Assembly: GCA_903858015.1 (NCBI GenBank)
Contig: CAIOGZ010000042.1
Coordinates: 1-64,000 of the forward strand
DNA: 64,000 bases
Direction: 5' to 3'
Source: an uncultured cyanobacterium
Lineage (GTDB): Bacteria > Cyanobacteriota > Cyanobacteriia > PCC-6307 > Cyanobiaceae
Positions 1 through 64,000 of this stretch are shown here, piece by piece (position 1 is the first letter of the stretch; every line of letters begins with the position of its first letter). The notes under the pieces were generated by a model. The model saw only the letters and a program-made list of their open reading frames with translations, was not told the origin of the DNA and did not search any database. The position numbers and the translations under genes were made by a program.

Positions 1-295
1 CACCACCCAGCAGCAGGGTTCCAACTTCGCCTCCGACGCCCGCGGCAAGGCCAAGTGTGCCCGTGACATCGGCTACTACCTCCGTCAGATCACCTACTCC
101 CTGGTTGCTGGTGGCACCGGCCCCCTCGATGAGTACCTGATTGCCGGTCTCGATGAGATCAACCGCGCTTTCGAACTCTCCCCCTCCTGGTACGTCGAAG
201 CCCTGAACTACATCAAGGCCAACCACGGCATCGCTGGTGACCCCGGCGTGATCGCCAACAACTACATCGATTACGCCATCAACGCTCTCGTCTGA
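1..295 (+). CDS. cpcA: Phycocyanin alpha subunit, C-terminal part
   Basis: The first bases encode the last 97 residues of the phycocyanin alpha subunit, a phycobilisome rod protein that carries one phycocyanobilin. The translation contains [13 protein letters not shown]; its Cys (codon 56-58) corresponds to the conserved bilin-attachment Cys84. It ends with [12 protein letters not shown], typical of the globin-like CpcA C-terminus. The 5' part lies outside the window and cpcB is expected just upstream. A hairpin terminator follows the stop, and the alpha-subunit lyase genes cpcE and cpcF come next, which supports a phycocyanin rather than an allophycocyanin identity. Confidence 0.97.
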
Positions 296-317
296 GCCAT
301 CGCTTGTCGATCCAGCC

Positions 318-340
318 GCCCCCGCAAGGGGGCTTTTTTT
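318..340 (+). terminator. Rho-independent terminator after cpcA
   Basis: A 6-bp perfect stem GCCCCC/GGGGGC with a GCAA tetraloop is followed directly by seven T. It lies 23 bases after the cpcA stop and should reduce read-through into cpcE and cpcF, as expected when the rod protein is needed in large excess over its lyase. Because it touches the ATG at 341, that ATG is an unlikely start for cpcE. Confidence 0.85.
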
Positions 341-433
341 ATGGCCATTGGTTACGTCAGCCAGACCCTTCGCCAGCAGGAGCTCCGTCCCCTGGCAACA
401 TCGGAACACCCAGGCTCAAGGGCGGCCATCGGC

Positions 434-1273
434 ATGGCAAGCGTGATGGCAGGCGATCAGAGTCCCTCTCCGCTAACGGGGGCCGGTGAACCGATCAGCG
501 AAGACGAAGCGCTGCGTCGACTTCGCCAGACGGCTGATCAATCACTGCAGTATTACGCAGCCTGGTGGCTGGGTCGGATGCGCAGCCGCCATCCCGACAC
601 CGTGCCCCTCTTACAAACGGCCCTACGGCAACGGCAGCCCAGGGATCCCGGCGCTGGGGTTGAGCACAATGCCGTGGCCCGCAACGCCGCCAGGGCGCTG
701 GGCAAACTGGGTGACACCAGCGTGATCCCCGACCTGCTCGCCGCCCTCAACGATGAAGACGATGGCCTGCGGGAGGCGGCAGCCCGCGCCCTCGGTGAGC
801 TGCGCGCCGAAGCTGCAGTGGCAGCGATCACGGCCCGTCTCGCCAGCGGCCCCGCCGGGGCCGGGGCGACCCAGAGCAGCAGTCCCAGGCTCCGCGAGCC
901 CTGCGAAGCCCTGATTGAGGCCCTGGGCGAGATCGGCGTGGCCAACCCCGAGGTGATCAGCGTGATTGCACCCTTCCATGACCACGAGCGGCCCCTGATC
1001 CGCAGTGCCGCCGCCCGGGCCCTGCTCCAGCTCACCGCCGAGCAACGCTGGGCCGAGCAGCTGCTTGCCTTGCTGAACCATGGCCAACTCCAGGTCCGGC
1101 GTGCCGCCCTGATGGATCTAGGAGCCGTGGGATGGCGGCCGGCCCTCGACGCCATCCGCTCCACCCTGGCCGAAAACAGCCTGAAGTTGATCGCCCTGCG
1201 CGGCCTGGTGGAGCAGGGGAAGGGCGAGCCCGGGGTGGATCAATTGTTGGCCGCCATGGACGAGCTGCTGTGA
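434..1273 (+). CDS. cpcE: Phycocyanin alpha-phycocyanobilin lyase subunit CpcE
   Basis: CpcE with CpcF forms the heterodimeric lyase that attaches phycocyanobilin to Cys84 of CpcA. The protein (about 279 residues) is built of HEAT/PBS-lyase repeats: alternating helices with motifs such as DQSLQYYAAWWLGRMRS near the N-terminus, then VARNAARALGKLGD, LREAAARALGEL and IRSAAARALLQL. The frame stays open to an ATG at 341, but that codon abuts the cpcA terminator, so ATG 434 (or 446) is preferred. Its stop overlaps the GTG start of cpcF, indicating translational coupling. The family and partner are well known; the exact start is inferred. Confidence 0.92.
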   Translation: MASVMAGDQSPSPLTGAGEPISEDEALRRLRQTADQSLQYYAAWWLGRMRSRHPDTVPLLQTALRQRQPRDPGAGVEHNAVARNAARALGKLGDTSVIPDLLAALNDEDDGLREAAARALGELRAEAAVAAITARLASGPAGAGATQSSSPRLREPCEALIEALGEIGVANPEVISVIAPFHDHERPLIRSAAARALLQLTAEQRWAEQLLALLNHGQLQVRRAALMDLGAVGWRPALDAIRSTLAENSLKLIALRGLVEQGKGEPGVDQLLAAMDELL

Positions 1274-2487
1274 GCATTGCCCCTTCCAGCGACAGCGCCT
1301 TGATCCAGGCGGTGGAGCAGGCCGACAGTGCCGAGGCCCTGCAGGCCGCCAGCGCGGCCCTGGCCAGCCACCTGGCCGCCCAGCCCAGCCCCGCCCCTGG
1401 GGCCGTGACCGCGCTCGTGCAGGTGCTTGGCTTCAATAATCCAGGCGCCGCCGTGGCAGCCGTGGATGGACTGATCGCCTGCGGCGCAGCCGCCGTGGAA
1501 CCGCTGCTGGCCAACCTCGACGCCCACAACTACGGGGCCAGGGCCTGGGCCGTGCGGGCCCTGGCCGGCATCGGCGATGTGCGGGGTTTGGACCTGCTAG
1601 AGCAGGCCCTTAGCGGCGACATCGGACCTAGCGTACGGCGAGCCGCCGCCCGGGGCCTGGGCCAACTTCGCTGCGAAGCCCTCGAGCCGCAGGAACGCCA
1701 GAGGATCCAGCGGCGGGCCCTGGGCGCCCTCAGCAAGGCGGCCAGCGACGGTGAATGGGTGGTGCGCTACGCGGTGGTGGTGGGGCTGGAATCCCTGGCC
1801 CAGCGGCTGCTTGAAGCCAGCCCTGAAGCCAGCCCTGAAGCCAGCCCTGAAGACGGAAACGATGCGTTGCAGCAGATCAAGGCCGTGCTAACCCAACTGC
1901 AGCTGGACCCCAGCGAAGCCACGCCGGTGGTGCAACTGCGAGCCCGCCAAGCGCTTCTGCAGCTCCAGGGCCTCCAGGGCGCGCCACCGACCCGGGTGCT
2001 GTTTGTCTGCCTGGGCAATATCTGCCGCTCCCCCGCCGCCGAAGGGGTGTTCCTGCATCTGCTGCAGCGCGCCGGCCTCGACCAGGCCTTCGAGGTGGAT
2101 TCAGCCGGCACGGCAGGGTGGCACCAGGGCAAGCCGGCCGATCGCCGCATGCTGGCCGCCGCCCAACGCCGGGGCATCGAGCTGCCGAGCCGGGCACGCC
2201 AGCTTGAGCGCCAGGACCTGCAGCACTTTGACCACGTGCTCACCATGGATGCGGACAACCTGGCGGCGGTTGAGGCGCTGCTGGGGAGCAGCCCGGCGCG
2301 GGCCAGCATCCGTCCGCTCACCCGCCACTGCAGGCGCCTGCTGGCCCAGGAGGTGCCTGACCCCTACTACGGCGGTCCAGAGGGCTTCGACCAAGTGCTC
2401 GACCTGCTGGAAGATGCCTGCGAGGGTCTCCTGGAGAACCTGCTGCTGGAGCGGGGCCACCCTCAACCCTCGTCAGTGGCCGCTTGA
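1270..2487 (+). CDS. cpcF: CpcF lyase subunit fused to a low-molecular-weight protein tyrosine phosphatase
   Basis: The frame begins at GTG 1270, overlapping the cpcE stop as GTGA, and encodes 405 residues. Residues 1 to about 180 are HEAT-like repeats of CpcF (for example ARAWAVRALAGIGDVRGLDL, VRRAAARGLGQL). A linker with three ASPE units follows, then another helical stretch to residue 235. From residue 242 it is a complete low-molecular-weight tyrosine phosphatase: P-loop FVCLGNICRSPAAEG (Cys247, Arg253), DSAGTAGWHQG, and the general-acid motif VPDPYYGG. No stop or obvious start separates the two. In other cyanobacteria these are, to my knowledge, separate proteins, so this is either a true fusion or a lost stop or sequencing indel. 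The 3' end overlaps panC-cmk tail to tail by 25 bp. Confidence 0.85.
   Translation: MSIAPSSDSALIQAVEQADSAEALQAASAALASHLAAQPSPAPGAVTALVQVLGFNNPGAAVAAVDGLIACGAAAVEPLLANLDAHNYGARAWAVRALAGIGDVRGLDLLEQALSGDIGPSVRRAAARGLGQLRCEALEPQERQRIQRRALGALSKAASDGEWVVRYAVVVGLESLAQRLLEASPEASPEASPEDGNDALQQIKAVLTQLQLDPSEATPVVQLRARQALLQLQGLQGAPPTRVLFVCLGNICRSPAAEGVFLHLLQRAGLDQAFEVDSAGTAGWHQGKPADRRMLAAAQRRGIELPSRARQLERQDLQHFDHVLTMDADNLAAVEALLGSSPARASIRPLTRHCRRLLAQEVPDPYYGGPEGFDQVLDLLEDACEGLLENLLLERGHPQPSSVAA
1813..1848 (+). repeat. Three 12-bp tandem repeats in the CpcF-phosphatase linker
   Basis: Three exact copies of GAAGCCAGCCCT encode the repeated ASPE linker between the CpcF repeats and the downstream helical and phosphatase parts. 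Such in-frame repeats can change copy number by slippage without breaking the frame. Confidence 0.85.
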
Positions 2488-4034
2488 GGCCGCCAGGCAT
2501 CCTCGGGCACCCGCTGGCGGAACAGCCCGTCGAGGGCCTCGATCACCTCCGCGATCGTGAGGCCATCGGTGATCAACTCGGTGGCGTCCTCCGCCTGGAG
2601 CAGGGGGGCCTCCTGGCGGCTGGAATCGAGGCGGTCCCGCTCGGCGATGCTGGCCTCCAACTCCTCATGGGGCGGTACCGGAAAGCCCCGCTGCTCCAGA
2701 TCGAAGGCGCGCCGCCGGGCCCGCTCCGCCACCGTGGCCGTGAGAAACACCTTGCATTCAGCGTCCGGAAACACGGCGGTGCCGATATCGCGGCCTTCGG
2801 CCACCAGGCCGCCCCGTTCGCCCATCGCCCGCTGCTGGGCGGTAAGTGCCTGCCGGACGCAGGCATGGGCCGCAACGGTGGAAACGAGGGCCGTGACCTC
2901 CGGACTGCGGATTGCTGCGGTCACATCGTGGCCGTTGAGCAGCACCTGCTGTTCAACGCCGGCCCCGCCCAGCAATCGAAGATCCAGACCATCGAGCAGG
3001 GGAGCCACGGCGGCGGGATCGGCCGGATCAGCCCCCTGCTGCCGCACCCACCAGGTGACGGCCCGATACATGGCCCCGGTATCGAGGTAGAGCAACCCCA
3101 ACCGACGGGCGAAGGCGCGGGTCACGGTGCTCTTGCCGGCCCCCGCCGGACCATCAATGGCAACGATCGGCAGACGGGACATCAGAAAGCGATGATCGAT
3201 CAGACGGCAGCTGCCGCAATGGGCTGCCACCGCCAAGAGTGAAAAGCGGTTGGCCCGATCCTTGGCAGCCAGGCTATGGGGTTGGACCAAATCGACAGCC
3301 TCAAGCGCCAAGCCGGAGGCGTTGAGCCGCTGCCGCACGATCCCCCGCAGCGCTTCGGCCTCCACGGTTCCTGCACGGTAAAGCGCCTCGGCGGCGTCCA
3401 GGGCCTCGGGCAATGCCCCGGCCTGCAAGCGTTCGCTGGCGGAAAGATAGCGGTGGCGCGAACTGCAGGCCAGGCCATCGTGCTCCCGCACGGTGCCACA
3501 AGCCTCGACGCTAGTGGGCAAGCCAAGGTCGGCGATCACCCGCCGCAGGATCACGAGCTGCTGCCAATCCTTCTCGCCAAGCAGGAGACGATCGGGTTTC
3601 ACGAGGGCCAACAGGCGGCACACCACCGTGGCAACAGCTTCGAAATGGCCGGGGCGGGAGCGACCGCAGAGCACTGCCGTCAGCGACGACGGAGGAATCA
3701 CCCGGGTGAGGGCGGCCTCCCCACCGGGATAGATCTCCTCCTGCTGCGGGGCGAACAGGGCTGCCACACCGGCCGCCCTAGCCAGCGCCCCATCCGCCTC
3801 CAGATCGCGGGGATAGCGGCTGAAATCCTCCCCCGGCCCGAACTGGAGGGGATTGACGAAGATACTGAGCAGCACCCTTGGCGTCGTGCCAGCCGCCCTA
3901 GGGCGGCCAGCACGTTCCAACAGGGAACGGTGTCCCTGATGGAGGGCCCCCATCGTGGGCACGAAATGGAGCGGCCGTTCGGGTTGTTCGCCCCGCCAGG
4001 CAGCCAGCTGGGCACGGGTAGAGAGCAGGTGCAC
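2463..4034 (-). CDS. panC/cmk: Bifunctional pantothenate synthetase / cytidylate kinase
   Basis: The N-terminal half (about residues 1-280) is pantothenate synthetase, which joins pantoate and beta-alanine with ATP: FVPTMGALHQGHRSLLER, SIFVNPLQFGPGEDF, LGEKDWQQLVILRRVI and SSRHRYLS. The C-terminal half, from about residue 287, is cytidylate kinase: VAIDGPAGAGKST (Walker A), LYLDTGAMYRAVTWW and AEGRDIGTAVFPDAE. This fusion is a known cyanobacterial trait. The frame extends up to 4085, but a rho-independent terminator of the upstream rlpA occupies 4047-4077, so GTG 4034 is the better start (523 residues). The gene converges with the cpcF-phosphatase frame. Confidence 0.95.
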   Translation of the reverse strand: MHLLSTRAQLAAWRGEQPERPLHFVPTMGALHQGHRSLLERAGRPRAAGTTPRVLLSIFVNPLQFGPGEDFSRYPRDLEADGALARAAGVAALFAPQQEEIYPGGEAALTRVIPPSSLTAVLCGRSRPGHFEAVATVVCRLLALVKPDRLLLGEKDWQQLVILRRVIADLGLPTSVEACGTVREHDGLACSSRHRYLSASERLQAGALPEALDAAEALYRAGTVEAEALRGIVRQRLNASGLALEAVDLVQPHSLAAKDRANRFSLLAVAAHCGSCRLIDHRFLMSRLPIVAIDGPAGAGKSTVTRAFARRLGLLYLDTGAMYRAVTWWVRQQGADPADPAAVAPLLDGLDLRLLGGAGVEQQVLLNGHDVTAAIRSPEVTALVSTVAAHACVRQALTAQQRAMGERGGLVAEGRDIGTAVFPDAECKVFLTATVAERARRRAFDLEQRGFPVPPHEELEASIAERDRLDSSRQEAPLLQAEDATELITDGLTIAEVIEALDGLFRQRVPEDAWRPQAATDEG

Positions 4035-4046
4035 GCGGTAGCCATC

Positions 4047-4077
4047 AAAAAACCCACCACCGAGCGGCAGGTGGGTT
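4047..4077 (-). terminator. Rho-independent terminator after rlpA
   Basis: On the minus strand AACCCACC pairs with GGTGGGTT around an 11-base loop and is followed by a T run. It lies about 50 bases after the rlpA stop and just before the chosen panC-cmk GTG start, which separates the two transcripts and decides the panC start. Confidence 0.75.
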
Positions 4078-4129
4078 CTAAGCATGGCTGAAGAGGCCCA
4101 ATCCTGGCCCAGGGGGCCAAAGGGCTCAA

Positions 4130-4624
4130 TCAGGGCAGCACTTCGAGCTTCACGTCGGCCACACCACTGGCGGTGATGCCCAGGTCGCGGGCGGCTCCGT
4201 GGGCCAAATCGATGATCCGACCGCCGCTGAACGGGCCGCGATCATTGATCCGAACCACCGTCGAACGACCGTTGTTGAGGTTGATGACGCGGACCCGGGT
4301 GCCAAAGGCGAGGGTGCGATGGGCGGCCGTGTAGGTGCCGGGTCGAAAAACTTCACCGTTAGCGGTGCGGTTGCCATAAAAACCTGGTCCATACCAGCTG
4401 GCCTGGCCGGTGTAGCCAGCTGCAAGTTGCTGCAGACCTTTGGGCGCTGTCGGCATCTGCCTGAGGAAGCGATCCTCCCAGGAGGGCGAAGGAGCCACGT
4501 CCCGGATCACCGCATCAGCAGCCGGAACCGTAAGGGAGGAAAAGGAGGCGGCAAGAGCCGGATGGCAGTTGCCGATCGGGGCGATCAGGAGGGCGGCGGC
4601 GCCTAGAAGTTGAGTTGCACGCAT
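4130..4624 (-). CDS. rlpA: RlpA-family septal/cell-wall lytic transglycosylase-like protein
   Basis: The 164-residue product starts with a signal peptide (MRATQLLGAAALLIAPIG, followed by PALAA) and ends in a double-psi beta-barrel domain: GQASWYGPGFYGNRTANGE, GTRVRVINLNNGRS, VVRINDRGPFSGGRIIDLA and ARDLGI. The catalytic-type Asp of NDRGPF is present. RlpA proteins act in the periplasm on peptidoglycan, in some bacteria on denuded glycan strands at the septum. The frame extends upstream to 4798, but the signal peptide fixes ATG 4624. A SPOR domain is absent, as in other short cyanobacterial members. A terminator follows. Confidence 0.88.
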   Translation of the reverse strand: MRATQLLGAAALLIAPIGNCHPALAASFSSLTVPAADAVIRDVAPSPSWEDRFLRQMPTAPKGLQQLAAGYTGQASWYGPGFYGNRTANGEVFRPGTYTAAHRTLAFGTRVRVINLNNGRSTVVRINDRGPFSGGRIIDLAHGAARDLGITASGVADVKLEVLP

Positions 4625-5047
4625 GACAGGCGGAACGCGCTGGCTGGAAACCCCTGCCCCGGAAAGCTCCGCTACAGGGGCTGGATTCACGTCACCCAAC
4701 GCAATGGCGGGGGCTCTCGTGAATTCGCCGGGGCGAGTTCCTGACTGGGAATAACGACCTCGGCAACTTAACGGCAATCGAAACCAGCCAGCAGCCAAGC
4801 AACCGGGCAGAGCGATTGATCAGTTTTTTTCATGTTTTCCTGCTCACTTGGCCGCCACTGGCTTCACAACCCCCAGACAAGCAAGCCATCAGTCAGCAAA
4901 TCCGATCGCTTTAATAAGCTGCGCTAATGCATTGCTAGGACGATTGGGCAGCCGTCCACTATCGAGGGGTTTCCGGCCGTTGGCTCGGGGCGGTTGGCTC
5001 GGGGCGGTTGCCATTGCAGGATCGGTGGCAGCAGCGCTCCTAGATCC
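4625..5047. promoter_or_regulatory. Divergent intergenic region rlpA / purM
   Basis: This 423-bp stretch separates the divergently transcribed rlpA and purM and must hold both promoters. It is AT-richer near 4815-4935 and contains a 14-bp direct repeat, GGTTGGCTCGGGGC, in tandem near 4978-5007, just before purM. No convincing gene was seen; frames crossing it are extensions of neighbours. Confidence 0.4.
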
Positions 5048-6106
5048 ATGGATTACCGCAGCGCCGGGGTGGATGTGGCCGCCGGCCGCGCCTTCGTCGA
5101 TCAAATCAGCGCCAGCGTGGCCTCGACCCGCAGGCCGGAGGTGGTGGGAGGCCTGGGGGGATTCGGCGGCCTTTGCCGTCTACCGGCCGGCCTGCGCAAC
5201 CCACTCCTGGTGGCGGGCACCGACGGGGTCGGCACCAAGCTTGAACTGGCCCAGGCCCATGGCCGCCATCACGATGTGGGCATTGACCTAGTGGCGATGT
5301 GCGTCAACGATGTGGTCACATCGGGCGCCGAACCGCTCTTTTTCCTCGACTACATCGCCACCGGCAAGCTCAGCCCCGAAGCGATGGCCGCCGTGGTGGA
5401 GGGCATCGCTGATGGCTGCCGCCAGAGCGGCTGCGCCCTGCTGGGGGGGGAAACGGCGGAGATGCCGGGTTTCTATGCCCCCGGCCGCTACGACCTTGCT
5501 GGCTTTTGCGTGGCCGTGGTGGAAGCCGACCAATTGATCGACGGCAGCCAGATCGTTGCTGGCGACCGCATTGTGGCCGTAGCCAGCAGCGGGGTTCACA
5601 GCAATGGCTTCAGCCTGGTGCGCCGCATCCTCGAAGCCACCCAGGCCAGCGCCGACACCCGACTCGGGCCCGATGGCCCGCCCCTGGTGGCCAGCCTGCT
5701 CAAGCCCACCCTTCTTTACAGCTCCCTGGTGAAGCGGTTGCTGTCCGAGGGCGCAGCGATCCGCGGCATGGCCCACATCACAGGGGGGGGGCTGCCCGAA
5801 AATCTGCCCCGCTGCCTGCCCGCCGGGGTCCATGCCGTCGTGGATGCCTCCAGTTGGCAGCGCCCAGCCCTGTTCAGCTGGCTGCAGGAGCACGGCGCCG
5901 TGCCGGAATCCGACCTCTGGAACACCTTCAACCTTGGCGTGGGCTTCTGCCTGGTGGTGCCCGAGGCTGAGCTCGAGCGCGTGCTGGCGATCTGCGCCTT
6001 GGCAGGCCACCAGGCCTGGGCACTCGGGCGGGTGGAGGCGGGTTCCGCCGCAGCCGGCACCACCTCGGGTGATGCAAATCCACTACTGGCCGGATTGCCG
6101 TACTGA
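5048..6106 (+). CDS. purM: Phosphoribosylformylglycinamidine cyclo-ligase
   Basis: PurM (AIR synthetase) closes the imidazole ring in purine synthesis, converting FGAM plus ATP to AIR. The 352-residue translation starts [20 protein letters not shown] and contains [63 protein letters not shown] and [13 protein letters not shown], the standard ATP- and substrate-binding segments. The frame opens upstream at 4994, but ATG 5048 gives the family N-terminus. Two G9 tracts in the gene remain in frame. Confidence 0.97.
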
Positions 6107-6261
6107 ACCCCTTGGCCAACCAGGGAGCACCGATCCGTAAGGTGACTATTGGTCATTTGCGCTACATGCCCACTTACAAGGCCCGTCCAGTCAGCGAGTC
6201 CCCTAGTCCCATAGTCAGGCCCTGATCCAGCAGCTCCATACCCCCCTTACACCCTGAAAGC

Positions 6262-6918
6262 ATGTTCGATACAGCCTCGCGAATCACCCGCCGCCGCAGT
6301 TCCGCCGGTCCAGTACCGCCCCAACGGCCCCAACAACCCAGGCCCCGTCTGCGGGAGGGCACAAGCCTGCGCGAGGGCGGCGGCGGCCAGCGCCCCACCT
6401 TCTTGACCCTGCGGGACCACGGCAAGGTGTACGTGGCGGATCTACCCCGCCTCTCCGATGGCCAACTCAGCCAGATCGCCCGTGAAGCGGAGGAAGTGCT
6501 CGAAAGCCTCAATCGAAGGCTCGATGAGCTGCACAACCAGCTCTCCCTTAGTCAGGTGGATCAGGACACCCGGATCCGCGCCACCACCAAGCGGGACGTG
6601 ACCGAGCGTTTCCTCAGCTCCATCGCCCAGGAACAGGAGTTACGCCGCAGCAATCCCGCCTTGCGGGCCGCGGCCGGCGAATCCCTTGCCCGCGCTTTCC
6701 TGGAACTGGCCCGCCACCGGCTGCCGGGCGCCACCTTCGACTCTCTCCTGCAGGAAGCGCTCGCCGCCTGTGATCCATCCGATCCCGAGGGTCAATCACC
6801 CACCTCCCACGATCCCCAGGTGATCCGGCTGCTGCAAAGCAACGAGCTGCCCCAACCCAAACCTGAAGCGCTGCCGGTGGTGCTGACACCGGATCAGCCC
6901 CAAGCCGCCGGAGCCTGA
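6262..6918 (+). CDS. Conserved hypothetical protein, coiled-coil/helical
   Basis: I do not recognise a named family. The 218-residue protein has a basic, Pro/Arg-rich N-terminus (about 45 residues), a short segment FLTLRDHGKVYVADLPRLSD, then a helical and partly coiled-coil middle (IAREAEEVLESLNRRLDEL) and a helical domain with AAAGESLARAFLELARHRLP. The tail is acidic then Pro-rich. No signal peptide or membrane segment is seen. It follows purM on the same strand after 155 bases. Codon use matches neighbours, suggesting a resident gene. Confidence 0.7.
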   Translation: MFDTASRITRRRSSAGPVPPQRPQQPRPRLREGTSLREGGGGQRPTFLTLRDHGKVYVADLPRLSDGQLSQIAREAEEVLESLNRRLDELHNQLSLSQVDQDTRIRATTKRDVTERFLSSIAQEQELRRSNPALRAAAGESLARAFLELARHRLPGATFDSLLQEALAACDPSDPEGQSPTSHDPQVIRLLQSNELPQPKPEALPVVLTPDQPQAAGA

Positions 6919-7008
6919 TCCGGCGGCTTGGGGCTGATCCCACTGGGCTGGGACCCAATTCCAACCAGAGGGCCGGATCCTCCCGGTCAAGGCAAACGCT
7001 CCGCAGCC

Positions 7009-7992
7009 TTAGCGGCTGCCGAAGGGGTTGGCGGGCATTCTCGCTTGGGCTGGTTGGCTAAGGGCTAGCCGATCGAGGTCCAACCTCTCCGCAGGCTCCA
7101 GGTTCCAAGTCATGGCCGCCGCCGCTGCCTCGGCCTGCTGTTCGCTCCGCAGGCCGGGGATGGGCATCGCCCCATGGGCCCGGCACCAGTTGAGGGCCAC
7201 GGCCGCCATCGAGGCTCCACGCCCAGAGGCGATCTGCTCGACCCTGGCCAGCAGAGGCTGCAAGTTCGGCCAAAGCCGCCGAAACAGCCAGCCCCTCGGG
7301 CCTGACGGCAGGGGCGGCAGCTCCCCGGCGGGCCGGGTCAGCAGGCCGAGGGCCAAGGGGCTGTAGGCGATCACCTCCACCCCCAGCTCGCGAGCCACGG
7401 CAACGAGGCCGCCCGGCCCAATCGCTTGCGGTGCTAGCAGCGACATCTGCACCTGCACACTGCTCAGCTGCACACCCCGCTGCGCCAGCAGGCCATGGAT
7501 GCGGCGCAGCCCCTCGGGACCGAAGTTGGAGATCCCCAGCTGGGGCACCACGCCCGCCCCAACGCCATCGGCCAGCCCCTGGAGCAGGGGGGCCTCCTGC
7601 CAGGGGGCATAGCGGGCCGTGCTCCAGTGCAGCTGCACCCGGTCGAGCTTGCCCTGCAGGCGGCGGCGGGAAGCCTGCAGGGCCGGCTCTAGCCCTTGGC
7701 GCCCTAGCCGCCAAGGAAACGGCGCCAACTTGGTGGCCACACAAATCATCTGGCGCTGCTCCGCAGGCAGGGCGGCCGCGAAGCGCCCCAGCAACACCTC
7801 ACTCCGGCCGTTGAAGCGGCCGGTTCCATAGGAATCGGCCGTGTCGAAAAAGTGAAGTCCCAGGGCCACGGCGCGGCGGAAGCAGGCCTCCAGCGCCCTG
7901 TCCTGGCCGGGCTGATACCCCCAAAGAAACTGGTTGCCCCACGCCCAGGTGCCCACACCGATGGCGGGGCTTGCAAGAGGGGGAAGGGGCAT
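7009..7992 (-). CDS. Aldo/keto reductase family oxidoreductase
   Basis: Members of this NADPH-dependent TIM-barrel family reduce aldehydes and ketones. The product has VGTWAWGNQFLWGYQPG near the start, GLHFFDTADSYGTGRFNG (catalytic Asp and Tyr), VATKLAPFPWRLG (catalytic Lys), VQLHWSTARYAPW (the His/Trp segment) and VEVIAYSPLALGLLTRP. Start is set at ATG 7992 (327 residues), which places the conserved strand at the N-terminus; ATG 8022 is possible, and the upstream extension to 8238 has no protein-like character. Specific substrate is unknown. Confidence 0.9.
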   Translation of the reverse strand: MPLPPLASPAIGVGTWAWGNQFLWGYQPGQDRALEACFRRAVALGLHFFDTADSYGTGRFNGRSEVLLGRFAAALPAEQRQMICVATKLAPFPWRLGRQGLEPALQASRRRLQGKLDRVQLHWSTARYAPWQEAPLLQGLADGVGAGVVPQLGISNFGPEGLRRIHGLLAQRGVQLSSVQVQMSLLAPQAIGPGGLVAVARELGVEVIAYSPLALGLLTRPAGELPPLPSGPRGWLFRRLWPNLQPLLARVEQIASGRGASMAAVALNWCRAHGAMPIPGLRSEQQAEAAAAAMTWNLEPAERLDLDRLALSQPAQARMPANPFGSR

Positions 7993-8702
7993 GGGGCAGC
8001 AGCGATGGGCTTCGGGCGCCATGATCGGATCCCTGCAACGCCCCGGGATCCCTTGAGCTTGAGCAGCGCCGAACCGAGCCGCTCCTCCGGCCCCGTCGCC
8101 AGCCTTGTCGCCAATCCTGGGGGCGGTCCGGTCGCCGGCCCAGGAGTCAGCCCTTGCCCCTCCCTGCCGGGCACCAGGCAACGGGAAGGACCTGGCGATC
8201 CCGAGGCTGCCGCTAACGATCCGATCCTCTGCAGCCATTGCGGCCGGAGCGCCTCGAATGGCATCAGCTGCGAAGGAGCCTGCGTTGCCGATTCCGGCTA
8301 TTGACCTGGCGATGGCGCCTGCATGGCAGCGGTAGCTAACCCGCCAGGGCCATCGAAAAGTCCTTGGCCAGGCTCTCCTCGTTTCCGCTCATGAAGCGAC
8401 GACCTCAAGATGGCCTAAGGGATGTGAAGGCTTGTGGAGCTCCCCCGGTTTTGTCCCATCGGCGACCTTGCTTCTTAAGGATTCCTTTAGAGTTCGAGCC
8501 CGACCTGGAAGCGAGCCGCAGCGATGGCAAGACCGAGTTCTTTGCTGGCGATCATGGCACTGATCGGTCTGGCGATGGTGGAGTTAGTCACCCGCCTGCT
8601 GGCCTGGGCCTGAGCTGAACTTGGCCCTAGCTCGGCCGGTTACCCACCTGCTCCGGCACCAGCAGATTGACTTAGAACCACTTGGTGCCTTTGCTGGCGC
8701 CC
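7993..8702. other. Intergenic stretch, no firm gene
   Basis: About 710 bp lie between the aldo/keto reductase start and the next small gene. The left part is GC-rich without conserved-looking frames. Around 8450-8520 it is AT-richer (CTTAAGGATTCCTTTAGAGTTC) and may hold a promoter. A possible 29-codon membrane peptide at 8524-8613 is described separately. Confidence 0.4.
8524..8613 (+). CDS. Possible single-span membrane microprotein
   Basis: ATG 8524 to TGA 8613 encodes 29 residues. They begin MARPSSLLAIMALIGLA and continue MVELVTRLLAWA, one hydrophobic helix with a charged start. Cyanobacterial photosynthetic complexes contain many subunits of this size, but the sequence does not match PetL, PetM, PetN, PsaM, PsbT or Psb30 as I know them. 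There is no strong ribosome binding site. This is a candidate only. Confidence 0.3.
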   Translation: MARPSSLLAIMALIGLAMVELVTRLLAWA

Positions 8703-8930
8703 ATGAAAGTAACCCACCACGACGACGAACACCTGATCAGCCTCTCCTCGGAGGAGGTGGCACTTCTGGTTGATCTGTGCCATGCCGGAGCCTTCTCCGA
8801 CGAGCTTGTACCAGGTCATGACACCCGACGCCAACTGGATCGGTTCCTGGGGGACATGCAGAGCTCCCTCTTCGATACCGCCCAAACGGTGTGGAAGCGT
8901 CAACGTCTCGATGCGGCGCGGGCGCGCTAG
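8703..8930 (+). CDS. Small conserved-looking hypothetical protein (75 residues)
   Basis: The product, MKVTHHDDEHLISLSSEEV onward, is an acidic helical protein with a coherent amphipathic pattern: VALLVDLCHAGAFSDELV, then RRQLDRFLGDMQSSLFDTAQ. It is soluble by appearance, without known motifs. The frame continues upstream as far as 8682, but ATG 8703 gives the natural start. It sits alone before a tRNA on the opposite strand. Function unknown; I judge it real because the composition is protein-like rather than the Arg/Pro/Ala-rich pattern of shadow frames. Confidence 0.6.
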   Translation: MKVTHHDDEHLISLSSEEVALLVDLCHAGAFSDELVPGHDTRRQLDRFLGDMQSSLFDTAQTVWKRQRLDAARAR

Positions 8931-9053
8931 GGCCGTGGGCTGCGTCCATCCCCTGCCCCGGCCCGTCCCAGGCTGGGCGATGGCGGGCCCGGAGACCAGG
9001 CCCATGGGCTGCCTTCAAGAATCCAACCTCAAGAAGCCAAAAGGCTTCCGTAA

Positions 9054-9124
9054 AGGCGGCACCCAGATTCGAACTGGGGGTAAAGGATTTGCAATCCTCT
9101 GCCTTACCACTTGGCCATGCCGCC
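9054..9124 (-). tRNA. trnC: tRNA-Cys (GCA)
   Basis: On the minus strand a 71-nt cloverleaf starts GGCGGCATGGCCAAGTGG and ends in GTGCCGCC plus discriminator T. The 7-bp acceptor stem GGCGGCA/TGCCGCC, the anticodon loop TTGCAAA (anticodon GCA) and the T arm CCAGTTCGAATCTGG are all intact. CCA is not encoded. Confidence 0.95.
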
Positions 9125-9168
9125 GGCCGGGGAGCAAACTCCCGAAAGCGGATCGTATCAGCCATGGC

Positions 9169-10410
9169 ATGCCCACCCGTCTGCTGGTTCTGAGCAACGG
9201 CCACGGCGAGGACCTGATCGCCCTGCGGCTGGTGGAAGCGCTGCGCCACCGCCACCCCCTGCTGGCCGTGGCGGTGTTGCCTCTGGTGGGGGAAGGGCAG
9301 GCCTACGCGGCAGCGGAAGCGGCTGGCAGCCTCAGCCGCATCGGCCCCCGCCGCAACTTGCCCAGCGGCGGCTTCAGCAACCAGAGCCTCGGCGGCCTGC
9401 TGCGCGACCTGGCAGCCGGCCTGCCGCTGCTCAGCTGGCATCAGTGGCGCCTCGTGCGGGCCTGGGGACGGCGGGGCGATCCGATCCTGGCGGTGGGCGA
9501 CCTGCTCCCCCTGCTCCTGGCCTGGGCCGCCGGAGGGCCCTACGGCTTCGTGGGCACCCCCAAGAGCGACCACACCTGGGCCACGCCGCCGCCGCCCGGC
9601 TGGGGCCACTCACCCCTGGCCGACGGCTACCACCGGGCCAAGGGCAGTGAATGGGACCCCTGGGAATGGGCCCTGATGGGCCAGCGGCGCTGCCGCCTGG
9701 TCGCCATGCGTGACCCCCTCACCGCCCGGGGGCTCCGCCGCCACGGGGTGGCTGCGATCGCACCGGGAAACCCGATGATGGATGGCTTCCCTGCTGCCCC
9801 CCTGCCTGCCTGGCTGCAGGGCCAGCGGCGCCTGCTGCTGCTGCCGGGAAGCCGACTGCCGGAAGCCCTCGGCAACCTGGCCCGGCTGCTCGGCGGACTG
9901 CCGCTGCTCGGGGAGCCCACCACCGTGCTGCTGGCAACCGGATCCCGCCCCACCCCAACCGAGCTTGCCCCCGTGCTGGCCGCCGCCGGCTTCAGCCCGG
10001 CAACGCCACCCGCAGCTAGCGCTGCCGCCGCGGCCTGGCGGCGGGGCCCCCTGCTGCTGCTGCTCGCCGCCGACCGTTTCCCCAGCTGGGCCGGCTGGAG
10101 TGAGCTCGCTCTGGCCACAGCTGGTACGGCAACCGAGCAGCTGGTGGGTTTGGGGGTGCCGGCCCTCTCCCTGCCCGGACCGGGACCCCAGTTCAAGGCG
10201 GGGTTCGCCCGCCGCCAGTGCCGCCTGCTGGGCGGTGCGGTGCAGCCCTGCCATGGCGCTGGCGAACTGCGTGCTCGGCTGGAATCCCTGCTGGCCAATC
10301 CGGCCGAGCGGCAGCGGCTGGGCCGAATTGGCCAGCAGCGCATGGGGCCGCCAGGGGGAAGTCGGCAGCTGGCGGCGGCGATCGCCAGCCAGCTGCTGGC
10401 CTTGGAATGA
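9169..10410 (+). CDS. Lipid-A-disaccharide synthase-related glycosyltransferase-like protein
   Basis: The 413-residue protein begins MPTRLLVLSNGHGEDLIALR, the Rossmann start of an LpxB-related family of unknown function in cyanobacteria. Other segments fit a GT-B fold: IAPGNPMMDGF in the middle, LLLLPGSRLPEALGNLARLL, and the nucleotide-sugar region ELALATAGTATEQLVGLGVP with PGPGPQFKAGFARRQ. Picocyanobacteria lack typical lipid A, so the substrate is not obvious. ATG 9169 is chosen because the upstream frame crosses the tRNA-Cys gene. Likely membrane-associated from Leu-rich patches, without clear spans. Confidence 0.8.
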   Translation: MPTRLLVLSNGHGEDLIALRLVEALRHRHPLLAVAVLPLVGEGQAYAAAEAAGSLSRIGPRRNLPSGGFSNQSLGGLLRDLAAGLPLLSWHQWRLVRAWGRRGDPILAVGDLLPLLLAWAAGGPYGFVGTPKSDHTWATPPPPGWGHSPLADGYHRAKGSEWDPWEWALMGQRRCRLVAMRDPLTARGLRRHGVAAIAPGNPMMDGFPAAPLPAWLQGQRRLLLLPGSRLPEALGNLARLLGGLPLLGEPTTVLLATGSRPTPTELAPVLAAAGFSPATPPAASAAAAAWRRGPLLLLLAADRFPSWAGWSELALATAGTATEQLVGLGVPALSLPGPGPQFKAGFARRQCRLLGGAVQPCHGAGELRARLESLLANPAERQRLGRIGQQRMGPPGGSRQLAAAIASQLLALE

Positions 10411-10548
10411 TCCCCCTGGTGCCAGCAGGGCGATCAGCGGGCGGTGCAGACCCGATCCGGAGCGGCGCAGGCCAGCCCTGCTGGTGGGTTCGGGCCCCAG
10501 TGTTCGAGCCGCAGAGGATGATGATTTGATCCCCACCTACCCCACCCG

Positions 10549-10806
10549 ATGGCCGGCATCCCTGAGCGCAGCTACCACTCCGCCTGCGGTCGGCTGGCCA
10601 GCCGCCTCGGCATCAGCCAGTCGGCAGCACGGCGCAAAGTGGAGATTCGGGCAGCCCAGGCGGGCAGCCGCGACAACGAATCCCGCCAAGCCATGGCCGA
10701 GCAGATGCTGGCCGAGGCGATCGCCGCTGGTGTCGACAATGGCGCCATGCTCACGGCCCAGCTTGGGGCGGTGGGCAACGATGTGCATTTCATGTTGGAA
10801 GACTGA
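10549..10806 (+). CDS. Small conserved hypothetical protein (85 residues)
   Basis: The product is a soluble, helical protein: GIPERSYHSACGRLASRLGI, then SAARRKVEIRAAQAG and AMAEQMLAEAIAAGVDNG, ending NDVHFMLED. The middle resembles a helix-turn-helix in spacing (LASRLGISQSAARRKVE), so DNA binding is possible but unproven. It is a stand-alone gene with codon use like its neighbours. I recall no named family. Confidence 0.65.
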   Translation: MAGIPERSYHSACGRLASRLGISQSAARRKVEIRAAQAGSRDNESRQAMAEQMLAEAIAAGVDNGAMLTAQLGAVGNDVHFMLED

Positions 10807-10919
10807 ACTGCGGCACTGAGCTGGGCCAGCTGGCGCCCAGGCAGCCAGCGGGGCCGGGGCAGCCAGACTGCCGCTTGCCTGGCATCGAAAGTTTGATCAG
10901 GCCTGGATCAGGCCTGAAA

Positions 10920-11582
10920 TCAATGCTCGAACACCGAGCCAAACCGCTGCCGGTCCAGATCGGCGAAAACCGGAATACAGCCGAAGCAGCGTTGGGCTAA
11001 CTGCCAGCGATCCTCTCGGCGCAGCATCGTTTCCAGCCTGTCGCGGGCGGCGAGCAGCCAGCGCACATCGCCAGCGGCATAGGCCAGCTGGGCCTCGCTG
11101 AGCTCCTCCACCTGGCCCCAATCGGAACTCTGGGCCTGCTTGTCGAGCTCCACACCCACCAGCTCGTTCACCACATCCTTGAGGCCGTGGCGGGGCGCGT
11201 AGGTGCGGGCCAGGCGGCTGGCGATCTTGGTGCAGAAGATCGGATTGACTTGGATCGCCAAATTTTGGGCCAGGGCAGCCACATCGAAGCGGGCGAAGTG
11301 GAAGACCTTCTCGATCGCCCCATTCTCCAACAGGGCCTTGAGCCGCGGCGCCTGCTGCTGGCCTCGGCCCAAACGGATGCAACTCACCTGGTCGTGAACG
11401 TCGCAGAGCTGCACCAAACAGAGGCGATCACGCCCATGGATCAAACCCATCGCTTCCGTGTCGATGGCCAGGGCGGCGCCGCCGCCGTAGAGCTCCAGCC
11501 ATTCGGCATCCAGGTCGCCATCGAAGACGGCAAACCGGGCGGGCGGCACGGTGGGAGCAGAGGCGGCACGGACCTGGGTCAT
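10920..11582 (-). CDS. Ribonuclease D-like 3'-5' exonuclease
   Basis: The 220-residue protein is a single DEDD exonuclease domain. Exo I is LAIDTEAMGLIHGRDRLCL (Asp and Glu), Exo II is VFHFARFDVAAL (Asp), and Exo III is QLAYAAGDVRWLLAARDRL (Tyr and Asp), giving the DEDDy subtype. The C-terminal HRDC domains of full RNase D are missing, as is common in short cyanobacterial versions. Its likely role is trimming structured RNA 3' ends. ATG 11582 is preferred to the 60-bp longer alternative. Confidence 0.88.
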   Translation of the reverse strand: MTQVRAASAPTVPPARFAVFDGDLDAEWLELYGGGAALAIDTEAMGLIHGRDRLCLVQLCDVHDQVSCIRLGRGQQQAPRLKALLENGAIEKVFHFARFDVAALAQNLAIQVNPIFCTKIASRLARTYAPRHGLKDVVNELVGVELDKQAQSSDWGQVEELSEAQLAYAAGDVRWLLAARDRLETMLRREDRWQLAQRCFGCIPVFADLDRQRFGSVFEH

Positions 11583-11689
11583 GGCAGCAGCGGCAGGGTC
11601 GCCGGTAGATGGGGAAAAGCATCGTGGCCCAGTGCCGACCAAAGCCAGGGAGATGGGGGAGAATGCCTGCTGTTCGCGGCAGGTTCCTG

Positions 11690-12241
11690 ATGCCCACCTT
11701 GGCTTCCACCCTGCTGCTCACCCTGCTGCTGGCGGTGGGCCTGGTTTTCTTTCTGCGGGCCGCCAGCAAGGACCGCACCACCGTGGTCGAAGTCCATTCC
11801 CCCCGCCCCGCCCTCGAGGTGCTGGAGGGCCTCTCCAGCTGGCTGACTAGCAGGGGCTGGCGGACCGAAGCTGGTGACCCTGACCGCAACCTGCTTCGTT
11901 TCCGCGGCGAGGTGGGCGCCAGTGCCCCCCTGGCGCTGCTGCTGTCGCTGCTCGGGGCCGTGGGGGCCGCCTGCCTCGGACTAGTGATCCGCCAGCTGCT
12001 GCCCCAGCTGGACTGGTGGCCCCTGGTGCTGGCCCTGCTCGGTCCGGCTGCGGGCCTGATCTACCAACGCCGGGCGAAACGGGCCGAAAGCTTTGAACTC
12101 CGCCTGATCGAGGCGGATGCCAGCCAGGGCAGCACCCTGAGGCTGCGGGCTCACCGCGACGAGCTGATTGCGATTGAAACGGAGCTTGGGGCCAGCCTCC
12201 AGCTGGCCAGCGATGGGCGCCTACTCTCATCACCGATCTGA
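11690..12241 (+). CDS. Cofactor assembly of complex C subunit B-like (CCB1 type) membrane protein
   Basis: The 183-residue protein has an N-terminal membrane helix (TLASTLLLTLLLAVGLVFFL), a soluble segment with TVVEVHSPRPALEVLEGLSS, two more hydrophobic helices (LALLLSLLGAVGAACLGLVI and WPLVLALLGPAAGLIYQRRA) and a C-terminal beta-rich domain. This matches cyanobacterial relatives of chloroplast CCB1, which helps bind heme cn to cytochrome b6. ATG 11690 begins just before the first helix; ATG 11663 is an alternative. Confidence 0.72.
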   Translation: MPTLASTLLLTLLLAVGLVFFLRAASKDRTTVVEVHSPRPALEVLEGLSSWLTSRGWRTEAGDPDRNLLRFRGEVGASAPLALLLSLLGAVGAACLGLVIRQLLPQLDWWPLVLALLGPAAGLIYQRRAKRAESFELRLIEADASQGSTLRLRAHRDELIAIETELGASLQLASDGRLLSSPI

Positions 12242-12438
12242 ACACCGATCGACAGCGATCGAGACCGAACTGGAGCGATCGGAGCCGCCCCACGGCACGT
12301 TCCTGAGCCCAGCCCTATCCCTTCACTCGCACCCATTAGCGGATTCAGCTCGGACGGCAGGATCAGAACGCCAGGCCCGCTGCGGGCAGCAAGCTCAGCT
12401 CAGCCCCCCATCGCTCCTCCATACCGCCCACCAGGCCG

Positions 12439-13266
12439 ATGCATCCGATCTGTTCACGCTTCCTGGCCCAGCGCGCTCCGCTCCTGGGGCTTGGAGCTGC
12501 CCTGCTCAGCTCAGGGGGGCTGATCAGCATCGCCGCTGGGCCAGCCCAGGCGCAGACAATGTCGAGCCTCGGCAGCGCCGCCTCGAACGCGGTGCGGCCC
12601 GCCGTGGACCCCCTGCTCGGCCCCCGCAGTAACCTGCCCAAAGATTGGGTCGGTGTGCGCAGCCTCGGCTCCAATCCAGCGATCCTGGTGCTGGCCGGCC
12701 ATGCCGATGCCCAGGGGATCGGCGGTTCCGGCACCAGTGGCGAAGCGGTTGGGCTCTACGGGGCTGCCCCCATGCGCGCCGGGATCAGCGATGAGCACTA
12801 CTGGTGCCTGCAGGTGGCCCACGCCGTGGCCACCCTCGGACGGGAGCGGGGGCTGCGGATTGATTTCCACATCCCGCCGGTGCGCACCATGGCGAGCGGC
12901 GACGAAGCCGGCAGCAACTGGACGGTGGGGCGCGACCACGCCTCAGCAGGGGGCTACGCCCTGGAAATTCACTTTGATGCCTACGGCAGTTCCGGGGTGG
13001 GCTCCGGCCTGATCCCCCCCTTGCACCAGGCCTTCAGCACGATTGATGAAAGCCTGGCCAAGGAATTCGGTGCCTTTCCCATGGGCTTCCGCGACCAACT
13101 GGGCGGCCCCAAGCGGGGCATCGCCCTGCTCGAAGTGGGCAAGCTGGAGGGTCGACTGGAAGCATCCCTGCGGGATCCCCGCACACGACAAGCCACGATT
13201 CGCTACATCGCCCAGCGGATCGTCTACGCCCTGCAACGGGGCATTGCCACGCCAGGGCAAGGCTGA
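12439..13266 (+). CDS. Secreted N-acetylmuramoyl-L-alanine amidase-like protein
   Basis: A signal peptide (hydrophobic LLGLGAALLSSGGLISIAA, then AQAQ) is followed by a domain resembling Amidase_3. It contains ILVLAGHADAQG (first metal His region), a long helix with EHYWCLQVAHAVATLGRERG, and ALEIHFDAYG (second His). GIALLEVGKLEGRLEASLRD resembles the late Glu-bearing strand and helix. The usual GHGG motif is altered to GHADAQG. Family membership is therefore inferred from fold-like order, and it may be a diverged wall hydrolase. It ends 77 bp before the convergent hemF. Confidence 0.6.
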   Translation: MHPICSRFLAQRAPLLGLGAALLSSGGLISIAAGPAQAQTMSSLGSAASNAVRPAVDPLLGPRSNLPKDWVGVRSLGSNPAILVLAGHADAQGIGGSGTSGEAVGLYGAAPMRAGISDEHYWCLQVAHAVATLGRERGLRIDFHIPPVRTMASGDEAGSNWTVGRDHASAGGYALEIHFDAYGSSGVGSGLIPPLHQAFSTIDESLAKEFGAFPMGFRDQLGGPKRGIALLEVGKLEGRLEASLRDPRTRQATIRYIAQRIVYALQRGIATPGQG

Positions 13267-13343
13267 CAGGTTCAGGGCTTGCCCTCCAGCCACCGCTTGT
13301 TGAGCCCACGTTTTGATTCAGCCCGCTAGATCCACCCCCTAGC

Positions 13344-14393
13344 TCAGCCCACAGCCTGGTAGGGCAGGCACCGCTCCAGCAGGGAGGCATCCTCAAGCCA
13401 GTTCTGGGGCCGGGTGAATAGCTCGGTGAGCAGGGCCTCGCGACTACCCGGCTCGGGCTGGTAGCCGTACTCCCAGCGCACCAGAGGGGGCAGCGACATC
13501 AAAATCGATTCGGTGCGGCCCTTGGTCTGCAGGCCGAAAATCGTGCCACGATCGAATACGAGATTGAACTCTACGTAGCGACCCCGGCGATACAGCTGAA
13601 ACTGCCGCTCGCGCTCTGCCCAGGGCATCAGCTGGCGCCGTTCGGCGATCGGAAGGTAGCTGGGTAGGAAGGCGTTGCCGCAGGCGGCGGCCAAGCGAAA
13701 CAGCTGCTCCCAGTCCTGGGGCAGGGGCCCAACGGCGTTGGCCGCCGCCGCCGCAGGACCAGCGGCATCGGAGCCCTTGTAAAGCAGGCCAGCGGGATCC
13801 TGGTAGTCGTAGAAGATGCCACCCACGCCCCGGGTCTCATCGCGGTGACGCAGAAAGAAATACTCGTCACACCAGGCCTTGAATACCGGGTAATAGGCGG
13901 GATCAACGCTGTCGCAGGCGGCCTTAAGGCTGCGGTGGAAATGCTGGGCGTCCTCCAGAAAGGGGTAGTAGGGGGTGAGATCGGCCCCACCGCCGAACCA
14001 CCAAACCGGACCCGCCTCGAAATAGCGGTAGTTGAGATGGACGGTGGGGATGTAGGGATTACGGGGATGCAGCACCATCGAGGTGCCGGTGGCAAACCAG
14101 CGCTGACCTTCCGCCTCAGGTCGCTGGCTGAGGATGGAGGGAGGCAAATGCTCGCCTTCCACCTCGGAAAAATTGACGCCGCCCTGCTCAAAGATGCGGC
14201 CGGCCTTCATCACCCGCGAGCGGCCGCCGCCACCCTCAGGGCGCAGCCAACTTTCCTCCTCAAAGCCAGCTTCGCCATCAAATTGTTCCAGGCCGGCGCA
14301 GATTGAGTCCTGGAGGCCCATCAACAGGCTCCTGGCACGGCTACGGGAGTCGGAGGGGGGTGGGCTCAGGGGTGGCGCAGCGGGCGTGGTCAT
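13344..14393 (-). CDS. hemF: Oxygen-dependent coproporphyrinogen III oxidase
   Basis: HemF oxidatively decarboxylates coproporphyrinogen III to protoporphyrinogen IX on the heme and chlorophyll path. Clear family blocks are [74 protein letters not shown] and [18 protein letters not shown]. The start is ATG 14393, giving 349 residues. The protein is soluble. It is convergent with the amidase-like gene and divergent from mrp. Confidence 0.97.
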
Positions 14394-14567
14394 CCTGGGG
14401 TGCACCCTCAATGGCGCAGAACATCCCTCCACCTTTTCAGTCTGCCGTCCCCGCAGACAAGGCTTCGAGAGCCTCTGTCATGGCGTCAGCCCGCCCTTGG
14501 GGCATGGCGTAGCCCCGGCTTTAGGGCCCCCTAGGATCGACCTTCCCCCGAGGATCTGAAGCACCGG

Positions 14568-15731
14568 ATGGCCACCCCAGACCAGGCTGCCGATCCCCCT
14601 AGCGAAGCCCCCGCCGATCACCTCCACGCAGCGCTAGCCCCGCTGCGGGATGCCGGCAGTGGCCGCAGCCTGTTGGAGCTGGGCTGGATTCGCCAGCTAC
14701 GCCGCCAGGGTGGCCGAGCCCTGTTCCAGCTGGCCCTGCCCGGTTTCGCCAGCAGCCAGCGCGACAGGATCGCCAGCGAGGCCCGCCAGGCCCTGCTGGC
14801 CGTAGACGGCATCGCCGACGTGCAGATTGAGCTGGCCCAGCCCGAGGCAGCAGCGGCCGCAACCCCAAGCTCCGCCGCCCCGATCGGCGCCGCAGGCCAT
14901 GGTGCGGGCGGCCACGGCCAGCCGGCGCCGCGCCAGCCCGTGCCGGGGGTGCGGCAGGTGATCGCCGTGAGCAGCGGTAAAGGAGGGGTAGGTAAGAGCA
15001 CCGTGGCCGTCAACCTGGCCTGTGCCCTGGCCGCCTCTGGCCTGAGGGTGGGCCTGCTGGATGCCGATATTTATGGTCCCAATGCCCCCACCATGCTGGG
15101 CGTTGCCGACCGTACCCCCGAGGTGCAAGGCGGTGAGGGCGATGGCCAGATCCTGGTGCCGATCGAAACCTGTGGCATCGCCATGGTGTCGATGGGTCTG
15201 CTGATTCAGGAAAACCAGCCGGTGATTTGGCGGGGCCCGATGCTGAACGGGATCATCCGCCAGTTCCTGTATCAAGTGGCCTGGGGGGAGCGCGATGTGC
15301 TGGTGGTCGATCTACCCCCCGGCACCGGCGACGCCCAACTCACCGTGGCCCAAGCCGTGCCGATGGCCGGCGTCGTGATCGTTACCACCCCCCAGCAGGT
15401 GTCGCTCCAGGATGCCCGCCGCGGCCTGGCGATGTTCCTGCAGATGGGTGTGGCCGTGCTCGGGGTGGTGGAAAACATGAGTGCCTTCGTGCCCCCCGAC
15501 CTCCCCGACCGGCGCTATCCGATCTTCGGCAGTGGCGGCGGGCGGCGGCTGGCCGCCGAGGCGGATGTGCCGCTCCTGGCCGAACTGCCCCTGGAGATGG
15601 GGGTGATGGAGGGTGGAGACCGGGGCCTGCCGGTGGTGCTGGCGGCGCCCGAATCGGCCACGGGCCTAGCCTTCAAAACCCTCGCCGCCGATCTGGCGGC
15701 CCGCTACCTTGCCGCCGCGCCTCCCACCTGA
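14568..15731 (+). CDS. mrp: Mrp/ApbC-family P-loop Fe-S cluster carrier protein
   Basis: The N-terminal 90 residues form a MIP18/DUF59-like domain (LLELGWIRQLRRQGGRALFQ). The P-loop domain follows: VSSGKGGVGKSTVAVNLA (deviant Walker A), LLDADIYGPNAPTMLGV, VDLPPGTGDAQLTVAQAVP and VVENMSAFVPPDLPDRRYP. Mrp proteins bind and transfer Fe-S clusters. The CxxC found after NMS in many bacterial homologues is replaced here by VPPDLP, as I recall for other cyanobacterial members. rodA starts 5 bases after the stop. Confidence 0.92.
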   Translation: MATPDQAADPPSEAPADHLHAALAPLRDAGSGRSLLELGWIRQLRRQGGRALFQLALPGFASSQRDRIASEARQALLAVDGIADVQIELAQPEAAAAATPSSAAPIGAAGHGAGGHGQPAPRQPVPGVRQVIAVSSGKGGVGKSTVAVNLACALAASGLRVGLLDADIYGPNAPTMLGVADRTPEVQGGEGDGQILVPIETCGIAMVSMGLLIQENQPVIWRGPMLNGIIRQFLYQVAWGERDVLVVDLPPGTGDAQLTVAQAVPMAGVVIVTTPQQVSLQDARRGLAMFLQMGVAVLGVVENMSAFVPPDLPDRRYPIFGSGGGRRLAAEADVPLLAELPLEMGVMEGGDRGLPVVLAAPESATGLAFKTLAADLAARYLAAAPPT

Positions 15732-15736
15732 ACCCG

Positions 15737-17011
15737 GTGACGATCCTGGCCAGCCAACGCAGCCGTGAGCAGGGGCGCAACCGGGCCAGCCGCTCCCCCT
15801 TCGGCGAGGTTGACCTGCTGCTCTGGGGCATTCCCCTCGGTCTGACCCTGCTGGCCGGGATCCTGATCGCCAGCACCCAGCGCCAGGCCGACTACGCCGA
15901 CTGGTATCAGCACTGGATCACGGCGGCGGTGGGGATGGCCCTAGCCCTGGTGGTGGCCCGCTGGCGCCTGGAACGGGTGCAGGCCCTGCAATGGCCGATC
16001 TACGCAGCCACAATTCTGAGCCTGGTGGCGGTGCGCTTCGTGGGCACCTCCGCCCTTGGCGCCCAGCGCTGGATCAGCATTGGGGGCTTCCATGTCCAAC
16101 CCTCGGAGTTCGCCAAGCTGGCGGCCATCCTGCTTCTGGCCGGAGTGCTGTCCCGGTTCCCGGTGGAGCGGCCGGTGGATCTGGTGCGGCCGATCGGCCT
16201 GATCGCCATCCCTTGGGCCCTGGTGTTCATCCAGCCCGATCTGGGCACATCCTTGGTATTCGGGTGTGTGCTGTTGGTGATGCTCTTCTGGGCGGGCATG
16301 CCCCTGGCTTGGCTGACGCTGCTGCTCTCTCCCCTGGTCGCGGCGATCGTGGCGGGAGTGCAGCCCTGGTTACTGCTGCTGTGGGTTCCGTTGATGGGCT
16401 GGCTGGCCTGGATTGCCCTGCCCTGGAAACGCACCGGCCTGGCGGTTGTGCTGGCCGTGCAAGGCCTTTTTGCCGTGCTCACGCCCTACCTCTGGATGCA
16501 TGGCCTGAAGGAATACCAACGGGACCGGTTGGTGCTGTTTCTCGATCCGTCCAAGGATCCCCTTGGTGGTGGCTATCACCTGCTGCAGAGCAAGGTGGGC
16601 ATCGGCTCGGGAGGCCTCTGGGGCACCGGCTTGATGCATGGTCACCTCACATTGCTGCGCTTCATCCCGGAGCAACACACCGATTTCATCTTCAGTGCCT
16701 TGGGAGAGGAAACCGGTTTTCTGGGATCCACCCTGGTGGTCCTCGCTTACGCCCTGTTCTGCTGGCGCCTGCTGCAGATCGCCAGCCGCGCCCGCAGCGA
16801 CGTGGAATCCCTACTGGTGGTGGGCATCGCCGCCATGCTGATGTTTCAGGTGTTCGTCAACATCTGCATGACCATCGGCCTGGGTCCGGTCACGGGCATC
16901 CCCCTGCCCTGGGTGAGCTACGGCCGCTCGGCGATGCTCGTCAACTTCGTATCGCTGGGTCTGTGCGCATCTGTGCTGCGCCGCAGCCGCAACCCCCACC
17001 GTCGCCGGTGA
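15737..17011 (+). CDS. rodA: Rod-shape-determining SEDS glycosyltransferase RodA
   Basis: This is a polytopic membrane protein of the SEDS family (RodA/FtsW), the peptidoglycan polymerase of the elongasome. About ten hydrophobic spans are readable. Signature segments are ALGAQRWISIGGFHVQPSEF, FIQPDLGTSLVFG, DPLGGGYHLLQSKVGIGSGG, LRFIPEQHTDFIFSALGEE and GLGPVTGIPLPWVSYGRSAM. The start GTG 15737 lies 5 bases after the mrp stop, suggesting one transcript. A frame reaching back to 15227 merely overlaps mrp. Confidence 0.93.
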   Translation: MTILASQRSREQGRNRASRSPFGEVDLLLWGIPLGLTLLAGILIASTQRQADYADWYQHWITAAVGMALALVVARWRLERVQALQWPIYAATILSLVAVRFVGTSALGAQRWISIGGFHVQPSEFAKLAAILLLAGVLSRFPVERPVDLVRPIGLIAIPWALVFIQPDLGTSLVFGCVLLVMLFWAGMPLAWLTLLLSPLVAAIVAGVQPWLLLLWVPLMGWLAWIALPWKRTGLAVVLAVQGLFAVLTPYLWMHGLKEYQRDRLVLFLDPSKDPLGGGYHLLQSKVGIGSGGLWGTGLMHGHLTLLRFIPEQHTDFIFSALGEETGFLGSTLVVLAYALFCWRLLQIASRARSDVESLLVVGIAAMLMFQVFVNICMTIGLGPVTGIPLPWVSYGRSAMLVNFVSLGLCASVLRRSRNPHRRR

Positions 17012-17090
17012 AGCTGCCACGCCAGTTCGCTGTGCTGTTAGCCCGAGCCGCGGCTGGCGGCCTGGGCGGCCGACGCCGCTGCCAGCCGCG

Positions 17091-18509
17091 ATGGTGATTC
17101 TCAACGACCTGCGCCGGGAACTCAGCCAAGGGGCGCCGCCGGGACGGTCCGACGATGACAGCGTGCGGCGGCTCTGGTGGGCAGCCCTGGCCACCCTCCA
17201 GGACGACCTACTGGCCAGCTCCGATCCGCCGCAGGGGCTTTGGCTGGCAGCGCCGCTGCCAGCCCTCTATGAACCCGGTCTGCTGGAAGGCCTCAGGGGC
17301 TGGGTGTGGGCCCCTGAGCAGATCGGCACCCTGCTGCCCTCGCCGCCGCTGCTGCCCGTCGCGGGCGCGGGCTCCCCCCCCGGGCAGAGCCCCGGATTTC
17401 GCCGCCTGGCCCTGCGCCAAGAGGACGGCACCGACCCGCTGCTGATTGTGATCACACCGGGCCTGCAGGTGGGCCTGGCGATCGAAGGGGCCCCGGAGGA
17501 ACGGCGGTTGCTGGTGCGCTTCGATGCCCCGGTGCTGTCGGCGGTGCTCCAACTGCTGGATCAACGCCTCCAGCAGGATGACCCGAAGGAAGCCCGTCGC
17601 CTGCGGCAGAGTTTGCACCAGCTGGGTCCGCTCCACAACGACCCGAACCTGGCGACGCGCTTTTGGCCAAGGTTGGCCGAGCGGCTGGCCGCCATGGCGC
17701 CGAGCGTGACCCTGCAGCCCCTGGTGCGCGCCGTGGAAATCCCAGCTCGCGGCGGCGAAGCCGACGGCGACGACGAGACTGACCACGGCCCCGAAGCGGC
17801 GGCTCAAGCGGAGCTCACCCTGCTGGAAGCCCTCACCCACGAGGTTCGAACCCCCCTGGCCACGATTCGAACCCTGATCCGCTCGCTGCTGCGCCGCCGC
17901 GAGCTGCCGCCAGTGGTGCGGCAGCGGCTGGAGCAGATCGATGGCGAATGCAGTGAACAGATCGATCGCTTTGGCCTGATCTTTCTGGCGGCGGAGCTGC
18001 AGCGACAACCGGGCCGCAGTCGGCAGCTGAGCGCCAGCGAACTGGCCCGCACCAACCTGAGCGAGCTGCTGCACCAGCTTGAGCCGCTCTGGCAGCGCCA
18101 ACTCGCCCGCCGCGATCTGCTGCTCAAATTCGTGATCGAAGCGGATCTGCCGCCGGTGCTGAGTGACCCAAGCCGGCTCGAAACCATGCTCGGTGGCCTC
18201 ATCGACCGCTTCAGCCGCAGCTTGGCCAGTGGCAGCCACGTGCAACTGAGCCTGCAGCCGGCCGGCTCCCGGCTGAAGCTGCAGCTCACCAGCCGCGGCC
18301 CCGAGCGCGGTGCCGAGGGGCGTGAGCGGCGCGACAAAGCAGGCTGCAAAACCGACCTGGTCGGCCCAGTACTGAGCTGGAACCCCGGCACGGGCAGCCT
18401 CCAGCTCAGCCGCCAGGCCACCCAGCTGCTATTTCACCGGCTAGGGGGCCGACTCACCGAGCGGGGCGGGTCCAGTCTGACGGTCTTCTTCCCGCTGGCC
18501 CCGGGGTAG
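17091..18509 (+). CDS. Sensor histidine kinase with degenerate ATP-binding domain
   Basis: The 472-residue protein has an unrecognised N-terminal sensor-like region (about 1-225) without membrane spans. A HisKA helix follows with LEALTHEVRTPLATIRTLIR (phospho-acceptor His near residue 249). A HATPase-like region comes last. There the N-box position reads LGGLIDRFSRS without the usual Asn, and no DxGxG box is evident, although LSRQATQLLFHRLGGRL and SLTVFFPL fit the late G box and final strand. It may be a pseudokinase or a very diverged kinase. It lies between rodA and psaD, with no response regulator nearby. Confidence 0.75.
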   Translation: MVILNDLRRELSQGAPPGRSDDDSVRRLWWAALATLQDDLLASSDPPQGLWLAAPLPALYEPGLLEGLRGWVWAPEQIGTLLPSPPLLPVAGAGSPPGQSPGFRRLALRQEDGTDPLLIVITPGLQVGLAIEGAPEERRLLVRFDAPVLSAVLQLLDQRLQQDDPKEARRLRQSLHQLGPLHNDPNLATRFWPRLAERLAAMAPSVTLQPLVRAVEIPARGGEADGDDETDHGPEAAAQAELTLLEALTHEVRTPLATIRTLIRSLLRRRELPPVVRQRLEQIDGECSEQIDRFGLIFLAAELQRQPGRSRQLSASELARTNLSELLHQLEPLWQRQLARRDLLLKFVIEADLPPVLSDPSRLETMLGGLIDRFSRSLASGSHVQLSLQPAGSRLKLQLTSRGPERGAEGRERRDKAGCKTDLVGPVLSWNPGTGSLQLSRQATQLLFHRLGGRLTERGGSSLTVFFPLAPG

Positions 18510-18614
18510 GCCTTGGCCGGCGGGCCCTTTGTTGACGGGTGTGAAGAGTGGCGCGAAGCCGCCGGGAGGGCCCGAACCTCGGTGCTAACTTCCGTTGGAA
18601 ACGGTCTTTGAGCC

Positions 18615-19046
18615 ATGGCAGCGACGGCCCTGAACGGTCAACTTCCGAAGTACATCGGCAGCACGGGCGGCCTGCTCAATTCCGCCGAAACCGAGGAAAA
18701 GTACGCCATTACCTGGACCAGCTCCGAGGCCCAGGCGTTCGAGCTCCCCACGGGCGGTGCGGCTGAAATGAACGCCGGCGAAAACCTGATGTATTTCGCC
18801 CGCAAGGAGCAGTGCCTGGCCCTCGGTGCCCAGCTCCGCACCAAGTTCAAACCCCGCATTGAGGACTACAAGATCTACCGGATCTACCCCGGTGGCGATA
18901 CCGAGTTCCTGCATCCAAAAGATGGGGTCTTCCCAGAGAAGGTCAACGAAGGCCGCCAGATCGTGGGCCATAATGCCCGTAGAATCGGCGCCAACCCCAA
19001 TCCCTCCAGCCTCAAGTTCAGCGGCAAAGAGCCTTTCGAGGTTTGA
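18615..19046 (+). CDS. psaD: Photosystem I subunit II (PsaD)
   Basis: PsaD is the stromal-side PSI subunit that docks ferredoxin. The 143-residue product contains [58 protein letters not shown] and [20 protein letters not shown], all diagnostic. The length matches cyanobacterial PsaD. It is monocistronic in appearance, with a 105-bp upstream gap and its own terminator. Strong expression is expected. Confidence 0.98.
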
Positions 19047-19071
19047 GGTCCCAGGCTACCCTCCATCTCGG

Positions 19072-19096
19072 CGGGGCTCAAAGCCCCGTTTTTTTT
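19072..19096 (+). terminator. Rho-independent terminator after psaD
   Basis: A 7-bp stem CGGGGCT/AGCCCCG with a 3-base loop is followed by eight T. It sits 25 bases after the psaD stop and directly before trpE. Confidence 0.9.
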
Positions 19097-19112
19097 GCTC
19101 TACCGTGCCTTA

Positions 19113-20702
19113 ATGCCGGCTTTCGATCGATCCAATCACCGCTACCAGCAACGCCCCACCTTTCTCGCTGAAGCGGCCCGCGGTGCCGAAGCCTTCGCAG
19201 GCCATAGCTTCATCCCGCTCTGGAAGTGCTGGCCGGCCGATCTGGAAACGCCCCTCACCACCTGGCTGAAGGTGGGAGCAGGGGGTCGCTATGGCGTCTT
19301 GCTCGAATCGGTGGAAGGGGGTGAACGGCTTGGCCGTTGGAGCGTGGTGGTTACGGATCCCCTCTGGACGCTCACCTGCCGGGGCGGCAAGGCCCTACGC
19401 CAGTGGCGGGATGGCAGTCAGGAGGAGCTGGAGGGCAACCCTTTTGCGCTGCTGCGCCGATGCCTGGCCCCGATCAGGCCATGCCCTGTGCCGGGCCTGC
19501 CTCCCCTGGGCCAGCTGTTCGGAACCTGGAGTTATGAGCTCATCCACTGGATCGAACCCAGCGTTCCCATCCATGATCCGGCCCCTGGCGACCCCCCCGA
19601 CGGCTGCTGGATGCTGGCCGACAACCTGCTGGTGTACGACCAGGTCAAGCGCCAAATCACGGCCATTGCCTACGCCGATCTAACCGGAGCCAACGACCCA
19701 GCCCAGGCCTGGCAACGGGCCAGCGACCAAATTGCCAGCCTGGAGGCCCGCATGCAGGCTCCGCTGCCGGCAGGGTTGAGACCGCTCGACTGGCGAGACG
19801 ACCACACCCATGATCTGGCCCCCACCAGCAACCGCAGCCGTGAGGATTTTGAAGCGGCCGTACGCCAGGGCATCGAGCACATCGTGGCTGGCGATGTGTT
19901 CCAACTGGTGCTCAGCCAAAGGCTGGAAGCCCGGATTGAGCGCGACCCCTTCGATCTTTACCGCAGCCTGCGGATGGTGAACCCTTCCCCTTACATGGCC
20001 TTCTTCAACTTTGGGGATTGGTTCCTGATCGGCTCCAGCCCCGAGGTGATGGTCAAGGCTGAGCCCCAGGAGGGGGGGGCTGTGAAGGCTTCCCTGCGCC
20101 CCATCGCCGGCACCCGCCACCGGGGCGACGACGAGCGGCAGGATCGGGAGCTGGAAAGGGACCTGCTGAATGACCCCAAGGAGCGGGCCGAGCACGTGAT
20201 GCTGGTGGATCTTGGCCGCAACGACCTTGGCCGGGTCTGCCAGGCGGGCAGCGTGGGCGTGAACGACTTGATGGTGATTGAGCGGTACTCCCACGTCATG
20301 CATATCGTGAGTCAGGTGGAAGGGGATCTCGATCCCCGCTATGACGTCTGGGACCTGCTGATGGCTTCTTTCCCAGCGGGCACCGTGAGCGGCGCCCCCA
20401 AGATCCGCGCCATGCAATTAATCCATGGGCTCGAACCCAACGCCCGGGGTCCCTATGCCGGTGTCTACGGAGCCCTCGACCTGAATGGAGCCCTGAACAC
20501 GGCGATCACGATTCGCACCATGGTGGTACTGCCTCCGGAACCGGCGGATCCCCAGCGGGGCTGGCGGGTGCGGGTGCAGGCAGGCGCAGGGATCGTGGCC
20601 GATTCGGTGCCCGCAACGGAGTACGAGGAAACCCTCAACAAAGCCCGGGGCATGCTGAAGGCCCTGGCCTGCCTCCAGCCCCAGGCCGATCGCAAACCAT
20701 GA
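19113..20702 (+). CDS. trpE: Anthranilate synthase component I
   Basis: TrpE converts chorismate with glutamine-derived ammonia to anthranilate. The 529-residue protein has the ADC-synthase N-domain (LFGTWSYELIHWIEP) and the chorismate-binding domain: FEAAVRQGIEHIVAGDVFQL, LSQRLEARIERDPFDLYRSL, MAFFNFGDWFLIGSSPEVMV, RPIAGTRHRGDDERQDRELE and SFPAGTVSGAPKIRAMQLI. ATG 19113 follows the psaD terminator; the TTG 18 bases earlier lies at the edge of the T run and is unlikely. The stop overlaps the next gene by four bases (ATGA). PabB is the alternative, less likely in this context. Confidence 0.92.
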   Translation: MPAFDRSNHRYQQRPTFLAEAARGAEAFAGHSFIPLWKCWPADLETPLTTWLKVGAGGRYGVLLESVEGGERLGRWSVVVTDPLWTLTCRGGKALRQWRDGSQEELEGNPFALLRRCLAPIRPCPVPGLPPLGQLFGTWSYELIHWIEPSVPIHDPAPGDPPDGCWMLADNLLVYDQVKRQITAIAYADLTGANDPAQAWQRASDQIASLEARMQAPLPAGLRPLDWRDDHTHDLAPTSNRSREDFEAAVRQGIEHIVAGDVFQLVLSQRLEARIERDPFDLYRSLRMVNPSPYMAFFNFGDWFLIGSSPEVMVKAEPQEGGAVKASLRPIAGTRHRGDDERQDRELERDLLNDPKERAEHVMLVDLGRNDLGRVCQAGSVGVNDLMVIERYSHVMHIVSQVEGDLDPRYDVWDLLMASFPAGTVSGAPKIRAMQLIHGLEPNARGPYAGVYGALDLNGALNTAITIRTMVVLPPEPADPQRGWRVRVQAGAGIVADSVPATEYEETLNKARGMLKALACLQPQADRKP

Positions 20703-21856
20703 GCCCCCAGCTTTTGCTCAAGGGCTTTGAGGTGGAGATGTACACCGGTCGCCCCGACGGCACGGTGGTGGGCTGCGCCGCCGCCGCCGCCCGCGAACTG
20801 GCGGGCTTCGTGACCGAGCCCGATCAACGCAACCTCGAATACACCACCCCCCCCCACGCCAGCTACCAGCAGCAGCTGGCTCTCCTGCTCGAACCCCGCC
20901 AGCGGCTGCGGCGCTGGCTGCAACCCAGGGGCCTCACCCTGCTGCCCGGCAGCACCCTGGCCACCGGGGGAAGCGATCACTTCGAACGCTCCGACCCCCT
21001 CAACGCTTACCACGCCCACATCGAGCGGACCTACGGCACCCGGGTGGTCACCGCGAGCGTGCATATCAACCTGGGTATGGAGGCGATGGACTCCCTGTTT
21101 GCTGGCCTGCGCCTGCTGCGCTGCGAGGCGGCCCTGCTGCTGGCGTTGAGTGCCAGCTCTCCCTTCGTTGATGGCCAGGCCACAGGCGCCCACTCCCAGC
21201 GCTGGTTGCAATTCCCCCTCACCCCCGCCCAGGTGCCCTTGTTCCTCAACCAAGCCCACTACGTGGAATGGATCGAGGCGCAGCTGGCCACCGGTTCGAT
21301 GCAGAACGTGCGCCACCTCTGGACCTCGGTGCGGCCCAATGGCGATCGGCGACCCCACGATCTGAATCGGATCGAAGTGAGGATCTGTGATTTGATTGCC
21401 GACCCGCTTGAGCTGCTGGCGGTGGCGGCCTTCAGCGAGCTAAGGCTGCTGCAGCTGCTGGCCAATCCCCAGGAGTGCGATCCGGCCTTGGCCAGCCAGC
21501 TTTCAACGGCTGAATTGGCCGAGCTCGCGGATGCCAATGACCGGGCGGCGGCCCGGGCCAGTTTGGAGGCAACACTGCGCCATTGGCGAACCGGCGAGCC
21601 GATCCTGGCCCGTGACTGGATTTCCCAGGAACTGGAGACGATTGAGCCGCTGGCCCGCGAGCTTGGCATCGAGGGCCTACTGGCTCCCCTGGCGATGATT
21701 CTGAGCCGGGGCAATATGGCCATGCGCTGGCTGGCCCTCCACCGCAGCGGCCAACCGGTGGCTGCCATCCTGGCGGCGGAAACCGCTGCGCTCTCGGCGC
21801 GGGAAACATATCTGCAGACCTCATTGGCGACAGACCCAGCCCTCACTTTTGGATGA
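20699..21856 (+). CDS. gshA: Glutamate-cysteine ligase, cyanobacterial type
   Basis: The 385-residue protein matches the cyanobacterial glutamate-cysteine ligase family, which makes gamma-glutamylcysteine for glutathione. Segments seen include [27 protein letters not shown]-like [58 protein letters not shown] and [20 protein letters not shown]. It is coupled to trpE through ATGA, and its stop overlaps the ATG of ppc in the same way, so trpE-gshA-ppc look like one operon. Confidence 0.88.
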
Positions 21857-24800
21857 TCATGGATCCGTCCATCGTTCCCCCGCTGCCCATGCGGCCGCCA
21901 ACTCCAGCGCCAGCCGCAGCGATCCAGCAGGCCGTTGGCTCCCCTAGGCCTTCCTCCATGGCGGAGGTGCCCGCAGTAGTCGGTCGGCTGCTGGGCGAGA
22001 GGCTCGAACTGGTCGAAGATCTCTGGCTCACCGTCCTGCGCAGTGAGTGCACACCGCTGCAGCTAGAACGGCTAGTCCGCCTCAAGGAACTGAGTGAGCC
22101 CCCCCCCCTAGCGAGGGCGGCGGCGGCGGCGGCGGCGGCGAGGAGAGCGGCTTACGTACCGGCCATAGCGCTGCGATCGTGGCCGTGATTCGCGAGATGG
22201 ACCTCGCCGATGGGATTGCGGCGGCACGGGCGTTCTCGCTGTATTTTCAGCTGATCAATATCCTCGAACAGCACATCGAGGAAGACACCTATCTCGAAAG
22301 CCTCCAGACTGCCCCCTTAACTAGTGCCAACGATCCCTTCCTACCGCCCCTGGCCAGCCAGAGCGATCCGGCCACCTTTCGCCAACTGTTCGAGCGGCTA
22401 CGATCGCTCGGGGTGCCGCCCGCCCAGGTCGAAAACCTGCTACGCGAATTGGACATTCGCCTGGTGTTCACGGCCCACCCCACCGAGATCGTGCGGCATA
22501 CCGTGCGACACAAGCAGCGCCGTGTCGCCTGCCTGATCCAAAAGCTGGAGGCAAACCGCAACGGCAATCTGGAAGAACGGGAACGGAATCGCCAGCAATT
22601 GGAGGAGGAAATCCGCCTCTGGTGGCGCACCGACGAACTGCATCAGTTCAAGCCCTCGGTGCTCGATGAGGTGGATTACGCCCTGCATTATTTCCAGCAG
22701 GTGCTCTTCGACGCCATGCCGCTGCTACAGCAACGCATCCGCTCCGCCCTGGCCAGCAGCTATCCAGATGTTCAGCCACCCCGCGATGCTTTCTGCACCT
22801 TCGGCTCCTGGGTGGGCTCCGACCGGGATGGCAATCCTTCGGTAACCCCGGAAATCACCTGGCGAACCGCCTGCTACCAGCGGGAGCTGATGCTGAATCG
22901 TTATGTGAAGTCTGTCGAGCAGCTGCGTGATCAGCTCAGCATTTCGATGCAGTGGAGCCAGGTGAGTGCTGGCCTGCTCGAATCGCTGGAGATGGATCGA
23001 CTGCGGTTCCCGGATATCTACGAAGAAAGGGCCGCCCGCTATCGTCTTGAGCCCTACCGGCTAAAACTCAGCTACGTACTGGAACGGCTGCGACTCACCC
23101 TCCAGCGCAACCAACAGCTCTCTTCAGCCGGATGGGAAACCCCAATTGATGGCGGCGCTTCCAGCCTGGCCCTAAATCCCGGCAACCTAACCGCCGTTGC
23201 CAGCAATCCAGAACTTCATTACAGCTCTGCCGACGAATTTCGAGCCGACCTAGAACTAGTACGAGACAGCTTGGTTGCCACGGGCCTGAGCTGCGAACCA
23301 CTTGGTGATTTACTCAGTCAGGTCCACATCTTCTCCTTCTGCTTAGCCAGCCTCGACATCCGCCAGGAGAGCACCCGCCACAGCGATGCGCTCGACGAGC
23401 TCAGCCGCTACCTCCAACTTCCCGTGCCCTACGGCGAGATGGACGAGGAGAGTCGGATCAGCTGGCTACTGGCCGAACTGCAGACCCGCAGGCCCTTACT
23501 GCCACCGGCAGCCCGCTGGAGCAACTCCACCGCCGAAACGGTGGCGGTGTTTCGCATGATGCAGCGGCTGCAGGGGGAATTCGGTTCGCGAATCTGTAGC
23601 ACCTACGTGATCTCGATGAGTCACACGGTGTCTGACCTGCTCGAGGTGCTCCTGCTGGCCAAGGAGGCCGGCCTGGTAGATCCCCTCGCCCGCCGCTCGG
23701 AGTTGCTGGTCATCCCCCTGTTCGAAACCGTCGAAGACCTGCAAGGGGCTCCGGCGGTAATGGCCCGACTGTTTGCCGATCCCTTCTACCGGCAACTGCT
23801 TGCCTCGGAAGGGGATAGCGATCTTCCCCTGCAGGAAGTGATGCTGGGCTACTCCGACAGTAACAAGGATTCGGGCTTTCTCTCCAGCAACTGGGAGATC
23901 CACCGGGCCCAGATTGCCCTCCAGCAGCTAGCCACCCAGCACGCCGTTTCCTTGCGTATTTTCCACGGCCGTGGTGGCTCCGTGGGCCGCGGCGGCGGAC
24001 CGGCCTACCAGGCAATTTTGGCCCAGCCGAGCGGCACCCTGCGGGGCCGGATCAAGATCACCGAGCAGGGTGAGGTGCTCGCCTCCAAATACTCCCTGCC
24101 TGAGCTGGCTCTCTACAATCTCGAAACAGTTACCACGGCGGTGATTCAGAACAGCATGGTGAGTGCGCCAATCGACGACACCCCCAGCTGGAACAATTTA
24201 ATGGAGCGCCTCGCGGCCCGCTCCCGTGATCACTACCGCGCCCTGGTGCACGACAACCCAGATTTGGTTGCCTTCTTCCAGCAGGTCACCCCAATCGAAG
24301 AGATCAGCAAACTCCAGATCTCGAGCCGACCCGCCCGGCGCAAAACCGGCGCCAAGGACCTCTCCAGCCTGCGGGCTATTCCCTGGGTATTCGGTTGGAC
24401 CCAGAGCCGCTTCCTGCTGCCCAGCTGGTATGGGGTCGGTGCGGCGCTGCAGCAGGAGCTCGCTGACGACCCCAATCAAATGGAGCTGCTGCAACTCCTC
24501 TATCAACGCTGGCCTTTTTTCCGGATGCTGATCTCCAAGGTAGAGATGACACTCTCGAAGGTCGATCTCGAGCTGGCGCACCATTACGTGCAGTCCCTGG
24601 GCCGTGCTGAAAACCGTGAAGCGTTCGCGGCCATCTTCAACGCCATCGCCAGTGAGTTTGTATTAACCCGTGATTTGGTGCTGCAGATCAGCAACCACAA
24701 CCGCCTACTAGATGGCGATCCTGCTCTACAGCTCTCGGTGGATCTGCGCAACCGAACCATCGTGCCGCTCGGCTTTCTGCAGGTGGCGCTGCTAAGACGC

Positions 24801-24953
24801 CTGCGCGACCAGAACCGCCAACCGCCCATGAGCGAAGGCGCAGCCCAGGGCCAGGGCGGCGGCGACCGCCGCGCCTACAGCCGCAGCGAACTCCTGCGGG
24901 GCGCCCTGCTCACAATCAATGGCATTGCCGCCGGCATGCGCAACACCGGCTGA
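21853..24953 (+). CDS. ppc: Phosphoenolpyruvate carboxylase, split by an apparent frameshift
   Basis: PEPC carboxylates PEP to oxaloacetate, the main anaplerotic step. The N-terminal segment (ATG 21853, with [19 protein letters not shown]) is in one frame. The rest, from [12 protein letters not shown] onward, is one base out of phase and ends at 24953. The frames meet at a run of ten C (22099-22108) before a GGC repeat; one extra C would restore about 1035 residues. Catalytic motifs are intact: [71 protein letters not shown] and the C-terminal [10 protein letters not shown]. If the frameshift is real, a 924-residue form could start at GTG 22179. A sequencing miscount is the simplest explanation. 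Confidence 0.9.
22099..22136 (+). repeat. C10 homopolymer followed by a GGC trinucleotide run
   Basis: Ten C are followed by TAGCGAG and then seven GGC triplets. This is the point where the two ppc frames separate. Both tracts are prone to slippage in replication, transcription and sequencing. Confidence 0.9.
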
Positions 24954-25468
24954 TGCCCTCAACTGAGCGTCTCTCCTTCCTCTTGATCCCCTTCCGTAAC
25001 CCAAACAGCACGCACCGTCTGCCGGAGGGATACACCCTGCTGCAGGCAACGGCAAGCGAGCTCGCTGCCAACAGCGAGGCGGCAGCTGAGCAACTCAACC
25101 GCTTGCTGCTGTGCTGCGGTGAGCAACCCCGCAGTCCGGAGCGTTGGCTGCGGGTGTTGGAGCGTAGTGCCTGGCAGTTGGGGATCACCGATCGGAGCGG
25201 GCGCCTGGTGGGATTTGTCCGGGCCACGAGCGATCAGGCCCTCAATGCCAACCTCTGGGATCTGCTCAGCGATCCGGAAGACCCAGGGCGAATGCTCGTG
25301 CTGGCGGCCCTGGTGCAGGCCGCCCTGGGGCGCCTCAGGCGTGAGCTCGGCGGCTGCAGTGTCTCCCTATCGGCTCCACCTGAGGCCCTTGAGATTCTTC
25401 GCCAGGCCGGCTTCATGGTGGATCCGGGGGGAATTCGCGCCATGGGGCTGGCGCTGCGGCGGGAGTGA
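24953..25468 (+). CDS. GNAT-family N-acetyltransferase-like protein
   Basis: The ATG overlaps the last base of the ppc stop (TGATG), so it is co-translated with ppc. The 171-residue product has GNAT-like order: an N-terminal strand and helix, LGITDRSGRLVGFVRATSDQ (beta4 strand turn), NANLWDLLSDPE, VLAALVQAALGRLRREL (acetyl-CoA helix position) and LEILRQAGFMVDPGGIRAM near the end. The acetyl-CoA loop motif is poorly kept. Substrate unknown. Confidence 0.7.
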   Translation: MPSTERLSFLLIPFRNPNSTHRLPEGYTLLQATASELAANSEAAAEQLNRLLLCCGEQPRSPERWLRVLERSAWQLGITDRSGRLVGFVRATSDQALNANLWDLLSDPEDPGRMLVLAALVQAALGRLRRELGGCSVSLSAPPEALEILRQAGFMVDPGGIRAMGLALRRE

Positions 25469-25472
25469 GTCA

Positions 25473-25503
25473 GGACAAAAGAAAACCCCCGTTCCGGCGG
25501 GGG
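25473..25503 (-). terminator. Terminator downstream of tRNA-Arg
   Basis: On the minus strand a CCCCCG/CGGGGG hairpin with a 6-base loop is followed by TTTTCTTTTG. It lies about 50 bases after the tRNA-Arg 3' end and, read from the other side, just after the GNAT stop. Confidence 0.7.
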
Positions 25504-25551
25504 CTGGGGAGGCAACCAAGGCCGCACTGGGGAGGCCAAAAGGTTGAACAA

Positions 25552-25625
25552 CGAGCATGGAGGGACTCGAACCCCCGACACTCAGAACCGGAATCTGATG
25601 CTCTATCCAACTGAGCTACATGCCC
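25552..25625 (-). tRNA. trnR: tRNA-Arg (CCG)
   Basis: A 74-nt cloverleaf on the minus strand starts GGGCATGTAGCTCAGTTGG. The acceptor stem is GGGCATG/CATGCTC with one G-U pair, the anticodon loop contains CCG between TT and GT, the T arm is GGGGGTTCGAGTCCCTC, and the discriminator is G. CCA is not encoded. Confidence 0.95.
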
Positions 25626-25659
25626 AACACCAGGGGTGGTGGCTCAGGAGCCAGGACGA

Positions 25660-26835
25660 ATGGTTGGAGTTCGCCTTTGCCCTGATGGGCCTACCTTAAC
25701 CGCAGACCGCCCCCGACCCATCCGGCTGCACCGCCTGGAGCTGCTCCATTTCCGCAATATCGGCGGCCTCTGCCTGGAGCTGGAGGCACCGAGGCTGCTG
25801 GTGATCGGTGCCAATGGGGAAGGGAAATCCAACCTCCTCGAAGCGGTGGAGCTGCTGACCAGCCTGCGTTCCCACCGCTGCAGCAGCGACCTCGACCTGA
25901 TTCGCCACGGGCAGCCGGCCAGTCGGCTGCGGGCCCACACCAGCGAAGGCGACCAGCTGGAACTGGAGCTGCGCCGCCGCGGTGGCCGCCGGGCCCTGCG
26001 CAACGGGCGTCTCCTGGAGCGCCAACTCGACCTGATCGGTCCCCTTCGCTGCGTGGGCTTCAGCGCCCTGGATCTGGACCTGGTGCGGGGGGAACCGGCC
26101 CAACGCCGCCAGTGGCTCGACCGGGTGGTGCTGCAGCTAGAACCGATCTATGGGGCCCTGCAGAGCCGCTATCTGCGGCTGCTGCGTCAGCGCAGCCAGC
26201 TGCTGCGCCGCGGCCTGGCCCCAGGCGAACGGGGAGCCCTGCTGGATGCCTTTGATCTGCAGATGGCCCTGGTGGGCACCCGCCTGCACCGCCGCCGCCG
26301 CCGGGCCCTGGCGCGGTTGGAACCCCTGGCCCAGACCTGGCAGGAACGGCTGGGGGGTAGCGACGAGCAGCTGGAACTCCGCTATCAAAGCGGCACGCCG
26401 CTGCCTAGCGAAGCCGATGGCGATCAGGAGGAAAGCTGGCGGGCGGCCCTAGCGGAACAGCTCAGACTGCAGCGCAACGAGGAAGAACGGCTGGGCCACT
26501 GCCTGGTGGGGCCCCACCGCGATGAAATCGGGCTGATGCTGGGGGGAACAGCCGCCCGCCGCTATGGCTCGGCAGGCCAGCAGCGCACCCTGGTTCTGGC
26601 CCTGAAATTGGCCGAACTCGACCTGGTGCGCCAGGTGGTGGGGGAGCCGCCCCTGCTCCTGCTCGACGACGTGCTGGCCGAACTCGATGCCCACCGCCAG
26701 CAGCTGCTGCTGGCGGCGGTGGGAGAAGGCCATCAATGCCTGGTGAGTGCCACGCACCTGGAGGCCTTCGGCGGGGGTTGGCAAGCCGCAGCCCAGGTGG
26801 TGCACATGGACCAGGGCAAGCTTCGGCCCGGCTGA
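25660..26835 (+). CDS. recF: DNA replication/repair protein RecF
   Basis: RecF is an SMC-like ATPase that loads RecA at gaps with RecO and RecR. Seen in order: [19 protein letters not shown], Walker [53 protein letters not shown], signature [19 protein letters not shown] and Walker [13 protein letters not shown]. The start is uncertain: ATG 25660 is used, with GTG codons at 25636 and 25639 also possible. It is divergent from tRNA-Arg. Confidence 0.95.
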
Positions 26836-26922
26836 GCTGTGCGGAATGGGAAACCGCCCACGGAACCGAACTGGTCTTGCGCCAACAGCCCTCTATGGTG
26901 AGTTCTTGTTTGCCTGGATTCG

Positions 26923-27399
26923 ATGAACCAGCGCCTGTCCTGCCTCCACCCCAACCCGGGATGGAGTGGAGCCGCCGCCAAGCAATCCGCCTCCACGTCC
27001 GCCATCTCCGACGCGGTTGGGAAACATTGCATCCTCGAGCTGTACGAGTGTCACAGCAGCCGACTGGATGACGAAGCTTTCCTCAGGGACACCATCACGA
27101 CAGCAGCCAAGCGTGCCGGTGCCACCCTGCTCAACCTGATCACCCACCGTTTTGAACCCCAAGGCGTGACCGGTCTGGCTTTGTTGGCCGAATCCCACAT
27201 TTCGATCCACACCTGGCCGGAGTCGGGCTACGCCGCCGTTGATGTGTTCACCTGTGGTGACCACACCATGCCCGAGCGGGCCTGTGAGGTTCTGGTGGAA
27301 GAACTGGGCGCCCTGCGGCACAAGCTCACCAGCTTCCGCCGCGAAACCCCGGGTTCGATTGCCGCCACCCCGCGGGAGCCGGAACTTTCTCCGGCCTGA
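26923..27399 (+). CDS. speD: S-adenosylmethionine decarboxylase proenzyme
   Basis: This 158-residue proenzyme is of the small bacterial type. [20 protein letters not shown] contains the Glu-Ser cleavage site whose serine becomes the pyruvoyl cofactor. [19 protein letters not shown] supplies the catalytic Cys and His. It supplies decarboxylated SAM for spermidine synthesis. It has a longer N-terminus (about 30 residues) than most homologues, so an internal start is possible. A strong hairpin terminator follows. Confidence 0.93.
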
Positions 27400-27443
27400 A
27401 CGTTCACCGGCCTCAACCCATCCCCAACCGCAACCAACGTCCC

Positions 27444-27487
27444 CAGACCCGGGGCCGCCAACCCAGGCGGCTCGGGTCTGTTTTTTT
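27444..27487 (+). terminator. Rho-independent terminator after speD
   Basis: CAGACCCG pairs with CGGGTCTG, with an inner GCCGCC/GGCGGC extension, and seven T follow. It separates speD from the convergent larE. Confidence 0.9.
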
Positions 27488-27498
27488 GGCCTGCCCCG

Positions 27499-28380
27499 TC
27501 AAGGGCTGGCCGCCGGGCGGAGATCACGGTTGAGCTTGCCACTCACCAAGCCCTCCAGATCCAGGGCTACCGCCGTAAACCCCAAGTCGCCCAGGGCCTC
27601 CACCAGCTCCTGCCGTAGCGGACCAGCGGCAAGCCGCTGCAGCAGCTGGGGCAACGTCGCAGCGGGCAGTTCAATCCGAGCCGTCTCCCCCTGGCTGCGC
27701 ACCCGAAGCTCCCCAAAGCCCCGCTGCCGCAGCCAGGCTTCAGCGGCCGCCACCCGCTGCAAGCGGGCCGCACTGATCGGTTCGCCGTAGGGGAAGCGCG
27801 AGGCGAGGCAGGGCTGGGCCGGTTTATCCCACCAGGGCAAACCGAGGCAGCGGGAGATCTGCCGCACCCCCTGCTTGCCGATGCCCGCCTCGGCCAAGGG
27901 TGAGATCACGCCCCGCTGCCTGGCGGCCTCAAGACCGGGCCGGTAGTCGCCCAGATCATCATGGTTGACCCCATCGAGCACCACCGCCGCAGCGGCGCTA
28001 TCGGCGACCACAGCCAGCAAAGCGTGGAGTTCACGCTTGCAGGCGTAGCAACGGTCGTGGGGATTGGTGGCATAGGCCGGATCGCTGAGCTCGGCGGTGG
28101 GAACTTCGCGATGCTCCAGGCCAAGCCAGAGCGCCTGGGCTCGGGCCTCCTGCCGCAGGTGGGGCGCTAGGGCTGGGGAGACACCGGTCACCGCCAGGGC
28201 CCTCTCCCCCAGACGGTCCACCGCCAGGGCCGCCACCAGGGCACTGTCGACGCCGCCGGAATAGGCCACCACCACCCGGGGGAAGGCGGCGATCCGCTCG
28301 CACACCGCCCCGTAGGCCGCCTCCAGCTCGGGCGGCAGCGATTCGAGCAGGGTGAAAGGGAAACGGGGTGATGGTGTCAT
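27499..28380 (-). CDS. larE: LarE-like ATP-dependent sacrificial sulfur transferase
   Basis: The 293-residue protein is a PP-loop ATPase: VVAYSGGVDSALVAALAVDR is the ATP pyrophosphatase motif. NPHDRCYACKREL and QPCLASRFPYGEPISA are LarE blocks; the latter contains the cysteine position that donates sulfur in Lactobacillus LarE. LarE builds the nickel-pincer cofactor of lactate racemase, but larB and larC are not next to it, so its acceptor here may differ. Start at ATG 28380; the upstream extension lacks protein character. Confidence 0.88.
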   Translation of the reverse strand: MTPSPRFPFTLLESLPPELEAAYGAVCERIAAFPRVVVAYSGGVDSALVAALAVDRLGERALAVTGVSPALAPHLRQEARAQALWLGLEHREVPTAELSDPAYATNPHDRCYACKRELHALLAVVADSAAAAVVLDGVNHDDLGDYRPGLEAARQRGVISPLAEAGIGKQGVRQISRCLGLPWWDKPAQPCLASRFPYGEPISAARLQRVAAAEAWLRQRGFGELRVRSQGETARIELPAATLPQLLQRLAAGPLRQELVEALGDLGFTAVALDLEGLVSGKLNRDLRPAASP

Positions 28381-28508
28381 GGCCAAGATCCTGGCAAGAA
28401 TCCTGGCCAAGCCAAAGCCGATGGGGCAGCCAAGCAACCGCCGCCCGCCACCGAAAGCCGTGGGTTGCCGGGATCGCCTCAGTAGCATCGGGCTAACACC
28501 GCCCGCCG

Positions 28509-29726
28509 ATGACGCCGCCCCCCAGTCGCACCCAGACGCCCCAACGGGGCACCGGCCGGGGCATCGGCATCCGCACGGCTGCCGGCAGCGATGAACGGGC
28601 CCACGGCCAACTGCACGTTTACGACGGCGATGGCAAAGGCAAGAGCCAGGCCGCCCTGGGGGTGGTGCTGCGCACCATCGGCTTGGGCATCTGTGAACGC
28701 AAGCGCACCCGGGTGCTGCTGCTTCGCTTCCTGAAGGGACCGGGACGCTCCTATGACGAAGACGCCGCGATCGAGGCCCTGCAACAGGGCTTCCCCCACC
28801 TGATCGACCAAGTGCGCACCGGCCGGGGGGAGTACTTCACGGCCGAGCAGGCCAGCCGCTTTGATCGCCAGGAAGCCCAGCGGGGCTGGGATATCGCCAA
28901 GGGTGCCATCGCCAGTGACCTCTATTCGGTGGTGGTGCTCGACGAACTCAACCCGGTGCTCGATCTAGGCCTGCTGGATGTTGCGGAGGTGGTCCAGACC
29001 CTGGCAGCCAAACCGCCGGGCATGGAGGTGATCTGCACGGGTCGTGGCGCACCGCGGCAACTGGTGCAACTGGCCGATCTGCATTCGGAAATGCGCGCCC
29101 ATCGGCGCCAACGCCCGGAGCCCGGTGGCAACGAAGGCCCCAACCCGTACCCAGGGGACCCCCTGGAGCGGGGCCTTGATGGGATTGAGATCTACACCGG
29201 CGAAGGTAAGGGCAAATCCACCAGTGCCCTGGGCAAAGCCCTGCAGGCGATCGGCCGTGGCATCAGCCAGGACAAAAGCCATCGGGTTCTGATTCTGCAG
29301 TGGCTCAAGGGCGGCAGCGGTTACACCGAGGATGCGGCGATCGCAGCCCTGCGCGAAAGCTACCCCCATCTGGTGGATCACCTGCGCTCTGGCCGCGACG
29401 CCATCGTTTGGCGCGGTCAGCAACAACCGATCGACTATGTGGAGGCCGAGCGCGCCTGGGAGATCGCCCGGGCGGCGATCGCCAGTGGCCTCTACAAAAC
29501 GGTGATCCTCGATGAACTCAACCCCACCGTGGATCTAGAACTGCTGCCGGTCGAGCCCATCGTTCAAACCCTGCTGCGCAAACCCACCGAAACCGAGGTG
29601 ATCATCACCGGCCGCTGCAAGAGCCGGCCCGCCTACTTCGACCTGGCCAGCGTGCACTCCGAGATGGTGTGCCACAAGCACTACGCCGAGCGGGGTGTGG
29701 ATCTCAAGCGCGGCGTGGATTATTGA
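28509..29726 (+). CDS. Tandem-domain CobO/BtuR-like adenosyltransferase P-loop protein
   Basis: Two copies of the BtuR/CobO P-loop domain lie in one 405-residue protein. Domain 1 (about 33-200) has LHVYDGDGKGKSQAALGVVL and VVVLDELNPVLDLGLLD. Domain 2 (about 225-400) has IEIYTGEGKGKSTSALGKAL and VILDELNPTVDLELL. Both Walker A and DELNP motifs are intact. Single-domain relatives transfer adenosyl from ATP to cob(I)yrinic acid or cobalamin. A corrinoid role is likely but not shown by context, since no cob genes adjoin it. Confidence 0.8.
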   Translation: MTPPPSRTQTPQRGTGRGIGIRTAAGSDERAHGQLHVYDGDGKGKSQAALGVVLRTIGLGICERKRTRVLLLRFLKGPGRSYDEDAAIEALQQGFPHLIDQVRTGRGEYFTAEQASRFDRQEAQRGWDIAKGAIASDLYSVVVLDELNPVLDLGLLDVAEVVQTLAAKPPGMEVICTGRGAPRQLVQLADLHSEMRAHRRQRPEPGGNEGPNPYPGDPLERGLDGIEIYTGEGKGKSTSALGKALQAIGRGISQDKSHRVLILQWLKGGSGYTEDAAIAALRESYPHLVDHLRSGRDAIVWRGQQQPIDYVEAERAWEIARAAIASGLYKTVILDELNPTVDLELLPVEPIVQTLLRKPTETEVIITGRCKSRPAYFDLASVHSEMVCHKHYAERGVDLKRGVDY

Positions 29727-29760
29727 GGCCTGGATTATTGAGGCCTGGATTATTCAGACC
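29716..29760 (+). repeat. Three 15-bp tandem repeats at the end of the cobO-like gene
   Basis: Units TGGATTATTGAGGCC are at 29716-29730 and 29731-29745, with a degenerate third unit (CAGACC end) to 29760. The first unit contains the TGA stop of the upstream gene, so the duplication produced new 3' flanking DNA. Confidence 0.85.
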
Positions 29761-29842
29761 TATATCAAGGCGCGGTTTCCAATCCGATCGGAGGCTGGAT
29801 CGGCGACTTCGGCATAGCAGCCCGCATCGATTGGAATCGGGA

Positions 29843-30760
29843 TCAGGGTGAATCAGGATCAGTCATTGGAGCCGATGATTGCTGCTGCTCCGCTTTGGTA
29901 TCCATACGAGCAGCGATCGGACTAGTGGGATCGTCGAGTTCATCGACCAAGGCATCAAACTCAAACTCCAGCTCCTGGGTGGCAATGAAACGGCCGATCA
30001 GCAACCCCATCAGCAGGGCCAGATAGAGGGCGCCGCAGAGGCTAAGCAGGATGACAAAGCGCTCACCGAAAGGATTGTGGGGCAGCACATCGCCAAGACC
30101 GAGGCCAGCGAGCACCACGAAACTGAAATAGGTGAGGCGGTCGATCAGCAATTCATGGCGCATCGATAGCCCCAGCTGGAAGCTGCCCGGTACCAACACC
30201 TGCATGGCCGTTGCCACCAAACCGCCGGAGATGCCCAGGTAGACATAGCCCGCTGCGGCTCCGGCCATCACCCGGGCATTGACGCGGGGGACCCGCGCCA
30301 GCAGGCTGACCAACCGTGCCGTGGCCAGCAGCGAGAAGCTCGCCGCCAGCAGCAGCACCACGAATCGAAGGGCCGGGTTGCTCGCCATCTGCGCCACAAC
30401 CACTTGCATCCAGAGCGCCACGATGGCGCCAACCCCAAGCAACCGCTGAACCGTGACCAGGATCCGGGCAGCACGATTGGGGGCCAGCAGGGGTAGGGTC
30501 CGAAGCGACTGCAGGATCAGGACGGTGAACAACAGGGGGAGCAAAACGCGGTAAGGCCCCCCCGGCTCGGCGGTGACCGGCAGCAGCGCCACCGGCAGCA
30601 GCACACTGATCAGCAGGGGCACGAATTGGGACTCCAGGCGCACCAGCCGCCGCTGGAAGCGGCGCTGGTACGCCTGGCGATCCAGCGCCGCTTCCAGCGC
30701 GCCGGATCGGGAGAGGCTGCCGCCAGAGTTACCGCCTGAACCCACCGCGTTCGAGCCCAC
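29843..30760 (-). CDS. Two-pore-type ion channel-like membrane protein
   Basis: The protein has several hydrophobic spans. At its C-terminal end it has an ion-channel pore module: helix, TYFSFVVLAGLGLGDVLPHN as pore helix and filter, then LLSLCGALYLALLMGLLIG as the inner helix. The filter GLGLGD differs from the potassium TVGYGD, so selectivity is uncertain. An acidic tail follows. The open frame extends to 30850 inside moeB; GTG 30760 (or 30745), just after the moeB stop, is a more likely start. It is probably co-transcribed with moeB. Confidence 0.7.
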   Translation of the reverse strand: MGSNAVGSGGNSGGSLSRSGALEAALDRQAYQRRFQRRLVRLESQFVPLLISVLLPVALLPVTAEPGGPYRVLLPLLFTVLILQSLRTLPLLAPNRAARILVTVQRLLGVGAIVALWMQVVVAQMASNPALRFVVLLLAASFSLLATARLVSLLARVPRVNARVMAGAAAGYVYLGISGGLVATAMQVLVPGSFQLGLSMRHELLIDRLTYFSFVVLAGLGLGDVLPHNPFGERFVILLSLCGALYLALLMGLLIGRFIATQELEFEFDALVDELDDPTSPIAARMDTKAEQQQSSAPMTDPDSP

Positions 30761-30770
30761 CGGCAGCGAC

Positions 30771-31943
30771 TCAGTAGCGGGGCACGGAGCTGTCAACCTC
30801 CTGGCTCCAGGCATCGATGCCACCAGCCACATTGATGCCCTCAATGCCATGCCGCTTGAGGGCGATCAGGGCCTTGGCACTACGGCCGCCCAGCTTGCAA
30901 TGCACATAAAGCTGCTTGCCTTCCGCCAGAGCCCTGACCCGCTCCACGGCCGTGCCGTTCTCGATCTGGTCGAGGGGAACCAAAATGGCCGCCGGGATCG
31001 CGGCGATCTCCGCCTCGGGGGGATTGCGCACATCGAGCAGCAGCAGGCCCCTGGGGTCAGCATCGAGCAGGGCCTTGAGCTCGCCGACGCTGATGCTGGG
31101 CACCGCACCGGCCTCCTCCTGGCCGGGGGCCGTGCCGCCCACACCACAAAATTCCTGGTAATCAATCAACTTTTCGATCACTGGACGCACGGGGTTGGGG
31201 CGGAGTTTTAACTCCCGAAATGCCATTTTCAAGGCATCAAACAGCAACAAACGACCGCTCAAGGTGGTGCCGATACCGGTGATGATTTTCACCGCCTCGG
31301 TAGCCTGAATCACACCGATGATGCCGGGCAGCACGCCCACCACGCCCCCCTCAGCACAGGAAGGCACCATGCCTGGCGGTGGCGGTTCGGGAAACAGATC
31401 GCGGTAATTCGGGCTTTCAGGGGTGAGGTTGAACACCGTGGCCTGGCCCTCGAACCGGAAAATCGAGCCATAGACATTGGGTTTACCCAACAGCACGCAG
31501 GCATCATTCACCAGGTAGCGGGTGGGGAAGTTGTCGGTGCCATCGCAGACGAGGTCATAGGGGCGGATGATCTCGAGGGCGTTGTCACTGGTGAGGGCTG
31601 TCTCGTAGAGATCAACCTGGCAGTGGGGATTGATCTCCAGAATCCGGGCCTTGGCCGACTCGATCTTGGGCTTGCCAACCCAACTGGTGCCATGGATCAC
31701 CTGGCGCTGCAGGTTGCTGTGGTCGACCACATCGAAATCGACGATGCCCAAGCGCCCCACCCCGGCGGCCGCCAGGTAGAGAAGCAGGGGCGAACCCAGG
31801 CCGCCGGTGCCCACGCAGAGCACCGAAGCGGCCTTGAGCCGCTTCTGGCCCTCCATCCCAACCTCCGGCAGGATCAGGTGCCGGGCAAAGCGGGCCACCT
31901 CATCGGGGCTGAGCTGGACGCCGCTGGTGTCGGGAGGAAGCAT
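30771..31943 (-). CDS. moeB: MoeB/ThiF-type sulfur-carrier adenylyltransferase with rhodanese domain
   Basis: Residues 1 to about 260 form an E1-like domain that adenylates the C-terminus of MoaD or ThiS: VLCVGTGGLGSPLLLYLAAA (nucleotide loop), VDHSNLQRQVIHG, DGTDNFPTRYLVNDAC and SCAEGGVVGVLPGIIG. Residues about 285-390 are a rhodanese domain with LYVHCKLGGRSAKALIAL (persulfide Cys). This is the MOCS3-like architecture common in cyanobacteria, serving molybdopterin, thiamine or tRNA thiolation. Next to it on the same strand is a JAMM protease, a frequent partner of ubiquitin-like sulfur carriers. Confidence 0.93.
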   Translation of the reverse strand: MLPPDTSGVQLSPDEVARFARHLILPEVGMEGQKRLKAASVLCVGTGGLGSPLLLYLAAAGVGRLGIVDFDVVDHSNLQRQVIHGTSWVGKPKIESAKARILEINPHCQVDLYETALTSDNALEIIRPYDLVCDGTDNFPTRYLVNDACVLLGKPNVYGSIFRFEGQATVFNLTPESPNYRDLFPEPPPPGMVPSCAEGGVVGVLPGIIGVIQATEAVKIITGIGTTLSGRLLLFDALKMAFRELKLRPNPVRPVIEKLIDYQEFCGVGGTAPGQEEAGAVPSISVGELKALLDADPRGLLLLDVRNPPEAEIAAIPAAILVPLDQIENGTAVERVRALAEGKQLYVHCKLGGRSAKALIALKRHGIEGINVAGGIDAWSQEVDSSVPRY

Positions 31944-31985
31944 GGGCGGAACGGTGGAGCGGGGCGCAGCCCTGGGGCGATCGCC

Positions 31986-32492
31986 TCAATCTTCCATTCT
32001 CCACGGCAGCTGCCTGGGCTCCACCCCGCAATCGAGCCACCAGCAGCCCAGCTCGGCGCCAACGGAAGCAGCGCCAACGCAAGCAGCTGCGGCCTGGCCA
32101 ACGCTGCCCCGAATCAGCATCAAGGTGGGTCCGAAGGCAAGGGCGCAATCGGTGGCGGAAGGCTGCGGCCCACTGCTGGGGTGGCTATGGACCGAGCCCA
32201 GCAGCTCCAGGCCATGGCGGCGCGCCCACTTCTGGGCATGGAGCTGCTCGCGGGGATCAATCCGAAAGCGTCGATCCCGCTCGCTTGCCGGTTCCCACAC
32301 ATTGGTGGTGGGCCAAACCTGCCGCACCGACCAGGGCAGCGCCGCCGCCGACCCGGCTGCTCCAGCCTCTGGGCGTCTCCTGCCCAACAGCAGGCCACAG
32401 CCCTCCTCGGGCGCCGCCGCAGCCAGCAGGCGCTCCAGAAGCGTCAGCGCCTGCCGACCAATGCGAATCTCCCCTGGCATCTGTTGGGCCAT
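31986..32492 (-). CDS. JAMM/Mov34-family metallopeptidase (M67)
   Basis: The 168-residue protein has the JAMM metal site: Glu in APEEGCGLLLGRR, then SVHSHPSSGPQPSATD (HxHP plus Ser and Asp). Bacterial members cleave C-terminal extensions of sulfur carriers (as Mec+/QbsD) or deconjugate them. It lies immediately upstream of moeB in the same direction (42-bp gap), which fits processing of a ubiquitin-like sulfur carrier. ATG 32492 is a natural start. Confidence 0.85.
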   Translation of the reverse strand: MAQQMPGEIRIGRQALTLLERLLAAAAPEEGCGLLLGRRRPEAGAAGSAAALPWSVRQVWPTTNVWEPASERDRRFRIDPREQLHAQKWARRHGLELLGSVHSHPSSGPQPSATDCALAFGPTLMLIRGSVGQAAAACVGAASVGAELGCWWLDCGVEPRQLPWRMED

Positions 32493-32534
32493 CCAAGTAC
32501 GTTATGCGCTAACGAGAACCCGTTCCCACCCGCA

Positions 32535-32909
32535 ATGAGTGACTTCAACACCGAAGCCAAGGAAGCGGCCGAAGCCGTTGAGAATGCAGCTGCGGACGCC
32601 GGTTTCGATTTCAACCAGCGCTACGGCGAGGTGATCGGCAAGGTCAACGCAACCCTCGACAAGGTTGATTGGAGCCATCTGGGCAAGATCGGCAAAATCG
32701 CCGGCATCCTGCTGGCCGTAATTGTTGCCCAAATCCTGATCAAAGGTGTGCTCGACACCATCAACTTGCTGCCGATTGTGCCGGGGCTACTGGAACTGCT
32801 TGGCCTTGTCGTTGTGGGCACCTGGAGCTGGGAAAACCTCACCACCAGTGAAAAGCGTGCTGCCGTTCTGGATCGCCTCCAGGGCATCAAAAAGGAATAC
32901 ATCGGTTAA
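32535..32909 (+). CDS. CAAD-domain membrane protein
   Basis: The 124-residue protein has an acidic helical N-terminus, an amphipathic stretch (VDWSHLGKIGKIAGILLAVI) and two membrane helices (ILLAVIVAQILIKGVL and LLPIVPGLLELLGLVVVGT), ending in a cytoplasmic helix with TTSEKRAAVLDRLQGIKKEY. This is the CAAD module first found appended to cyanobacterial aminoacyl-tRNA synthetases and related to thylakoid CURT1 proteins. It probably locates to thylakoid membranes. It is divergent from the JAMM gene, with 42 bases between. Confidence 0.88.
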   Translation: MSDFNTEAKEAAEAVENAAADAGFDFNQRYGEVIGKVNATLDKVDWSHLGKIGKIAGILLAVIVAQILIKGVLDTINLLPIVPGLLELLGLVVVGTWSWENLTTSEKRAAVLDRLQGIKKEYIG

Positions 32910-32974
32910 GCAGGCTTGATTGCCAGCTGGCGAGGGCATTGAGCGCCCCCTACCGTTCCTGAAACCCGTTGTTA

Positions 32975-33003
32975 AGAGCTGACAGCAAAATCGGCTCTTT
33001 TTT
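32975..33003 (+). terminator. Rho-independent terminator after the CAAD gene
   Basis: AGAGCTGA pairs with TCGGCTCT (8 bp with one G-U) around an 8-base loop and is followed by TTTTTT. It lies 65 bases after the stop. Confidence 0.75.
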
Positions 33004-33197
33004 GGTTTGAAGCCTCGGCCCTTGTCTAGGAAAGCTCTGCCCAAAGGCCTTTGACCTGGAAACGCTATGCCCAGCTGGCCAAAATCGCTGCTTCCGGCTA
33101 AAAACCAGCGCCCCATTCGGGCCCTGGCCAGCCAGCACAGTGACCGCCCCAGCCCATTACCAGCTTTTCAGCAGCCCATTGCCAGCTCCTTGGCCGC

Positions 33198-34211
33198 TCA
33201 TGCCCGGGGAGCTGCCAGCAACGCCTGGATCGTGGCCTCGGCGCGGGCGCGATAGCCACCTCCAAACAGATTGGCATGGTTGAGAAGGTGATAGAGGTTG
33301 TAAATACTGCTGCGGAAATCAAATCCGGGCGCCAGCGGCCAGGTGGCTTCATAGCCAGCAAAAAAGGCGGCTGGGAAGCCGCCAAACAGCTGGGCCATGG
33401 CCAGATCCACCTCCCGGTCGCCGCGGTAGACAGCCGGATCGAAGATCACCCCGGCAACGCCGGCGCTGAGGGCGGCGTTGCCGCTCCACAGATCGCCATG
33501 CACCAAGACGGGTTCGGCAGCATGGCCATCGAGCCAGCCGGGCAGGCGTTCCAGCAGCGCGGCGGCACCTGGCAGGGGCCCGCCGGCGCGGGCCTGGCGC
33601 TCGAGCTGCGGAGCCAGGCGCCGCGCACTGAAGAAGCGGCCCCAGCGGCGATCCCAGCCATTGGGCTGGGGAGCCGTACCGATCGCATTGGCGTGGGGCC
33701 AGCCGAACCAACCCGGCCGGTCGCCTGCCGTGCAGACCCGCTCCAGACTGCTGCGATGCAACCGGGCCAGGGCCGCTCCCAGCTCGGCCCAGGCTGCGGC
33801 CGTGCCCGCTGCTGTGAACTGAAGCCAGGGGAGCAGCAGCACGGCACAGCCATCGGCACCCGCGTCGATATGGCCGACTACGTGGCCATCGACATGGCCG
33901 TCGACAAGGCCAAGGTGCAAGGGTTCGGGCACCTGCAGGCCGCTGCCCGCCGCGGCCAGCGCCAGGGCCGCCAGCCCCTCGGCCTCGGCCCGCAGCAGCG
34001 GCAGCGCCGAGGCCCGGTTGGTCTTGGCGAACAACAGCCCCCCCGCCAGCGCCGGCCAGCGCCGCAGCGCCGCCGCATCGGCCGCCACCTCGAGGCGCCA
34101 GGCGCTGTGGATGCAGCCCCCCGCCACCGGACTGGCCGCCAACAGGCGAATACCGAGCTGCTCGGCCAGCCAGGCCGCCGGCAGCGGTGGGGTGGCGCCC
34201 AGCGACGTCAT
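33198..34211 (-). CDS. Fructosamine kinase family protein
   Basis: The 337-residue protein belongs to the fructosamine kinase/APH-like fold: LLFAKTNRASALPLLRAEAE (ATP-binding Lys region), LGAALARLHRSS, GWPHANAIGTAPQPNGWDRR, VLVHGDLWSGNAALSAGVAG (catalytic loop, Asp), and VIFDPAVYRGDREVDLAMAQ (metal-binding DPA). Members phosphorylate glycated amines or ribulosamines, starting protein deglycation. The start is ATG 34211. It is divergent from, and close to, the CrtD-like gene. Confidence 0.92.
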   Translation of the reverse strand: MTSLGATPPLPAAWLAEQLGIRLLAASPVAGGCIHSAWRLEVAADAAALRRWPALAGGLLFAKTNRASALPLLRAEAEGLAALALAAAGSGLQVPEPLHLGLVDGHVDGHVVGHIDAGADGCAVLLLPWLQFTAAGTAAAWAELGAALARLHRSSLERVCTAGDRPGWFGWPHANAIGTAPQPNGWDRRWGRFFSARRLAPQLERQARAGGPLPGAAALLERLPGWLDGHAAEPVLVHGDLWSGNAALSAGVAGVIFDPAVYRGDREVDLAMAQLFGGFPAAFFAGYEATWPLAPGFDFRSSIYNLYHLLNHANLFGGGYRARAEATIQALLAAPRA

Positions 34212-34279
34212 CGGATCGGGGCGAAACGTCTGGGGCCAGCCTGCCGCAGCATCGCCCCGGCAGGCGCCAGCATGGATGG

Positions 34280-35848
34280 ATGCCAAGTGGAGCGCCGAGC
34301 AGCGAACAGGATGTGGTGGTGGTGGGCGCCGGCATTGCCGGACTCACCGCCGCGGCGCTGCTGGCCCGCGAGGGGGTGGCGGTAACGCTGCTGGAGGCCC
34401 ACCACCAGAGTGGCGGCTGCGCCGGCAGTTTCCGCCGCGGCGCCTGGCAGTTCGACGTGGGCGCCACCCAGGTGGCCGGCCTGGAGGCCGGCGGCATCCA
34501 TGCACGCCTGTTCGAGCATCTGGGGGTGGCAGCACCGGCGGCCACCCCCCTCGATCCGGGCTGCGTCGTGGACCTGGGCGATGGTCAAGATCCGGTGCGG
34601 CTGCACCGCGATCCCCAGGCCTGGCGGAGCGAGTGCCGGCGGCAGTTTCCTGGCAGTGAGCGCTTCTGGGACCTGTGTGGGGCGATCCACGCGGCCAGCT
34701 GGGCCTTTGCGGGCCGCGATCCGGTGCTGCCACCACGTTCCGGCTGGGATCTGGGCCAGTTGCTGGCGGCCCTCAGGCCGGCGACTCTGGCCACGGGGCT
34801 GCTCACCGGCGCCAGCATGGCCGACCTGCTGCGGCTAAGCGGCTGCGGCGGCGGCGCCGAGGGGCGGCGCTTGCGCCACTTCCTGGATCTGCAGTTGCGG
34901 CTCTACTCCCAGGAGCCCGCGGACCGCACCGCCGCCCTGTACGGCGCCACGGTGCTGCAGATGGCCCAGGCGCCGCTTGGGCTGTGGCATCTGTGCGGTT
35001 CGATGCAGGCGCTCAGCACGGCGCTGGAGCAGGCCCTGGCAAACCACGGTGGCGAGCTGTTGCTACGGCGGCGGCTGGAACGGCTGCACCCCCCCGAGCA
35101 GCCTGGCGCCCCCTGGCATCTGGAGGGCTCAGGCCCCGGCGCTGCACCGTTCCTGATCGCGGCCCGGGAGGTGGTGCTCAGCCTGCCCCCCCAGACCCTG
35201 CCAACCCTGCTGGGCGATCGCCTACCGGCGGGCTACCGGCGGCGGCTGCAGCGCTTCCCCGACCCCGCCGGCGCCCTGGTGTTGTATGCGGCGGTGCAAC
35301 GGCAGCGGCTGCCGGCGGCTTGCCCCCCCCACCTGCAGCTGGCCTGGAGCGAACCGGGCGCCTTGTTCGTGTCGGTGAGCCGCGAGGGGGATGGGCGGGC
35401 GCCGGCGGGGGAGGCCACGGTGGTGGCCAGTGCGTTCACGGCGGCCCGCCCCTGGAGCACGGCGGCGGAACCGGCCTACCAGGCCAGCAAGGCAAAGGCG
35501 AAGCAAGGGATCGAAGCCGGACTGGAGCAGCTGCTGGGCATCGGCGCCAACGACTGGTTGCACGCCGAGCTAGCCACGCCGCGCAGCTGGGCCGGCTGGA
35601 CCGGCCGCCCCTTCGGTTTTGTGGGCGGCCTCGGCCAGCACCCCAGCCGCTTCGGCCCCTTCGGCCTGGCCAGCCGCAGCCCCCTGCCGGGCCTGTGGCT
35701 CTGCGGCGACAGCATCCATCCCGGCGAAGGCACGGCGGGGGTGAGCCTTTCAGCCCTCACGGCCTGCCGGCAGCTGCTCCAGGGCCGGGGCCAAACCTGG
35801 CGCTGGCGCCTTCACGGTGGCGCCGCCCCAGGCAGCGGCGCGACCTGA
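34280..35848 (+). CDS. crtD: Carotenoid desaturase/isomerase-family flavoprotein, CrtD-like
   Basis: A 522-residue FAD protein of the phytoene desaturase family. DVVVVGAGIAGLTAAALLAR is the dinucleotide fold; HHQSGGCAGSFRRGAWQFDV and VGATQVAGLEAGG follow. Near the end LPGLWLCGDSIHPGEGTAGV and LSALTACRQLLQ form the C-terminal FAD signature. It is closest in my reading to the C-3',4' desaturase CrtD of cyanobacteria rather than CrtISO or CrtP/CrtQ, but the substrate is inferred. ATG 34280 is chosen. The last 37 bases overlap the convergent lipoprotein gene. Confidence 0.75.
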   Translation: MPSGAPSSEQDVVVVGAGIAGLTAAALLAREGVAVTLLEAHHQSGGCAGSFRRGAWQFDVGATQVAGLEAGGIHARLFEHLGVAAPAATPLDPGCVVDLGDGQDPVRLHRDPQAWRSECRRQFPGSERFWDLCGAIHAASWAFAGRDPVLPPRSGWDLGQLLAALRPATLATGLLTGASMADLLRLSGCGGGAEGRRLRHFLDLQLRLYSQEPADRTAALYGATVLQMAQAPLGLWHLCGSMQALSTALEQALANHGGELLLRRRLERLHPPEQPGAPWHLEGSGPGAAPFLIAAREVVLSLPPQTLPTLLGDRLPAGYRRRLQRFPDPAGALVLYAAVQRQRLPAACPPHLQLAWSEPGALFVSVSREGDGRAPAGEATVVASAFTAARPWSTAAEPAYQASKAKAKQGIEAGLEQLLGIGANDWLHAELATPRSWAGWTGRPFGFVGGLGQHPSRFGPFGLASRSPLPGLWLCGDSIHPGEGTAGVSLSALTACRQLLQGRGQTWRWRLHGGAAPGSGAT

Positions 35849-37173
35849 GGCAGCGGTGCCTGGGGCACCGGCGCGAACTCCGGGTCAGCCGCCGACCCAG
35901 CCGGCCTGGTGTGCTGCCTAAAGGGGATCCAGCGGGCCAGCTGGCGGCGCTTACCCAAGGCCGGAGCCGGCGTCATCCAGAAGATGGCGCGGCGACCATC
36001 GGTCACATAGGGGTCGCCGGTGAAGTTGGTGCGAGGTTGCTCTGGCTTGGAGGCCCCCACACCGCCCACGAAACCGAAACGATCCAAGCCATCGGAGAAG
36101 TACAAATCCTGCAGCAGGTACCAACGGGTTTCATCCACGGCGGGATCGATCTTGTGGGTGGTGATCGTGCGGCGGGTGAGGCGCACCCCGATGTCCCGGC
36201 TGATCTGCCCCACCCACACCGGCTGGCCCGCCAGCGTGACCGGCGCCAACCAGAGCCGCATGTGGTTGCGCTGGTTGACATCACTGCGCCCCTTCTGCAG
36301 GGCCATGTCTTGGCGACGGCCGAACAGGTAGAGGGGCGAAACCGGCGCGTAGCGATAGCTGCTTCCGAGCAGGGCGGAGCGGATCGTGCGCCAAAGGGAT
36401 GTGAAGGTGAGGGTCTGGGTGACGTGCCAGCTGCGGCGGGCCAGGGCGGGAAAAACCGTGTCGCGACTGCCCACAATCACCACATTGAGGGGATCGGCGG
36501 GGGTGCGCTGGTCACCGCCGCGGGCACAACAAGGCACGTCGTGCTCGAGCCAGCGCCGCAGGCCGGCCTCATCGAGGTCCCGCACCTTGGCGGAGGGGTA
36601 GAGCCGATTCCAATTCACTTTCTGGAAATCGGTGGCATGGCCGGGCACCTCGGTGAGGAAGCTGAAATGGCGCAGCTCGGCCCGCTTCGGGCCCGGCGCC
36701 ACCAGCTCGAAACTGGCGAATTTGATTCCCTCATCGAGGTTGGTGAACACGTAACCAGAGACGATCCCGCCGGGCTCGACCACCGATGGCAGGCCAAGCC
36801 GGATCAGCTGGGCATCGAGGCGGCGGTTGCTGCTGGCCATGAACGGCCGGTGCCCGAGCCAGGCCACCTCTAGCGGCGAGTAGTACTCGCTATCGATCGT
36901 GATCGGGGGCAGATACCAGCGGCGCCCCTCCCGGTTCACCACCTTCACCCACACCGGCTGGATGCCGGCACTGGCCACGGCGAAGCCCAGTAGCGAGCGG
37001 GCCTCCTCCGGGGCTAAGGCGGTCATGGTGACGGTCACACCGCCATCGATCCGGCTCTGGCCGCGGCGCAGCAGCGCAGCCTCCGCGAGGGGCTGGGGCT
37101 GGTTCGGGGCACAACCAGCCAGGCCGACCAGAAGCGACAGACCCGCCCAAACTCCGCCCGGCAGGATCCGCAT
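35812..37173 (-). CDS. LssY_C-domain lipoprotein
   Basis: The 453-residue protein starts with a lipoprotein signal (LSLLVGLAGCAPNQ, lipobox LAGC). The body contains DPLNVVIVGSRDTVFPALAR, RRSWHVTQTLTF, VSPLYLFGRRQDMALQK, HMRLWLAPVTLAGQPVWVGQ and KIDPAVDETRWYLLQDL, which I recognise as the LssY C-terminal domain found in membrane and periplasmic proteins of unclear function. The N-terminal 150 residues are beta-rich and unassigned. It is probably anchored on the periplasmic side. Confidence 0.78.
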   Translation of the reverse strand: MRILPGGVWAGLSLLVGLAGCAPNQPQPLAEAALLRRGQSRIDGGVTVTMTALAPEEARSLLGFAVASAGIQPVWVKVVNREGRRWYLPPITIDSEYYSPLEVAWLGHRPFMASSNRRLDAQLIRLGLPSVVEPGGIVSGYVFTNLDEGIKFASFELVAPGPKRAELRHFSFLTEVPGHATDFQKVNWNRLYPSAKVRDLDEAGLRRWLEHDVPCCARGGDQRTPADPLNVVIVGSRDTVFPALARRSWHVTQTLTFTSLWRTIRSALLGSSYRYAPVSPLYLFGRRQDMALQKGRSDVNQRNHMRLWLAPVTLAGQPVWVGQISRDIGVRLTRRTITTHKIDPAVDETRWYLLQDLYFSDGLDRFGFVGGVGASKPEQPRTNFTGDPYVTDGRRAIFWMTPAPALGKRRQLARWIPFRQHTRPAGSAADPEFAPVPQAPLPQVAPLPGAAPP

Positions 37174-37962
37174 CGGCGCTTACCCCCCAGGGCGATCGGG
37201 GCTCAAGTTAAGCCTGCAAGCCTGCACTCACCAGCAGCACGGCCCAGGTGGCCATCGGAAGTGGCTATCGGGAGCAGGAATCGAGAACTGCCATCACGAC
37301 CAGCCCAAGCGAGCCGCCCTAAACAGTGGGCGACCCTAAAAAGTGAGCGATTGCAAAGAGTGCGTCACTCCATAGAGCATGGGGGCAATTTTATAAAGAA
37401 TTGCACTCCATGGAGCCGGGATTTTTTGCAAAACAGGCCGTTCCATAAAAGGCAGTAAGAACAATGCCGGGCTCCCGCCGTCCGGCGAGCGAGTCTCCTT
37501 CTCGCGATTGAAGCTACTGGAGCCCACAGGAAGGCCAGAAGCATTTTTTTTTCGAAGCACCCCCAAAGCAAGACATTCCACAAAGTAGGCTGTTCTGTAA
37601 AGTGGCCCCTCCAAGCGCCCCGCCCCTAGGCAAGGCCCTACCGAGACAGCGAAAGTACGGCAGCGCAACAAATCTCATCAAGCAAAATCATCACAATCGA
37701 GGCTTTCCCGTGTCTCCCTGAAGAATTGGCTACTCGCAAGAATTGACCATTCGCAAGAATGGGCCAATCAAGAGCTCAAACCGTGCCAAAGAATAGGCAG
37801 CCAAGCAAAAGGGAAAGTGAAAGTGAAAGGGAAAGGGAAAGGGAAAGGCAATGACAAAGTTCAGGGCAAAATGCAAATCACTTGTTTGCTCTGAGCAGCG
37901 CTTGGTGTTGGCGGGTCTTGGTCCTGGCAGTGCTTGATCTTGCTGCGCTTGATCTGAGCAGA
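37174..37962. other. Repeat-bearing non-coding stretch
   Basis: This 789-bp interval is clearly AT-richer than its surroundings and has no convincing gene. It carries a small hairpin, GCAATT/AATTGC around 37386-37405. Imperfect 22-bp direct repeats of type CAAANYAGGCYGTTCYRTAAAR are near 37431 and 37580. CTCCATAGAGCATGG and CTCCATGGAG motifs occur close together. At the right end there is a purine-only tandem repeat. It may be a decayed insertion, a structured RNA or a repeat family. Confidence 0.5.
37811..37848 (+). repeat. GGGAAA/GTGAAA purine repeat
   Basis: About six 6-bp units run as GGGAAA, GTGAAA, GTGAAA, GGGAAA, GGGAAA, GGGAAA. It is a polypurine tract on the plus strand with mirror symmetry, able in principle to form triplex DNA. 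Confidence 0.85.
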
Positions 37963-39012
37963 TCACGCCTCAGCTTGGGCCTGGGATCCAGCTGGAGCAG
38001 CCCCAAAGCTGGGCCGCTGCCGCTGGGACTCCGCCAGGGCCTCGGCCAACAACGGCCACTGCTGCCCCTGCACCATGGCTTCGAGTTCGCCGATCGCCTC
38101 GCGGTAGGCGGCCAGCGCCACCAGCAGCGCCTCGCGGTTGCAGCGGGCCATCAACGTACCCAGTTCGGGGTTGCCACCGCCAACCCGGGTGGTGTCGGCA
38201 AAGCCAGTGGAGGCCAGGCTGCGGGCCAGATCGCCCAAGCCCGCCGCAGCGCTACTGCGATCGGCGGCCTGGAGCAGGGCGGCCCCCACCACCACCGGCA
38301 GGTGGGATATCAGCGCCACGGCCTTGTCATGGGCTGCAGCCTCGCAGCTGAACCAGCGGGCCCCCACCAACTCGGCCAAGGCCCTCACCGTCGCCAGGGC
38401 GGCAGGGTTGGTGTCAGCAGTGGGGGTGGCCACCCAGGGCCGGCCCCGAAATAACCCCGCCACCCCCGCCTCCACCCCGGCCAGGGCTGTGCCGGCCATC
38501 GGATGGCCGGCCACGAAGCGACCCACCTGGCCTCGGCGGCCGGCTTGCTCCAGCAACGTCCGCCAGCGAGCCAGCACGGGCTGCTTGACCGAGCCCACAT
38601 CGGTGAGCACGGCGTCCGGCGGCAGGGCCCGCAGCAGGCCAGGGTCGGGATCGAGCAACCGATCCAGGGGCAGGGCCAAGACCAGCAGGCCACACTCCTG
38701 GAGCACCGCAGGATCGGTGCTCACCTGGCTTGCCAGCCGCCGCTGGCGAGCCCGTTCGGCCGTGGCCTGCCGGTGCACCAGGGCCCGCACCTCCAGCCCG
38801 GCCGCCTGCAGGTCGAGGCCGAGCGATCCGCCGATCAGGCCCAGGCCCACGATGCCCACGGGCCGCTGCCTCAAGGCCGCAACGGCCTCGCGCTGGGGCT
38901 GCTCCAGGCTGGCGGGCTGGGGCTGGCTCGGGTGCCAGGAAGGATCCGGCTCTGGCAGCGGGGAAGGTTCAGGCATCGACCAAGACTCAGACATCAACCC
39001 AGGCTGGGGCAT
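37963..39012 (-). CDS. tyrA: Arogenate/prephenate dehydrogenase
   Basis: TyrA makes tyrosine; cyanobacterial enzymes usually use arogenate and NADP. The Rossmann start is VGIVGLGLIGGSLGLDLQAA, followed by DAVLTDVGSVKQPVLARW, GRFVAGHPMAGTALAGVEAG, LFRGRPWVATP and AAHDKAVALISHLPVVVGAA (active-site His). About 40 Pro/Ser-rich residues precede the core. ATG 39012 is the first ATG, while inner starts at 38991 or 38973 are possible. It is divergent from the helicase-like gene. Confidence 0.9.
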   Translation of the reverse strand: MPQPGLMSESWSMPEPSPLPEPDPSWHPSQPQPASLEQPQREAVAALRQRPVGIVGLGLIGGSLGLDLQAAGLEVRALVHRQATAERARQRRLASQVSTDPAVLQECGLLVLALPLDRLLDPDPGLLRALPPDAVLTDVGSVKQPVLARWRTLLEQAGRRGQVGRFVAGHPMAGTALAGVEAGVAGLFRGRPWVATPTADTNPAALATVRALAELVGARWFSCEAAAHDKAVALISHLPVVVGAALLQAADRSSAAAGLGDLARSLASTGFADTTRVGGGNPELGTLMARCNREALLVALAAYREAIGELEAMVQGQQWPLLAEALAESQRQRPSFGAAPAGSQAQAEA

Positions 39013-39301
39013 CAAGTCAGGAAGGGGAGATCAAGCCAGGATCCGCCAACCGCCCCATGGCTGGGCCTGCTGGGGTCGGCATCGGCTGGGTATCGGCTTA
39101 GCGCTGGCTTCGTACTGGCGGGGCGCCCGATTCCCTGCTCAATCACCCAGGCCCCAGTCCCAGGCCGGAACCCAAACCCAAACCGATGCTGGAAGCAAGC
39201 GGCAGCGCCGCCGCCCCACGCCGATGGCGGCAGCTGCCCGGCGCTGGCGCCGTTGGCCTGAGCAGCGGGGGCCAACAGCAGCGCATCCCTACGATCGAGC
39301 C

Positions 39302-40774
39302 ATGCTCGAAGCCAGTGCCCACCTACAACTCAAGGCACTGCTGCAGCGGGAGGGGCTGGAGCGTTGGCCGCACCACCTCACCCTCTGCCGGCTGGTGGGC
39401 CGCAGCCTGCGCCGCTCCGACCACACCCTGATCCGGCTGGCCGCCGGCAGCGATCCCAGCTGGCTGATCAGCCTGCTGGTGCCCCTCAGCCTGGTCGACA
39501 CGCCGGTGGCCCTGGTGGTGGATGGGAGCTTGCGGCAGCGGCTGCTGCAGATCGAATGGCCCCGCTTGCGGGCGGCGGGGTTGGAGCTGCCCTGCTGGGA
39601 AGGCGAACAGCCCCCGCCCGAGCGGCACCTCTGGTTGCTCGACCATCGGCAGCTGCTGCAAGCCTGGGGCCAGGGGCTGCTGGCGGAGCGTCAGCTGGTG
39701 ATTCCCCAGGCGGAGTTGCTGGAGGAGCGGCTGAGGCAGGTGATGGCGCTGCGGATCGAGCCCCACGATTGGGACAGCCTGCGGCGGGCCCTGCCGATGG
39801 CCGCACCCAGCCTGCTCAACCTGCATGGGGTATTGAACCGCAGGCTGCTGGCCCAAGCGCGGCAACCCCAGCATTGCGTCAGCCTGGCCCCGGAGGAGGA
39901 AGCGCCCCTGCGGCAGTTGCTAGCCCTGCTGGCCCCCCTACCGCCGCCGTGGGATCGCTGGTTGCAGGCGTCCGGCCCTGGTTGGACCAGCTGGGCCGCC
40001 GTCGATCCAGCCTTGCTGCACTGGCAGCTGCACCGCCAGCCCCTGGCCCCGCTGGCCGAACTGCCGGCCCTGCTGAGCGGCCGCGGCGCCGTGCTGGTGG
40101 GAGAACTGCCCCGCGGCCGCGCCAGCAGCGAGCGCTGCAGCCAATCCCCGGCACGGCACGAGCAGGTGCTGGGGTTGAGGGCAGCGGTGGTGGTGGACCT
40201 GGGCGACCCACCGCTGGCCGATCCACTGCCGCTCTACTGCCCGCTGCGGCAGCCGCTGCCCAACAGCCCGCAGTTTGGCGAGCACCTGCTCGACCATTGC
40301 CGGCGCTTGGTGCTCGGCCAGGGCGGCATCACGGTGATCCTGATCGACGACACGGCCCTGCGGCTGAACCTGGCCAGCGGATTGGCGGCTGAATTCGGCA
40401 GCCGGGTCAGCCATGCCTGCCCCACGCCGGAACCGAATGGGGTGGTCTGTGCCAGCTGGAGCTGGTGGCTGGATCAGCAGCAGCGACTGCCGCTGCCAGG
40501 CCAGGTGGTGGTTGCCCTGCTGCCGATCGCCAGCCTGGAGGATCCGCTCACCGCCGCCCAGGTGGCCGCCCTGCGCCGCCAAGGCGGCGATTGGTTTCGC
40601 AACCTGCTGCTACCCGAGGCGACCACCCGCCTGCAGCGGGGTGTGGCCAGCCTGCGCCGCAGCGGCGGCAGGCTGGCGGTCCTGGATGGCCGCCTGCGCG
40701 GCCGGGAATGGGGACGCACCTTGCTGGCAGCGCTCGAACCCTGGGTGGCCCTGCCCCGCCTGCTGCCGGACTGA
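39302..40774 (+). CDS. DinG/XPD-like helicase homologue lacking ATPase motifs
   Basis: The 490-residue protein has the order of a DinG/Rad3-type superfamily 2 helicase, but its motifs are degraded. The Walker A position reads RLAAGSDPSWLISLLVPL without GKS/T. The DEAH position reads LWLLDHRQLL. The C-terminal RecA-like domain is better kept: LLDHCRRLVLGQGGITVILI, WFRNLLLPEATTRLQRGVAS and RRSGGRLAVLDGRLRG. It probably cannot hydrolyse ATP and may act as a structural or DNA-binding protein. The open frame extends upstream across tyrA DNA; ATG 39302 is the sensible start. Confidence 0.65.
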   Translation: MLEASAHLQLKALLQREGLERWPHHLTLCRLVGRSLRRSDHTLIRLAAGSDPSWLISLLVPLSLVDTPVALVVDGSLRQRLLQIEWPRLRAAGLELPCWEGEQPPPERHLWLLDHRQLLQAWGQGLLAERQLVIPQAELLEERLRQVMALRIEPHDWDSLRRALPMAAPSLLNLHGVLNRRLLAQARQPQHCVSLAPEEEAPLRQLLALLAPLPPPWDRWLQASGPGWTSWAAVDPALLHWQLHRQPLAPLAELPALLSGRGAVLVGELPRGRASSERCSQSPARHEQVLGLRAAVVVDLGDPPLADPLPLYCPLRQPLPNSPQFGEHLLDHCRRLVLGQGGITVILIDDTALRLNLASGLAAEFGSRVSHACPTPEPNGVVCASWSWWLDQQQRLPLPGQVVVALLPIASLEDPLTAAQVAALRRQGGDWFRNLLLPEATTRLQRGVASLRRSGGRLAVLDGRLRGREWGRTLLAALEPWVALPRLLPD

Positions 40775-40834
40775 GTTTGCCCAGCCATCGCGGCCTGCCC
40801 CCGCCTAGCCTCGGCCCAGCCACTTGATCCGTCG

Positions 40835-41080
40835 ATGGGAGAAGCTAAGCGCCGTGCGGCCCAGGGATTGCCGCCCCGGCCCCGCCCGACCCCCAAAGCC
40901 GCTGCGGACAGCTCACCGCGCCTGGTCAGCTGGCTGCCGTTCAGCCGCCAGCAAGCCGACCGCTTTGTGGCGCTCAGCACCCGGGGGGCCTGGATCGGGA
41001 TCGCTGCCCTGGTGCTGTTCTGGGTCACCGTGCGCTTCATCGGTCCAGCGGCCGGCTGGTGGAATCTGGCCGACGGCTGA
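40835..41080 (+). CDS. DUF2839-family small membrane protein
   Basis: The 81-residue product starts MGEAKRRAAQGLPPRP, the hallmark of the DUF2839 cyanobacterial family, and has one membrane helix (AWIGIAALVLFWVTVRFI). The N-terminus is basic and cytoplasmic. Function unknown. It stands alone, 60 bases after the helicase-like gene. Confidence 0.88.
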   Translation: MGEAKRRAAQGLPPRPRPTPKAAADSSPRLVSWLPFSRQQADRFVALSTRGAWIGIAALVLFWVTVRFIGPAAGWWNLADG

Positions 41081-41180
41081 ACCCCGGCCTAAGAACAACC
41101 CGGTGCGCACCCCCTGACACCCTCCACAAAAACGGAAGAAAACCTTAAGCTGGATTCAATCCCGCCTCGGTTGTCTACCC

Positions 41181-41603
41181 ATGTTTCCGCGTCTTGCCGA
41201 GCAGTACAGAAGCCTGGTCAACGACCTGATCCTGAGTTTGCAGGCCCTGGCCCAGTGCCTCAGTGAGCAGGGGCATGTGGCAACGTGTTATCTCTGCGGC
41301 GAAGAACGGGACCATCAGGGTGCCTCCTTCGTGGCCGATTTGGGCGAAACCCACCTGGTGCGATTTCTGGTTTCAGATTTTGGGATCAGCTGGGTGGAAT
41401 CCCGAGATGGCCACGAATTGGTCAAGCTCGAAGGTGCGGACGCCATCCAGGAACTGCAGCGGGTGGCTGCCGTTCTCCAGGCGAGCGCCCCCCTGGAGCC
41501 AGCCAGCCCGGCCCAGTCGCCAGTTGGCGCCAGCCCCCTGGCCGCCGCCAGCCCCCTAGCCTCGCCGCCCCGGGCACGATCGTTGCGCAACAGCCGAGGC
41601 TGA
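41181..41603 (+). CDS. DUF1815-family protein
   Basis: The first 100 residues are a compact domain: FPRLAEQYRSLVNDLILSLQ, HVATCYLCGEERDHQGASFV, ETHLVRFLVSDFGISWVESR. This is the DUF1815 family restricted to cyanobacteria, function unknown. A CYLC pair could bind metal, but no second pair is seen. The last 40 residues are a Pro/Ala/Ser-rich tail that is longer than usual. It is convergent with recA. Confidence 0.85.
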   Translation: MFPRLAEQYRSLVNDLILSLQALAQCLSEQGHVATCYLCGEERDHQGASFVADLGETHLVRFLVSDFGISWVESRDGHELVKLEGADAIQELQRVAAVLQASAPLEPASPAQSPVGASPLAAASPLASPPRARSLRNSRG

Positions 41604-41639
41604 CCGGGAAAACCCCGCAGCCCCACAGCCTTACCGACG

Positions 41640-41668
41640 GGCGGAGGCAGCGCCCTGCTGCCCCCGCC
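41640..41668. terminator. GC-rich hairpin between DUF1815 and recA
   Basis: GGCGG-A-GGCAGC pairs with GCTGCC-CC-CGCC around GCCCT, in the 70-bp gap between two convergent stops. No T run follows on either strand, so it may act as a weak bidirectional terminator or an RNA 3'-end stabiliser. Confidence 0.4.
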
Positions 41669-41673
41669 TCGGC

Positions 41674-42867
41674 TCAGCCGGCAGCCGTCTCCCCTTCCAG
41701 GTCTTCTTCTGGGCTTGGATCGGCGTCAGCTTCGGTGCCAGCAGCGTCGGCAGCGGCGCGCGTGGCGGCCAGCTTGGCGGCAGCCGCCAGGGGTTTCATC
41801 GAATTAGCCGTGACTTCCAAACCTTCGGTGAGGCGACGGCGGGTGAGCTGCTCGATCACCTCGGCCTGATCGTGGTGCTGCTCCAGCCAGGTGATGGTGT
41901 TATCGCGGCCTTGACCGATGTTGTCACCGTCGTAGCTATACCAGGCCCCCTTGCGCGTGACCACGCCAGTTTCCTCGGCGAGGTCGACCAGGCAACCGAG
42001 GGTGCTGATGCCGCGGCCGAAGAGGATGTCAAATTCGGCGATGCGGAAGGGGGGGGCAACCTTATTCTTTGCCACCTTCACCTTGGCCCGGATGCCGTAT
42101 TCCTCGGTGCCGCGCTTGAGGGTCTGAATCCGACGAATGTCGAGCCTTACCGAGGCGTAGAACTTAAGGGCATTACCACCGGTGGTGGTTTCCGGGTTGC
42201 CATAGGTGACGCCGATCTTCTGACGCAACTGGTTGAGGAAGATCACGGTGCAACCGGATTTGCCGATGTTGCCGGTGATCTTGCGCATCGCCTGGCTCAT
42301 CAGCCGGGCCTGGCTGCCCACGGCGAGGTCCCCCATCTCCCCCTCGATCTCAGCCCGCGGCGTGAGGGCGGCCACCGAGTCGACCACGACGATATCGACG
42401 GCGGCGGAGCGCACCAGTTGATCGACGATCTCCAGGGCCATCTCACCGGTGTCCGGCTGGGAGACCAGCAGATTCTCGATATCCACACCGAGGGCCGCTG
42501 CATAGACAGGATCGAGGGCGTGCTCCGCATCCACGAAGGCGGCCACACCGCCGCGCTTCTGGACTTCGGCGATGGCATGCAGGGTGAGGGTGGTCTTACC
42601 GGAGCTCTCCGGGCCGTAGACCTCCACCACCCGACCCTTGGGATAGCCGCCGCCGAGGGCCAGGTCGAGGGTGAGGGCACCGGTGTTGAACGTCTCGACC
42701 CGCATCCGGGAGGCATCGCCCAGGCGCATGATCGACCCCTTGCCGAAGTTGCGTTCGATCTGGGTGAGCACCAGACCAAGCGCCTTGTCGCGCTCACTGG
42801 CCTTAACGGAACCCGACGCCGGGGCGGCAAGGGAAGAGGAAAGGGCGGCCTTGGATTCAGCAGGCAT
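41674..42867 (-). CDS. recA: Recombinase RecA
   Basis: RecA pairs homologous DNA and triggers LexA self-cleavage. The 397-residue protein has [18 protein letters not shown], Walker [58 protein letters not shown], the loop L2 region [20 protein letters not shown] and [19 protein letters not shown]. The C-terminus carries an Ala-rich and then acidic tail ([14 protein letters not shown]), which in other RecA proteins tunes DNA displacement. A LexA-type palindrome lies 359 bases upstream of the start codon. Confidence 0.98.
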
Positions 42868-43225
42868 GGGGGGGGATGGGCGATGGGACAGGCCGCAACA
42901 GCCAACACCGATCGGGTGCTTGGGCCGAAGGGGAAAGCCGTGGGGGATGGCGGGGTGATGGCGCCGTAGGGGATGGCGCTGGAGTGGAGGGCCCGGAGTG
43001 GTGGGCCCGGATTAGTGGGCTGGGCTAGGGAGCGAAAGCAGGCAGGAACCCGCTCGCCCCGGGGCGAAGGGGGGAACTGGCTAGGGCCAGCACCTGGGAA
43101 CCGGCCTAAAAACCGGATCCGCCCCTGGGAGAAGGCCCCGGCGGAAGACCCCGGGCACCGGCCGCCATCCTGCGACCTCTGGGAAACAAGTGCCACCGGC
43201 CGCAACCGGCGCCTGCCTCGTGCAT
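42868..43225 (-). promoter_or_regulatory. Long leader region of recA
   Basis: About 360 bp without a gene separate the recA start from the putative promoter/operator at 43226-43239. The DNA is very GC-rich with G runs on one strand. If transcription starts near the operator, recA mRNA would have an unusually long 5' leader. No small reading frame with a good start was recognised. Confidence 0.4.
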
Positions 43226-43239
43226 AGTACGGGCGTACT
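43224..43239 (-). promoter_or_regulatory. LexA-type operator overlapping a -10-like box upstream of recA
   Basis: AGTACGGGCGTACT (43226-43239) is a perfect palindrome AGTAC-N4-GTACT. It matches the cyanobacterial LexA box as I know it (RGTACNNNDGTWCB) except at one spacer position. Read toward recA, TACTAT at 43229-43224 overlaps it and could be a -10 element. The site lies just after the HAD gene stop and is the only such site I saw in this window. Confidence 0.6.
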
Positions 43240-43247
43240 CTAGCGTG

Positions 43248-44000
43248 TTAGATCCACTGCGCCAGGGGGGCGGCGAAACGGGCCGGATCCAGGGGCTGGA
43301 TGCCCAGGGACTGCAGCCCCTCCCCGTCCCCCTCGGCCAGGTAGCCCCAGAGGGCCAGGAAACAGCGCACGCCATCGAGGCCCGGGGTGGCCCGCACCAG
43401 TTCCAGCGTCGGGCGACGATCCTCCACAAACCACAGCGGGCGCCCCTGGCTGCGCAGCTGCAGCAGCACGGCGGGCTTGCTGCCCTGCTCATGGCCGTAG
43501 ACGGCTGCCGGCACCAGGCCCGCGGCCTCCAGCAGCCGGGCCGCGAAGGCGCCGCCCTTAGTGGTGAGCACCATCCAGGGCACCCGCTCGCGGCCCAGCT
43601 GGCGCAGGCGCTCCTCCACGCCGGGATAGAAACGGTGGAGGGCCAGCCAGGCGGCGGGGTCGGCGGCGAGGGCCTGGCGCCGCACCGCCTCGAGGGCCGC
43701 CTGCAGCTGGGGCGGCCTCCAGCCCCACTGCTGGAGACCGGCGGCCAGGCATCCCTCGTAATCGGCCCGAACGGCGGCCAGATCGAAGCTTGGGCTAGCC
43801 ATCTGGGCAGCCAGCAGCACCATCTCCCAGCCCTGGTGGATGCGGGGGCGCAACCGCGAGAAGGCAAGGGGTGCCTGCTCAGGCAGCGCCAGGGCCGGCT
43901 CCAGCCCCAGGGCCGCCCGGCGCGCCGACCACCAGTACTCGGGCATGCCATCGATCAGCACGCCATCGAAATCGAAGACGAGCAGCGGACCGGACGACAA
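43248..44000 (-). CDS. HAD-superfamily hydrolase
   Basis: The 250-residue protein starts with the HAD motif I LLVFDFDGVLIDGMPEYW (nucleophile Asp), has WMVLTTKGGAFAARLLEAAG (motif II Thr, then Lys) and LWFVEDRRPTLELVRATPGL (acidic motif). A helical cap lies between. Substrate unknown; phosphoglycolate-phosphatase-like by shape. The upstream frame runs through tRNA-Gln, so the start must be after it: TTG 44000 is the only evident candidate. Confidence 0.85.
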   Translation of the reverse strand: MSSGPLLVFDFDGVLIDGMPEYWWSARRAALGLEPALALPEQAPLAFSRLRPRIHQGWEMVLLAAQMASPSFDLAAVRADYEGCLAAGLQQWGWRPPQLQAALEAVRRQALAADPAAWLALHRFYPGVEERLRQLGRERVPWMVLTTKGGAFAARLLEAAGLVPAAVYGHEQGSKPAVLLQLRSQGRPLWFVEDRRPTLELVRATPGLDGVRCFLALWGYLAEGDGEGLQSLGIQPLDPARFAAPLAQWI

Positions 44001-44020
44001 GGCAAAAGAGCCGGTGAAAA

Positions 44021-44092
44021 CTGGGCCGCTAGGATTCGAACCTAGGGATGGCGGGACCAAAACCCGCTGCCTTACCGCTTGGCGACGGCCCA
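44021..44092 (-). tRNA. trnQ: tRNA-Gln (TTG)
   Basis: A 72-nt cloverleaf on the minus strand begins TGGGCCGTCGCCAAGCGG. Acceptor stem is TGGGCCG/CGGCCCA, anticodon loop TTTTGGT (anticodon TTG), T arm CTAGGTTCGAATCCTAG, discriminator G. CCA is not encoded. Confidence 0.95.
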
Positions 44093-44209
44093 TTGGTGGT
44101 GGACGGCGGCCCGGATCAAGATCCGCACCGGCAACCACTGCTGCCGGAGAACCGGCATCCACACAGTTACCCACAGCGGCCGGTCCTTCGTCAACTCGCC
44201 GGCAGCCGC

Positions 44210-46120
44210 TCAGGCGGGGAAAACCCGCAGCCGCTGCTGCAGACCACGGCCAAACACCGCACTACGCAGGCGGTAATGCTCCACCAGCTCGGCCTGCATG
44301 CGGCGCACCGGCTCGCTGCGGGGCAGCAACTCCACGGGCCGCCCCTGGGGCAGCACCACCTGCTCCACCGCCAGCCGGCATTCCTCCAGGGCGGCATGGG
44401 CATCCTCGAGGCCGGGCTGGGCCGCCGCCTGGCCACCCGCCTGGCTCCCCGCCTGGGCCCCCGGCCCAAAGCGGCGCTGCTCGGCGAGGCGATCGAGGGC
44501 GCGCTGCAGCTGGTGCAGGCTGTCGGATTTGATCACCAGGATCGGCAAGCCCAACTCGCGGGCCCGACGCCGCAGGGAGGGATCCCGGCCCAGCTCGCCC
44601 CGCAGGCTGAGCAGCAGCTCGGCCCGCTCCGGGCTCTCCACCAGCTCCAGCGCCTGGCCCCGGCTGCGGGCCGCCTCCTCCAGCAGGCTGCAGGAAAGCC
44701 CCACGGCGCAGACCCGCAGCGGCGCCGCCAGCTCCGGCCGGGCCGCCCCCAGGCCAAGCGAGGCTGGCGGCGCCGGCTGGGCCTCGCTGGCCGGGTGCTG
44801 GGAGCTGCTGGCCTCGGGATCGGGGAGGGGCACCGCCGCGAGGCTGCGGGGCCGGCGGACCAGGCTCGGGCTGGGGCGCGGCGCAGGCGGCTCCTGGAGC
44901 CGCAGCTCGCCGGCCTCGCTGAGCTCGCGGATCTGGGGCCGGGCCCCCTGGCCGCGCAGCAGCAGATCCACCGTGGCGGCCACGTCTTGGTGCACCAACC
45001 AGCGGCGGCGGCTGTGCATCTCCACCGCCATCGGGAAGGTGGGTTCGGCGGCCCGCTCCAACACCGTTTTCTGGGTGCGGCGGCGGCGGGCCTCCTCATC
45101 GCCCAGCGTCACCGACTGGATGCCACCGACCAGGTCGCTGAGGGTGGGGTTCTTGATCAGGTTGGCGAGTTCGTTGCCGTGGGCGGTGGCCACCAGCACC
45201 ACGCCCCGTTCGGCGATGGTGCGGGCCGCCTGGGCCTCCCGTTCGGTGCCGATCTCATCGATCACGATCACCTCGGGCATGTGGTTTTCCACCGCTTCGA
45301 TCATCACTTCGTGCTGTAACTCGGGCCGGGCCACCTGCATGCGCCGGGCCCGGCCGATGGCGGGGTGGGGGATGTCGCCATCGCCGGCGATTTCATTGCT
45401 GGTGTCGATCACCACCACCCGCTTGCCGAGCTCATCGGCCAGCACCCGGGCGATCTCACGCAGGGCGGTGGTTTTACCCACCCCGGGCCGGCCCATCAAC
45501 AGCAGGGATTGGCCCGCATCCAGCAGATCGCGCACCATCGCCACGGTGCCAAACACGGCCCGCCCCACCCGGCAGGTGAGGCCCACCACCTCGCCGCTGC
45601 GGTTGCGGATGGCACTGATCCGATGCAGGGTGCGCTCGATGCCGGCGCGGTTGTCGCCACCAAAGGCGCCGAGCCGCTCCACCACCTGGGCCAGGTCGCT
45701 GCGCTCAATTGGCAGCTCGCCGAGCAGCACGGCCCGGCCTGGGTAGCGCGCTTCCGGCACCCGGCCGAGGTCGAGCACCACCTCCAGCAGTTGATCGCGG
45801 TCTGCGGGGGCGGCCAGGGCCGTCTGGACGGCGAGCGGCAACACCTCCAGCAGGCGATCGAGGTCGTCGGTGACGCGCTGGGTGGCGGCGGGAAGGGCGG
45901 CGGGCGGAGTCAGCGAAGGCTGCAGGGTTGGCGCAAAGCGGCGGCGAAGATGTTCTAGCGGCAGGGCAGCCAGCGCCGGGATGCGGACAGCCGGCCACCT
46001 GGGCAGCAGCCTGGCTGGCAAGGGGGAGGGGGGTCGATCAGGGGGCAGGGAACGGTGGCCGGCCGTAACACGCCCTGGCCCATGGCGATAGCCGGCAAAG
46101 GGTGCATAGCCAGGAGCCAA
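44210..46120 (-). CDS. R3H-domain AAA ATPase (Ycf45/SpoIIIAA-like)
   Basis: The 636-residue protein contains an AAA-type ATPase of the Ycf45 family: [20 protein letters not shown] (Walker A), [39 protein letters not shown] (Walker B) and [21 protein letters not shown] Pro-rich linker and a second alpha/beta region follow, then a C-terminal R3H domain ([20 protein letters not shown]) that binds single-stranded nucleic acid. No ATG occurs in the first 190 residues; the frame begins with TTG 46120, so the true start is uncertain. It is core in picocyanobacteria. Confidence 0.85.
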
Positions 46121-46461
46121 AAGCCCGATAACGGATTACAGCGATCGCAAGTAGCCCATGACCGCCAACAAGGTCCCATGCCTGAAGACAATTCAGAGCA
46201 CGAAGAACAGTAACAAAAACTCCACAAGACAAATCCACAAGACAAATCCGCAAGACAAATAATGCCTCAAGATCGCCTAGGCTGAAGCACTTGAATATTG
46301 TCCATATTGACATCTCAATCAAATCGCGCCTCCACCATCGCCCTGGGCACCTTGCCTTCATGGCACAATGCTAAAAATTGACAATTCTTCAATATCCTCG
46401 CAACGAAATTTTCGCCCTACAATAACTTCATGTCTCCATGAAAATCTTGCCCTTTTTAATC
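46121..46461. other. AT-rich intergenic region with short tandem repeats
   Basis: The base composition falls sharply here. The stretch contains three 13-bp repeats (46221-46259) and AT-rich DNA up to the next gene. It is the left edge of an accessory segment. No gene is seen. Confidence 0.45.
46221..46259 (+). repeat. Three 13-bp tandem repeats
   Basis: Units TCCACAAGACAAA, TCCACAAGACAAA and TCCGCAAGACAAA follow each other without spacer, with one mismatch in the third. Confidence 0.9.
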
Positions 46462-47016
46462 ATGAGCCAGAGCAGCCCCGCCGCGATCACAAAAGCTGAA
46501 GCAGAAGCCTTATATGACCGCATCCGCGCCAAGATTGAACATGAAGATAATCTTGTCAATCAGAGGATCATGTGGATGATCACCTTGCAGGGCCTCCTAT
46601 TCACTGCCTATGGCTTTTCACTATCCGCAGAAGCAAGCTCCCTCTCTTTTGCCAACACGAATCCCGACGCATACTATGTTTTTAAAGCTAATTTAACCAC
46701 CCTTCGAACTGCGATGACATACACAGGAATAAGCGCCTCAGTTGCGGCACTTATGGGCGTAGTCGCTGCCAATCGGGCCATTCGCGACGATGAGAATCAG
46801 ATTCAATCCCAGACGAACCTACCGCCTACCGTACTAAAAAAACCAATAGGACAACGTGCCACCAACAGATTGGGAATGACCTGCAGCCTACTAATGCCCA
46901 TACTAGGAGGCATTGCATGGGCTTGGATAGGGGGTCTGTTGCCAAGCCCATTTCTCGTTCTTGCCGCAGCCATTCTTTCATTTTTTGTCTTTTTGATTAC
47001 CTGGGCATTAAGATAG
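46462..47016 (+). CDS. Membrane protein of unknown function, AT-richer than neighbours
   Basis: The 184-residue product has a cytosolic helix with ALYDRIRAKIEHEDNLVNQR, a segment I recall from small bacterial membrane proteins of unknown role. Next come a first membrane helix (IMWMITLQGLLFTAYGFSL), a second near MTYTGISASVAALMGVVAA, and two close helices at the end (MLMPILGG-like and FLVLAAAILSFFVFLITWAL). Codon use and base composition differ from the GC-rich surroundings, suggesting horizontal origin. ATG 46438 is an alternative start. Two-TM effector families of defence systems (SLATT-like) are a speculative comparison. Confidence 0.65.
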   Translation: MSQSSPAAITKAEAEALYDRIRAKIEHEDNLVNQRIMWMITLQGLLFTAYGFSLSAEASSLSFANTNPDAYYVFKANLTTLRTAMTYTGISASVAALMGVVAANRAIRDDENQIQSQTNLPPTVLKKPIGQRATNRLGMTCSLLMPILGGIAWAWIGGLLPSPFLVLAAAILSFFVFLITWALR

Positions 47017-47428
47017 GCCGAAAAGGGGATGGGCAGTGTTGAGCCAATCCACCCACAGATCACGAAGCAAGCATCAACTACAACCTCATCTTTGATCGGC
47101 AAGGACAAGCTCCAATCTTGGCCTAATCGTGCTGCGGCGCCGAGACGTTGTCTTACTTGGCGCGTCGTTCTGGGAGCTCGCAAGCAATGAAGCTGCCTAA
47201 ACCGCATTAAATGCGCGGCCGGACGAGCGGGAGTCAATCAACACACCAATGCCATCCCGATCACCAATCTTGAAGTTGCCACCAGCTTTGTCGTGCTGAT
47301 CGCGGGCGACACCGCCTACGGGGTCCTGCAGCCGCTCTAGACCAGCGTGCTGCCGGCGAAGGGATCCGAGCGGCTGATGCTGCAGGCCAGGGCGCTTTTA
47401 ACCTGCTGACATCTCCCGGCGGTGGTTC
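47017..47428. other. Intergenic region with possible gene remnants
   Basis: About 410 bp have no intact gene. Short plus-strand stretches look protein-like: DVVLLGASFWELASNEAA (near 47140-47190), which resembles a PIN-domain segment, and AIPITNLEVATSFVVLIAGD (near 47252-47311), ending at a TAG. They may be remnants of decayed genes. Composition is intermediate between the AT-rich left side and the GC-rich P450 gene. Confidence 0.35.
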
Positions 47429-48718
47429 ATGCCCCCAGCAGTCCCACCCCAGGCCCCACCCCACACCGGCGCCGTTTCGGGGGTGCTGGAGCTGCTCGCC
47501 TTTCTGCGGGATCCGGGTTTTGCCGGACGCCGCTTCGCCGAGCTGGGGGATGTGTTTGAAACGGTGCTCGCTGGCCAGCCGCAGGTGTTTGTGCGCGGGG
47601 CGGGCCCGGTGGCGGAGCTGATGACGCAAGCGGCGGCCTTGGAGGGCTGGTGGCCACCGAGCGTGAGTGAGCTGCTGGGTCGCAACTCGCTGGCGAACCG
47701 CAACGGGGAGGCCCATATGGCGCGGCGGCGGGCGGTGGGGCGCCTGTTTTCCGCCCAAGCCCTCAAGGGCTACGCCCCCGGCATCGCACGGATCTGCGAC
47801 AAGGTGGCTAGCGGCATCGCCGCGGCGCCCCAGCCGCTGGCTCTGGCCGAGTGGATGCGGCCCTTTGCCTTTGAGGTGATCGCCGAGGTGGTGCTGGGCC
47901 TCAGCCCCGCAGGCAGGCAGGGCCTTTACGAGGATTTCGAGATCTGGACCAGCGGCCTGTTCAGCCTGCCGATTGCCTATCCCACCAGCCGCCTGGCCCG
48001 GGCCAAGGCCGCCCGGCGCCGCCTGATCAGCCGCATCCACGGCCTACTGCCTTGCCTGAGCGTGCTGGTTGGCGCCTGCGATGAAGCCGGCCTGCCCCTG
48101 CAGGATGCCGACCTGGCGGACCAACTCCTGCTGCTCCTGTTCGCCGGCTACGAAACCACCGCCTCCTCCCTCACCCTGCTGGTGTTGCTCCTGCTCCAGC
48201 ACCCCAGCACCATCCCGTGGCTGCAGCAGGAGGTCGACGCCGTGCCCTGGCCCCCCAGCGGCGCGGGCCTGGAGCAGCTGGAAACCCTGCCGCGGCTGAA
48301 CGCCGTGATCAAGGAGGTGTTGCGGCTGGTGCCCCCCGTGGGCGGCTTCTTCCGCCGGGCCATCGCCCCGGTGCAGCTGGGGCCCTACACGATCGCGGCG
48401 GGTCGGGTGATCCAGGTGGACATCAGCGCCACCCAACGCGATGGCCAGGTGTTTACCGAGCCCGAGGCCTTCCGGCCCGAGCGCCAGCTGGAGGGCCCAG
48501 CCCCTGGCGCCGCCTACATCCCCTTTGGCCTGGCGCCGCGGGTGTGCCTGGGCAGGCCCCTGGCGGAACTGGAGCTGCGCCTACTCACCGTGCGCCTACT
48601 GCAAACCCTGCGCTTCTCGCTGCAGCCGGATCAAGATCTCAGCTTGGACATGATCCCCACCCCCAGGCCCCGTAGCGGCGTGCTGGTGCGGGCGGCCGCC
48701 AAGCAGTCAGCCCCCTGA
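47429..48718 (+). CDS. Cytochrome P450
   Basis: The 429-residue protein is a soluble P450 monooxygenase. The I-helix oxygen-binding motif is LLLFAGYETTASSLTLLVLL, the ExxR helix is AVIKEVLRLVPPVGG, the PERF-like motif is FRPERQLEG, and the heme Cys loop is YIPFGLAPRVCLGRPLAELE. It looks like the CYP120-type family known from Synechocystis, which acts on retinoids, but the substrate is not determined. No N-terminal membrane anchor is seen. No ferredoxin or reductase gene lies next to it. Confidence 0.93.
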   Translation: MPPAVPPQAPPHTGAVSGVLELLAFLRDPGFAGRRFAELGDVFETVLAGQPQVFVRGAGPVAELMTQAAALEGWWPPSVSELLGRNSLANRNGEAHMARRRAVGRLFSAQALKGYAPGIARICDKVASGIAAAPQPLALAEWMRPFAFEVIAEVVLGLSPAGRQGLYEDFEIWTSGLFSLPIAYPTSRLARAKAARRRLISRIHGLLPCLSVLVGACDEAGLPLQDADLADQLLLLLFAGYETTASSLTLLVLLLLQHPSTIPWLQQEVDAVPWPPSGAGLEQLETLPRLNAVIKEVLRLVPPVGGFFRRAIAPVQLGPYTIAAGRVIQVDISATQRDGQVFTEPEAFRPERQLEGPAPGAAYIPFGLAPRVCLGRPLAELELRLLTVRLLQTLRFSLQPDQDLSLDMIPTPRPRSGVLVRAAAKQSAP

Positions 48719-48850
48719 GGCCGCTGGGGTGTGCCTGGATTCGAACGGATTGCGTTGAATCAGGTGCACGGGGCCGTGCTGGAGGGGCGCTTCGATCGCC
48801 GCGATGCCGCGCCGCTTGAGCTCTGCCGACCCGAGCACGTTCAGGGGGTA
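48707..48850 (-). pseudogene. Remnant of a Phd/YefM-like antitoxin
   Basis: On the minus strand the frame reads YPLNVLGSAELKRRGIAAIE and then APLQHGPVHLIQRNPF before running into unrelated residues and a TGA. AELKRRGxxAIE followed by GPVHLIxRN is the typical N-terminal pattern of Phd-family antitoxins. There is no ATG and the C-terminal half is missing. The end overlaps the 3' end of the P450 gene. The identity is by pattern only. Confidence 0.45.
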
Positions 48851-49077
48851 TTCGGCCGCTTCAAGCCCCGTCGGTGGGGTCACCCTCGCCCGATTGGAGA
48901 GGCATTGGTACTGAAAACAGTACTGAGCTGCTGCCGCGACCCTCTCCAGGCTGCAGGGTCAAACGCGGCCCTTGGGGCGGGGGCCGACGGGCTGGGGCGT
49001 CTAGGCGGCCGCGGTAGCCGCTGTGACACCTCGCTACTGATATCCCTGCTACTATTTGCTTATTTACAAGCGCATCC
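48851..49077. other. Upstream region of the secreted-protein gene
   Basis: This stretch holds a 16-bp perfect inverted repeat (48908-48923) and AT-richer DNA just before 49078 (TATCCCTGCTACTATTTGCTTATTTAC), likely containing the promoter. No gene is seen. Confidence 0.4.
48908..48923. promoter_or_regulatory. Perfect inverted repeat, possible operator
   Basis: GTACTG-AAAA-CAGTAC is a perfect 6-bp inverted repeat with a 4-base spacer, about 155 bases before the secreted-protein start. It could bind a dimeric regulator; no specific regulator is recognised. Confidence 0.4.
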
Positions 49078-49662
49078 ATGGCCATCAACCTGCCCTGGGC
49101 ATTATATCTTTTCGCCATCACCCTGCTGCTGCCTGGCGCGGTGCGGGCCCAGGCCTCCCAGGACGGCAGCCCCGCCTCCGGAGCAACAGGCGGCACCCTG
49201 CTGAACGGCACCACGGAGGCCCAGCCCCATGGCGAGTGGAGTGGCACGTATCAGAACATTGGCGTGAATCTGATGTCGGCCCGGCGCACTCAGGATGGTT
49301 TTCTGGTGCGGGTGAAGCGTCGCATCAAACCCGGTGGCGATGCCGCCAAGGAATTCGCCCGCAACATTCCCGTCGTCTCGACGGCGGCCAACTGGGCCAC
49401 CCTGGGGTTGTTCAAGCGGGCGCTGAAGTCCGACGGTGAGGCGGTGCGCGCCACCTGGTTGGTAATGAACTGCACCAACAAGACCTTCAACGTGAGCAGT
49501 GATGGCTATTCCTGGCAGAACATCTACAAAGATCCCTACGGCCAGGCAGAGGATCTCTACTTCCAGCTCTGCGAATCAAACCAAAAAGACGGGGCAGCCC
49601 GCTACCTGAACCTGCCGCCGGCCGAGCCCGACATGCTGCGGGCGGCCCAGGCGGGCAAATAA
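49078..49662 (+). CDS. Secreted hypothetical protein
   Basis: The 194-residue protein has a signal peptide (INLPWALYLFAITLLLPGAV, cleavage after AQA likely). A low-complexity Gly/Ser/Ala stretch follows, then a domain with GEWSGTYQNIGVNLMSARR, WATLGLFKRALKSDGE and WLVMNCTNKTFNVSSDGYSW. Two cysteines (in MNCTN and QLCES) could form a disulfide. No known family is recognised. It is probably periplasmic. Confidence 0.7.
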   Translation: MAINLPWALYLFAITLLLPGAVRAQASQDGSPASGATGGTLLNGTTEAQPHGEWSGTYQNIGVNLMSARRTQDGFLVRVKRRIKPGGDAAKEFARNIPVVSTAANWATLGLFKRALKSDGEAVRATWLVMNCTNKTFNVSSDGYSWQNIYKDPYGQAEDLYFQLCESNQKDGAARYLNLPPAEPDMLRAAQAGK

Positions 49663-49813
49663 CCGCAGCGGCGAGGACCCGTTGATTGGGCCCGATCGCA
49701 TCGGGGCGGCCAAGATCGCGATCACCATGGCCCCGCTCAAGCTTTGCCAGCCGCAGCTGGGCCCTGGCTAGCTGCGGCAGCGCTGAGCCCCGTAGCCATT
49801 GCTTGAGCGCCCC

Positions 49814-51013
49814 TCAGCGCCGCCGCCGCAACCAGGGCTGCACCAAGGCCGCCGCGATCGCCGCCGCCTCGGGCAGCAGATCGGCTTGATCCAGCAGCCG
49901 GCCGCCCCGCTGTTGGGCCTGCAGCAGCAGCGGTTGCAGGCGGGCCCGGGCGACGCTGCCAAAGGCCACGCCAGCTACCGCTGCACTTGCGGGGGGCGGC
50001 AGGGTTTGCAGCAGGGGCAGGGTGCGGTCGTTGGTGCCACCGGCCAGCTGGACGGGGCCGGGGGGTAGCCGCGGGCCGATCCGCCGCCAGAGCTGCACCG
50101 CCGCCCGGGCCGTGCCGGCCCCCACATCGCCCCGCATCGGCCGGCCATCGAGCTGCCAAAGGGGGGTGAAACCAGCGCCGCGCAGCTGGGCGAAGCGGTT
50201 CCAGAGCTCCTCCACCAGCCGCTCCGCCAGCGCCTCGGGGCGCAGCGGCAGCGCCTCGCCGGCGGCGGCAGCTGGCGGCGGCCCATCCAGCTCCAACCCG
50301 CAGCTCACCGCCAAGCGCCGCAGGGGAATGCCGGCGGCCCGCAGCTGGTCGAGGCGGGCGGCGAAGGCCCCAGCGCGGCCGATGCGGGTGTGGAGCTCGA
50401 TCGCATCGGGGCGCAGCGCCGCCAATAGGGGGGGCACGGCCGCCGCCGGCAGCAGCTGGTCGCGCTCCTCGATCAACCCCAGCGGGCAGGCCGGCAGGCA
50501 ACGGCCGCAGCCGTAGCAGCGCTCCGCCAGCACCCCGCAAGCCTCCAGCACCCCGCAGGCGGGGCGATCCGAGGCCGCTGCAGGGCTTGGTCCGGACACG
50601 GGTACAGGCTCAAGAGGCGGTATCGCCAGGGCGGGGCAAACCCGCTCGCAGGGGCGCGGGCAAGCGGCCGGGCAGTGGGCTGGATCAAACCAGGCCTTAC
50701 GGAAATGGGGATCGGCCCCATCACTGAGGCTCAGCATCACCCAGGGCCTGGCCCCGCCGCGGGCCTCGGCCCAGGCGATCCCGCGCCGCGCCGCAGCCAC
50801 CACGGCAGGGTCGGCGGCCAGATCGAGGCAATGGACGCCCGCCAGGCTGTAGATGCCGGCCAGATCTTCAATCGCGGCCAGGTCTTGGTTGCTGGCGCCA
50901 CCGATCCATTTCACCCAGCGGCCGCTGGCCAGGGCCCGCTCCGGATCGAGGCCGCCGGCAGGCGCTGGCGAGCTCACCAGGGGGAGCAAAGGAATGGGCG
51001 ACGGCAGGGCCAC
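49814..51013 (-). CDS. ldpA: Circadian input iron-sulfur protein LdpA
   Basis: LdpA is an Fe-S protein that links redox or light state to period length of the Kai clock. The 399-residue translation opens RALASGRWVKWIGGASNQDL, the conserved LdpA start, then has an Fe-S region with CPAACPRPCERVCP and a ferredoxin-type CYGCGRCLPACPLGL. The C-terminal LdpA domain follows (GAGFTPLWQLDGRPMRGDVG). The start codon is GTG 51013. In picocyanobacteria ldpA lies, as I recall, near ndhN and the ribosomal operon; here about 8.5 kb of other genes separate them. Confidence 0.9.
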   Translation of the reverse strand: MALPSPIPLLPLVSSPAPAGGLDPERALASGRWVKWIGGASNQDLAAIEDLAGIYSLAGVHCLDLAADPAVVAAARRGIAWAEARGGARPWVMLSLSDGADPHFRKAWFDPAHCPAACPRPCERVCPALAIPPLEPVPVSGPSPAAASDRPACGVLEACGVLAERCYGCGRCLPACPLGLIEERDQLLPAAAVPPLLAALRPDAIELHTRIGRAGAFAARLDQLRAAGIPLRRLAVSCGLELDGPPPAAAAGEALPLRPEALAERLVEELWNRFAQLRGAGFTPLWQLDGRPMRGDVGAGTARAAVQLWRRIGPRLPPGPVQLAGGTNDRTLPLLQTLPPPASAAVAGVAFGSVARARLQPLLLQAQQRGGRLLDQADLLPEAAAIAAALVQPWLRRRR

Positions 51014-51240
51014 GGGGAGGGGCGGCGGCGCCGCATGGAGGCTGGGCGAGCGGGCCGGTTTGAGGCTAGGGCTTTGGGGAGGGGGAGGTCAGGGGGCTCG
51101 TGGCGGCACGACCTAGGTGGGGCTCAGGCAGGGGCAAGCTCAAGTAGATGGCGCTCAAGCGGCTGCTCACCAAGGAGGCGCTGCTCAAGTAGAGGCCGCC
51201 AAAGAGCGGGCACCAAGGAGTGGCCGCCCGATTCGCGGGC

Positions 51241-54200
51241 TCAAACCCTCTCTTCCCTAATCAATTGTTCGAGCTGTGCTTGGAACTGAAGTTTTAGATC
51301 CTCGATACTTGTGTACTGAGTAGGGTAATGGCCAAGCTCGGAAAGTCTTTTCTTGAAGGCCAAGAGTGTGTTGATCTCCTCAGTGATACTGGCGGTGTCA
51401 ATTTGCACATTTTTGAAGTATGTGTAGACTATCGGCTTCCCCTTGGCCCTGAACTCCGCGTGGGCCGCATTAAACTCTTCTTTTGTAAACTTGCCCGTCT
51501 TTGTCTTGTAAAGGCTCAAAAAAATATCGCAGCTTCTCGCCTTTTCATTGTATTCGTCCTGCAGGCGGGTTTCGCTCATGGCGTCAAGGAAGTTCTCCCA
51601 GCGCAGGATTTGCAGCTTAATTCCCTGTTGACCCAGATTATCATTGTTCTTGCGTAGGAGGTGCAGCTCGATCGCATCGCGATCTTCCCTGAGTTCCGAA
51701 GAGGAGGCGAGGAAGACCTTGATCGTTCTGGGGGGCTGGGATTCAGAAGCCGCAGCGGCAGCGGAGGGGCGATCTTGGGCGGCAGGGGGCTCCGGAGGGG
51801 CGGGCTTGGCCCAGGCCGGCATAGCGTCTAACTTAAGTCCATCCAGGAGTTCAAGAACGCTGACATCCTCATAGCTCTCTGGGCATTCAACCGTCAGCTT
51901 GCCATCCTGCTTGCGCTTCAGGAGCCGCCCTTCTTCGTAGCGCTCCGGGGAAGTAGATAGTCGGCATTGACTGCAGATGCAAGGCACGAATTTGCGCACC
52001 TTATCTCTCAGGCCTTCGAAGCTGGCATTGAGGGCATCGAGATCGCTGGAGATCACGCTCAGCAGGGCTTTGCGCTCCGGGCCGCGAGCGCGCAGTTCAA
52101 TCTCCTTGCCGCCAGGTGAGGTGAGACGGGCCAGCAATTCGCTCTGGCCGTGCTCGAAGTAGGCCCCACTGCGCCAGGAGCGATCCGGCTGGCGCACGAA
52201 ACGATGCATGCGCACCATCAGCCGGCTGATCAAGCCTTTGGGGAGGAAGTCGTACTGATAAGTCAACACCAGATCATCCGCCTGGGGCCAATCCTGCAAG
52301 GCCTCGGGGGTGGAGGGGGAGAGCAGCTGGGGCGCCAACCAGGTTTCGATTTGTTGATCGGCAAGTTTGTAGCAGAGCTCGAATTTCTCCATCAGGGCGA
52401 GCAGTTCAGGATGCATGTCTCCGTAGGTGGAGTGCGCCCAGATCTGCTGGCAGTCTGCTCGGGTGAAGTAGCCAAAACGGGCTTTGGTGGGCTCATCGTC
52501 GAGCACGTTGAAGACAGCCTCCGTGGCCCAGTCGTTTTGGAGGATCAGAAGGCGAGCCAGGAGGGGATCCTCCTGGAAGTGGAGGAAGACGCCCAGGTCG
52601 TGGAGATAGCGGCTGAGCTGAAGAGCTTTGGTTTCATCCAAATCCAGATGGCGCCCATAGATTTGAAAATACTCCTTGCGGCTGACGTAGGGGGCTTGCT
52701 GTTTTCGATCTTCCAATTCGGCACGAATCGCCAGCCAGCGGGCTGGCACCGCCTCGCCCACGTGGGGCAATTGCTGAACGTGAAAGCGGATGGCCTCTGC
52801 CAACTTCTCAGCTGCATCGCCCTGCTCGAGGTTGCCACGGTAAACATCCTTGACGTTAGGGAAGCGCCCCTTGATTCCGGCTTCATCAATGCTTTTGCTG
52901 CGACCCGCCTTCTCGTTCTGGAAGATCAGCACCGGGCTGCCCTCGCTGAGCGCCTCAATCAGCTCCAGCCAATACTTGAAGCCGTCGTCCTGCACCGCTT
53001 GGCTGTAGCGGTTGTCGTCCACCAGGATGTAGAGGGATCGCTTGGTGAGGAAGAACTGGTGGGTGGCGTGATAAATCTGTTGGCCACCAAAGTCCCACAC
53101 GTTGAGCTGAAAGGGGCGCCCTCCGGCATTGCTAAAGGTATGGCGGTGAATATCGATGCCTTTGGTCGATTCCTCTTCTGCCGGCAAGGGTAAATCGGTT
53201 TGGTAGAGCCGGCGCAGCAGGCTGGTTTTACCGGCGCCTCCATCGCCGAGGATCAGCACCTTGGCTTCGTAAAGGTGGTCCGCTCCCTGCACATCTATTT
53301 CGCGCAGATAGTTTAGAACAGCTTCCTGGCCTTGTTGAACAATCTCCGGGGGTGGATGGATCAGCGGACAGTCGAAAACATTGATTCCATTTCTAGATCC
53401 ATGCTCTGCCCATTTTGCCTCCAGGCCTCTCTCCAGCAAGGGCCGCAACGGAGATAAGTCCTGAACCTTGGTTTCCTTCAGGTTGAGGGATATCAATCGC
53501 TTCAAGGTTGCGAAGGGCATTGTCTCAACGACAGGATTCTTTGAAAGGTCCAGGGTGGTGAGCTGGGTGAGGGCCGCCAGTGCCGCCGCTCCCTTATCAC
53601 CGATCTCGTTCCTAGTCAGGTTGAGGGAGGTGAGCTGCGTGAGTGCCGCCAGTGCCGCCGCTCCCTTATCACCGATCTGGTTGTACCCCAGGTCCAGGGC
53701 GGTGAGCTGGGTGAGTGCCGCCAGAGCCGCCGCTCCCTCAACTCCGATCTGGCTGCCCCCCAGTTCCAGTGTGGTGAGCTGGGTGAGTGCCGCCAGTGCC
53801 GCCGCTCCCTCAGCTCCGATCTGGTTGTCCCTCAAGTTGAGGGAGGTGAGCTGGGTGAGTGCCGCCAGTGCCGCCCCTCCCTCAGCTCCGATCTGGTTGT
53901 CCCTCAGGTTGAGGGAGGTGAGCTGCGTGAGTGCCGCAAGTGCCGCCGCTCCCTCAGCTCCGATCTGGTTGTCCCTCAGGTTGAGGGAGGTGAGCTGCGT
54001 GAGTGCCGCCAGTGCCGCCGCTCCCTCAGCTCCGATCTGATTGTCCCTCAGGTTGAGGGAGGTGAGGTGGGTGAGTGCCGCCAGTGCCGCCGCTCCCTTA
54101 TCACCGATCTGGTTGTACCCCAGGACCAGGGTGGTGAGCTCGGTGAGTGCCGCCAGTGCCGCCGCTCCCTCAGCTCCGATCTGGTTGTCCCACAGGTTGA

Positions 54201-55023
54201 GGGAGGTGAGCTGCGTGAGTGCCGCCAGTGCCGCCGCTCCCTCAGCTCCGATCTGGTTGTACCCCAGGTCCAGGGAGGTGAGCTCGGTGAGTGCCGCCAG
54301 AGCCGCCGCTCCCTTATCACCGATCTGGTTGTACCCCAGGTCCAGGGAGGTGAGCTCGGTGAGTGCCGCCAGAGCCGCCGCTCCCTCAGCTCCGATCTGG
54401 TTGTCCCACAGCTCCAGGGAGGTGAGCTGGGTGAGTGCCGCCAGAGCCGCCGCTCCCTCAGCACCGATCCTGTTGTCCCCCAGGTCCAGGGAGGTGAGCT
54501 GGGTGAATGCCGCCAGAGCCGCCGCTCCCTCAGCTCCGATCTGGTTGTCCCTCAGGTTGAGGGAGGTGAGCTGCGTGAGTGCCGCCAGAGCCGCCGCTCC
54601 CTCAGCTCCGATCTGGTTGCCCCTCAGGTTGAGGGAGGTGAGCTGGGTGAGTGTCGCCAGTGCCGCCGCTCCCCCAGCACCGATCTGGTTGTACCCCAGG
54701 TCCAGGGTGGTGAGCTGGGTGAGAGCCGCCAGAGCCGCCGCTCCCTCAGCACCGATCTGGTTGCCCCCCAGGTGAAGGGAGGTGAGCTGGGTCAACATCC
54801 CAAGCTGTTCCGCCAAGTCCTCCACCGGCTCCTTGAGCTGATAAATAATGGGCTTGTCTCGCAGCTGATGCGGCCATTGGCCCCCTGAGGCGGGCAGCTC
54901 AACGCCGGGGCCCAGCAGAACTAGCTCCGTGGTTCCTTGCCGTGCCAGTTCGGCGATCAAGGCATCCAGATCATCTGCCCAGAGCTGTTGCAGGCAAGGA
55001 GTGGCCGACATGGCAGAGATCAT
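51241..55023 (-). CDS. LRR-Roc-COR (ROCO) GTPase with C-terminal TIR/DUF4062-like domain
   Basis: From ATG 55023 the protein has 1260 residues. An N-terminal unique domain (1-76) is followed by 17 near-identical 24-residue leucine-rich repeats (77-484), consensus LTQLTSLNLRDNQIGAEGAA plus ALAA, and two diverged repeats. A Roc GTPase comes next: Walker A LILGDGGAGKTSLLRRLY (P-loop 593-601), switch WDFGGQQIYHATHQFFL (643-), and NEKAGRS at the NKxD position. A COR domain spans about 765-1010, with a CICSQC (1015-1020) and later VECPES that look like a zinc site. A Pro/Ala linker leads to a TIR-fold or DUF4062-like domain (about 1102-1205): IKVFLASSSELREDRDAIEL, WENFLDAMSETRLQDEY, CDIFLSLYKTKTGKFT, GKPIVYTYFK. 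The order suggests ligand sensing, a GTP switch and a C-terminal effector. ATG 55011 and TTG 55053 are alternative starts. There is no obvious operon partner. Confidence 0.9.
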   Translation of the reverse strand: MISAMSATPCLQQLWADDLDALIAELARQGTTELVLLGPGVELPASGGQWPHQLRDKPIIYQLKEPVEDLAEQLGMLTQLTSLHLGGNQIGAEGAAALAALTQLTTLDLGYNQIGAGGAAALATLTQLTSLNLRGNQIGAEGAAALAALTQLTSLNLRDNQIGAEGAAALAAFTQLTSLDLGDNRIGAEGAAALAALTQLTSLELWDNQIGAEGAAALAALTELTSLDLGYNQIGDKGAAALAALTELTSLDLGYNQIGAEGAAALAALTQLTSLNLWDNQIGAEGAAALAALTELTTLVLGYNQIGDKGAAALAALTHLTSLNLRDNQIGAEGAAALAALTQLTSLNLRDNQIGAEGAAALAALTQLTSLNLRDNQIGAEGGAALAALTQLTSLNLRDNQIGAEGAAALAALTQLTTLELGGSQIGVEGAAALAALTQLTALDLGYNQIGDKGAAALAALTQLTSLNLTRNEIGDKGAAALAALTQLTTLDLSKNPVVETMPFATLKRLISLNLKETKVQDLSPLRPLLERGLEAKWAEHGSRNGINVFDCPLIHPPPEIVQQGQEAVLNYLREIDVQGADHLYEAKVLILGDGGAGKTSLLRRLYQTDLPLPAEEESTKGIDIHRHTFSNAGGRPFQLNVWDFGGQQIYHATHQFFLTKRSLYILVDDNRYSQAVQDDGFKYWLELIEALSEGSPVLIFQNEKAGRSKSIDEAGIKGRFPNVKDVYRGNLEQGDAAEKLAEAIRFHVQQLPHVGEAVPARWLAIRAELEDRKQQAPYVSRKEYFQIYGRHLDLDETKALQLSRYLHDLGVFLHFQEDPLLARLLILQNDWATEAVFNVLDDEPTKARFGYFTRADCQQIWAHSTYGDMHPELLALMEKFELCYKLADQQIETWLAPQLLSPSTPEALQDWPQADDLVLTYQYDFLPKGLISRLMVRMHRFVRQPDRSWRSGAYFEHGQSELLARLTSPGGKEIELRARGPERKALLSVISSDLDALNASFEGLRDKVRKFVPCICSQCRLSTSPERYEEGRLLKRKQDGKLTVECPESYEDVSVLELLDGLKLDAMPAWAKPAPPEPPAAQDRPSAAAAASESQPPRTIKVFLASSSELREDRDAIELHLLRKNNDNLGQQGIKLQILRWENFLDAMSETRLQDEYNEKARSCDIFLSLYKTKTGKFTKEEFNAAHAEFRAKGKPIVYTYFKNVQIDTASITEEINTLLAFKKRLSELGHYPTQYTSIEDLKLQFQAQLEQLIREERV
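53572..54795 (-). repeat. Seventeen 72-bp LRR-encoding tandem repeats
   Basis: Seventeen consecutive 72-bp units encode 24-residue leucine-rich repeats. Many neighbours differ by only a few bases; differences cluster at the x positions of LxLxxNxI and at AEG versus DKG. The homogeneity implies recent expansion or gene conversion. The complementary strand is also free of stops over this stretch. Confidence 0.95.
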
Positions 55024-55367
55024 GTAGAGATCCGAGTGAGCAAACCGCGGCAACCCTTCAGCTCTTGCCTTGCGGCAGCGACGCGACGATCATATCCGGA
55101 TGGGCGCTCAGATGGCCTGCATTGGCTATCCAGCCCGCTTCTCCGATCCACTCCTGGTGAAGCTTATCGAAACTGGCAGCGAGGGCAGCGAGGCCATCAA
55201 GATCGCAAGCAATCCCGCTCAACGATCGCGGGCGGGCTGTTCAGCGCTGCCCCCTGATGGCGGCGGCACCCCTCGGCCTGTCCCGCCGCGATGCTGCACC
55301 TGCAGGGATATCCGATGGCATCAATTCAGTTGGCCGGTGGAATGCAAGGCCGTGCGAATAGCAACCC
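55024..55367. other. Upstream region of the ROCO gene
   Basis: About 340 bp lie between the ROCO start and the toxin-antitoxin remnant on the other strand. It should hold the ROCO promoter. Short frames here show no recognisable protein. Confidence 0.4.
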
Positions 55368-55454
55368 ATGCCCACGATCGTGGACCGGCCCGATCCGGAG
55401 CTCGCCCAGCTCGACGCCTTGTGCCTTGAGCCAGGGCTGTCGCGGGCCGAATGA
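55368..55454 (+). pseudogene. Remnant of an RHH-type antitoxin
   Basis: ATG 55368 to TGA 55454 encodes 28 residues ending in AQLDALCLEPGLSRAE, which resembles the helix region of ribbon-helix-helix antitoxins (LDxLCxxxGxSRAE). The rest of the domain is missing after a premature stop. The stop overlaps the next ATG as ATGA, the usual arrangement of an antitoxin-toxin pair. Identification is by pattern only. Confidence 0.45.
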
Positions 55455-55603
55455 AGTGGGCGCTGATGCTGCTGCTCGGCACCAATATCTTGATCGATGG
55501 GTTGCGGGACGAAGAGGATGATGGCTTCCCGACAACGCTCTCGATGCCGATATGTTCCCTCAGCACGAACTTGGCTCCAGTAATGGTGCATTCCAATACT
55601 TAA
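55451..55603 (+). pseudogene. Remnant of a PIN-domain (VapC-like) toxin
   Basis: ATG 55451 to TAA 55603 encodes 50 residues starting KWALMLLLGTNILIDGLRDE. This is the first strand and helix of a PIN nuclease (usual LLLDTNILIDxLR), with the first catalytic Asp changed to Gly. After about 20 residues the sequence loses PIN character and ends, so the nuclease cannot be active. It runs 44 bases into the 3' end of the opposite-strand phosphatase gene. Confidence 0.5.
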
Positions 55604-56165
55604 TAGCGGGGAGATCGCCGTAGTAGGAGAGGAGAGAGATCGTGGCGGTATCGAGCAGAAAATGACGGCCATGGCCAGGCGTTAGGCCGATCCAGCGGGC
55701 CGCCAGCACCCTCAGGACGTGTCCGTGGGCGAACAAGGCCACCGGCCCTCGCTGCTGCTGAGCCCGTGCGATCAGCCGATCCACCCGCGCCCCCAGCTGC
55801 TGGGGGCTCTCACCGCCCGGGCAGCCGTCCTTAAAGACCAGCCAGCCGGGCGCCTCAAGCTGAATCTCAGCGGAAGTAAGGCCTTCGTAGGCGCCGTACT
55901 CCCATTCGCGCAGGTCGGGATCGATCTGCATCTGCTCCCCCAAGCCGGCCAATTCACAGGTGCGCCTGGCCCGTTGCAGCGGGCTGCTCAGCACAAGCTC
56001 AAGGTGCAATCCTGCAAGGTAAGGCGCCAGCGATCGGGCGGCCTGCTCACCCTTCGGCGTCAACGCCATGTCCGTGCTGCCGGTGTGTTGGCCCGCGAGG
56101 CTCCAGACCGTCTCTCCATGGCGAATCAGCAACACATCTCCCGCCCCGAGGGAAAGGACCGTCAT
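55560..56165 (-). CDS. Histidine phosphatase family protein (phosphoglycerate mutase-like)
   Basis: The 201-residue protein has the branch motif LLIRHGETVWSLAGQHTGST (catalytic His in RHG), VLSSPLQRARRTCELAGLG, DLREWEYGAYEGLTSAEIQL and ALFAHGHVLRVLAARWIGL (second His). It is a phosphatase of the cofactor-dependent mutase fold, substrate unknown; WEYGxYEG is typical of plant and cyanobacterial members. Its 3' end overlaps the PIN remnant on the other strand. Confidence 0.92.
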   Translation of the reverse strand: MTVLSLGAGDVLLIRHGETVWSLAGQHTGSTDMALTPKGEQAARSLAPYLAGLHLELVLSSPLQRARRTCELAGLGEQMQIDPDLREWEYGAYEGLTSAEIQLEAPGWLVFKDGCPGGESPQQLGARVDRLIARAQQQRGPVALFAHGHVLRVLAARWIGLTPGHGRHFLLDTATISLLSYYGDLPAIKYWNAPLLEPSSC

Positions 56166-56389
56166 CGCAAAAGTCTCGGCTGGCTGGACCCCATGATGGC
56201 CACGTTGGTCCCCGTTTTAACGGCCGCTGGTGGTGGCGGGCACGGGAGCAGACAACAGCTTGCTAGGGCCTGTCGTGCAGGATGGCGGGGCTGCAGCCAT
56301 CCCCTCAGCCCCCACGCTTACTTGGGTTTAGCAACCAGCGGACGGGGGCATGGGTCAGGGTAAAGGCGGCATCGTCAGAGGCTGCACAG

Positions 56390-59011
56390 TCAGGCCGCCG
56401 CCGGTGGTTGTGCCACCGGCCCCAACCACTCCGCCAGCTTCGTGTAGCGCCTGCGGCCCAGGTGATTCTTCACCGCCATCGCCAGGGCTTTCTTTTGCCC
56501 CACCAGCACCACCAACTGCTTGCCGCGGGTGAGGCCCGTGTAGACAAGATTCCGCTGCAACATCGGGTAGTGCTGGCTGAGCAGCGGGATCACCACGGCG
56601 GGATATTCACTGCCCTGGCTCTTGTGGATCGTGCAGGCATAGGCCGGCACCAGGTGATCGAGTTCGCCCCAGCCGTAGACCACCACCCGGCTGCCCGCAG
56701 CACCTGCCTCGCTAGTGGGGAATAGCACGCTGAGTTCACTGTTGTCGGCGTCGATGGCATCGATCGTGCCGACATCGCCGTTAAAGACGTCCTTCTCGTA
56801 GTCGTTGGCGATCTGCATCACCTTGTCGCCCGGCGCGAAGCGCCAGCCGAAGCGCTCCACCTGCTCCGCCGGATCGGGGTTGAGTAGCTTCTGCAGCTCG
56901 ATGTTCAGGGAGCGCGACCCACAGCCGCCGCGGGCCATCGGGCAGAGCACCTGCACCTGGGCGATCGGATCCAAGCCAAAGCGGGCCGGGATGCGTTCAC
57001 CCACCACCTTCAAAATCAGCTTCACCGCCTGCTCGGGCGTTTCGGCCGGCAGGAAGTAGAAGTCGCTGCCCGCGCCCTTACGGTTGGCGCCATGAGTGCC
57101 CGCGCCCTCGGCGCTGGCGCCATTGGCGCTGGCGTTATCGGCCGGGGGCCGTAGGTCGGGGAGGGTGCCGGCGTTGATGGCGTGGGCGGTGGTGATGATG
57201 CGGCTGGTGGCCGCCTGGCGAAACACCTCCGTCAGCCTCGCGACCGGGACGGCGCCGCTGGCGATCACGTCCGCGAGCACCTGGCCCGGGCCCACCGAGG
57301 GAAGTTGATCCACATCGCCCACCAGCAGCAGGGCCGCCTCGGGCGGGATCGCGGCCAGTAGGGAGGCCATCAGTGGCACATCCACCATCGAGGTCTCATC
57401 CACCACCAGCAGGTCGCACTCCAGCGGCAATTCGTCGCCGCGACGGAAGCCATAGGCGGCGGGGTCGAATTCCAGCAGCCGGTGGATGGTTTTCGCCTCC
57501 AGGCCGGTGGCCTCGGCCATGCGTTTGGCGGCCCGGCCGGTGGGGGCGCAGAGCTGGATCCGGAGCTTCTTGGCCGCCAGGATCCGCAGAATCGCATTGA
57601 TCAAGGTGGTCTTGCCCACCCCAGGGCCGCCGGTGATCACCAGCACCTTGCTAGCCAGGGCCTGCTCCACCGCAGCCTTCTGGCTGGCGGCCAGCTCCAG
57701 GCCGAGGCGTTGCTCCACCCAGGTGATCGCCTTGGCGGCATCGATCGTTCCCCAGGACGCTGCCCCCTGCGCCAGCTGCTGCAGCGCTGCTGCAATGCGG
57801 CGTTCCTCGCGATGCAGATGGGCCAGGAAGATCGCGGCTTCACCCGCCAGGGTGTCGGCCACCACCGAGCCCTCGCTCAGTTCCAGGTCCAGAGCTGCCT
57901 GGATCACGCCGCCCTCCAGCGCCACCCGGTTGCTGCTGGCGCCTGCGGCGGCGGTTGGGATGGTGGCTGCTGGGGCCTTGGTTGCCGCGCCGCCTTGGCG
58001 CTCTTCGGCCTGGCCGGATGCTTCGCCTGAATCCGGCTGGGCCGATGCGGGCGGGCTCGGACGGGCCACGCTCAGCAGCTCCCCAGCCAACTTGAGCAGG
58101 TCGGCGGTCGGCAGGCCGCAGTGGCCATCGCCGCTGGCCTGCAGCAGCGCGTAACTGATGCCGGCCCGCAGGCGGATCATCGCCGTGGCTTCGATCCCCA
58201 GCCGGGCGGCGATCGCATCGGCGCTGCGGAAGCCGATGCCGCGAATGTCGCGGGCCAGGCGGTAGGGGTTCTCGGCCATCACCTGCACGGCCTCGTTGCC
58301 GTAGGTCTTGAAGATCCGCACCGCCCGCGCCGTGCCGACGCCATGGCTATGCAGAAACACCATGATTTCTCGCACCACCTTCTGGTCCGCCCAGGCCTGG
58401 GCGATGCGGCCGGCCCGCACCTGGCCGATGCCCGGCACCTCCCGCAGCCGCTCGGGGGCCTGCTCGATCACCTCGAACACCTGGGCCCCGAAGGCCTCCA
58501 CCAGCTTGCTGGCGTAGATCGGGCCGATGCCGCGAATCATGCCGGAGCCGAGGTATTTCTGGATCCCTTCGGCGCTGGTGGGCGCTGAAGCCTTGAGGAA
58601 GGAGGCCTTGAACTGCTGGCCGTGCTCGCGGCTGTTCACCCAGCAACCGCTCACCGTCACCCATTCGCCGGCGCTGATCTCGGCGGCATGGCCCACCACC
58701 GTGACCAGATCGCGGTGGCCGCAGGCCTTGATCCGCAGCACGCAGAAGCCGCTCTCGGCGCTGTGGAAGGTGACGCGCTCGATCGACCCGGCCAGCACTT
58801 CCGTGGGCTGGCCCCCAAGGGGCTGACCCCCAAGGGGCTGACCCCCAAGGGGCTGGCCCGCAGGGGACTGGCCGGCAGGGGACTGGCCGCCGGCCGGATC
58901 ATTACTGCCGGCCGCGGGCGGCTTGCGGAGAGGGTTGGCCAAGCAGGCTCGATCCAGCTCAGCAGTCTGGACGGGCTGCTGGCGGCGCGAGGGCAGCATG
59001 GGTGCAGCCAT
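56390..59011 (-). CDS. recD2: RecD2-type ATP-dependent DNA helicase
   Basis: The 873-residue SF1B 5'-3' helicase has an N-terminal OB-like and helix-hairpin-helix part (GIGPIYASKLVEAFG, VPGIGQVRAGRIAQAW, GIGFRSADAIAARLGI). Motor motifs follow: VITGGPGVGKTTLINAILRI (motif I), LCAPTGRAAKRMAEATG (Ia), LLVVDETSMVDVPLM (II), LLVGDVDQLPSVGPGQVLAD (III), ACTIHKSQGSEYPAVVIPL (V) and LVYTGLTRGKQLVVLVG (VI). This is the RecBC-independent RecD2 (YrrC) class involved in repair and replication restart. The N-terminal 70 residues contain a GGQPL repeat and are likely disordered; a second low-complexity insert is at about 320-355. Confidence 0.93.
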   Translation of the reverse strand: MAAPMLPSRRQQPVQTAELDRACLANPLRKPPAAGSNDPAGGQSPAGQSPAGQPLGGQPLGGQPLGGQPTEVLAGSIERVTFHSAESGFCVLRIKACGHRDLVTVVGHAAEISAGEWVTVSGCWVNSREHGQQFKASFLKASAPTSAEGIQKYLGSGMIRGIGPIYASKLVEAFGAQVFEVIEQAPERLREVPGIGQVRAGRIAQAWADQKVVREIMVFLHSHGVGTARAVRIFKTYGNEAVQVMAENPYRLARDIRGIGFRSADAIAARLGIEATAMIRLRAGISYALLQASGDGHCGLPTADLLKLAGELLSVARPSPPASAQPDSGEASGQAEERQGGAATKAPAATIPTAAAGASSNRVALEGGVIQAALDLELSEGSVVADTLAGEAAIFLAHLHREERRIAAALQQLAQGAASWGTIDAAKAITWVEQRLGLELAASQKAAVEQALASKVLVITGGPGVGKTTLINAILRILAAKKLRIQLCAPTGRAAKRMAEATGLEAKTIHRLLEFDPAAYGFRRGDELPLECDLLVVDETSMVDVPLMASLLAAIPPEAALLLVGDVDQLPSVGPGQVLADVIASGAVPVARLTEVFRQAATSRIITTAHAINAGTLPDLRPPADNASANGASAEGAGTHGANRKGAGSDFYFLPAETPEQAVKLILKVVGERIPARFGLDPIAQVQVLCPMARGGCGSRSLNIELQKLLNPDPAEQVERFGWRFAPGDKVMQIANDYEKDVFNGDVGTIDAIDADNSELSVLFPTSEAGAAGSRVVVYGWGELDHLVPAYACTIHKSQGSEYPAVVIPLLSQHYPMLQRNLVYTGLTRGKQLVVLVGQKKALAMAVKNHLGRRRYTKLAEWLGPVAQPPAAA
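58811..58883 (-). repeat. 15-bp tandem repeats in recD2 N-terminus
   Basis: About five 15-bp units (three nearly exact CCAAGGGGCTGACCC, then two variants) encode the GGQPL/AGQSP repeats of the disordered N-terminus. Confidence 0.85.
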
Positions 59012-59022
59012 GCGTGGGGGCC

Positions 59023-59226
59023 ATGCCTGCTGCCGATCCCAACGAGCGCAAGCTCGCCTTGATCCGCTTCGCGGTGCGGGCGGTACGTGTCAGCGCCAGC
59101 ACGATCGCCGTGGTGGCCCTGCTGCGGCAGGAATGGGTGGCAGGAGCCGCGTTTGCCGTCGCCTGGTTGCTGATCCTTGGCGCACCGAGACTGTTCCCCG
59201 CGCTGCAGGAGCGCGAGCGGCCATGA
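59023..59226 (+). CDS. Small membrane protein of unknown function
   Basis: The 67-residue product begins MPAADPNERKLALIRFAVRA and has two short hydrophobic stretches (VSASTIAVVALLRQ and GAAFAVAWLLILGAPRLF), likely a membrane hairpin. It is divergent from recD2, with 11 bases between the start codons. No family is recognised. Confidence 0.5.
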   Translation: MPAADPNERKLALIRFAVRAVRVSASTIAVVALLRQEWVAGAAFAVAWLLILGAPRLFPALQERERP

Positions 59227-59508
59227 GCGGGCCGAGCCCAGGCGGTGCCCCGACCACAGTCTTGATGTCGGAATGGGCCGCAGCGGCTGGCTAGGCGAAC
59301 GGGGCAGAAGGAAGCTTCAAGGGGCTCGACGCCGCAACCGATCCGATCAGCCCACTAACCAGTAAATCCCGATTCCAACGAACAAGCAAACGCCTCGATT
59401 CCCACTCCCAACAAATCCCGATTCCCGCTAACAACCAAATCCCTCGGCCTCCACTCCCTACGAATACAAAACTCCCAACAACTCTCCAGCTCCCAACAAC
59501 TCCTCAAC
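59227..59508. repeat. A/C-rich degenerate repeats before ndhN
   Basis: Between 59355 and 59520 the plus strand is an A/C-rich series with recurring ACTCCCAACAA and AAATCCCGATTCC elements. It includes three copies of CCCAACAA and two of AATCCCGATTCC. No gene is seen. It may be a slippage-derived spacer. Confidence 0.55.
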
Positions 59509-59964
59509 TCACAACAAGTCCGCCAACGGCTGCCAGCGCAACTGCCGCGACCCGCCCATCTCCACCACCAACTTGAGCCGCGGTTCCCGCTTGGTGAGGT
59601 CGAGCAAGGAAGCCAGTTCGGCCGTGGAGAGCACCTGGCCCTCCAGCAACCAGAGCAGGATCGGCGCCTGGCCCTCCAGCTCGGCGCCGAGCAGGGGCAT
59701 CACCCGCTGCACCTCGCCCACGGCGGCACCCCGGCCCACGCTCTGGTGCCCCAGGTGGGGAGGACGCACGCCATGCAGCTGAAACAAAAAAGCCTCCGGA
59801 TCGCCAAGGCCGCGGGCGGAGCTGAGCTGGGCGCGGTAGCCGGCGGCCCGCATCCGCCGCAGCAGGCGGGTTTCGGCTCCACCTTCAAGCGGGACGAACA
59901 GGGCAATGGCGCCAGCGCGTTCCAGGTCCTGACGGAAACCGCGGCCGGAGAGCAGCAGGGGCAT
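59509..59964 (-). CDS. ndhN: NAD(P)H-quinone oxidoreductase subunit N
   Basis: NdhN is an oxygenic-photosynthesis-specific subunit of the NDH-1 complex on the thylakoid membrane. The 151-residue protein shows [78 protein letters not shown] and [19 protein letters not shown], all highly specific. The length is normal. It is divergent from the ribosomal operon. Confidence 0.97.
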
Positions 59965-60524
59965 CGGGCGTCGGGGCGCGTATGCCGTCCAGTTTGGCAG
60001 CCGCCGGGGGTGGTCTGGGCCCCAGGGCGGCGTTCAGGCCGATGGGAAATGCTTGCGACCGGGGCGGTCAGGCCGTGCGGTAATCTTTTCTCTTGTGCCG
60101 CTGTCTGCGCCCGTCCGCTAGCCGGGCCTCCAGCACACGGCACAGGGGCCGTCATTGGTGACGACCTCTCCCGGCCAGTACGGCATCTGCAGCCAGGCTC
60201 CCGTAGCCGCCGCCGCAGACACCGTCGGGAAACTGCTGATCATTTGGAAGCTCGTCTTCCAAAGGGCCGGAAGCTTGCTTCGCAGCCAGCCTCCAAGCCA
60301 AATCGAGCCCAGCCCTTGCGCTTTGCTCACGGCGCCCACGATCGGTCAAGTCCCAGCCCGCTGAATCGCCTCGCTAGCCCCCGGCCAGCAGTCTCCGACC
60401 GCGCAGCCAGCCCTGCGAAATCCCGTATTCAGCATCCGCCGCCCACCCGGGCCCCGTACCGGGTAGCGCCGTAGCCCAAGGGCAACGGCAGGCGGCAGTC
60501 CAGCTGGCGTCATCTCCCCTCCCA
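59965..60524. promoter_or_regulatory. Divergent region ndhN / ribosomal operon leader
   Basis: The 560 bp between the start codons of ndhN and rplC must contain the promoters of both. It includes an AT-richer box GTAATCTTTTCTCTTG near 60080 and small hairpins such as GGAAGCTCGTCTTCC (60247-60261). If the ribosomal promoter is near 60080, the leader is over 400 nt, long enough for translational feedback control. No gene is convincing. Confidence 0.4.
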
Positions 60525-61172
60525 ATGTCCATCGGCATTCTCGGGAAGAAATTGGGCATGTCCCAGTTCTTCGACGACGAAGGCAGATCCATCCCGGTCA
60601 CCGTGATCGAGGCGGGCCCCTGCCGCATCACCCAACTCAAGAGCGCAGCCAGCGACGGCTACAGCGCGGTGCAGATCGGCTTCGGCGAGATCCGCGAAAA
60701 GCTGGTCAACAAGCCCGCCAAGGGCCACCTGGCTAAGTCTGGCTCCGATCCGCTGCGGCACCTGCGCGAATACCGCGTCGAGGCCGTCGACGGGCTCGAG
60801 CTCGGCACCACCATCACCGTCACCGCCTTTGAGGCCGGCCAGAAGGTGGATGTCAGCGGCGACACGATCGGCCGGGGTTTCGCCGGTTATCAGAAGCGCC
60901 ACGGCTTCAGCCGCGGTCCGATGAGCCACGGCTCCAAAAACCACCGGGAACCCGGTTCCACCGGCGCCGGCACCACGCCGGGCCGCGTCTACCCCGGCAA
61001 GCGCATGGCCGGCCGCTACGGCGGCAAACAGATCACCACCCGCGGCCTCACCATCCTCAAGGTGGATGTGGAGCGCAACCTGCTGGTGGTCAAGGGCTCG
61101 GTTCCCGGTAAGCCCGGTGCCCTGCTCGACATCCGCCCGGCCAAGCGGGTGGGCAGCAAAGCCGCGACCTGA
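60525..61172 (+). CDS. rplC: 50S ribosomal protein L3
   Basis: The 215-residue protein begins [20 protein letters not shown] and contains [40 protein letters not shown] and [20 protein letters not shown], the conserved extension of L3 with its glutamine in the loop. It is the first gene of the operon as seen here. In cyanobacteria the operon starts with rplC because rpsJ is elsewhere. Confidence 0.98.
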
Positions 61173-61183
61173 GGAGGAGACCC

Positions 61184-61819
61184 ATGGCAACTGTTGTAAT
61201 TCACGACTGGCAAGGCAAGGAGAGCGGTCAAGCCTCCCTTGATCTGAAGGTCGCCAAAGAAACCTCCGCCACCGACCTGCTCCACCGGGCAGTGGTGCGG
61301 CAGCTGGCCCATGCCCGCCAGGGCACCGCCAGCAGCCTCACCCGCGCCGAGGTGGCCGGTGGCGGCCGCAAGCCCTACAAGCAGAAAGGCACCGGCCGGG
61401 CCCGCCAAGGCTCGATCCGCACCCCCCTGCGTCCCGGCGGTGGCGTGGTCTTCGGACCCAAGCCCCGCAGCTACGAGATGGGGATGAACCGCAAGGAGCG
61501 CCGCCTGGCGCTGCGCACCGCCCTGATGAGCCGCGTGGCCGACATCGTGGTGGTCAAGGGGTTCGGCGCCGATCTCGAAACCCCGAAAACCCGGGAAATC
61601 AACGCCGCCCTCGCCCGCTTCGGCATTGAAGCCGGCACCAAGGTGCTGCTGATCCTCGATCACGCCTCCGAGGCCGTGCGCCTCTCGGTGCGCAACATCG
61701 AGAAGGTTCGGCTGATCGCCGCCGATCAGCTCAATGTCTTTGATCTGCTCCACGCCAGCAAGCTGGTGCTGAGCGAAGAGGCACTCGCGAAGATTCAGGA
61801 GGTTTACGGCGATGGCTGA
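61184..61819 (+). CDS. rplD: 50S ribosomal protein L4
   Basis: The 211-residue protein has the L4 loop: [40 protein letters not shown] and [21 protein letters not shown] strong ribosome binding site (GAGGAGGAG) lies just before ATG 61184, 11 bases after the rplC stop. In Escherichia coli L4 regulates its operon; whether this holds here is not visible. Confidence 0.98.
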
Positions 61820-62114
61820 ACGTTTCACCGATCGGCTCGCGGATGTGATCCGCCGGCCGCTGATCACCGAGAAGGCCACCCGGGCCCTCGAACTGAACCA
61901 GTACACCTTTGAGGTCGATCCCCGGGCTGCCAAGCCCCAGATCAAGGCCGCCGTCGAATCGATGTTCGACGTCAAGGTCATCGGCGTCAGCACCATGAAT
62001 CCCCCCCGCCGCAGCCGGCGGGTCGGGCGCTTCGCCGGCAAGCGTGCCCAGGTCAAGAAGGCCGTGGTGCGCCTCGCCGAAGGCAACGCCATCCAGTTGT
62101 TCCCAGAGGCCTGA
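61812..62114 (+). CDS. rplW: 50S ribosomal protein L23
   Basis: The 100-residue product has [20 protein letters not shown] and [20 protein letters not shown], typical of L23, a component of the tunnel exit where chaperones and SRP dock. Its ATG lies inside rplD, overlapping by 8 bases, so it is translationally coupled. Confidence 0.98.
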
Positions 62115-62129
62115 GGGGTCTGAAACGTC

Positions 62130-62993
62130 ATGGCAATCCGTAACTACAGGCCCATCACCCCCGGCACCCGCACCCTGGTGGTGACCGACTTCAGCGAGAT
62201 CACCGGCCGCGGCCGGGAGCGCGGCTTGGTGGTGGCCAAACACCGCCGCAAGGGCCGCAACAACCGCGGTGTGATCACCTGCCGCCATCGCGGCGGTGGC
62301 CACAAGCGCCTCTACCGCATCGTCGACTTCCGCCGCGATAAGCACGGCGTCACGGCCCGGGTGGCGGCGATCCACTACGACCCGCACCGCAACGCCCGCC
62401 TCGCCCTGCTGTACTACGGCGACGGCGAAAAGCGCTACATCCTCGCCCCCGCCGGCGTCACCATTGGCCAGGCGGTGGTCTCCGGCCCCGATGCGCCGAT
62501 CGAAACCGGCAACGCCCTGCCCCTGTCCGCCATCCCGCTCGGCTCCAGCGTCCACAACGTGGAGCTCTACGCCGGCCGCGGCGGCCAGATGGTGCGCACC
62601 GCCGGCGCCAGCGCCCAGGTGATGGCCAAAGAAGGCGATTACGTCGCCCTCAAACTGCCGTCCACCGAGGTGCGCCTGGTGCGCCGTGAGTGCTACGCCA
62701 CCCTCGGTGAAGTCGGCAACAGCGAGCAGCGCAACACCAGCCTCGGCAAGGCTGGCCGCAAGCGTTGGCTCGGCCGGCGCCCGGAAGTGCGCGGCAGCGT
62801 GATGAACCCCTGCGACCACCCCCACGGTGGTGGCGAGGGCCGCGCTCCGATCGGCCGCTCTGGCCCTGTCACCCCCTGGGGCAAACCAGCCCTGGGCCTC
62901 AAAACCCGCAAGCGGAACAAGCCGAGCAATCGGTTCGTGCTCCGGAAACGTCGCCGCACCTCCAAGCGGAGCCGTGGCGGTCGCGACTCCTGA
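62130..62993 (+). CDS. rplB: 50S ribosomal protein L2
   Basis: The 287-residue protein contains [20 protein letters not shown], the central SH3-like part and the catalytic-centre tail region [20 protein letters not shown] with the conserved His of the peptidyl transferase vicinity. The basic C-terminus [16 protein letters not shown] is normal. Confidence 0.98.
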
Positions 62994-63028
62994 TGAACAC
63001 CACCGCTCTGCCGTACGCCTGATCCGCC

Positions 63029-63304
63029 ATGGGACGCTCACTCAAAAAAGGCCCCTTCGTCGCCGACAGCCTGCTCCGCAAGGTCGAAAAGCAGAACGCC
63101 GCCGAAGACAAATCCGTGATCAAAACCTGGTCGCGCGCCTCCACCATCCTGCCGATGATGATCGGCCACACGATTGCCGTTCACAACGGCAAGGCCCACC
63201 TGCCCGTCTACGTGACGGAACAGATGGTGGGCCACAAGCTTGGGGAATTCGCCCCAACCCGCACCTTCCGCGGCCACATCAAAGACAAAAAGGGAGGCCG
63301 CTGA
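63029..63304 (+). CDS. rpsS: 30S ribosomal protein S19
   Basis: The 91-residue protein starts [20 protein letters not shown] and has [20 protein letters not shown] and [20 protein letters not shown], the S19 head-domain signature. It lies 35 bases after rplB. Confidence 0.98.
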
Positions 63305-63308
63305 ACCG

Positions 63309-63668
63309 ATGGCTACCACCAACCCCAACACCCAGGCCATCGCCCATGGCCGCTACATCCGCGGCTCCGTTTCGAAGGTGCGGCGGGTGCTCGATCAAAT
63401 CCGGGGCCGCACCTACCGCGACGCCCTGATCATGCTCGAGTTCATGCCCTACCGCTCCACCGGCCCGATCACCAAGGTGCTGCGCAGCGCCGTGGCCAAT
63501 GCTGAAAACAACCTCGGCCTGGATCCTTCCAGCCTGGTAATCAGCCAGGCCAGCGCCGACATGGGCCCTTCGCTGAAGCGCTTTCGGCCCCGCGCCCAGG
63601 GCCGCGCCTACGCGATCAAAAAACAAACCTGCCACATCAGCATTGGTGTGGCGGCTCCTTCCGCCTGA
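63309..63668 (+). CDS. rplV: 50S ribosomal protein L22
   Basis: The 119-residue product contains [40 protein letters not shown] and [20 protein letters not shown], including the tunnel beta-hairpin of L22. ATG 63309 is 4 bases after the rpsS stop; the longer frame from 63240 overlaps rpsS and is not used. Confidence 0.98.
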
Positions 63669-63687
63669 CCCCCGAGGACACCGACCG

Positions 63688-64000
63688 ATGGGACACAAGA
63701 TCCATCCAACCGGCCTGCGCCTGGGGATCACCCAGGAACACCGCTCGCGTTGGTACGCCCCCAGCAAGACCTACCCCACCCTCCTCCAGGAGGATGACCG
63801 CATCCGTAAGTTCATCCACAAGAAGTACGGCGCCGCCGGCATCAGCGATGTGCTGATCGCCCGCAAGGCCGACCAACTGGAGGTTGAACTCAAGACCGCC
63901 CGTCCCGGCGTGCTCGTCGGCCGCCAGGGCAGCGGCATCGAAGAGCTGCGCGCCGGCATCCAGAAGACCCTCGGCGATGCCGCCCGTCAGGTGCGCATCA
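63688..64000 (+). CDS. rpsC: 30S ribosomal protein S3, N-terminal part
   Basis: From ATG 63688 the translation begins [20 protein letters not shown] and reaches the KH domain ([20 protein letters not shown]) before the window ends at about residue 104. The rest of the gene and operon lie outside. Confidence 0.97.

Follow-up and report, generated by a model that had tools for sequence, protein, structure and literature searches.

What are the two short, overlapping reading frames that lie upstream of a large cyanobacterial LRR-Roc-COR (Roco) gene? In the 64,000-nucleotide stretch of DNA that we analyzed (the window), the Roco gene occupies positions 51241-55053 of the minus strand and has Pfam matches to LRR, Roc, COR-A and COR-B. 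The frames are on the plus strand, at 55368-55454 (28 codons, MPTIVDRPDPELAQLDALCLEPGLSRAE) and 55451-55603 (50 codons, beginning MKWALMLLLGTNILIDGLRDEEDDG), and share an ATGA at 55451-55454. An earlier note on this DNA had read them as a decayed RHH-PIN toxin-antitoxin pair with a preserved ATGA overlap, facing away from the Roco gene in its upstream region. Both frames are present as it described, and they diverge from the Roco gene. On their other side lies a convergent histidine phosphatase (branch 1) gene (55560-56165, minus strand; Pfam His_Phos_1, E 3.4e-49), whose closest named relative, at 76%, comes from Synechococcus sp. BSA11S. Intact VapBC modules pair a PIN ribonuclease with an antitoxin whose C-terminal part holds the toxin and whose RHH dimer represses the module's own promoter. 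We conclude with high confidence that 55366-55514 is a non-functional remnant of such a type II toxin-antitoxin operon, of the vapBC type with an RHH antitoxin and a PIN toxin.

This identification comes from comparison with related genomes. We used 55054-55640 as the query in a DNA search of 60 genomes (the window's own and 59 others) and found matches in 18, the own genome and 17 others. In 15 of the 17, the matching DNA lay at 55366-55450, at 55442-55517 or at both, in most cases as two blocks separated by extra DNA, while the remaining two (G006 and G008) matched weakly at 55230-55306 only (E 4.7e-4 and 8.3e-4). The DNA just upstream of the blocks, 55229-55365, shows no similarity beyond chance to the 16 copies of the module that we extracted, as 263 of 300 shuffles aligned equally well. 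Complete modules in the relatives consist of a 73-residue RHH antitoxin (MRTIVDLPDPERAQLDALCRQRGLSRAEALRQALRLWL...) followed by a 119-residue PIN toxin (MLLLDTNILIDVLRGE...), colinear with the window. Three intact antitoxins matched Pfam RHH_1 over residues 5-39 or 5-40 (E 1.1e-8 to 5.3e-9) and three intact toxins matched PIN (E 6e-15 to 1.1e-16), all over the curated cut-offs. Translated searches found the antitoxin in 25 of 41 genomes at E<=0.001, own counted, and the toxin in 27 of 41 at E<=1e-10, some with merely ~40% identity. We aligned the window with the 16 extracted copies, 12 of which have both genes at full length; the other four (G002, G030b, G025 and G017) carry internal deletions. 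In the window's own genome, the relic is the only antitoxin match at E<=0.001, and no toxin of this vapBC family was found at E<=1e-10. That genome (G000, 3.84 Mb) has 32 PIN-family matches, 31 of them over the Pfam cut-off, and the relic is not listed among them.

The antitoxin relic, codons 1-28 of vapB, spans 55368-55451 on the plus strand. In the kind of translated search that the earlier note had proposed, the antitoxin of a relative (L006) found the window fragment with 76% protein identity (E 6.0e-7), and at the DNA level identity to the relatives is mostly 76-84%. Aligned locally to the 16 copies, 55366-55451 reaches a best score of 102, whereas none of 300 single-base shuffles exceeds 37. 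The toxin relic, codons 1-16 of vapC (MLLLGTNILIDGLRDE), spans 55466-55513 on the same strand and is 77-87% identical to the relatives in DNA; here the best score, for 55452-55514, is 77, and 300 shuffles reach at most 30. Its protein similarity to the L006 toxin (81% over 16 residues) is weak alone (E 0.021 in a small set), and its identity is therefore argued from DNA identity and from colinearity with the antitoxin block. It is vanishingly unlikely that these are unrelated short frames of a GC-rich intergenic region that resemble such a pair by chance. Neither fragment reaches a Pfam family alone (none at E<=10 for either), and NCBIfam offers one weak hint for the antitoxin (NF050181, E 0.15) and no family for the toxin, both as would be expected of a chance resemblance; however, matching blocks, mostly two and colinear, occur in 15 of the 17 other matching genomes, each block outscores 300 of 300 shuffles, and the translated match is strong. 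The earlier note's reading hinged on similarity of the fragments to antitoxin or PIN families, and the relatives' homologues of these blocks match both RHH_1 and PIN.

As the earlier note had also proposed, both proteins are truncated, the antitoxin to 28 of 73 codons and the toxin to 16 of 119. The antitoxin has an in-frame deletion of 123 bp (41 codons) between a Ser-Arg-Ala-Glu and the C-terminal Glu-Trp. Its junction, at 55442-55451, coincides with the one copy of a GCGGGCsGAG repeat that survives, and in the intact antitoxins of G030a and G029a the deletion edges are GCGGGCGGAG and GCGGGCCGAG, a 10-bp direct repeat with one mismatch. Of 2000 random junctions placed in the antitoxin gene of G030a, 7 had a repeat of at least 10 bp, allowing one mismatch; G035 has no such repeat at the edges of this deletion. 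Slippage or recombination between the two 10-bp copies may thus have removed the segment. Deletions between direct repeats can also be assembly collapses, and the genome is a draft of 100 contigs, so the organism might hold an intact module whose shortening is artefactual. We regard this as extremely unlikely, as the point changes, the missing upstream dyad and the lost 3' end of the toxin (all described below) are not explained by collapse at a repeat. Moreover, a 10-bp repeat is far shorter than usual read lengths.

The overlap of the two frames is not an old feature of the module. None of the 16 copies shows ATGA at this position, and the claim that the overlap had been preserved does not hold: the aligned codon pair is GAGTGG or GAATGG (Glu-Trp) in all 16 copies and GAATGA in the window, which makes the ATGA new. 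It consists of the last base of the Glu codon and a TGA that replaces the Trp codon, and by this alignment its stop is a new nonsense change adjoining the deletion junction. The ATG within it could be older than the antitoxin deletion, since GAATGG is found in G034 and G029b. What the window has kept is a different junction. Behind the new stop, the remaining 3' end of the antitoxin gene (55452-55466) still terminates at its original in-frame TGA (55464-55466), which forms part of a TGATG at 55464-55468. The same TGATG joins the two genes in 15 of the 16 copies, and G010 has TGAATG. Judged from the aligned copies, the ancestral stop/start coupling of antitoxin and toxin is this TGATG, and not the ATGA.

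The second frame is a PIN toxin only in part. Homology to the toxin covers 55466-55514. The first PIN Asp, a residue with a role in metal binding, has become Gly as the note had stated: the codon is GAC in all 16 extracted copies and GGC in the window. Nothing recognizable as toxin follows ~55514. Up to the phosphatase stop codon (55560-55562), which marks the boundary of the toxin remnant, 103 of 300 shuffles matched the toxin copies as well as 55515-55562 did, and for a longer tail (55515-55620) the figure was 181 of 300. One alignment put the sequence that starts at 55515 further along the toxin, which would imply a second deletion of 111 bp; as those 103 shuffles scored equally well, we do not claim this deletion. 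Because the phosphatase gene occupies 55560-56165 of the minus strand, the 50-codon frame ends with 44 bp (55560-55603) that run antisense to it. The locus thus holds an antitoxin fragment homologous to RHH proteins with a PIN toxin fragment directly downstream, stop and start coupled; the antitoxin has its 28 codons and a 3' stub beyond the new stop, and the toxin has 16 codons without the first Asp.

The pattern of substitutions bears on whether these fragments still serve a function. We counted differences by codon position over 132 aligned bases, where the pairwise counts are not independent of one another. The copies differ among themselves at 271, 116 and 1362 first, second and third positions, whereas comparisons of the relic with the 16 copies show 85, 136 and 193 differences. 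Columns that are invariant in the 16 copies are changed in the relic at 3 of 36 first, 8 of 38 second and 0 of 13 third positions. The excess at second positions fits a loss of constraint in the relic. The lack of change at the 13 invariant third positions, where drift predicts one or two, counts against drift, though the number is small.

The upstream region of the relic also differs from that of most copies. Eleven of the 16 copies carry a dyad at about -28/-11 from the antitoxin start (best form GATGCCGT-N9-ACGGCATC), and in the other five (G002, G020, G034, G029b and G062) the best dyad score lies elsewhere. In five single copies (G015, G021, G010, G028 and G024) the dyad clearly beats shuffles, with 0-2 of 200 as good; in the other single copies it does not (11 to 187 of 200). 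It is the position shared between copies that makes the dyad notable. The dyad is probably the autoregulatory operator of the intact modules. In some of the copies at L005-L021, at about -28 to -3, the shared dyad overlaps a TATGAT hexamer. Upstream of the relic the usual dyad is absent, the best score there being 5 of 8 and not at the usual place; a lone 7-base GGCATCA, like a half-dyad, lies at 55317, ~50 bp upstream and outside the usual place. No promoter was found in a scan of 55000-56300, a result that says little because shuffles averaged 0.2. An Rfam scan of 54900-56300 gave no matches at E<=1.

These observations allow us to weigh the idea that the locus still functions as two mini-genes, whose products would be a shortened antitoxin and a PIN peptide without catalytic activity, coupled in translation through the new ATGA. 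In favor of it, the frames, both open, overlap, the antitoxin deletion keeps the reading frame, and none of the 13 invariant third positions has changed. However, the antitoxin frame stops inside the RHH domain, the relic departs from the copies at 11 of the 74 first and second codon positions where these are invariant, the usual dyad is missing, and the second frame ends antisense to the phosphatase gene. The overlap itself carries little weight: counting this one, both strands of the window hold 22 pairs of frames at least this long that overlap by ATGA (12 and 10), some of which look like real gene pairs judged by length. We therefore consider functional mini-genes very unlikely. As a non-functional remnant, the locus would make no active antitoxin, toxin or autorepressor and would drift neutrally.

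We also looked for an intact module at the same site. We searched 38 loci by tblastn with the G030a (L006) antitoxin and toxin; these were 30 of 33 phosphatase loci (own included), 4 of 11 Roco loci and 4 regions. The phosphatase-locus flanks were at most 1.5 kb, several of them ended by contig ends, and G029:C5 had only 1001 bases. Among these loci, no match at E<0.1 appeared apart from the relic in the window. Of three further loci, L155 to L157, the search covered two: L155 from Synechococcus sp. BSA11S gave antitoxin noise alone (12-18 residues, with E values from 0.05 upward), and in L157 neither antitoxin nor toxin matched. G001 has a Roco orthologue (81% over the C-terminal 729 residues) with a 5' flank that is shared with the window up to ~55207 at 75% DNA identity, and no module lies within the 4.3 kb compared at that locus. 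The relatives searched thus offered no intact module at this site for the comparison that the earlier note had proposed. We infer that the module arrived at the window site and decayed there later; the order of the decay events is likewise something that we infer.

The Roco gene and its flank have features of their own. The protein has 1270 residues from a listed TTG start, with numerous near-identical LRR units and the Roc-COR part, and its C-terminus has a weak DUF4062 match (E 0.0017) under the cut-off. For its last 729 residues, no more than 5 of 41 genomes, own counted, have matches at E<=1e-20. No gene and no Rfam match were recognized in its 5' flank, 55054-55228, which is conserved with contig G001:C47 as far as 55207; 55098-55228 (131 bp) is an 83% match to a contig end in G010.

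Internal deletions are also found in four sibling copies, and these are the only point of wider interest. There are five such deletions, of 63-175 bp: G017 (L008) has lost 96 bp of the antitoxin and 142 bp of the toxin, and the toxins of G002 (L009), G030b (L021 in G030) and G025 (L013) have lost 96, 63 and 175 bp, the G025 antitoxin also carrying a 12-bp insertion. This tally covers the extracted copies; further partial matches occur in G001, G004, G013, G019, G032, G063 and others. The repeats at the deletion edges are 14, 13, 9, 7 and 6 bp with at most one mismatch, and the two shortest may be chance, since the random-junction control covered the window deletion only. With the window's 123 bp included, 4 of the 6 deletions of at least 63 bp are in frame (123, 96, 96 and 63 bp) and those of 142 and 175 bp are not; six deletions are too few for claiming selection on frame.

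The antitoxin gene contains in-frame direct repeats, codons for RAE...RAE and QALR...QALR, and this raises a doubtful proposal: the family may be prone to self-erasure, with such repeats allowing loss of the toxin-binding half in one step, as the window (123 bp) and G017 (96 bp) would have done. G017 is a draft genome of 64% completeness, and its antitoxin breakpoints differ from those of the window. If the proposal were true, losing the antitoxin in one step should be lethal unless the toxin had died first, and copies of this kind could show which gene dies first.

The remnant in the window is real but of an ordinary kind, a pseudogene that counts as genome debris, and by itself it alters nothing in our understanding of how toxin-antitoxin systems work. 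It shows cleanly how a dead module can escape family models and yet be recognized by comparison with close relatives; any tally of toxin-antitoxin turnover that relies on gene calls or family models would overlook remnants of this sort.

PMC2701414 (Biol Direct 2009) discusses toxin-antitoxin genes that are dead or solo, and in it an exchange with a reviewer who raised dead systems drew the authors' reply that truncations are harder to detect. The window holds a truncated module, a sort that this reviewer expected to be common, and unlike the solo genes of that discussion, neither of its genes survives as a solo. The sibling copies with deletions belong to the same vapBC family; by inspection of the alignment they retain more of the module, and among the 17 copies the one in the window has eroded furthest. 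Relative to intact VapBC modules with an RHH antitoxin (e.g. L005, L006 and L020), the window lacks the upstream dyad, 41 codons of the antitoxin and, in the toxin, the first PIN Asp and ~100 codons. It shares with them the order of RHH then PIN, the TGATG junction and, in both kept blocks, a DNA identity of mostly 76-87%.
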